Source: a virus. Taken from it: DNA of 25,021 bases. The position numbers and the translations under genes were made by a program. Below are positions 1 through 25,021 of this stretch, in pieces; the stretch's first letter is position 1, and each line of letters opens with the position of its first letter. The stretch spans positions 1 to 25,021 of the IMG/VR virus record IMGVR_UViG_3300037237_000131; one strand, given 5' to 3'. The notes beneath the pieces were generated by a model, which was not told where the DNA came from, did no database searches, and saw only the letters and a program-made list of their open reading frames with translations.

Positions 1-170
1 CCGGACTGGTATCCAAGGGCCGCGCCGATCTGCGCCCAGGTCAGGCCCTTGTCCTGAGCGGCCTTGACGAGACTGAGGCGCAGCAGGTCCGTGGCGGGAT
101 TGCCCTCCGCGACGGTGCCGATCATGGCGGCGAGAGAGTCGTGCTGCTCGGCGATGGTGGGCGGTGTCAC
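1..170 (-). CDS. Small HTH-type protein, C-terminus outside the window
   Basis: This is the 5' part of a minus-strand gene starting with GTG at 170 and running off the left edge (56 codons visible). The start overlaps the stop of the upstream gene (GTGA), so it is probably translationally coupled. The visible protein begins MTPPTIAEQHDSLAAMIG and ends with a helix-turn-helix-like stretch, TWAQIGAALGYQS, typical of small phage DNA-binding proteins. The middle (GNPATDLLRLSLVKAAQDKG) would be the preceding helices. A role in DNA binding is inferred from this motif only; no specific regulator family is recognised. It is the third gene of a compact minus-strand operon. Confidence 0.6.
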   Translation of the reverse strand, partial: MTPPTIAEQHDSLAAMIGTVAEGNPATDLLRLSLVKAAQDKGLTWAQIGAALGYQS

Positions 171-337
171 GGACTGGCCTTTGCTCTCAGAAGCACGGTC
201 ACGTTATCCCATCCCGACGTGCGCGAACTGCTGAGGACGCTCACCAGCTCCCACTCTTCCGGGACGATGAAGTCCCACGACCATGTTTCCGGATGGGCAA
301 GCCCGAGTGTCTTGATCCTGTACTTAATGCCGCTCAC
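167..337 (-). CDS. Hypothetical 56-aa protein
   Basis: GTG start at 337 overlaps the stop of the gene before it (GTGA), and its own stop overlaps the GTG of the gene after it. This chained arrangement is the main evidence that it is real. A longer in-frame reading upstream is possible but would lie inside the preceding gene and is low-complexity. The protein (MSGIKYRIKTLGLAHPETW...) is Trp-rich with alternating hydrophobic residues (WSWDFIVPEEWELVSVL), which suggests a small beta-rich fold. No family is recognised. Confidence 0.55.
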   Translation of the reverse strand: MSGIKYRIKTLGLAHPETWSWDFIVPEEWELVSVLSSSRTSGWDNVTVLLRAKASP

Positions 338-549
338 CGGCCGGTCTCGATCGGCCCGGGGTCGTCGTCCTTGGCGATGAACGCGGGCTGCTCTGGTTCC
401 TTGCGGTCCATCCACGTGTCGCACCGGGGGCATTTCTGCATGCCGGGGTCGTTGCCCTCCCGCGTCGCCCAGGTGACCGTGGTCCCGCACGACGCGCAGC
501 ACCACCTCGGCCCGGCGGGCCGGGTCGGGTCCGGCAGGATGTATGCCAC
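334..549 (-). CDS. Zinc-ribbon-like small protein, leaderless start
   Basis: A 71-aa protein starting with GTG at 549. It has two Cys pairs, CCASC and CPRC, about 23 residues apart (WCCASCGTTVTW ... MQKCPRCDTW), the pattern of a small zinc ribbon. The start is chosen because a near-consensus -10 box (GATAAT on the minus strand, 561 down to 556) ends exactly 6 nt before the GTG and no Shine-Dalgarno is present, the geometry of an actinobacterial leaderless mRNA. It is the first gene of a three-gene minus operon with 4-nt overlaps. Function unknown; zinc binding is inferred from Cys spacing. Confidence 0.6.
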   Translation of the reverse strand: MAYILPDPTRPAGPRWCCASCGTTVTWATREGNDPGMQKCPRCDTWMDRKEPEQPAFIAKDDDPGPIETGR

Positions 550-561
550 CTGCCCATTATC
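550..561 (-). promoter_or_regulatory. Leaderless promoter -10 for the minus operon
   Basis: Minus-strand GATAAT (561-556) matches TATAAT at 5 of 6 positions and is followed by six bases and then the GTG at 549. No good -35 is visible at 16-18 bp. The same -10 to start-codon distance occurs at two other genes in this window (3990 plus, 6972 minus). Confidence 0.5.
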
Positions 562-608
562 CCGCGCCGGCTGCCTGCGAGCGCCGCAGCCGCGCCGTGC
601 AGGGAAAG

Positions 609-638
609 TTGCGCCCGCACGCAAGGCCGTAATACACT
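609..638 (+). promoter_or_regulatory. Probable promoter for the plus-strand accessory operon
   Basis: TTGCGC (609-614) and TACACT (633-638) are separated by 18 bp and lie upstream of the first plus-strand gene (ATG at 669/672), in the gap between divergent operons. This would give a short leader of about 25-30 nt carrying the ribosome binding site AGGGAG. Confidence 0.45.
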
Positions 639-671
639 GTCGTACACACAAGACGCTAGCTAGGGAGCATG

Positions 672-1355
672 ATGGTCACGGCCAGAGCTAAGGGCGCGAC
701 GGTGTGCGCGCAGCATCACGTGCCCCGGTCGCAGTGCCCGCCGTCCAGCGGGCATCCCCGCTCGGTCCGGTTCCGCGACGACGACTGGGCTGCCGCCGAA
801 GACGCGGCGCGAGCCCGGAACACCGATACGGGCCCCCTGGTCATCTCGGCCGCGCAGGCCGTGCTCGGGTACGTCCGCTGCTATTGCTGCCCGGTGGATG
901 CCCCCCCGGTCCCGCTCCAGTGCGGCGACCTGACAGGCCGAACGCTGGCGGAAGCGATCACGGAGGCGGAGAAACGGGCCACGAAGCAGCACCCGGCGCA
1001 TAAGGCCGTGTGGCTCGGCGCGGAACCAGGACAGGTGCAGAACCCGCCGGGGCCGCGCTGCGGCCACCTCATAGGTGATGGCCCGTGCGGACGCCCCGAG
1101 GGCCACCCCGGGCACCACATGCCGACAGCCCCGCAAGCCGTACTCGCGCCCCGTTGCGAACATCAGCTACCCAGGGCCGGATTGTGCGGGCGCCCCGCAG
1201 GGCATCCCGGGGACCACCAGAGCGAAACTGCGCTCAGGCGGAAGTACGTGCAAGCTGCTCAGGCCGGGGGTGGGCAGGCAGGCGAAGGTGCCTGGGCGCG
1301 GAAGCCACTGTCAGCACCCGCCGTGTTCAGGGAGCCGGACGGGGCGAGAATGTGA
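672..1355 (+). CDS. Cys/His-repeat protein (CGRPxGHPGxH repeats)
   Basis: A 227-aa hypothetical protein. ATG codons stand at 669 and 672; 672 is preferred because AGGGAG (662-667) is then 4 nt away. The C-terminal half has two copies of a metal-ligand-like unit: RCGHLIGDGPCGRPEGHPGHH and, about 20 residues on, RCEHQLPRAGLCGRPAGHPGDH. The N-terminus has a related but degenerate C..H..C..GH string (VCAQHHVPRSQCPPSSGHP). C-x2-H-x(7-9)-C-x4-GHPGxH looks like a small zinc-binding module; this is inferred from the conserved Cys/His. A middle segment (RFRDDDWAAAEDAARAR) resembles a short ribbon-helix-helix-like region. Its stop overlaps the next start (GTGA). Function unknown. Confidence 0.65.
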   Translation: MVTARAKGATVCAQHHVPRSQCPPSSGHPRSVRFRDDDWAAAEDAARARNTDTGPLVISAAQAVLGYVRCYCCPVDAPPVPLQCGDLTGRTLAEAITEAEKRATKQHPAHKAVWLGAEPGQVQNPPGPRCGHLIGDGPCGRPEGHPGHHMPTAPQAVLAPRCEHQLPRAGLCGRPAGHPGDHQSETALRRKYVQAAQAGGGQAGEGAWARKPLSAPAVFREPDGARM

Positions 1356-1630
1356 GCACGCCCGCTGACGCAGAGTGGCTACGCGAACTCGAATTGCGGA
1401 AACGTGACAACCAGCCGGATCCGCGTCAGGTGCTGCTACCCAACACCTACACGCTCCAGTTCACGAGCCTCGGGATGTGCGACGACCTGCTTGAGGACGC
1501 GGGCTACGACCCGGACGAGTGTGCCGACGTCGCGAAGGCTATGGCCCTCGCTGCCGATCTTGCCGCCGTTGACGCCGCGTACGAGGTCATGCGCGAGTGC
1601 GGTCTCAAGCCGCTGGCGGACCAGTCATGA
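1352..1630 (+). CDS. Hypothetical acidic 92-aa protein
   Basis: GTG at 1352 overlaps the preceding stop (GTGA), with GGGGCGAG a few bases upstream as a plausible ribosome binding site. A longer upstream reading of the same frame would cover the previous gene and is rejected. The protein starts MSTPADAEWLRELELRKRD and is helical and acidic in its C-terminal half (DDLLEDAGYDPDECADVAKA, then AADLAAVDAAYEVMRECG). No family is recognised. Its stop overlaps the next ATG (ATGA), so it is in a tightly coupled operon. Confidence 0.65.
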   Translation: MSTPADAEWLRELELRKRDNQPDPRQVLLPNTYTLQFTSLGMCDDLLEDAGYDPDECADVAKAMALAADLAAVDAAYEVMRECGLKPLADQS

Positions 1631-1890
1631 CCGGCACCCCGGCTTTCACCTGCCCGTGCTGCGGAGCGGTGTCGCACAACGCCACCGACCTCGAACAGCA
1701 TTACTGCGGCCGGTGCCACTGGTGGACGGGCGACCCAGTGCTCGGGCGAGATCATCTCGCAGGACTGTGCGAGATGCGCGTCAACCCCGAGTTCGCCGCC
1801 TTCAAGGAGGAGATGGCCGAGATGGTGCTGGACGCCTGCGAGGTCCCCGAAGAGCTGCGGGAGATGTGGCGAGGGCTGCGGCAGCCGTGA
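1627..1890 (+). CDS. Small zinc-finger-like protein
   Basis: An 87-aa protein with its ATG overlapping the preceding stop (ATGA). The N-terminus carries a four-ligand-type cluster, FTCPCCGAVSHNATD followed by YCGRCHWW, a C-x2-C ... C-x2-C zinc-ribbon pattern. The remainder is helical and acidic (FAAFKEEMAEMVLDACEVPE). Its stop overlaps the next GTG. Zinc binding is inferred; the role is unknown, probably early accessory. Confidence 0.65.
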   Translation: MTGTPAFTCPCCGAVSHNATDLEQHYCGRCHWWTGDPVLGRDHLAGLCEMRVNPEFAAFKEEMAEMVLDACEVPEELREMWRGLRQP

Positions 1891-2162
1891 GGGCCCTCGT
1901 CGCTCAGGAGTGGCTGACCATTACCGGACGGGGCAGACTGGCGGTGATCGCCGCACTGCCCGAAGGCGGCTACGTCTACGAGCCGAGGATGTTCAAGGGG
2001 TGGCGGGTCACGATTGATGCTGTCGAGTGCGACGTGATCGGAGTGGAAACCACCCTTGGCTACGTGCCAACCCCTGCCCGTCCTTACCGGGGCGCGTTCG
2101 GGCTGCTGGTCAAGGAAGTAAGAGAGGGAAGCCGGGCGGGAATCGAACCCGCGAGCCCGTGA
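1887..2162 (+). CDS. Hypothetical 91-aa protein ending inside an antisense tRNA-like gene
   Basis: GTG at 1887 overlaps the preceding stop. The protein (MRALVAQEWLTITGRGRLAV...) has alternating hydrophobic strands (GGYVYEPRMFKGWRVTIDAV, then ECDVIGVETTLGYVP), suggesting a small beta protein. Its last residues, GSRAGIEPASP, are the antisense translation of the T-arm of the tRNA-like gene on the minus strand (35-nt overlap, 2128-2162). The tail of the protein therefore reads through tRNA sequence, which may mean that the tRNA was inserted here or that the natural C-terminus was lost. No family is recognised. Confidence 0.55.
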   Translation: MRALVAQEWLTITGRGRLAVIAALPEGGYVYEPRMFKGWRVTIDAVECDVIGVETTLGYVPTPARPYRGAFGLLVKEVREGSRAGIEPASP

Positions 2163-2212
2163 GGGCACGACGCCATGGTCGCCGCTGTCGTCTCCAGCAT
2201 GACTGCCGGCTT
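2128..2212 (-). tRNA. tRNA-like gene with long variable arm; apparent CAU anticodon, atypical
   Basis: On the minus strand an 85-nt cloverleaf can be drawn. The acceptor stem AAGCCGG/CCGGCTT is perfect over 7 bp and can extend to 8 with a flanking G-C. The D-stem is GTC/GAC with GG in the loop. The anticodon stem CGGCG/CGTCG has one G-T pair and a 7-nt loop ACCATGG. A type II variable arm GCCC-TCAC-GGGC and a fully canonical T-arm GCGGG-TTCGATT-CCCGC complete it. No CCA is encoded. Oddities: the loop has C instead of U before the anticodon, position 8 is C rather than U, and a CAU anticodon with a long variable arm is not a standard combination. It may be a divergent, degenerate or specialised phage tRNA. 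The T-arm and acceptor are clear; amino-acid identity is uncertain. Confidence 0.6.
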
Positions 2213-2219
2213 CCCGCAC

Positions 2220-2516
2220 TCATGATGCCAGCGACCGCCCGTTAGTCGTCAGCGCGTCCCGAACGTCCTCGTTGCCCATCCCGAGGAACTGGGCTATCAG
2301 CCGGTATGACCACCCGGTGAAGTAGAGCCGGTCAATCGCCCACCACCACCGCCCTTCGGGGAGGTCCGGCCCGTGCAGGTCCGGGAGCAGCAGTTCACTG
2401 GCCATCTCCCGGCGGTGCAGGCCGGTGATGACCGGCTCGCGGAACGTCTGGCCGTCTTCGGTGACGGTGCGGAACTCGGTCGCGTTCATGCCGGTCTTGT
2501 CAGTCACGCCACCCAT
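2220..2516 (-). CDS. Small HTH protein
   Basis: A minus-strand gene of up to 98 aa with ATG at 2516 (alternatives: GTG at 2507 or ATG at 2489; none has a convincing ribosome binding site). The C-terminal half has a helix-turn-helix-like segment, WSYRLIAQFLGMGNEDVRDAL, preceded by WWWAIDRLYFTG. The N-terminus (EFRTVTEDGQTFREPVITG) reads like a short beta strand region. DNA binding is inferred. The start codon lies only 18 nt from the divergent plus-strand gene at 2535, so the promoters must overlap coding sequence. It lies just downstream of the tRNA-like gene's 5' end. Confidence 0.55.
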   Translation of the reverse strand: MGGVTDKTGMNATEFRTVTEDGQTFREPVITGLHRREMASELLLPDLHGPDLPEGRWWWAIDRLYFTGWSYRLIAQFLGMGNEDVRDALTTNGRSLAS

Positions 2517-2538
2517 GATGGCAGGATGGGCGCCATGA
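2516..2538 (+). repeat. Start-region repeat, copy 1
   Basis: A 23-nt segment containing TGATGGCAGGATGGG and the start codon of the 2535 gene. It matches 2895-2917 at 21 of 23 positions. It supplies AGGA 8 nt upstream of the start codon. Confidence 0.7.
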
Positions 2539-2897
2539 CCGAACACGGGATCAACCTTGACGACCTCCCGGCCCCGGAGCCGATCCCGGACTTCCCCGGC
2601 TTCGTCGTCTCAATGCTCAGGCAGGGCTACACCCTCAATCCGGACCACTGCCCCGGCAAGGACGGCGAGCACGTCCACATGCACTCCCCTCGCGGCGGCG
2701 ACGGGATCATCTGGGCTGACGGCCGGTTCTCGGAGTTCGACCTGACACAGCCTGCGCAGCTCATCTACCCCACCTACTCCGCAGCCGGCCGGCGTCTCGG
2801 GGGCGGCCCGCCAGCCGGGGAATGGCCCGCAGCCTGCTACACGATGCCCAGCGGCTCGATGGTCCACATCAGGTCTAGCTGCAGGTGCAAGACCTGA
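2535..2897 (+). CDS. Hypothetical protein with C-terminal CYTM...CRCKT motif
   Basis: A 120-aa protein. The ATG at 2535 is chosen because AGGA lies 8 nt upstream, in a leader that is repeated before the next gene. The body contains DHCPGKDGEHVHMHSPRGG, then GIIWADGRFSEFDL. The C-terminus, CYTMPSGSMVHIRSSCRCKT, is nearly the same as that of the protein encoded at 3111-3575 (CYTMASGAKVHVRPGCRCKT), although the rest of the two proteins differ. The shared tail has conserved Cys, His and Lys and may be a metal-binding or interaction module. Function is not recognised. Confidence 0.65.
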   Translation: MTEHGINLDDLPAPEPIPDFPGFVVSMLRQGYTLNPDHCPGKDGEHVHMHSPRGGDGIIWADGRFSEFDLTQPAQLIYPTYSAAGRRLGGGPPAGEWPAACYTMPSGSMVHIRSSCRCKT

Positions 2898-2917
2898 TGG
2901 CAGGATGGGGGCCGTGA
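2895..2917 (+). repeat. Start-region repeat, copy 2
   Basis: Matches 2516-2538 at 21 of 23 positions (TGATGGCAGGATGGG followed by a GCC-start-codon segment, GTG instead of ATG). It begins at the stop codon of the 2535 gene and includes the ribosome binding site and start of the 2914 gene. Confidence 0.7.
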
Positions 2918-3111
2918 AGGCATACGTACTGCTGCTGGTACCCGAAAGCCAGGTCGAGACCGCGGGGGACGGCAAGGCGTCCATCGTCACCATGGACACC
3001 GGCTGGCGGAGGCTGACCGGCCCGTTCAAGGTCATCGCGGACGTCCCCGCAGACGGGAGCCTGTGCATGTCGCGGATGCTCTACGACACGATCAAGGTAG
3101 TTGATCCGTAG
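2914..3111 (+). CDS. Hypothetical 65-aa protein
   Basis: GTG at 2914 with AGGA 8 nt upstream, the same leader as the 2535 gene. An ATG at 2905 is in frame but overlaps the AGGA. The protein starts MKAYVLLLVPESQVETAG and has regularly alternating hydrophobics (KASIVTMDTGWRRLTGPFKV), suggesting a small beta-sheet protein. It ends in YDTIKVVDP. The stop TAG shares one base with the GTG of the next gene. No family is recognised. Confidence 0.6.
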   Translation: MKAYVLLLVPESQVETAGDGKASIVTMDTGWRRLTGPFKVIADVPADGSLCMSRMLYDTIKVVDP

Positions 3112-3575
3112 TGACCGGGACCGGGATCATCCCCTATGACCTGACCGGCAGCTGGTGCGAGGAGTGCGGCCGGGCCAAGAGCTTCCGCCTGTGGCCGGGC
3201 ATGCTGACCGGCTGCAAGACTTGCGACGGAGTGATCACGCGCCACCGCTGCACCGGACGGCCCGAGCCTGACGACCTCGACGTCGGCACGCCGTGGACCT
3301 GTCCGGACTGCGACAGCACCTGGACCGTCGTAGAGGAGGCTGCATGGTGCAGCGAGTGCGGCTGCCATGAGTGCAGGACGGAGAAGGTGTGGCGCGTGTC
3401 CGTCTACGGCGACCGGATCGCCACCGCGCCGAGGCATGACCCGCCCTCGTTCACGCCGTTCCGCAGCATCTTCACGGGCCGCCGCCCGCTCCGGCATGGC
3501 CCGCCCGGTGAGTGCTACACGATGGCCAGCGGCGCAAAGGTCCACGTAAGGCCGGGATGCCGGTGCAAGACATGA
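3111..3575 (+). CDS. Double zinc-ribbon protein with C-terminal CYTM...CRCKT motif
   Basis: A 154-aa protein starting with GTG at 3111, one base overlapping the previous stop. The N-terminal part has two zinc-ribbon-like cysteine clusters: WCEECG ... CKTC, then WTCPDCDSTW ... WCSECGCHECRTE. This resembles phage zinc-ribbon proteins that bind nucleic acid or protein partners. The C-terminus, CYTMASGAKVHVRPGCRCKT, closely matches the end of the 2535 gene product, so the two proteins share a modular tail on unrelated bodies. The stop overlaps the next ATG (ATGA). Metal binding is inferred from the sequence; the role is unknown. Confidence 0.65.
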   Translation: MTGTGIIPYDLTGSWCEECGRAKSFRLWPGMLTGCKTCDGVITRHRCTGRPEPDDLDVGTPWTCPDCDSTWTVVEEAAWCSECGCHECRTEKVWRVSVYGDRIATAPRHDPPSFTPFRSIFTGRRPLRHGPPGECYTMASGAKVHVRPGCRCKT

Positions 3576-3790
3576 GCGCCGGGCACGTCCACGAGTGGAA
3601 GCGCCTGCCCATCGTCAGCCTGTCCGTCACCTACATGTGCGCCTGCACCGAAGCGGCGACCGTGATGTGGACGAGTACGAGTACGGCCTCGCGAAGCCTT
3701 AAAGCCCTTGATGCCGAGTTCGTGAAGCACCACGGGGGAAGGTTCGCCGGGGAGATGACGATGGAGAACATCGGGCGGTCGCCGCCGTGA
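3572..3790 (+). CDS. Hypothetical 72-aa protein
   Basis: ATG at 3572 overlaps the preceding stop (ATGA); the stop overlaps the following GTG. The protein starts MSAGHVHEWKRLPIVSLS, continues with a short Cys pair (YMCACTEAATVMW), and ends with HHGGRFAGEMTMENIGRSPP. The H-V-H-E-W and C-A-C residues could be metal ligands, a pattern often seen in small actinophage proteins. No family is recognised. Confidence 0.6.
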   Translation: MSAGHVHEWKRLPIVSLSVTYMCACTEAATVMWTSTSTASRSLKALDAEFVKHHGGRFAGEMTMENIGRSPP

Positions 3791-3939
3791 GCGAGAACTC
3801 CTGGGATGACTACTCCTCGGAGTTCATGTTCCCCGGCGACGACAGGGAATGCATCTGCGTGCATGACGCGACCTGTCACGACTACGCGAGCTGCACTGTG
3901 GACGGCTGCCCGTGCGAGGCGTACTGGGAGCACACCTGA
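3787..3939 (+). CDS. Cys-rich 50-aa microprotein
   Basis: A short gene with GTG at 3787 overlapping the preceding stop (GTGA). The protein begins MSENSWDDYSSEFMFPGDD and then carries six Cys within about 25 residues: ECICVHDATCHDYASC and VDGCPCEAYW, ending WEHT. It is strongly acidic. The Cys/His density suggests a compact metal-bound or disulfide-free zinc knuckle. It is the last gene of the coupled chain that starts at 2535. Function unknown. Confidence 0.6.
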   Translation: MSENSWDDYSSEFMFPGDDRECICVHDATCHDYASCTVDGCPCEAYWEHT

Positions 3940-3954
3940 CCAGCCCGTCTAAGC

Positions 3955-3983
3955 TTGCATCACCCGCCCCGGTGATCCATAGT
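3955..3983 (+). promoter_or_regulatory. Operator-containing, probably leaderless promoter
   Basis: TTGCAT (3955-3960) and CATAGT (3978-3983) are 17 bp apart; the -10 ends 6 nt before the ATG at 3990, which lacks a ribosome binding site, so the mRNA is probably leaderless. Between and partly over the -35 lies a perfect inverted repeat ATCACC-n6-GGTGAT (3959-3976), placed where a repressor dimer would block RNA polymerase. Confidence 0.55.
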
Positions 3984-3989
3984 TTGCGC

Positions 3990-4967
3990 ATGAGCAGGCA
4001 CGATGATCACAACCAGTTCCGCTCTAGCGACTTCAATGGCGACCGGCATAAAACCCGTCCGCGAACCCCCGCGGATCCCCGCGTAGGCGTAACAGCCAGT
4101 TCAGGAGAAGGTCAGCGCGCCTGCGCCCGCGGCCAGTGGTGTGCCTCAGTCAAGGCCGTGGAGCAGCCCGACGGCACCACCGCGCGCATCCCCGGTTTTA
4201 CCTATCAGGTGTTCTGCCAGGCGTGCTCTGATCTTGTCGTCGCGGCGCTCACCGAGATGCCGGGCGTCTACGTCCGCATCGAGCAGGAGTACGGCAGCCC
4301 CGTCCGGCGCGGCGACACCCCGGTCCGCTCCCCGTTCGGGCCGTCGATCCCGATCCGCCTCGACATCGACGCCCTGCAGCGCGAAGCCCCCCCTGTCATC
4401 GGCGGGTGGGCCGCCCGCGTCCGCGCCGTGCCCGGCCTGCAGCTGTCCGCTGCGCAGCACCCCCCGGACACCCCGGAAGGATTCGCCGAAGCCTGCAAGG
4501 TGCTCCGCTTGTACCCGGAGCCACTTTTCGCCTTGCAGCCCTACCGCATGACCCGTACCTACCGGCTGCCCCTCAATGAGGACCTCGAGGCGCTGGTCGG
4601 GGATCTGGAGATCCTCCACGGCGGGGACGACTTCGTGACCGTACAGGTGCTCTGCGACGGCGCGACGGCGGGGAACGAGATCCTCGGCCTGCGCCGCCGG
4701 GCGACTGCCGTGCTCGGTGAGATGCGCAGCAAGCCTGTCGAGCTGATGGGCGTCCCGTGCCGCGCGGACGGCTGCGGCCGGCTGTCTCTCGTCCGCGCCG
4801 AGCCGCCATCAGACCCGGAGGACCCCGGCGACTACTCGATCTGCCTGCGATGCCGGGCCCGGATGGGCGAGGAGGATTACCGGGAGTGGGTGGCGCTGTG
4901 CGCCGCGTACGAGCGCAACCGCCGCAAGGTGCCCGTGACCTTGGAAAACCTGCCCGGCGTGGCGTAG
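3990..4967 (+). CDS. Conserved-type actinophage protein with N- and C-terminal Cys clusters
   Basis: A 325-aa protein; the ATG at 3990 is chosen from the leaderless promoter geometry. The N-terminus is hydrophilic (MSRHDDHNQFRSSDF), followed by a Cys cluster ACARGQWCASVKAV and then FTYQVFCQACSDLVVAAL. The middle includes PFGPSIPIRLDIDALQRE and WAARVRAVPGLQ. The C-terminus has CRADGCGRLSLV and CLRCRARMGEEDYREW, a zinc-ribbon-like pair. This pattern (C-x5-C near the N-terminus, PFGP...PLR.D.DAL, C-terminal CxxCG/CxxC) is one I associate with conserved hypothetical proteins found near terminase genes in actinophages. The role is not established. It has its own operator-controlled promoter and is followed by the late-type promoter/terminator pair. 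Confidence 0.7.
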   Translation: MSRHDDHNQFRSSDFNGDRHKTRPRTPADPRVGVTASSGEGQRACARGQWCASVKAVEQPDGTTARIPGFTYQVFCQACSDLVVAALTEMPGVYVRIEQEYGSPVRRGDTPVRSPFGPSIPIRLDIDALQREAPPVIGGWAARVRAVPGLQLSAAQHPPDTPEGFAEACKVLRLYPEPLFALQPYRMTRTYRLPLNEDLEALVGDLEILHGGDDFVTVQVLCDGATAGNEILGLRRRATAVLGEMRSKPVELMGVPCRADGCGRLSLVRAEPPSDPEDPGDYSICLRCRARMGEEDYREWVALCAAYERNRRKVPVTLENLPGVA

Positions 4968-5034
4968 CCGTCATTGTTGCCAGAGGTGCCGAACCCTGCT
5001 GTGGAACACGCGACGCAAGAGATCAGTGGGGTCT

Positions 5035-5064
5035 TTGACTACACCCGCTAACCTGCTGTAAGTT
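5035..5064 (+). promoter_or_regulatory. Strong promoter upstream of the packaging genes
   Basis: TTGACT (5035-5040) and TAAGTT (5059-5064) with an 18-bp spacer, five of six matches at the -35. A short palindrome, ATCGC-AG-GCGAT, spans the expected start point (about 5065-5076) and could be an operator. It is followed after about 20 nt by an intrinsic terminator. Confidence 0.6.
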
Positions 5065-5085
5065 CATCGCAGGCGATACAGGTGT

Positions 5086-5123
5086 GCCCCAGGTCTGGAG
5101 ATGATCCGGCCGGGGGCTTTTTT
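5086..5123 (+). terminator. Intrinsic terminator/attenuator in a leader
   Basis: Hairpin with stem GCCCC-a-GGTC-t-GGA, loop GATGA, then TCC-GGCC-GGGGC (about 12 bp with two small bulges), followed directly by six T (5118-5123). It lies downstream of a strong promoter and upstream of the HTH/terminase genes, so it probably acts as an attenuator that must be overcome, in addition to ending upstream transcription. Confidence 0.75.
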
Positions 5124-5140
5124 CACGTCCGGGGGTAGAA

Positions 5141-5395
5141 ATGCGGATCACCCGTGGTGACGGCCTCATCGACCGGGACCAGGCCGCCGAGCTATCCGGC
5201 GTTACTCCCGATGCCGTCACGGTCTGGGCGACCCGCGGCTACATGGTGATGGTCCGCGGCGAGAAGACCCGCGTGTACCTCCCCGTCGCGAAACGGGAAG
5301 GCCGCAAGCCGCTGTATGACCCGGTAGAGGTCCAGAAGGCCGAGTACGCCACCCGCAAGCGGGGACGGCGCGACACCTTTCCCGTCGCCGCGTGA
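5141..5395 (+). CDS. Small HTH protein, possible terminase small subunit
   Basis: An 84-aa protein with ATG at 5141 and a good ribosome binding site (GGGGG about 5 nt upstream). A MerR/excisionase-type helix-turn-helix is seen at about residues 11-33 (DRDQAAELSGVTPDAVTVW), followed by a wing-like region (GYMVMVRGEKTRVYLPVA) and a basic C-terminus (YATRKRGRRD). Small terminase subunits usually have an N-terminal HTH and sit directly upstream of the large subunit, so that role is the best guess from position. An ordinary MerR-like regulator is the alternative. Its stop overlaps the next start. Confidence 0.6.
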   Translation: MRITRGDGLIDRDQAAELSGVTPDAVTVWATRGYMVMVRGEKTRVYLPVAKREGRKPLYDPVEVQKAEYATRKRGRRDTFPVAA

Positions 5396-5484
5396 CACCG
5401 GCCGAGAAGGTCGCTCTCATCGTCGCCGCGTTTTTCGTCACCGTTCCCCTGATCCTGCTGTGGTCCGGGCGGAGGGCAACCTGA
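5392..5484 (+). CDS. 30-aa single-span membrane microprotein
   Basis: GTG at 5392 overlaps the preceding stop (GTGA). The peptide MTPAEKVALIVAAFF continues VTVPLILLWSGRRAT: one hydrophobic segment of about 18 residues (VALIVAAFFVTVPLILLW) with a short basic tail, the signature of a single-pass membrane peptide with the C-terminus inside. Its stop overlaps the next ATG (TGATG). Function unknown. Confidence 0.5.
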   Translation: MTPAEKVALIVAAFFVTVPLILLWSGRRAT

Positions 5485-5579
5485 TGGCCCGAGTGAAGGT
5501 GTGCGGCGTCTGCTGGAAGCCGGTCGCCGAGTGCATCTGCGACGACGCGCCCGAGCCGGAAGGCGACAGCGAGGACTAG
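5484..5579 (+). CDS. 31-aa Cys microprotein
   Basis: ATG at 5484 with GGAGGG 9 nt upstream, a good ribosome binding site, and overlap with the preceding stop. The peptide has MARVKVCGVCWKPV, then AECICDDAPEPEG: C-x2-C and C-x-C pairs nine residues apart, a minimal zinc-knuckle pattern, with an acidic tail. It lies 18 nt before the large terminase start. Function unknown. Confidence 0.5.
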   Translation: MARVKVCGVCWKPVAECICDDAPEPEGDSED

Positions 5580-5597
5580 CCCCTTCCCGGGAGGCGT

Positions 5598-8579
5598 GTG
5601 GCCGATCCCGACCTCCCCGAAGGCTTTGAGAACTGGCCGCCGGCGATTCAGTCACGGTTCCTCGAAGAGTGGCATGCCCTGTACTTCCCGCGGCTCCGGT
5701 GGTGGGAGAAGCCGGAGAGCGACGAGGAAGACAGCGGGCCCCGCCCGAAACAGCTCCCGCCAGATGACCCGCGCCACTGCCTCCCGGACAACAGGGGCTA
5801 CCGCTGCGGATGCTCGCACGGCATCCCGAACTGCCTGGAGTGCCCGCCATGCCCGGGCAACCCCGCCTGGTCGACCTGGCTTTGTCTTACGGCGCGGGGT
5901 TGCGTTGCCGGGCATACGCGCATCTACCTGCCGCTTGAGGACCGTCACGAGCGGATAGACGTGCTCGCCGCGGCGGGTAAGCCGATTACGGTCCTCGCGC
6001 TGACCGGCGAAGGCCCCCGGCCTGCCGTGACCGGGGGGGCTCCGTTCCTCAAGGGCGTCGCCAGCCTCTACGAGGTCAGGACCGGCGACGGTCAGGTCAT
6101 CACGGTGACTGACCAGCACCGTTTCCTGACGCCGCAAGGATGGCTGCGACTCGCTGACGTGCGCGAAGGACAGCTTCTCGCTTCAGGCGCTCCCGTTCCT
6201 CTGGGGGAAGTTTCACCCCGGTCAGGGTTGCCGCGAGATGGTCGGCGTTCGTCGCGTACAGCTCCAGGTTCCCCGGCTCGTTATCCGACGTATCCCGGTT
6301 CTTGTGATCCACGACTTCCAGCGGGGCCAGGTAGCGGCCGAGCACCTGCTCCATCACGAGACGGTGCTGACGGACATACCCGCCAGCCGTGGCCTGCGGA
6401 TGATCAGGGCATTTCTCCAGGATGTAGCCGTCTTCATCCACGGAGTAGCCGCCCTGCCAGAAGTAGTTCTTCTCCGGCCGGGCCTTGGCCGGCAAGCGTT
6501 CTAGTCCGAGTTCGATCAGGCGCATACGGATCGCCTCTTCCTGGCATCCGAAGGCTTCGCCTATCTCCCGGCACGATAGCCGCCGGGAGTGAAGCTGCCG
6601 AAGCCTTTCTTCGGGGAGGTCGAGACGTTTCGCCGCGGACAGCTTCTGCCGCGTCTGCTCCGTCTTGGCCCTCCCTCGAAGTTGCACTCCGGCAGTACGG
6701 AGACGACGCCCTATCGTCTGGTAGGACATGCCGGCCGCCTCAGCGAGTTCGTAGAGGTTTCCCCCCGCAAGATAGCGGCGGCTCAGTTCGTCAATGGGCA
6801 CCCGGACTAGCTTTTGCCCCTCAGGTCGCATCTCGACCCCGAGCCGCACTAGCAGGCGCCCGACTGTCTGCTGGGAAACTCCCGCCGAGTCTGCTAGCTC
6901 CCGGCAATTCGCACCATTCAGGTAATGGGTGCGGATGTCGTCGCGTTCCTGCTGAGTCCACTTTTTTGTCATATCTGGATTGTATCAAGTGGACGCGGGT
7001 TCTGTCGGTGCGACCTGCGGGGACTGGCGTTTTTTACGACATGCATGTCCCCGGCCCGGAGAATTATGCCGCAGAAGGGTATTACCAGCATAATACGGGC
7101 AAAACGAAAGCCGGTTCTAACTGGACGCTGGAGATGGCCTTGTCCAGGCCCGATATCCACGTCGGCGTCTGCGGTCCCACCTACGACGACGTACGAGCGG
7201 TCTGTCTGGAGGGTGAAAGCGGGCTAATCGCCGAAGCCAAGAAAAATGGCATCGAAATAGTTGATTACAACAAGAATCGTCAAGAAGTCTTGCTGGCCAA
7301 CGGCTCCAAGATCCGGGGCTTCAGCGCCGAGAAACCAGACTCGATCCGAGGTCAGAACCTCTCGTACGTCTGGTTTGATGAGCTAGCGTCAATCAGGTAT
7401 TTCGGGTTTTTCCATGAGGGCCTGATGCCTGCTCTCCGCAAGGGAGAGCGCCCTCGCCTGCTGATCACCACCACGCCGAAGCGCATCCGGCTGATCCGCA
7501 AGCTGATCGAGGACTCCGGGTACGAGCTCACCGGCAAGGACGGCGGCCCCGGAACCGGGGTTCACCTCACCCAGGCGATCAGCGCGGAAAACATTCACTT
7601 CTCCCGGATCGCGCGGGAGCGGCTGGAACGCGAGTACGCCGGCAACCCCGTCATGCTGCAGCAGGAGCTCCAGGGCCTGCTCTTGGCCGACGCCGCCGGC
7701 TCCCTGTTCCCCATCGAGCAGTTCAACGAGACCCGCGTCTACCCGGCGAAGGACACCCTGCCGCAGTGGCGGCGCGTCGTTATCGCGGTCGACCCGGCCA
7801 CCACGAACAAGGACACGTCCGACGAGACCGGGATCGTGGCCGGCGCCGAAGGGGACGACGGGGACTTCTACATCCTTGAGGACTGCTCCGGCCGGTTCAG
7901 CCCGGACCAGCAGATGCGTGTCGTCGCGGAGGCGTACTACCGCAATAACGCGGACTGCGTGGTCGGCGAAGTGAACATGACGGGCGACTACATGCGGGCG
8001 CTGCTGTCCACGGTTGACCCGAACATCCCGCTCCGCACCGTGCACGGCATGAAGGGCAAGGTCAGCCGCGCGCAGGGGCCTTCGTCGCTGTTCGCGCAGG
8101 GCCGCGTGCACATGGTGGGGGATAACTTCCGGCTGCTGGAAGATCAGCTTTCGGCGATGGCCGAGGGTGACGACCGAAACCGGATGAAAGATGACAGAGC
8201 GGACGCTGCGGTCTGGCTGCTCCTGCACCTTTCGGGCAGCGGTCAGGGCAACTGGGCGCAGGTCTACGGCTTCCGCGACTGCGTGAAATGCGGCTCGCGG
8301 GTCAACGAGGACAAGGACACCCGCTGCTCCAACTGCGGCGCCGAGGTCTCCAGGCAGGCCCCGAAGCATGCCGGGGGCCGTCCCGCGCAGATCCCCTGGT
8401 CTGAGGCGTACCTCAAAACCTGCTCAAAGTGCGCGACGAAGTACACGCCGCGCGAGCGGACCTGCCCAGCGTGCAGTCCGAGCCCGGAAACGTACCTGCA
8501 GCGGGCACTTGCGTCATCCCAGCCGGGCGGGAAGCTCGGTTACACCGGAGGCAACTGGCTGGCTGGGAGGCGGTTCTGA
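5598..8579 (+). CDS. terL: Phage terminase large subunit, intein-containing precursor
   Basis: Large packaging ATPase/nuclease: it drives DNA into the prohead and cuts concatemers. The GTG at 5598 follows GGGAGG. The 993-aa precursor becomes about 595 aa after removal of a 398-aa intein (residues 102-499). The exteins join as LTARG|TGKTKAG, a Walker A P-loop, so the unspliced protein has no intact ATPase site. Walker B is VWFDELA (D594, E595), followed by ITTTPK (motif III). The nuclease domain shows VIAVDPATTNKDTSDETG, VGEVNMTGDY and DDRADAAVWLLLH, carrying the acidic metal ligands. Unusual additions are an N-terminal Cys cluster (RCGCSHGIPNCLECPPCPG) and two C-terminal zinc ribbons (CVKCG...CSNCG and CSKC...CPAC). 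The middle of the intein is also coded on the other strand by an HNH endonuclease gene. Confidence 0.93.
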   Translation: MADPDLPEGFENWPPAIQSRFLEEWHALYFPRLRWWEKPESDEEDSGPRPKQLPPDDPRHCLPDNRGYRCGCSHGIPNCLECPPCPGNPAWSTWLCLTARGCVAGHTRIYLPLEDRHERIDVLAAAGKPITVLALTGEGPRPAVTGGAPFLKGVASLYEVRTGDGQVITVTDQHRFLTPQGWLRLADVREGQLLASGAPVPLGEVSPRSGLPRDGRRSSRTAPGSPARYPTYPGSCDPRLPAGPGSGRAPAPSRDGADGHTRQPWPADDQGISPGCSRLHPRSSRPARSSSSPAGPWPASVLVRVRSGAYGSPLPGIRRLRLSPGTIAAGSEAAEAFLRGGRDVSPRTASAASAPSWPSLEVALRQYGDDALSSGRTCRPPQRVRRGFPPQDSGGSVRQWAPGLAFAPQVASRPRAALAGARLSAGKLPPSLLAPGNSHHSGNGCGCRRVPAESTFLSYLDCIKWTRVLSVRPAGTGVFYDMHVPGPENYAAEGYYQHNTGKTKAGSNWTLEMALSRPDIHVGVCGPTYDDVRAVCLEGESGLIAEAKKNGIEIVDYNKNRQEVLLANGSKIRGFSAEKPDSIRGQNLSYVWFDELASIRYFGFFHEGLMPALRKGERPRLLITTTPKRIRLIRKLIEDSGYELTGKDGGPGTGVHLTQAISAENIHFSRIARERLEREYAGNPVMLQQELQGLLLADAAGSLFPIEQFNETRVYPAKDTLPQWRRVVIAVDPATTNKDTSDETGIVAGAEGDDGDFYILEDCSGRFSPDQQMRVVAEAYYRNNADCVVGEVNMTGDYMRALLSTVDPNIPLRTVHGMKGKVSRAQGPSSLFAQGRVHMVGDNFRLLEDQLSAMAEGDDRNRMKDDRADAAVWLLLHLSGSGQGNWAQVYGFRDCVKCGSRVNEDKDTRCSNCGAEVSRQAPKHAGGRPAQIPWSEAYLKTCSKCATKYTPRERTCPACSPSPETYLQRALASSQPGGKLGYTGGNWLAGRRF
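6100..6972 (-). CDS. HNH homing-type endonuclease, antisense within the terL intein
   Basis: A 290-aa protein with ATG at 6972. Three helix-turn-helix-like repeats occupy about residues 13-47 (CRELADSAGVSQQTVGRLL), 62-96 (LYELAEAAGMSYQTIGRRL) and 122-157 (CREIGEAFGCQEEAIRMRL). A classic HNH domain follows: GGYVRQHRLVMEQVLGRY, then EVVDHKNRDTSDNEPGNLEL and TNADHL, with H223, N231/N235 and H245 as likely catalytic residues. These coherent motifs show that this strand is the real coding strand here. The last 30 or so codons overlap block B of the intein, and the start lies just before the intein C-half. A probable promoter (TACAAT ending 6 nt before the ATG) would give a leaderless mRNA. Expected role: cleave intein-less terL alleles to drive homing. 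Linker HTH modules probably bind the target site. Confidence 0.9.
   Translation of the reverse strand: MTKKWTQQERDDIRTHYLNGANCRELADSAGVSQQTVGRLLVRLGVEMRPEGQKLVRVPIDELSRRYLAGGNLYELAEAAGMSYQTIGRRLRTAGVQLRGRAKTEQTRQKLSAAKRLDLPEERLRQLHSRRLSCREIGEAFGCQEEAIRMRLIELGLERLPAKARPEKNYFWQGGYSVDEDGYILEKCPDHPQATAGGYVRQHRLVMEQVLGRYLAPLEVVDHKNRDTSDNEPGNLELYATNADHLAATLTGVKLPPEERERLKREAVLRARQRVAAILAASGNGAGQSP
6979..7008 (-). promoter_or_regulatory. Leaderless promoter for the antisense HNH gene
   Basis: On the minus strand, CCGACA (7008-7003; 4 of 6 matches to TTGACA), an 18-bp spacer and TACAAT (6984-6979; 5 of 6 matches) are followed by CCAGAT and then the ATG at 6972. No Shine-Dalgarno is present. The promoter lies inside the coding sequence of the intein's C-terminal splicing half. 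Confidence 0.5.
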
Positions 8580-8582
8580 CCC

Positions 8583-8816
8583 GTGGCGCTGACCCGGCAG
8601 GAAAAGCTAGAAGCTCAGGCCGCTTTCTCCGAGGGGAAGGGCTGCGAGTGGTGCGGCGGCCTCCACCAGCGGAAGTGCAACCGCATCAGACGCCAGGTCT
8701 GGCACCCGAATTCGGCGCTGGTCGAGCTTGAATTCTGGCCCGAATGGAAGCAGCCGGGCGTTATATGGCCTGAAGACGCATATGACCCCTCCGAGCCGGA
8801 GGACGCGCGTGGATGA
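8583..8816 (+). CDS. Small Cys protein after terL
   Basis: A 77-aa protein with GTG at 8583, three bases after the terL stop, so probably translated by re-initiation. It begins MALTRQEKLEAQAAFSEG, then has C-x2-C...C (GCEWCGGLHQRKCNRIR), a small zinc-knuckle-like pattern, followed by an aromatic, acidic tail (FWPEWKQPGVIWPEDAY). The next start lies inside its last codons. No family is recognised; it is in a conserved-looking position between terminase and virion genes. Confidence 0.65.
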   Translation: MALTRQEKLEAQAAFSEGKGCEWCGGLHQRKCNRIRRQVWHPNSALVELEFWPEWKQPGVIWPEDAYDPSEPEDARG

Positions 8817-9021
8817 CGACGAGACCGCCCCCGCCGAGCCAGCCCCTCAGCCCGTCGCCCCCTACACGCCCGAGGACGGGGCTTACGCCGCGATCGTGTC
8901 CGAGTACGTGGGATTGCAGCGGGCCGGAGCGGACATGATGGGCGCCGCGATGATCACTGCGGCGCACCTGATGTTCATGGGGATGGCGAACGCGACGGTA
9001 CAGCAGCAGGACACCGCGTGA
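8809..9021 (+). CDS. Hypothetical 70-aa protein
   Basis: GTG at 8809 with GGAGGA 6 nt upstream, overlapping the preceding gene by 8 nt. A longer upstream reading of this frame lies within the previous gene and lacks a ribosome binding site. The protein begins MDDDETAPAEPAPQPVAP (acidic, Pro-rich) and ends in a hydrophobic, Met/Ala-rich helix (GADMMGAAMITAAHLMFMGM), possibly amphipathic or membrane-contacting. Its stop overlaps the next GTG. Function unknown. Confidence 0.6.
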   Translation: MDDDETAPAEPAPQPVAPYTPEDGAYAAIVSEYVGLQRAGADMMGAAMITAAHLMFMGMANATVQQQDTA

Positions 9022-9293
9022 GCGCGGCTCAGGCGTTCGTACCCGCCCGCGCCGAGGTATCCGCCGTCATCATCCGTGCGTGCGCACTGTGCGGCTCTCC
9101 GCGTGCCATGGAGCGCCCTTGCGCGGAGTGCGGGAACCCTGACCCTCCCGAAGTGACGGACCTGGGCACCGTGGCGGCCACCTACCGGAACCCGCTGCGC
9201 CGGGCGTGGCGGCACCTGGTGACCGGGCCGCTGGCACGCAGGCGGATCGAGGCCGCGAACCGCCTGCACGAACAGACGGAGGGTGACTCTTGA
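9018..9293 (+). CDS. Small zinc-ribbon protein
   Basis: A 91-aa protein with GTG at 9018 overlapping the preceding stop (GTGA). A zinc-ribbon-like pair, CALCGSPRAMERPCAECGN, is central; the C-terminus is basic and helical (RRAWRHLVTGPLARRRIEA). Such small proteins may bind nucleic acid or a packaging partner, but this is inference. Its 3' end contains the ribosome binding site for the next gene. Confidence 0.65.
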   Translation: MSAAQAFVPARAEVSAVIIRACALCGSPRAMERPCAECGNPDPPEVTDLGTVAATYRNPLRRAWRHLVTGPLARRRIEAANRLHEQTEGDS

Positions 9294-9958
9294 GTAACAC
9301 CGTCCTGCTCACGGCAAACGGGCGCGACATCCTGTGGGACCGTTTCCGTAACCTCGGCGCGACCACCTACCCGAACGAGCCGAAGGTCATCGGCTGGGGT
9401 ACGGGCGGTATCGCGGGCGGACCGTTCACCGCCGCGACCACCGACGTGGGCATGTTCCAGGAGGCCCCCGAAGCCCGCGTAACCGGCACGTCCTCGATCG
9501 TGACGGCGACGACGACGAACGACACGTACCAGGTCACCGGGACGATCACCTGCACCCAGTCGGGCGGGGAGACCGTCGCGGAGATGCTGCTCGCGGACTC
9601 CGCGTCCAAGCCGGCGGCCAACACTGTCGCGGCGGGCGGCGTCGTCGGGTCATCGAGCAACACCACGCTGAACACCGGGACGAACTTCACGCCGGGCACG
9701 AACGGGTACTGCCAGGTGAGGACGGAAGTTCTCTTGGTGACCGCTGGCAGCGGAACCTCCGTGCTCACCGTGACCCGCGGCGCCAACTCCTCGACTGCCA
9801 TCTCCACGATTGCGGCGGGTGACATCGTGACGGCGGGCAACGCGCCGGGCTCCACGGTGGTGGCCAACGGGGACTGCTTCGTCCACGCGTCGTACAGCGG
9901 CATCGCCCTCAGCCTGAACGACTCCGTGAGCTATACCTGCACCGTTCAGCTCACCTAG
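9290..9958 (+). CDS. Probable virion structural protein
   Basis: A 222-aa protein with TTG start at 9290; GGAGGG lies about 6 nt upstream, which decides the rare start. It begins MSNTVLLTANGRDILWDRF. Most of the rest is rich in Thr, Ser, Gly, Ala and Val with alternating strands (SSIVTATTTNDTYQVTGTIT, TSVLTVTRGANSSTAIST), as in beta-sandwich capsid decoration or appendage proteins. No enzyme motif is seen. Its position after terminase and before similar beta-rich genes supports a virion role; the exact part is unknown. Confidence 0.6.
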   Translation: MSNTVLLTANGRDILWDRFRNLGATTYPNEPKVIGWGTGGIAGGPFTAATTDVGMFQEAPEARVTGTSSIVTATTTNDTYQVTGTITCTQSGGETVAEMLLADSASKPAANTVAAGGVVGSSSNTTLNTGTNFTPGTNGYCQVRTEVLLVTAGSGTSVLTVTRGANSSTAISTIAAGDIVTAGNAPGSTVVANGDCFVHASYSGIALSLNDSVSYTCTVQLT

Positions 9959-9970
9959 ACCCTTAACCTT

Positions 9971-10012
9971 CCCAGAAAGTCGTTTCCGCTTTGCCGGGAG
10001 CGGCTTTCTGGG
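9971..10012 (+). other. Strong intergenic hairpin without a T-run
   Basis: CCCAGAAAGTCG (9971-9982) pairs with CGGCTTTCTGGG (10001-10012) over 12 bp with one G-T pair and an 18-nt loop. No T-tract follows, so it is more likely an mRNA stabiliser, processing site or partial attenuator than an intrinsic terminator. The next gene's ribosome binding site follows 13 nt later. Confidence 0.6.
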
Positions 10013-10040
10013 TGCCTGGAAACAAAGGAGATGTCCCTCC

Positions 10041-10574
10041 ATGCCCCAGTTCTGGCGTTCCATCCTCGGGAACCCAATCGCTGTCGGCGCGGGTACGGCG
10101 CTCGCCTCGTCCACCACCCTGACGGATATCAGCCCGGCACCGCAGGTGGTCTTGCCGGCCAACTACCTGGTCCTCGGTCAGCGGCTGAAGGTTGTTGCGT
10201 ACGGGGTCTTCTCGACCTCCGCCACGCCGACGCTGCTGCTGGGTGCCTTCTACGGCGGTGTCGCAGGAACGGTAATCGCGCAGACGGCGGCGAACGCGAC
10301 CGGCTCGGGCGCGGCGTCGTGGCCATGGCGGCTGGAACTGGAGATCCGCGTCGCCACCCTCGGCTCGTCGGGGACGTTCTGGGCGAACGGGAAGGTAGAC
10401 CTCGGCAGTTCACTGACGGCCTACACGACCTACGCGCTGCCCAGCTCGCAGACGATGCCGGTCACGGTGAACACCACGACTGCCAACGCGCTGACGGTAG
10501 GCGCGCAGTGGGGCACGTCGTCGGCGTCCAACACGATCACCGTCGAGGATGCCTACTTCGAGACGCTGATCTGA
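10041..10574 (+). CDS. Probable virion structural protein
   Basis: A 177-aa protein with ATG at 10041 and an excellent ribosome binding site (AAAGGAGATG, about 6 nt upstream), suggesting high expression. It begins MPQFWRSILGNPIAVGAG and is Ala/Thr/Gly/Val-rich with beta-strand periodicity (YLVLGQRLKVVAYGVFST, LELEIRVATLGSSGTFW, NTITVEDAYFETLI). Phage head fibres, decoration and tail appendage proteins have this composition and pattern. No family is identified with confidence. Confidence 0.6.
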   Translation: MPQFWRSILGNPIAVGAGTALASSTTLTDISPAPQVVLPANYLVLGQRLKVVAYGVFSTSATPTLLLGAFYGGVAGTVIAQTAANATGSGAASWPWRLELEIRVATLGSSGTFWANGKVDLGSSLTAYTTYALPSSQTMPVTVNTTTANALTVGAQWGTSSASNTITVEDAYFETLI

Positions 10575-10593
10575 CGATCGGGGCGGCTGACTC

Positions 10594-12165
10594 ATGTCGA
10601 TGCCCGCTCCTCCGGGGTTCCTCAGTCCGGCCGCGTTCCCGCTCAGCCCGCCGTTCCCGCAGAACGACGCCCCGGCGCCGGGTGCGCCGTACCTGATCGG
10701 AACCAAGGCCGGCACGGCCAGCGCGTCGCTGACGCTGACGCTGAACACCGGCAGCAATGCGGGCGACACGATCGTAGTGTTCACTGCCAGCGCCGGCGTC
10801 GTCGCCGCCAAGTGCACTGACACGAAAGGCAACAGCTACTCGCTTGCCGCGCTGGCCAACGCCCAGTCCGAGCGGATTAACCAGTTCACGGCCGTGAACC
10901 CGGCACCGCTGCACCCCGGCGATTCGGTCACGGTCACGTGGGCGAGTACAGGCAATGGCTTCACGGTCATCGGGCTGCCCGGCGCAGCGGCGGATACCCC
11001 CGGCGGGAACCTGATACCAGACGCAAGCACGACGGGTAACACTGGCGTCGGCACCACGATGACGGGCAGCATCGCCGCCGCGTCGCTGAGCAGTCCGGCG
11101 GAAGTCGCCGTCGCTTATGTCATGACCGGCTCGTCAGCAGGTCCGGTGAACTGGCCGCCGGACTGGACTGTGCTCGCGTCCGGGATCATCCCTAGCAGCC
11201 TGTCCGGGGTTTCCGCCGCCTACAAGCTGCTGACATCTAAGGCCACGGTCCGGGCGACCTTCCTGTCCGCCGCCGCCGACCCGCCCTCGGGCCTGATCAT
11301 CTCCACGTTCATGCCTGAGACCCGTTTCGCCCCCGTCGGACCTCACCCCGCCACGCCCCCCGGTATGCAGTCCCCCGGCGCGTGGCAGTACGCCCCCCTG
11401 ATGGCCCCTGAGGGCCCGTGGAGCACCCGCTACAATCCGGGTCCGAACAAGTGGACTGAAACCCTCCCTGCCGTCGCCGTCTCCGCCCCGGCCGTGACCC
11501 GCAGCACAGGGAAGACGCTCGCCGCCGCCCCCGTGTCCCATAGCGCGCTCGCCAGGACCGCAGCCCGCTTCCGCACCCTGGCAGCCACCCCGCACGCAGC
11601 CGGGACGCTCGCCAGGGCCACAGGGAAGCATCTCGCCGCCGCAGCGCACCCCGCCGTGGTGCTCACCCGGTCCACCGGGAAGGCGCTCGCCGCGACCCCC
11701 CGCGCCGCGGCGTCCCTGACCCGCAGGTTCGCTAAGAGGCTCGCCGGGCGGGTCGCCGCCGCTGCCCGGCTCCTCGCGTACGGGCCCGCACCGTCGTTCT
11801 CGCTCGGCGTACCGCAACTGGAGTGGAACGTGAGCATCTCCACGATCGGACTATCGCAGCTGAGCCTGGAGTACGTGCCCGTCCCCGTCGCCGCGACGAG
11901 AAGCGGCGTCTCGTACAACCCGACGGGCGATGCGGTCACATTCGCCTTCATGCCGACACCTACGCAGGTACCGGGCAGCGGCGACTGGATCGCCGGGTCA
12001 TGGGAGACGGTCCCCGGCAGTCTCCTGTACCCGTACAACGCGCGGTGCCTAGTCGGGCCGGCGGGAAACGTGACGCTCGGAGTCGGGACCTACATTATGT
12101 ACCTCCACATAACGGACAATCCGACGGTCCCGGTCAAGGTCGCCGGCCAGCTCCAGATCTTCTGA
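10594..12165 (+). CDS. Probable virion appendage protein with 18-residue repeats
   Basis: A 523-aa protein with ATG at 10594. Residues 1-240 look like an Ig/fibronectin-type or adhesion beta domain (GTASASLTLTLNTGSNAGDT, DSVTVTWASTGNGFTVIG). Residues 301-392 hold five tandem repeats of about 18 residues of the form LTRxTGKxLAAxPxxAxx, strongly basic and Ala-rich. The C-terminus (about 395-523) is another beta domain (GVPQLEWNVSISTIG, PVKVAGQLQIF). The layout, domain-repeat linker-domain, resembles minor tail or head-fibre proteins. Surface location and host interaction are inferred. The start lacks a strong ribosome binding site but follows the previous stop by 19 nt. Confidence 0.6.
   Translation: MSMPAPPGFLSPAAFPLSPPFPQNDAPAPGAPYLIGTKAGTASASLTLTLNTGSNAGDTIVVFTASAGVVAAKCTDTKGNSYSLAALANAQSERINQFTAVNPAPLHPGDSVTVTWASTGNGFTVIGLPGAAADTPGGNLIPDASTTGNTGVGTTMTGSIAAASLSSPAEVAVAYVMTGSSAGPVNWPPDWTVLASGIIPSSLSGVSAAYKLLTSKATVRATFLSAAADPPSGLIISTFMPETRFAPVGPHPATPPGMQSPGAWQYAPLMAPEGPWSTRYNPGPNKWTETLPAVAVSAPAVTRSTGKTLAAAPVSHSALARTAARFRTLAATPHAAGTLARATGKHLAAAAHPAVVLTRSTGKALAATPRAAASLTRRFAKRLAGRVAAAARLLAYGPAPSFSLGVPQLEWNVSISTIGLSQLSLEYVPVPVAATRSGVSYNPTGDAVTFAFMPTPTQVPGSGDWIAGSWETVPGSLLYPYNARCLVGPAGNVTLGVGTYIMYLHITDNPTVPVKVAGQLQIF
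11494..11769 (+). repeat. Five tandem 18-codon repeats (one of 20) in a virion gene
   Basis: The units begin VTRSTGKTLAA, LARTAARFRTLAA, LARATGKHLAA, LTRSTGKALAA and LTRRFAKRLAG. The second has two extra residues. Thr-Gly-Lys and Leu-Ala-Ala positions are the most conserved. DNA identity between units is modest, so the duplication is not recent. Confidence 0.7.
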
Positions 12166-12177
12166 GCGGAGGCGTCC

Positions 12178-12396
12178 GTGAGTCTTCCGCCGACCGTTCC
12201 CGGCCCGCCGAACACCGTCGTGCAGGTCCAGCCGGGGATGAACGTGCAGGTCGCGTGCATCATCACCCCGCCATCCGGGGCGCTCCTGACAGCCGCGCTC
12301 GGCGGCCGGGCGAACGTGTCTGTCGCCGTCCAGCCGGGCATGGCAGTCAAGGCCATCGTCCTGGTCACCCCCACCGGGCAGTTCGCCAGCCTCTAG
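12178..12396 (+). CDS. Small protein made of two QPGM repeats
   Basis: A 72-aa protein with GTG at 12178 and GGAGG about 5 nt upstream. It has two copies of a roughly 30-residue unit: VVQVQPGMNVQVACIITPPS and VSVAVQPGMAVKAIVLVTPT, each followed by a G-x-(F/L) turn. A third copy (VEIQPGMQVQPVVLVDSS) forms the start of the next gene's product, so this small protein and the next one share a module. Strand-rich composition and location suggest a virion or appendage part. No known family is recognised. Confidence 0.6.
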   Translation: MSLPPTVPGPPNTVVQVQPGMNVQVACIITPPSGALLTAALGGRANVSVAVQPGMAVKAIVLVTPTGQFASL

Positions 12397-12413
12397 AAGC
12401 CGGGAGGCAAGCC

Positions 12414-13160
12414 GTGACCGCAGCACCGGGCATCGTCACCGCAAGCTCACCGCCGAACGCGGCCGTGGAGATCCAGCCGGGCATGCAAGTCCAGCCGGTC
12501 GTCCTGGTGGACTCCAGCGGTGCCTTCGTTGCCTTCGAGGACAGCGCACTGACCACCCTCGGCGACACGCTGTACGAGGACGCCACCCCCGCCCCGGCGC
12601 GCTTGGCGGGGAACACGTCGGCGACGAAGAAGTTCTACACCCAGGCCGGCACCGGATCGGCGTCCGCCGCCCCCGCGTGGGACACCATCGCCGCCAGCGA
12701 TCTCCCTGGCAGCTTCCTGTGCACCCCGTCCCGGTATGCGCCCGCGTCGCCGACGAGCCTGACCGTCACGGGCACGACATTCGCGGCATTTTCCAGCCCG
12801 AACGTCAATACCGGCAGTTTCACCGCGCCCGCGTCCGGCTCGGTCATCGTCACCGCCATGTTCGTTGCCGAACTCACCGCAACCGCCTACGGCAACGTCG
12901 CGCTCGCTGCGCACGGCACGGTCACGCCGCTGGTCAGCAACGTCATCACCTGGAATGACCTTTCCAGCCTCAACGGCCGGCCAGTTTCCTGCACGCTCCT
13001 GGTCACGGGCCTGACTCCCGGCACGAGCTACAACCTCGACCTGGTGGGCGCTTCCGGCACCGTGAGCGACGTCGTGACCATCGTCGCTTACGGGTCGACC
13101 TCAACGACAGGGGCCACCACTAGCGCCGCCCCCGTCGTCATGACCGTCCAGGCTGTCTGA
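12414..13160 (+). CDS. Probable tail-fibre-like/appendage protein
   Basis: A 248-aa protein; GTG at 12414 with GGGAGG 6 nt upstream. The same frame is open further upstream but that part overlaps other genes. Residues about 14-40 repeat the QPGM unit of the preceding gene (VEIQPGMQVQPVVLVDSSGA). Residues about 66-95 contain KKFYTQAGTGSASAAPAWDT followed by IAASDLPG, a linker I associate with phage tail fibres and other appendages. The C-terminus is a beta domain (FTAPASGSVIVTAMFVAEL, PGTSYNLDLVGASGTVSDVV) like TNF/C1q-type or collagen-associated appendage tips. Receptor or surface binding is inferred. Confidence 0.65.
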   Translation: MTAAPGIVTASSPPNAAVEIQPGMQVQPVVLVDSSGAFVAFEDSALTTLGDTLYEDATPAPARLAGNTSATKKFYTQAGTGSASAAPAWDTIAASDLPGSFLCTPSRYAPASPTSLTVTGTTFAAFSSPNVNTGSFTAPASGSVIVTAMFVAELTATAYGNVALAAHGTVTPLVSNVITWNDLSSLNGRPVSCTLLVTGLTPGTSYNLDLVGASGTVSDVVTIVAYGSTSTTGATTSAAPVVMTVQAV

Positions 13161-13171
13161 GCGGGGGCGCC

Positions 13172-16100
13172 GTGACCCGTACCTCCGGTGTCCTCGCCGC
13201 GCTCAAGGCCGTACCCGGCGGACGTCACACCCCCGCCCCGCAGTCCGGCGGCCGGGGAGCGATGAACTCCGTTGCCGCCAACGCGATGTACGGCACCCCG
13301 AATGCCATGAGCGGCTACGGCCCGTTCCTGCCAAGGCCGTCCAGCGTCTTTACGGACGGCGCGTTCGGGCCGATGAGCCCGATCCAGCCCATCCCGGTGG
13401 ATCAGCCGCCGCCTGGCGGAGAGTTCCCCGATCCCCGCTGGTGGCAGCCGCCCCAGAGTTGGAACCTGCCGACCGCGCCCGGCACCGAGGGACTGAAGCT
13501 CGCCAGCTTCCAGCAGCTCCAGACCATCGCGGAGAAGTACAGCGTCGCCCGCAGGTGTATCCAGCTGCGCAAGGACGAGATCTGCGGCCTGGAGTGGCAG
13601 ATCGAGATGACCACCGAGGCCGCGAAGGCGTATCAGGGCGACCACAAGGCGATGCGGGACTTCGGGGAACGCGCCGCGAAAGCGACGAAATTCTTCCGGC
13701 AGCCCGACCCGGACTACTGGAACTTCAAGTCCTGGCTGGGCGCGCTGCTTGAGGAAGTCCTCGTGTTCGACGCCTTGAGCCTGGTATTCCGACCCAAGTA
13801 CGGAAAAGGGCTCGGACGTGGGCTTCTGGGCTCGGATCTTGATAGTCTTAGGCTTGTGAGCGGGGCCACTATACGACCACTTCTGGATATGCACGGGGGC
13901 AAGCCGCGCCCTCCAGCGCCGGCCTACCAGCAGTTTTTGTACGGCGTTCCCCGAAGTGACTATCAGACGGTCATTTCGGGCGCTGATATTGACGACTACG
14001 GACTGGCTGGGTCCGAAGTCAACAGCTTCCGCGCCGACACGATGCTGTATGCCCCGCTGGTACCGCGGCGGGAGACGCCTTACGGGTTTTGCTACGACGA
14101 TCAGACCGAAGTGCTCACCGCATCAGGCTGGAAGCGTTTCGACGGCCTGGACGGCAGTGAGTTTGTCGCCACCCGCAGTTCGGACGGCCGGTTCGAGTGG
14201 CAGCGCCCCGAGGCTTACATAGCGCAGCCTTACGAGGGCCGGATGCTGCACTTCCGTAGCCAGGTTTTCGACCTGATGGTGACGCCCGAACATCGCATGC
14301 TCACCTACCGGCGGCTGATCAAGGGCGACATCCCCGGCTTCCAGCCGGCGGCGTTCTTTGCCGAGAAGCCCGGACGGTGCAAGAACTGGCGCATCCCGAC
14401 GACTTCCGAGTGGAAGGGCGAGGCGCCGGAGGCGATCGTCATCCCCGCCGCCGAGCGCGCCCGTGGCCGTCATCACCCGGCACAGGAGCTTCGCATCCCC
14501 GTGGGTGCATGGGCCCGGTTCATCGGCTGGTTCCTGTCTGAGGGATACGTCTTGAGTGCCCCGCACCTGCAGAACGTCGTGGGCATCGCTCAGTCCAGGG
14601 AACTGCACAGGCCCGAGATCCGCGAGACTCTGCAGGCCATGGGTGCCCCCTTCCGCGAGAACGAGAAGGGCTTCGAGTTCAACCACGGCCCGCTCGCGCG
14701 GTGGCTTCGTGCCACGTGCTACACAAGCACCGAGCACCGGGCATGGAACAAGCGCGTCCCTGCCAGCGTGAAGAACTACCCGCCCGAACTGCTCCGCGAC
14801 CTGTTTGCCGCGATGATGGCCGGTGACGGCCACACCGAGAAGACCGGATTGCGGCGCTACATCACTACAAGCAAGATCCTCGCCGATGACACGGTGGAGA
14901 TCTTGCAGAAGATGGGTGCGCAGGGCTGGTATGAGGTCACAACCGCGGACCATGAGACCAGCATCGACAACCGCAAGATCGGCCCGCGTCGGCTTCAGTA
15001 CCGGATCACCGAGCGTCCCGGCACCGGAAGCGCTGTGCCCTCGCCGCAGGAGAAGCATTACTCCGGGATGATCTACTGCGTCTCCGTTCCCAACGGAACG
15101 GTGTACGTGCGCCGCAACGGGCGCACCGCGTGGTGCGGGAACTCTCCGATAGAGCAGGCTCTCCTGCCGATCATCAGCGGGTTGCAAAAGCAGGAGTACC
15201 AACTCAGCTGGTATCAAGAGGGCACAGTTCCGGCGTGCTACATTTCGCCCGGCGATCCCAATATGACCCCGACTCAGGTCAGGGAATTGCAGGAGGCATT
15301 GAACGGGATAGCCGGCGATCCTTCGTACCATCTGAAGGTCATTGTCTTGCCGCCCGGCTCCAAGGTTGAGCCGCAGCGCCCCGTCGACCTCGCGGACAGT
15401 TTCGACACCCTTGTACAAACTCAGGTCTGCATGTCCCTAGACGTAATGCCCGATGAACTGGGCTTGCTCCCGAACGTCGGGGCCGCCAGCTCGGGCGGTG
15501 CCTCAAACGCCTCAGCGATCCGGTTCGCCTCCGGTGAGTCCCGCGACCCGAAGTCCCGCAAGAGCACCAAGCCGATGCTGATGACCCTGTGCGACATCGC
15601 CAACTACGTCCTTCAGGGGATCTGCGGGCAGCAGGACATGCAGTTCAGCTTTGAGGGGCTGCAGGCCGAGGACGACAAGCAGGTGATAGTCGATCGCGGT
15701 GTGCAGGGCATCCAGAACGGCCTGTACAGCATTGATGAGGTCCGCGAGTGGCTTGACCTGCCGCCGTGGGGGCTGCAGGAGACGAGCGAGCCGGTGGTGT
15801 TCACGGCGCAGGGCCCGATTCCGTTCAGCATGGCCCCGGACCTTATCGCCGCCGCGATCACCGGCCAGCCGGCGTCTGGCCAGGGGACCAACTCCGGGCA
15901 GCGGTCGCCTTCCTCGCGCTCCAGGACGAGCCAGCCGAGCGTTCGGGCCGGGGGCCAGACGAAGCCGAACGGATCACACCCGGCCCCCGTGGCGCCGCAC
16001 CGGGAAGCCCCCGCCACCCCCGCGCATTCTGCTGCTGCTGGCGCGATCCAGTCCCCGACCCCGCGCACCGGGGGGACCACTTCACGCTCGAGTGTCGCCG

Positions 16101-18292
16101 GGTCGCGGAAGAAGGCCGTCGCGTCCGAGCTCGGCGCGCTGGCCCGTCACCTCCGCAAGGGCCGCCTGATCACCACGTGGGTCGCGGAGCACATCCCGGA
16201 GCGGGCCCTGGGGATGATCGCGGAAGACATCGCCAAGGGCGTCCTGCTCGACGTGGCGGTTGAGCGGGCCGAGTCAGTCGTACTCGCCGGGGATGAAGGG
16301 CCAGCCGAGAGTGGTCGGCTCGGCGAACCAGTGCAGAAGGCCGATGTAGTCGCCGTGAGGCCGGATCAGCCATCTGACGTGCGTTGGCCCGGCTGGGAGC
16401 GGGACCTCGGTCTCGTCGGCGCCTACAAGCAGCAGATCGGGCAGGCTTTCCATGATGCTGAGGCTAGAGGCTCCGCGCTCCGTAAGAAAGCCGCAACCGG
16501 GGCCATGTTCGTCTCCAATGCCACGCTGCGCGACCTGATAGGCGATGAGGTCCGCGACGTCCTCGCGGGCACCCTGACACCCCTGTGGACCGAGGCGTGG
16601 CACCTGGGCTACCAGTCAGCCAAGGCTCTCGTCACCGGCCAGCCGGCGAACTTCGCGGCGAAGGACGGGCAGGAGCACCTCGCCGGGTTCCTGGACACCG
16701 AAGGTTCGCACTGGCTGTCATCGATCGCGTCGACCGGACTGGAGAACGCCGCCACCCGGTCAGAGACGATCGCCCGCAGCGAGGTCGCGCGGGCCGTGAA
16801 CTCGGCGGCGATCCAGTGCTACCGGGACAACGGCGTCACCCACAAGCACCTGCTGCTTGCCGACGGCGCGTGCGACATGTGCCTGGACGCGGCCGACGAC
16901 GGCGACATCCCCCTCGACGCGCCGTTCTCCAGCGGCGGCGTCCTCGGTCTCTCGCATCCGCAAGACAGGTGCTGTCCCGGCCCGGCCGGCGTCAGCGTCA
17001 AGCCTCCGCTGGCGGACCTCGGCAAGGCGCAGGGCTACAGCCTCAACACGCGCTCGGGCATGATCTCGCTCGACGTTCCCGAGGGCACCATCACCCCGGT
17101 TCCGGGCGGCCCGACCGATCATCACATCACGATTGTCTATCTCGGCCCGGATGTCGATGACGACGCGTACGCGCATGCGTGCCAACGAGCGTCAAGCGCG
17201 GCAGCAGCCATGCCCGGCCCGCTTTGCGGCGCGATCAAGGGCGTCGGCTCGTTCCCCGCATCGGGAAGCAGCGACGGGAAAGTCCCAGCGTGGGCCGGCG
17301 TCATGCTTCCCGGCGCTGAGCAGCTCCGTGCGGCACTGGAAGACCTGTCCGCGAGTGAGCACAAAGACTGGAAGCCGCACGTCACCCTCGCGTACGTGGA
17401 GCCCGGCGAGGCGCTACCCGACCCTGTCCCGGCGACCCCCGTGGCGTTCACTCACCTGTCGGTCCATCGCGGCCATGACGAGGTGCGGCGGTTCCCTCTC
17501 GGGCCGGTCCCCGGTCCGGCCAAGGCGGCGGACGATGAGTCCCGCCTCGCGTGGCTGCTACTGCGGGCCCGTGACGAGGACGGCAAGTGGCGGTTCCTGC
17601 TCCAGCAGCACCCTGACGGCACGTGGGGGATGCCCGGCGGCAAACCCCACATCGGCGAGGACCCGTGGCTAGCCGCGCTGAGGGAGACGGCCGAGGAGAT
17701 CGGCCAGTTCCCCCCGCCTCGCATCACCGGGACCTTCCATCACGTCGAGGACGACGGCAAGACGCAGGTTTACCTGTGGCTATGCGACGTCCCGTACTTC
17801 AACCCCACCCTGGACGGGTCCACCCCGGAGGAAACCAGGGGCGCGGCATGGTTCCGCCGCAAGGAGGTCGCCGCCCTGAACCTGGCTCCCAAGTTCCGTG
17901 AGGACTGGGAGAAAGGCATCTGCCTGCGGGAGCATGTCACCAAGGCGCTCCAGCGGACCGTGAACGAGACCGGCGAGGTCTCGATCCTCACCGAAGCCTC
18001 ACAGCGCCTCCAGGCTGTCGGCTCACGCTGGCCCTACCCGCACAGGGCCGACGGGACGGAAGACCCGGAGGGCGAGCATGGGGACGTTCCCGGCACGGTC
18101 AACGACATGGCCGCACCGGAACCGCACGGCGACGTTGCCCCCCGCGTCGGCCAGGACGGGGACATGCCGTCGCACGGGCGCAAGCCGAACCCGCCCGCGT
18201 CACGGTTCCCCGACCAAGGCGAGCAGGACCAGGACATGTGGCCGTACCCGCAGGTCACACTCCAGCCGCCCGGCACTTCGATGGGACCATAA
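13172..18292 (+). CDS. Portal (intein-split) - MuF - 2H phosphoesterase - NUDIX fusion
   Basis: One 1706-aa precursor, about 1355 aa after intein removal, GTG at 13172. Domains: portal N-part 1-306 (TIAEKYSVARRCIQLRKDEI, GLEWQIEM, DALSLVFRPK); LAGLIDADG intein 307-657; portal C-part 658-896 (SPIEQALLPIISGLQKQEY, QVCMSLDVMPDELGLLP); Ser/Pro/Thr-rich linker 897-979; MuF/SPP1-gp7-like head morphogenesis domain, about 980-1275 (SETIARSEVARAVNSAA, DGACDMCLDAADDGDIPL); 2H phosphoesterase about 1290-1446 with both H-x-T motifs (HIT 1318-1320, HVT 1403-1405); NUDIX about 1460-1570 with box G1490-x5-E1496-x7-R1504-E-x2-E1508-E-x-G1511; Pro-rich tail with two WPYP motifs. The portal forms the DNA entry vertex; MuF proteins line or enter the head. 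Enzyme roles of 2H and NUDIX are inferred from complete motifs. Portal-MuF fusions are known; the added enzymes are unusual. Confidence 0.9.
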   Translation: MTRTSGVLAALKAVPGGRHTPAPQSGGRGAMNSVAANAMYGTPNAMSGYGPFLPRPSSVFTDGAFGPMSPIQPIPVDQPPPGGEFPDPRWWQPPQSWNLPTAPGTEGLKLASFQQLQTIAEKYSVARRCIQLRKDEICGLEWQIEMTTEAAKAYQGDHKAMRDFGERAAKATKFFRQPDPDYWNFKSWLGALLEEVLVFDALSLVFRPKYGKGLGRGLLGSDLDSLRLVSGATIRPLLDMHGGKPRPPAPAYQQFLYGVPRSDYQTVISGADIDDYGLAGSEVNSFRADTMLYAPLVPRRETPYGFCYDDQTEVLTASGWKRFDGLDGSEFVATRSSDGRFEWQRPEAYIAQPYEGRMLHFRSQVFDLMVTPEHRMLTYRRLIKGDIPGFQPAAFFAEKPGRCKNWRIPTTSEWKGEAPEAIVIPAAERARGRHHPAQELRIPVGAWARFIGWFLSEGYVLSAPHLQNVVGIAQSRELHRPEIRETLQAMGAPFRENEKGFEFNHGPLARWLRATCYTSTEHRAWNKRVPASVKNYPPELLRDLFAAMMAGDGHTEKTGLRRYITTSKILADDTVEILQKMGAQGWYEVTTADHETSIDNRKIGPRRLQYRITERPGTGSAVPSPQEKHYSGMIYCVSVPNGTVYVRRNGRTAWCGNSPIEQALLPIISGLQKQEYQLSWYQEGTVPACYISPGDPNMTPTQVRELQEALNGIAGDPSYHLKVIVLPPGSKVEPQRPVDLADSFDTLVQTQVCMSLDVMPDELGLLPNVGAASSGGASNASAIRFASGESRDPKSRKSTKPMLMTLCDIANYVLQGICGQQDMQFSFEGLQAEDDKQVIVDRGVQGIQNGLYSIDEVREWLDLPPWGLQETSEPVVFTAQGPIPFSMAPDLIAAAITGQPASGQGTNSGQRSPSSRSRTSQPSVRAGGQTKPNGSHPAPVAPHREAPATPAHSAAAGAIQSPTPRTGGTTSRSSVAGSRKKAVASELGALARHLRKGRLITTWVAEHIPERALGMIAEDIAKGVLLDVAVERAESVVLAGDEGPAESGRLGEPVQKADVVAVRPDQPSDVRWPGWERDLGLVGAYKQQIGQAFHDAEARGSALRKKAATGAMFVSNATLRDLIGDEVRDVLAGTLTPLWTEAWHLGYQSAKALVTGQPANFAAKDGQEHLAGFLDTEGSHWLSSIASTGLENAATRSETIARSEVARAVNSAAIQCYRDNGVTHKHLLLADGACDMCLDAADDGDIPLDAPFSSGGVLGLSHPQDRCCPGPAGVSVKPPLADLGKAQGYSLNTRSGMISLDVPEGTITPVPGGPTDHHITIVYLGPDVDDDAYAHACQRASSAAAAMPGPLCGAIKGVGSFPASGSSDGKVPAWAGVMLPGAEQLRAALEDLSASEHKDWKPHVTLAYVEPGEALPDPVPATPVAFTHLSVHRGHDEVRRFPLGPVPGPAKAADDESRLAWLLLRARDEDGKWRFLLQQHPDGTWGMPGGKPHIGEDPWLAALRETAEEIGQFPPPRITGTFHHVEDDGKTQVYLWLCDVPYFNPTLDGSTPEETRGAAWFRRKEVAALNLAPKFREDWEKGICLREHVTKALQRTVNETGEVSILTEASQRLQAVGSRWPYPHRADGTEDPEGEHGDVPGTVNDMAAPEPHGDVAPRVGQDGDMPSHGRKPNPPASRFPDQGEQDQDMWPYPQVTLQPPGTSMGP
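14090..15142 (+). mobile_element. Portal intein with LAGLIDADG endonuclease
   Basis: A 351-aa intein. Block A is CYDDQTEVLTASGWK (Cys1 at 14090) and block B is LMVTPEHRMLTYRR. Two LAGLIDADG-type helices are ARFIGWFLSEGYV and RDLFAAMMAGDGH, so a full homing endonuclease is present in the sense frame. The C-terminal part is MIYCVSVPNGTVYVRRNGR then TAWCGN, with terminal Asn and +1 Ser. The usual penultimate His is Gly, a variant I associate with other phage inteins. Exteins join as TPYGF|SPIEQALL, a conserved portal segment. Confidence 0.92.
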
Positions 18293-18360
18293 CTGTGCTG
18301 TGATGCGCTCCGCTGGGCCGTGCTAGGCCGTGCTGTACTTGGCTGGGCTTAGCTGGGCTC
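18293..18360 (-). repeat. Phased pentanucleotide array 3 (downstream of the minus unit)
   Basis: On the minus strand about 13-14 consecutive pentamers, each carrying AGC or GGC in phase, e.g. GAGCC CAGCT AAGCC, ending CACAGCACAG like the other two arrays. It separates the convergent ends of the portal gene and the 18369 gene. No gene start follows it on the minus strand; it appears to be an orphan copy of the leader element. Confidence 0.7.
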
Positions 18361-18368
18361 AGTGGGGT

Positions 18369-18869
18369 CTATGAATCGGGTTCGACTTCGCCCTGAACGA
18401 TGGGCGGCTTCTTCCCGAAAACTGCGGCTTCTAGTTGCTGAAGGCGGGATTCTGCATCGGTCAGGCGTGAGTGCAGGGTTGTGATGATGGTCGCGACGGC
18501 CCTGTGGCGCTGGAGTTCTGCGGGCGAGAGTTGCTTCTCGTCCACGTGCTTCACGATGTCGAGGGCCTTTGTCATCTGGCGGTCGGCCTTCTGCCGATGA
18601 CCTTGCGCGAGTCCTGCGAACTCGCGGGCGAGGGCAACCCTATAGCCCTCGCCCCGGATCGCGACAAGGGCCTTGTTGTGGTCACGGAGGATGACCGGCC
18701 GGGCAGCGGATATCGCCTGTCGGATCTGGTCGCGCTGCTCCTTCTCGTCCAGGTCAAGCGCATCCGCCAGGGTCTGGTAGGCGATGAGATCCCCCGGCTC
18801 GGTGTTAGCCACGAGTTCGGCGACGATCACTCGCATGGATCGGTCGCCCTTTGGTGTGAATGGTGACAT
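18369..18869 (-). CDS. Winged-helix-like phage protein with C-terminal coiled coil
   Basis: A 166-aa protein on the minus strand; ATG at 18869 is chosen because GAGGTG lies about 6 nt upstream (an in-frame ATG at 18887 has no such site). The N-terminal half (VIVAELVANTEPGDLIAYQT, LADALDLDE, QIRQAISAARPVILRDHNKA, LVAIRGEGYRVAL) reads like a winged helix. The second half is basic, then forms a likely coiled coil (LTDAESRLQQLEAAVFG). I associate this 'SAR...RGxGY/L' layout with small phage proteins of unknown role. DNA/RNA binding is inferred. It is the second gene of a minus-strand unit, preceded by a pentanucleotide array. Confidence 0.7.
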   Translation of the reverse strand: MSPFTPKGDRSMRVIVAELVANTEPGDLIAYQTLADALDLDEKEQRDQIRQAISAARPVILRDHNKALVAIRGEGYRVALAREFAGLAQGHRQKADRQMTKALDIVKHVDEKQLSPAELQRHRAVATIITTLHSRLTDAESRLQQLEAAVFGKKPPIVQGEVEPDS

Positions 18870-18899
18870 CGTAAGCACCTCGGTCATTGGCCATCGATT

Positions 18900-18989
18900 C
18901 TGTGCTGTGCCGCGCTTCGCTAGGCTCGGCCGGGCTGCGGCACGCTTGGCCTCGCGTTGCCGGGCTTGGCTTCACTTCGCTGGGCTAGG
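18900..18989 (-). repeat. Phased pentanucleotide array 2 (between the two minus genes)
   Basis: On the minus strand about 17 pentamers in strict phase with (A/G)GC at fixed positions, e.g. CCAGC GAAGT GAAGC CAAGC, starting directly after the stop of the upstream gene and ending CACAGCACAG. About 30 nt later comes the start of the 18869 gene. Very different composition from neighbouring coding sequence. Confidence 0.8.
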
Positions 18990-19619
18990 TCAGGTCTGCT
19001 TGATGTCGACGGCGAAGCGCCCGTAGCCGAGCTTGCGGGCGTTGCCGATGCCGACAGACTTGCCGGTGAACTCGACTGAGCGGACGAACCTGTCCCACCC
19101 GATGATCTCGTTGAAGACGGTGACGGGGAACGCTAGGCTCCACTGCGGCAGGATCGGGCGCACGCTGGGGATCATGGCCTTCTTGCCGCTCGGGTTCTTG
19201 TTGACCATGAGCCGCAGGCAGTACTTCTTGTCTTCGTAGAGCGCGATGGTATCCGTCGGCCCCTTGTATGACAGCGGGAACTCGACGGCGGTAACGCCCG
19301 GCTCGATCCCTGCATCTATCTTGCCCGAGAGCGAGGTTCCGCCGACAAGGTAGGCACCCGAACGCAGTGCCCGCTTGATGGAGCGCCACGGTATGACGAG
19401 GTTCCCCGTGGCGTCCTTGTAGAAGGCTCCCTGGTAGGCGAGCCAGTCCTTGCGCTTGCGGTCCTCGCTGGTCATGTCAGAGCCCTTGTCGGTGATCTTC
19501 TTGATCTCGACGGCGATCAGGTTCTCCGGGTCGGCGGTGTCGATGTTGTCCAGCACCAGGCCGATGGTTCCCGTGAAGGTCACCTCGGCTTGATAGACAT
19601 TGGCTGTAGTTGAGGGCAT
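18990..19619 (-). CDS. Phage protein with C-terminal Gly-rich RAMP-like motif
   Basis: A 209-aa protein; ATG at 19619 follows AAAGGGGA, an excellent ribosome binding site. A longer frame upstream merely translates the pentanucleotide leader and is rejected. The protein starts MPSTTANVYQAEVTFTG and has a repeating beta character (VIPWRSIKRALRSGAYLVG, AVEFPLSYKGPTDTIALY, MIPSVRPILPQWSLAFPV). It ends with VGIGNARKLGYGRFAV (about 189-204), a glycine-rich loop like those of RAMP-type RNA-binding folds (Cas5/6/7) but also seen, as I recall, in a family of phage hypothetical proteins. No catalytic motif is seen. RNA binding is a hypothesis only. It is the first gene of a minus-strand unit with its own promoter. 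Confidence 0.7.
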   Translation of the reverse strand: MPSTTANVYQAEVTFTGTIGLVLDNIDTADPENLIAVEIKKITDKGSDMTSEDRKRKDWLAYQGAFYKDATGNLVIPWRSIKRALRSGAYLVGGTSLSGKIDAGIEPGVTAVEFPLSYKGPTDTIALYEDKKYCLRLMVNKNPSGKKAMIPSVRPILPQWSLAFPVTVFNEIIGWDRFVRSVEFTGKSVGIGNARKLGYGRFAVDIKQT

Positions 19620-19631
19620 GATTTCCCCTTT

Positions 19632-19725
19632 CTGTGCTGTGCCATGCTTCGCTCGGCCGGGGCCCGCTGGGCACGGCTTTGCCATGCTGGGCTTCACTGC
19701 GCTAAGCTGCGCTGCGCTCCGCTTG
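19632..19725 (-). repeat. Phased pentanucleotide array 1 (leader of the minus unit)
   Basis: On the minus strand about 18 pentamers in phase, e.g. AAGCG GAGCG CAGCG CAGCT TAGCG, ending TGGCACAGCACAG immediately before the ribosome binding site of the 19619 gene. It occupies most of the roughly 128-nt 5' leader predicted from the promoter at 19754-19782. Confidence 0.8.
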
Positions 19726-19732
19726 GTCATCC

Positions 19733-19770
19733 GTATTGATACGGACATGCATCACTGTATTGATACGGAC
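19733..19770. promoter_or_regulatory. Two operator-like direct repeats
   Basis: GTATTGATACGGAC occurs at 19733-19746 and again at 19757-19770, 24 bp apart centre to centre. Each has near-palindromic arms (GTAT-TG-ATAC). One copy lies in the -35/-10 spacer of the minus promoter, the other at its start point, the arrangement of a repressor-controlled promoter. Confidence 0.65.
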
Positions 19771-19782
19771 GGGGGTTGTCAA
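19754..19782 (-). promoter_or_regulatory. Consensus promoter of the minus-strand unit
   Basis: Minus strand: TTGACA (19782-19777), a 17-bp spacer, TACAGT (19759-19754). Perfect -35 and 4 of 6 at the -10. Transcription would start near 19747. The -35 overlaps the first codon of the divergent ParB-like gene (ATG at 19783), so the two genes probably interfere with each other. Confidence 0.7.
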
Positions 19783-20589
19783 ATGCTGTCCGTGCAGCTT
19801 GCGCAGGCGAGACTGCGACGAGACCTCGCAATCTCCGCATACTGGGTGACATACGAGTCTCCAAACCTGCCTGGACAGCGCGAGGCTCGCCTCCAGAAGG
19901 CCGCAGAGGCCGTGGCCACCGCAGACGCAGAGGCAACCCGCCTATGGCGGCGACAGGAACTTGCCCGCCTCTGGCGGGAAATGAGAGCCAAGAGCGGCGG
20001 GAACGACTCCGGTCATCCCGTAGTCGGATCGGTGCCAGCGGTCACGCCGAAGCCGTACGAGCCGCACGCGGTAGAGCCGGAAGCATTCGACCCCGCCGAA
20101 ACCGTTGAGGACTGGTCGCCCGAAGCGGACAGTGACGTCACGCACGACGCGGCCAAGGGTGCGAGTGACCCGCACGACCCGAACCCGGTAGAGGCTGAGC
20201 ACGTCAAGAACCAGCTCCGCAAGAACTACCCGGAGAAGGCGCTGGCCTGGATGGATGCCGCCGTATGGATCGGCCCCGTTCAGATCCCGCTGGATCGTAT
20301 TGACATGGCCGACGAGAAGTCCTGGGCGGCGGCGCACCAGTCAGGGGCGGTCCGCCGGTTCACCAGCCAGATCAGGGCCGGAACCGGCCGCACTGACCCG
20401 GTGGTAATGATCCAGGAACCCGGCAAGAACAAGGCCAACGTGGTCGACGGTCATCACAGGACGCTGGCGTACCAGAGCCTCAAGCGGCCCGTCCCGGCGT
20501 ACGTAGGCTTCGTTCCCGAAGGTGACCGGCGATGGGAAGAGACGCACTCAAGTCAGGTTCATCAGGGATCAGATCGGGGGAACCGGTGA
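19783..20589 (+). CDS. ParB-like nuclease-domain protein
   Basis: A 268-aa protein; ATG at 19783 with GGGGG about 7 nt upstream. The in-frame extension back to 19600 is the antisense of the pentanucleotide leader and is rejected. The N-terminus is helical (LSVQLAQARLRRDLAISAYW, RLWRRQELARLWREM); a long acidic, Pro-rich linker follows. The C-terminal domain shows WIGPVQIPLDRIDMADEKSW and VVDGHHRTLAYQSLKRPVPA (DGHHR at 222-226), the ParB/sulfiredoxin-fold signature. I have seen this version (W.GPV..PL..ID ... DGHHR.LAY) associated with actinophage head-gene regions. It could bind or nick DNA, or use NTP; which is unknown. Stop overlaps the next gene's GTG. Confidence 0.75.
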   Translation: MLSVQLAQARLRRDLAISAYWVTYESPNLPGQREARLQKAAEAVATADAEATRLWRRQELARLWREMRAKSGGNDSGHPVVGSVPAVTPKPYEPHAVEPEAFDPAETVEDWSPEADSDVTHDAAKGASDPHDPNPVEAEHVKNQLRKNYPEKALAWMDAAVWIGPVQIPLDRIDMADEKSWAAAHQSGAVRRFTSQIRAGTGRTDPVVMIQEPGKNKANVVDGHHRTLAYQSLKRPVPAYVGFVPEGDRRWEETHSSQVHQGSDRGNR

Positions 20590-20921
20590 GGCTAGCCGAG
20601 TTCTACGCCCTCTGCGACCGCGAGTGGAGCAAGCCGCTCAGGGGTGATATCGAATCGCTCCGGCTGACCGAGGCTGGCCGCCGGGAGCTGGTCAATGACG
20701 TGATCGTCAACGGGGCGCAGGACAACCTCGTGCTGCACATCGAGAGGTCTGAACTTCCCGCCATCCGCGCAGGTGCCGGCATCAGCCAGGTCGTGAACCC
20801 CATCACGCGCACCGTTGTCAAGATCCGCACGAAGAAGACCGGCTCGCGGGAAACGGCACGGGTCCGCATCATGGGCGGCACCTACCGTCAGACATGGTGG
20901 CCCGCTAGCGCCTGTACGTGA
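20586..20921 (+). CDS. Hypothetical 111-aa protein
   Basis: GTG at 20586 overlaps the ParB-like gene's stop (GTGA), with GGGGG about 5 nt upstream. The protein (MRLAEFYALCDREWSKPLRG, LRLTEAGRRELVNDVIVNG) is helical at first, then has strands (DNLVLHIERSELPAIRAG) and a basic end (VVKIRTKKTGSRETARVRIM). No family is recognised. It is probably co-translated with the ParB-like protein. The 3' end overlaps the convergent 20905 gene by 17 nt. Confidence 0.6.
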   Translation: MRLAEFYALCDREWSKPLRGDIESLRLTEAGRRELVNDVIVNGAQDNLVLHIERSELPAIRAGAGISQVVNPITRTVVKIRTKKTGSRETARVRIMGGTYRQTWWPASACT

Positions 20922-21237
20922 TCCCCTCAAACTTCTCCGGTGCCGTCGCTTCGGTGCGGATGTGCAGGTTGTAGCGCGGGCTGGGCTTGAAGCTCAACCG
21001 GACCTCCCGTGTCGCGGACATTCCCCCGCTGAACACCATCGACGGCGCGGACTCCGGGTTGTTGATCTTGAAGTCCTGCGGCTCACGGGCCTGGTACTCG
21101 CGGATCCGCCCGTCTGCGTACTCGACCCGGATGAACACCCGTGTCACGGCATCAGGGTTCTCGTCGTCGTACCGCATCTCCGCTGCGGGAGGGGCCTTGA
21201 CGACCTCACCGCTGATCGGGACCAGTTCGCTGCTCAT
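20905..21237 (-). CDS. Hypothetical 110-aa beta-rich protein
   Basis: A minus-strand gene with ATG at 21237; no Shine-Dalgarno and a start only 6 nt from the divergent ATG at 21244. The protein has an Ala/Pro/Val-rich N-terminus (SSELVPISGEVVKAPPAAEM) and alternating strands (RVFIRVEYADGRIREYQARE, ATREVRLSFKPSPRYNLHI), a small beta-barrel or immunoglobulin-like character. The amphipathic strand periodicity supports this strand as coding. No family is recognised. Confidence 0.55.
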   Translation of the reverse strand: MSSELVPISGEVVKAPPAAEMRYDDENPDAVTRVFIRVEYADGRIREYQAREPQDFKINNPESAPSMVFSGGMSATREVRLSFKPSPRYNLHIRTEATAPEKFEGITYRR

Positions 21238-21243
21238 GCGCTC

Positions 21244-21447
21244 ATGATGCCCGACGCGAGCCGCCTCCTCTCCCTCGTCGCTGATGCTCTAACCCAGTGC
21301 GGCGAGGCAGGGATGGACGTCAAGCTGAAGCACGGTGCGGTAATGACCCGCGAGGGCTACGTCCTGCCGCTAGGTGACGGGCGATGGGCCGCGAGGACGC
21401 TGGAGTGGACGCCGTTCAGCGCTCAGGCAGGCGACGACGAGGACTGA
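21244..21447 (+). CDS. Hypothetical 67-aa protein
   Basis: ATG at 21244 (or 21247). The protein reads MMPDASRLLSLVADALTQCG then VMTREGYVLPLGDGRWAART, a short helix followed by strands. There is no ribosome binding site, so either a leaderless mRNA or a different start must be assumed. A longer frame upstream is antisense to the 20905 gene. It overlaps the convergent 21423 gene by 25 nt. Function unknown. Confidence 0.5.
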   Translation: MMPDASRLLSLVADALTQCGEAGMDVKLKHGAVMTREGYVLPLGDGRWAARTLEWTPFSAQAGDDED

Positions 21448-22130
21448 GGGTGGCAGCCCAGTTGCCGGTGCATCTTGAACGCCTGCCTGAGATAGTCCGG
21501 CGGCCCGCAGAACCGGGCACCGCACTGGGGGCACCGCTCGCCGGGGACAGGATCACCCGCCTTGTGAGTGTGCTCCTCAAGCATCATCGGCGCCACTCCC
21601 CAGCTTGAGATGATCTCCCGGTTAAGTCGCTCGCGTACCTCGTCTACCGAGGCGAGCCCGTTCCTTACCATCTCCTGAGCGCTGGCGATCACGGCGGTGC
21701 TCGCGATCGGGAGCGAAGCGGCCTGACTGTTGCCGTTGCCGACGTTGACCTGCACGCCGGGGCTGTTGCTGACGGCGACCGCAGTGACACTGCCGGCCGG
21801 CCGGCAGGGCGGCGGCGGTACGTATCCTGGCGGCTTCCAGTCCCCGAGCCATTCCGCGCACGTCCGGTGAGCAGGCCACCCGAGCACTCTCCTGTCAAGA
21901 TCCCCCGTTTCCCGGCCAGTCCCGCAGACCGGACACACCCGGTTCAGCTTCGACCTGGAGTCCTTAGCGCGCGGGTACAGCCGGGATGTGTCGCGGGGGA
22001 TTCTCAACTCAGGCGCTGGGGCGGCGGGATGGCAACCGGCCCGGATACTGATGCCCGTCGCGTGCGAGAGCAGCAGGGCAAAGATCCCGGCCGCCGCGAG
22101 CATCAGCAGCGGTATCAGCAGGTAACTCAT
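21423..22130 (-). CDS. Membrane-anchored protein with two Cys clusters
   Basis: A 235-aa protein with ATG at 22130. Residues about 4-22 form a transmembrane or signal-anchor helix (LLIPLLMLAAAGIFALLL). A first Cys cluster (VCPVCGTGR, residues 66-70, with C91) and a second near the C-terminus (RCPQCGARFCG, 200-208, with H221 and C226) look like zinc-binding sites. The linker between them is Pro- and Ser/Val-rich. The minus orientation inside the head module and the membrane anchor suggest a moron-type gene, for example acting at the host membrane. That role is inference; no family is recognised. Confidence 0.65.
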   Translation of the reverse strand: MSYLLIPLLMLAAAGIFALLLSHATGISIRAGCHPAAPAPELRIPRDTSRLYPRAKDSRSKLNRVCPVCGTGRETGDLDRRVLGWPAHRTCAEWLGDWKPPGYVPPPPCRPAGSVTAVAVSNSPGVQVNVGNGNSQAASLPIASTAVIASAQEMVRNGLASVDEVRERLNREIISSWGVAPMMLEEHTHKAGDPVPGERCPQCGARFCGPPDYLRQAFKMHRQLGCHPQSSSSPA

Positions 22131-22194
22131 CTAGCCATCGTGGCACGCCCGAGGGGGCGGCCAGCGTCTTGAACCCCCCGAAGATCGGAGCCGT

Positions 22195-25021
22195 GTGGCC
22201 ACTGCGCTCGACAGCGCCCAGGAGGAAGTCGTCCACTTCAGCTTCCCGATCCAGAAGCGGGAAGACACGGCCTCCATAAACCCAGTGGACGGCACGCCGG
22301 ATATTTTGATCACCGGAAAAGCGACAGACGGCACCATTGATGGTGACATGGAGATAGTTGACCCAGAATGGTCCGCTAAGGCCATTCAGGAATGGGCCGA
22401 TACGGGCGGGAATGTCCGTATGTCCCATGACCCGAAGCGTCCCGTCGGCAAGGGCCAGCACGTCCAGGTCACCACGGACGGCCACTACGTCACCAGCCTG
22501 ATAGCCGACCCGCTGGCCAAGCACTTTATTCGAACAGGCATCCTAAACGATTACTCGGTCGGCATATCAATGCCCGGCTTCCGCCAGCGGGACCCCCGAC
22601 TCGACCCGCAAGGCAAGGCGCTGCGGATCATCACCGGGCGGTCCGACGGGCTAAGCCGCATCGCTGAGCTGAGCGTGGTCGACCGGGGGTCCAATTTCAA
22701 CTCCAGCTTCCAGATCGTGCGCAAGTCCGCAGGTGGCGGGGACGAGCTAGTGGGCGAGATGATCGGCGACGAGGACGAGATCGCCAAGGCCGCACCGAGC
22801 GGGCTGCTCACCAAGATGGCGCACGGCGACTTCGTGAACGTGGACCTTCCCAGGGATGCGTCGATCTCCATCCCGTCCATCTCCCCGGCGGACTTTGCCA
22901 AGCTGAACACGCTCAAGCAGCAGCTCACCGTCAAGACCGCCGGGGCGGACACGACCAAGCGGGATGTCAGCACGGCCGAGCGCCGCGACGCCGCCGACGC
23001 GGGCCACGCGCTCGCGGACGGGTCCTATCCGATCGAGACCGCCGGGGACCTGCACAACGCCGCGCACCTCGCGCGGACGGGCCACGGTGACGTAGCGGGC
23101 GCGAAGCGGCTGATAGCCCGGCGTGCCCGCGAGCTCGGCGTCGCCAACCCGCTGGACGACAGTGACAGCACAAGCAAGGGGACTGTGACCGATACCGCAG
23201 ACAAGGCCGCAGTCACCGGGGCCCTAGCCGCCCTGGACCAGTTCGCCGAGGCAGGCAGCGAGGAAGAGGCCGTGGCCGCCCTGGAGTCTGTCGCCGCGGC
23301 GGTCGCCCCTGTCGCCAAGGCCAAGAAGCCGAAGAAGCCCAAGAAGATGCCCCCGTGGATGAAGCCGGACGACGACAGCGACGACGACGAGGGCAAGGAC
23401 TCCGGCGACGCATGCAAGGGCGCGCACGTCTGGGGACTGGTCGACACCGGCTCTCCCGTCCCCGGCATCCGGTGCGAGAAGTGCAAGACGACCCCCGCTG
23501 AGGCGGCGGGCCTGTCCGGCACCCACGACATGCAGGCGGCCCCGATCCCGGACCTCCTGGAATCCCCCCCGATGGCGTCCACCAAGAGCACCCCGGACCC
23601 GCAGGCCGCGCCGGATGCCGTCGAGGCCGCGCAGGGCCAGCCCGAGATCCCTGCCCGCCTCGAGGCGGGCATGATGAAATCCAGTCCCGAAGTCGCCGCG
23701 ATCCTGCGGTTCAAGGCGGCGGGCATCGACGTGGAGCTCGGCCGGCTGCATGACCTGACCTGCCCGGCGTACCACCCGGAGGACGTGGCCAAATGCCATC
23801 CGTTCGCGGACCTCGCCCACACCGACGAGGGATACTTCCAGCGCAAGGCCGTCGAGGCAGCGTGCGGCCCGTCGATGGAGGTGTCCAGGAGCGTTCACCT
23901 GGCATGGCAGGCCGCGCACGTCCTGAAGACCGCCGACCCCGGCCTGCTGAACGACTACCGGCTCGATGCTCACAAGGCGTTCCGCGACGCGAACCCCGGC
24001 CCGGCGTCCGCCCTCACCCCGGGGATGGTGACACCGGGGAAGTTCAACCGGCCGCTGCTGACCGACGGCCGCGAGGCCACCTCGACCGGGCATGACGGGC
24101 CGAACACCTCCCCGGCCGTGGCCACGACCGCACCGGACGCGCACAGCTTCGACCGGCCGCCGCTCGCCGCAGGGCACCAGTCACCGTCCCCGAGCCACAT
24201 GAAGGCCAGCTTCGAGTACCCCGCCGAGACCGGCCGGCCGATGAAGCTGGACTACGCGGTGATGGAGAAGGAGCGGGCCCGGCAGGCGCTGATGCAGATG
24301 CACGAGCACCTGTCCCGCCAGTTCCCCGAGGCGTGCCCCATGTCACTGGACGCACCCGTGGCGCAGCCTGAGAACCGCGGAGTGCCCGCGACGGTAGGTG
24401 TCGGCAAGGGCGCCGAGCCCGAGCCGGTTCCGGTCGTTCCTGCTGCCGTCATCGCCAAGAGCACCGCTGCCATCGTCGATGACATGGGCGAGTTCGCGGA
24501 CGCCGAGGTCTACAAGTCCTTCAAGAAGATGCGGAAGAAGCTCGGCAAGCGCGTCCTGGCAGGCAAGATGACCGTGGACGAGGCCCGCACCAGGATGGGC
24601 CGCCAGTTCGCCCAGAAGGGCGCGGGCATCGTCGCCCTGCCGCTCGCACCCGCCGATCCGGCGAAGACGCCGCAGGTCCCCGTCCCCACGCCACTGGCCA
24701 CTGCGGAGCTCGTCAAGTCCGCCGTCCAGGGCGAGACGGTCACCCTCGAGGCCGCCAACTACGGCACCGACCCTGCGGTCATCAAGGCCGCCGTCGCTGA
24801 GGCCACCTCAGAACTGAAGGATCTCCTCGTCAAGCAGACGGAGACCTTCACCACCAAGCTTGCTGAGCAGCAGCGCGTCATCGACGCCATCGCTGACCAG
24901 CCAGACCCGTCCACGGCCGCTTTCAGCGGCCTGGCGTTCAACCCGGCACGAACCAAGGCGGCACGCCCGGCGGGTGTTGCCGCACAAGCTGAGATCGCGG
25001 AGCGTACTCAGAACATGGTCA
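22195..25021 (+). CDS. HK97-type prohead protease with long C-terminal extension, 3' end outside the window
   Basis: GTG at 22195 with GGAG 4 nt upstream; open to the right edge (at least 942 codons). Residues 1-175 are a prohead-protease domain: MSHDPKRPVG (H78), LNDYSVGISMPGF (S121) and IAELSVVDRGSN (E158/D163) give the expected His-Ser-acid set; the enzyme cleaves scaffold and capsid N-termini during maturation. The long remainder is Ala/Pro/Lys-rich, with a KKPKKPKK stretch, an acidic DDDSDDDE run, Cys/His clusters (IRCEKCKTTPAEAAG, HDLTCPAYHPEDVAKCHPFA) and helices near the end (EATSELKDLLVKQTETFTTK), likely including a scaffold region. An internal GTG near 23186 could give a separate scaffold product. 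The major capsid gene is expected beyond the edge. Confidence 0.85.
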   Translation, partial: MATALDSAQEEVVHFSFPIQKREDTASINPVDGTPDILITGKATDGTIDGDMEIVDPEWSAKAIQEWADTGGNVRMSHDPKRPVGKGQHVQVTTDGHYVTSLIADPLAKHFIRTGILNDYSVGISMPGFRQRDPRLDPQGKALRIITGRSDGLSRIAELSVVDRGSNFNSSFQIVRKSAGGGDELVGEMIGDEDEIAKAAPSGLLTKMAHGDFVNVDLPRDASISIPSISPADFAKLNTLKQQLTVKTAGADTTKRDVSTAERRDAADAGHALADGSYPIETAGDLHNAAHLARTGHGDVAGAKRLIARRARELGVANPLDDSDSTSKGTVTDTADKAAVTGALAALDQFAEAGSEEEAVAALESVAAAVAPVAKAKKPKKPKKMPPWMKPDDDSDDDEGKDSGDACKGAHVWGLVDTGSPVPGIRCEKCKTTPAEAAGLSGTHDMQAAPIPDLLESPPMASTKSTPDPQAAPDAVEAAQGQPEIPARLEAGMMKSSPEVAAILRFKAAGIDVELGRLHDLTCPAYHPEDVAKCHPFADLAHTDEGYFQRKAVEAACGPSMEVSRSVHLAWQAAHVLKTADPGLLNDYRLDAHKAFRDANPGPASALTPGMVTPGKFNRPLLTDGREATSTGHDGPNTSPAVATTAPDAHSFDRPPLAAGHQSPSPSHMKASFEYPAETGRPMKLDYAVMEKERARQALMQMHEHLSRQFPEACPMSLDAPVAQPENRGVPATVGVGKGAEPEPVPVVPAAVIAKSTAAIVDDMGEFADAEVYKSFKKMRKKLGKRVLAGKMTVDEARTRMGRQFAQKGAGIVALPLAPADPAKTPQVPVPTPLATAELVKSAVQGETVTLEAANYGTDPAVIKAAVAEATSELKDLLVKQTETFTTKLAEQQRVIDAIADQPDPSTAAFSGLAFNPARTKAARPAGVAAQAEIAERTQNMV

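Follow-up and report, generated by a model that had tools for sequence, protein, structure and literature searches.

An HTH-HNH gene antisense within a phage terminase intein and its relatives

Described inteins and their homing endonucleases

The homing enzyme of textbook inteins is a domain of the same protein. Bifunctional inteins of this kind, with an in-frame LAGLIDADG or HNH enzyme, carry the endonuclease between blocks B and F of the Hint domain and show a mobile pattern of presence and absence. The element described here, which interrupts a viral terminase gene (terL), shares the Hint domain, the position between blocks B and F and the mobile pattern; however, its enzyme is not part of the intein polypeptide but the product of a separate opposite-strand gene that has its own start and a promoter-like box. 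As bifunctional inteins have the endonuclease in the same frame as the splicing domain, this element is not one of them. The insertion of endonucleases into inteins follows a conserved-site rule (PMC6801210). Mini-inteins possess the same splicing blocks, and in close relatives of our element (L003, L157, L162) they occupy the same site, but the insert encodes no endonuclease of any kind.

Some nuclear group I introns contain a homing endonuclease gene antisense to the host gene. Since these introns are removed at the RNA level, the host frame need not stay open; the element described here resembles them in the opposite orientation of the endonuclease gene, but it must keep the host frame open. 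No match to Rfam intron families was obtained in the DNA analysed and the splicing blocks are in frame, which rules out a group I or group II intron.

Dassa et al. reportedly described, in 2009, fractured genes at 26 loci in which a free-standing endonuclease gene lies between the halves of a split intein. Such genes, mainly of phages, resemble the present locus in having a free-standing endonuclease gene between intein halves, but their host gene is broken into two ORFs, whereas here it is one continuous frame, L097 excepted. In the fractured PolB gene of MIJ3 the free-standing HNH gene between the intein halves is on the same strand as polB (PMC6892783), and this orientation rules it out as a published precedent. 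The ShiLan domain is a hidden out-of-frame HNH in a phage methylase, again on the same strand and with no intein, for which the distribution is homing-like and leaderless expression is suspected (PMC11855218, 2025). The likeness is that of an HNH lying out of frame inside a host gene that is kept open; the differences are the opposite strand of our HNH gene and the presence of intein splicing blocks. An antisense endonuclease inside an intein was not found described in open-licence PMC papers.

Organisation of the terL locus

The window is the whole 25,021-nt virus record IMGVR_UViG_3300037237_000131 (positions 1-25,021). Its terL frame is uninterrupted for 993 codons (5598-8579, + strand), and an intein of 398 residues (5901-7094) splits the Walker A loop of TerL (...LTARG^TGKTK...). 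The intein begins with Cys (5901) and ends with His-Asn (7094), followed by the Thr of TGKTK; in the intein-free TerL genes L002, L004, L006, L007 and L009 the N-extein is joined straight to the C-extein. The features of the locus are:

5598..5900, + strand: TerL N-extein, ending ...LTARG (first half of Walker A); aligns with intein-free TerL genes
5901..6200, + strand: intein N-terminal splicing half, with Cys1 and the TxxH of block B (alignment A2)
6100..6972, - strand: antisense HTH-HTH-HTH-HNH gene, 290 aa, nested between the splicing halves (Pfam HNH_3 and HTH; AlphaFold2; homologues in inteins of relatives)
6103..6200, both strands: double-coding stretch, intein block B region (+) and HNH C-terminus (-) (substitution pattern in relative pairs)
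6207..6947, + strand: sense linker, Ser/Pro/Arg/Gly-rich, about 250 residues, predicted disordered, no family match
6223..6468, - strand: HNH nuclease domain, with H203, H223, N231, N235 and H245 invariant or nearly so (alignments A1, A5)
6508..6960, - strand: three helix-turn-helix units of the HNH protein (AlphaFold2 secondary structure; Pfam HTH_58, Sigma70_r4, HTH_28)
6978..7094, + strand: intein C-terminal splicing half, block F, HN at the end (alignment A3)
6979..6984, - strand: -10-like box TACAAT preceded by TG, within the coding sequence of the C-half and ending 6 nt before the HNH ATG
7003..7008, - strand: weak -35-like box CCGACA, spacer 18, sigma70-like match
7095..8579, + strand: TerL C-extein, TGKTK..., Terminase_6N/6C and C-terminal zinc ribbons (Pfam)

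The initial annotation of this DNA had read complete N- and C-terminal splicing blocks in terL, and all of the motifs are indeed present (C1, T70, H73, D380, H397, N398 and Thr+1). Among 32 aligned inteins C1, H73, D380, H397 and N398 are invariant, as are C1, T70 and H73 in the N-half alignment A2 and the D, VP, H and N in the C-half alignment A3. When the isolated intein segment was compared with the Pfam profile Intein_splicing (PF14890) the match covered both ends of the 398 residues [1.3e-8; 35.3 bits], narrowly missing the cut-off of 35.8; TIGR01445 (intein_Nterm) gave a second profile match. In the AlphaFold2 model the N-half has a pLDDT of about 97 and the C-half of 95-98, and the modelled Hint fold resembles the Mtu RecA and Ssp DnaB mini-inteins [E about 1e-7; probability 1.00]. 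By its motifs and predicted fold the segment is thus a member of the intein family. The sense strand between the blocks had been noted as lacking an endonuclease motif, and Pfam profile searches of the linker revealed no endonuclease family and no family match whatever; its model has a pLDDT of about 40, and almost everywhere in residues 103-349 the value stays under 50.

The minus-strand ORF (6972-6100) matches HNH_3 (PF13392) above the cut-off [4e-8] and several HTH families. AlphaFold2 models the 290-residue product (mean pLDDT 89) as three three-helix HTH-like units followed by a C-terminal HNH region, which bears out its original description as an HNH protein with three HTH-like repeats. 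The H-N-H signature is present, and H223, N231, N235 and H245 are invariant in 35 sequences. A Foldseek search with the HNH model gave nothing at E <0.001, the best match being 2lvs, a CRISPR repeat-binding protein [9e-3]; I-HmuI appears low in the same list. Seven plasmid relatives were found, all of them weak and partial matches, and the one inspected, on a Streptomyces plasmid, is a stand-alone annotated gene. The coordinates agree with the overlaps first noted: the HNH stop codon lies at 6100-6102 and block B at about 6102-6143, such that the HNH C-terminus enters block B, while the HNH ATG lies 5 bp before the C-terminal splicing block.

We regard the locus as very probably a composite mobile intein, made up of a cis-spliced TerL precursor and an antisense HTH-HNH homing endonuclease. 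The terL gene would be translated straight across the intein and linker on the sense strand; the intein halves would form one Hint domain from which the antisense-gene region loops out, long and disordered, where endonucleases are usually inserted; and splicing would restore the P-loop of TerL. The HTH-HNH enzyme would be expressed separately from its own antisense promoter, with the -10 box inside the C-half coding sequence. Presumably it cuts P-loop sites that lack the intein, in which case repair would copy the genes of both strands together. Splicing, HNH expression, cleavage and homing are what we infer for the window element, which presumably works like a homing intein.

The candidate promoter, CCGACA-18-TACAAT, is the only sigma70-like match within 5500-7400 of the window. 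Among 13 loci that share the HNH start 5 bp before the C-block, TANNNT occurs at the identical offset in 12. In all 13 the second codon of the C-block is NNT and the next ANN, although the first of the two encodes C, C, G, A, T, L, S, D, V, S, D, Y and Y and T-ending codons make up 2-35% of the neighbouring codons; judged from the sequences, this constancy is conservation at the nucleotide level. The conserved -10-like position, 6 nt from the ATG, suggests a leaderless transcript, and in this GC-rich clade the antisense HNH mRNA probably is leaderless; in other clades a TATAAT-like box and a Shine-Dalgarno sequence precede the HNH start. A pooled promoter test over 67 loci was significant against its null, but the antisense versus sense strand comparison was not, a result that is uninformative because the HMM-anchored edges missed the true starts; the position-specific comparison of the 13 loci was used in its place. 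The promoter assignment is strong only for the 13-locus clade. If true, an antisense promoter in the splicing domain would uncouple the timing of homing from late host-gene expression.

Conservation and selection on the two strands

Separate searches were made with the C-extein, the HNH protein and the N-half as queries, followed by alignment-based and wider HMM searches. The order N-half (+), HNH (-), C-half (+) is repeated in more than 75 distinct phage contigs, and 67 non-identical inteins with both halves and the antisense HNH were tabulated; the wider HMMs gave further cases. A splicing element and an enzyme gene thus share one piece of DNA, each on its own strand, and have been kept together over wide evolutionary distances. 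The relatives recovered by the N-half-led searches, which are independent of the HNH, have the antisense HNH or else are mini-inteins that lack an endonuclease (L003, L049, L157, L162). None has a sense-strand endonuclease in the linker; the sole intein recovered with a sense-strand endonuclease-like region, L163 in a ribonucleotide reductase, is a distant match. The host genes of the antisense-HNH inteins encode Terminase_6N, Terminase_3, AAA_34, SNF2-type and AAA_24 proteins, and in nearly all of them the insertion site is the P-loop, in several types of P-loop NTPase. The proposal that a free-standing HNH gene had inserted antisense into a mini-intein stands as regards the composite layout; the single insertion event has given way to a widespread, horizontally spread class.

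Nine sequenced cultured phages possess the layout, namely the Pectobacterium phages Ymer, Abuela, Sabo, Koroua, Amona, Taid and Pappous, the Dickeya phage Setonix and the Pseudoalteromonas phage PHS3. Its recurrence in independent metagenomes, in the eight Pectobacterium/Dickeya phages and in PHS3 rules out an assembly or chimera artefact. TerL is annotated from a start downstream of the intein in PHS3 and as "hypothetical" in the Pectobacterium phages; the layout explains both misannotations.

An antisense position within an intein is found for about 69 of the 80 HNH relatives that match best in viral contigs, the remainder being without a detectable intein. This association bears on the possibility that the antisense gene is real but serves mainly as a DNA-binding regulator or as a weapon against rival phages rather than as the homing enzyme of this intein. 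The three HTH units of the model are in keeping with such a role, and phage HNH enzymes can exclude competitors. The tie to the intein, the invariance of the HNH catalytic residues and the signature of recent transfer in the analogous MuF element (see below) all point the other way, and we consider such a role quite improbable compared with that of a homing endonuclease.

A different objection is that only one strand is coding, the antisense ORF being a shadow of a conserved linker or the open sense frame a shadow of the HNH gene. The high GC content (63%) favours long shadow ORFs, and for the window by itself the open sense frame has a P of about 0.014, so the case for its preservation rests on the relatives. 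Their linkers are stop-free in the sense frame in 65 of 67 inteins, also at 37-45% GC, while the other two sense-strand frames average 3.7 and 7.9 stops. Synonymous shuffling of the HNH codons predicts 286 sense stops against the 7 observed, six of which are in L097; the initial claim that the sense frame must stay open is borne out. In the equivalent phase, HNH homologues that lie outside inteins are mostly interrupted by stops. The shuffle, the low-GC loci and these mostly interrupted free-standing homologues rule out a GC-driven shadow ORF, and with the HNH and HTH family matches, the confident predicted fold and the switch in codon position described next, a one-strand explanation is extremely unlikely.

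In pairs of relatives, substitutions are most frequent at the third sense position in the intein halves and at the third HNH position, which is the second sense position, in the linker. For L031 and L032 the N-half has rates of 0.10/0.15/0.55 at sense positions 1/2/3, the linker 0.08/0.42/0.08 and the C-half 0.23/0.12/0.49, and the dN/dS values are 0.08 for the HNH and 2.89 for the sense linker. By the NG86 method most pairs give a dN/dS of 0.07-0.25 for the HNH, one Pectobacterium pair gives 0.37, and for the sense linker the value exceeds 1 in most. The HNH frame, which was to be examined for relaxed selection or stops, is therefore under purifying selection and is stop-free in nearly all relatives. 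In the double-coding overlap (6103..6200) three of four relative pairs have fewer changes at sense positions 1 and 3. From the substitution pattern and dN/dS the sense linker seems to be selected only for staying open, which agrees with its predicted disorder. The locus is a natural case of long stop-free double coding in which the amino acids of only one strand are constrained.

The open frame also weighs against the reading of the locus as a split (fractured) intein, with the C-half translated separately, splicing in trans and the HNH as a free-standing gene between the half genes. The known fractured arrangement, as in MIJ3 PolB, does place a free-standing endonuclease there, and an in-frame TTG occurs shortly upstream of the C-half of the window; however, no Shine-Dalgarno sequence precedes this TTG, and neither stop-free linkers nor intein lengths divisible by 3 (67/67) would be needed for trans-splicing. 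We consider this reading quite unlikely for the window. L097, in an AAA-type ATPase gene, has exactly this appearance: besides its antisense HNH and six sense-linker stops it has an SD-like AAAGAGG and an ATG ahead of the C-half. It looks like a naturally split derivative, and like what happens where translation need not cross the linker, as is expected if openness is kept only when it must be. It would illustrate a natural route from cis-spliced elements such as that of the window towards split inteins.

Mobility and a second family in MuF-protein inteins

Among related terL genes with C-exteins 72-87% identical are empty sites (L002, L004, L006, L007, L009), the mini-intein of L003 and the element of the window; the TerLs with empty sites or the mini-intein are 82-87% identical. 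The window and L029 are 77% identical in the intein and 62% in the HNH, against only 35% in the TerL extein; on these sequences the element has spread horizontally between distant TerL genes. The intein and HNH distances are weakly correlated (Mantel rho 0.24), so the partners may sometimes be exchanged.

A second nuclease family has also adopted the layout. In L051 the intein of a MuF-like protein contains an antisense ORF that matches HTH and MTES_1575/DUF559-like nuclease families, and in 32 of 36 viral loci with an MTES_1575/Vsr-like nuclease the opposite frame is fully open. Local codon usage predicts about 6 stops per locus, a figure that is illustrative only, the loci having been chosen beforehand as open. 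Substitutions in the MuF linkers again favour the third position of the nuclease. In the 32 open loci the antisense nuclease is always in phase 0, against phase 1 in the HTH-HNH family; the MTES_1575/Vsr-like and HTH-HNH nucleases are unrelated, and the layout appears to have arisen twice.

We think it probable, though less so than the reading given above for the window, that antisense-endonuclease inteins constitute a general and previously unrecognised class of mobile elements. At least two unrelated nuclease families would have entered it independently, HTH-HNH enzymes in phase 1 of P-loop NTPase genes and HTH-MTES_1575/Vsr-like enzymes in phase 0 of genes for MuF minor capsid proteins; in at least one clade the HNH promoter would lie within the splicing domain, and the timing of homing would be uncoupled from late host-gene expression. 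This would be a further way of keeping a selfish gene inside an essential gene.

Cultured examples of the MuF type are the Gordonia phages Vivi2 and Malisha, Klebsiella phage KpTDp1, Pseudomonas phage vB_Pae_BR313c and members of the Guernseyvirinae. Among the last, the two exteins have diverged between E. coli phage Snoke and Salmonella phage CTH7 at 54% and 41% of their third positions, whereas sampled segments of the intein show differences at a few percent of sites only, and in K1H and Bas75 the site is uninterrupted (HPNCRS). Near-identical inteins in divergent genes, together with empty alleles, form the pattern expected of recent homing; it is in these MuF sequences, and not in the HNH family, that direct evidence of recent transfer is seen. 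Cultured E. coli phages with (Snoke) and without (K1H, Bas75) the MuF version make homing testable in laboratory strains. In the Snoke genome the intein is annotated and the antisense gene is not.

Antisense nucleases of MuF-like inteins

A second antisense nuclease family, combining an HTH with an MTES_1575/Vsr-like domain, is nested within the inteins of MuF-like minor capsid proteins.

L051:2923-3807, antisense: HTH + MTES_1575/Vsr-like nuclease in a MuF-like intein
L172-L222: the same antisense arrangement in viral contigs and in Gordonia, Klebsiella and Pseudomonas phages

The codon phase of this gene differs from that of the antisense HNH family, to which it is unrelated; it is apparently a convergent case of an antisense nuclease in an intein. 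MuF inteins are near-identical in Escherichia phage Snoke (L223) and Salmonella phage CTH7 (L226) while the host genes have strongly diverged, and the uninterrupted site is present in the intein-free relatives K1H (L227) and Bas75 (L228). This is a signature of recent transfer in sequenced E. coli and Salmonella phages.

A predicted split copy and a bacterial copy of the HNH element

The intein of an AAA-type ATPase (L097) has six TGA codons in its sense linker, an SD-like sequence and ATG upstream of the C-half, and a retained antisense HNH; it is the only clear split derivative predicted among the loci compared. Another copy lies in a bacterial genome, on a chromosome contig of Polaromonas sp. 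CG9_12 (L132). Its HNH frame contains stop codons close to its end and its sense intein frame is open; the endonuclease is possibly decaying. Additional HNH fragments match the start of this contig.

TerL of phage PHS3 and of the window

L135:1652-3778: TerL locus of Pseudoalteromonas phage PHS3
Window 8280-8474: C-terminal zinc-ribbon matches (Zn_Ribbon_1/DZR-like) in TerL, residues about 895-959

In PHS3 the antisense HNH was called in place of the overlapping 708-codon TerL frame, and as a result the publicly annotated TerL begins downstream of the intein and has no P-loop. Zinc-ribbon matches such as those at the C-terminus of the window TerL are unusual in a terminase.
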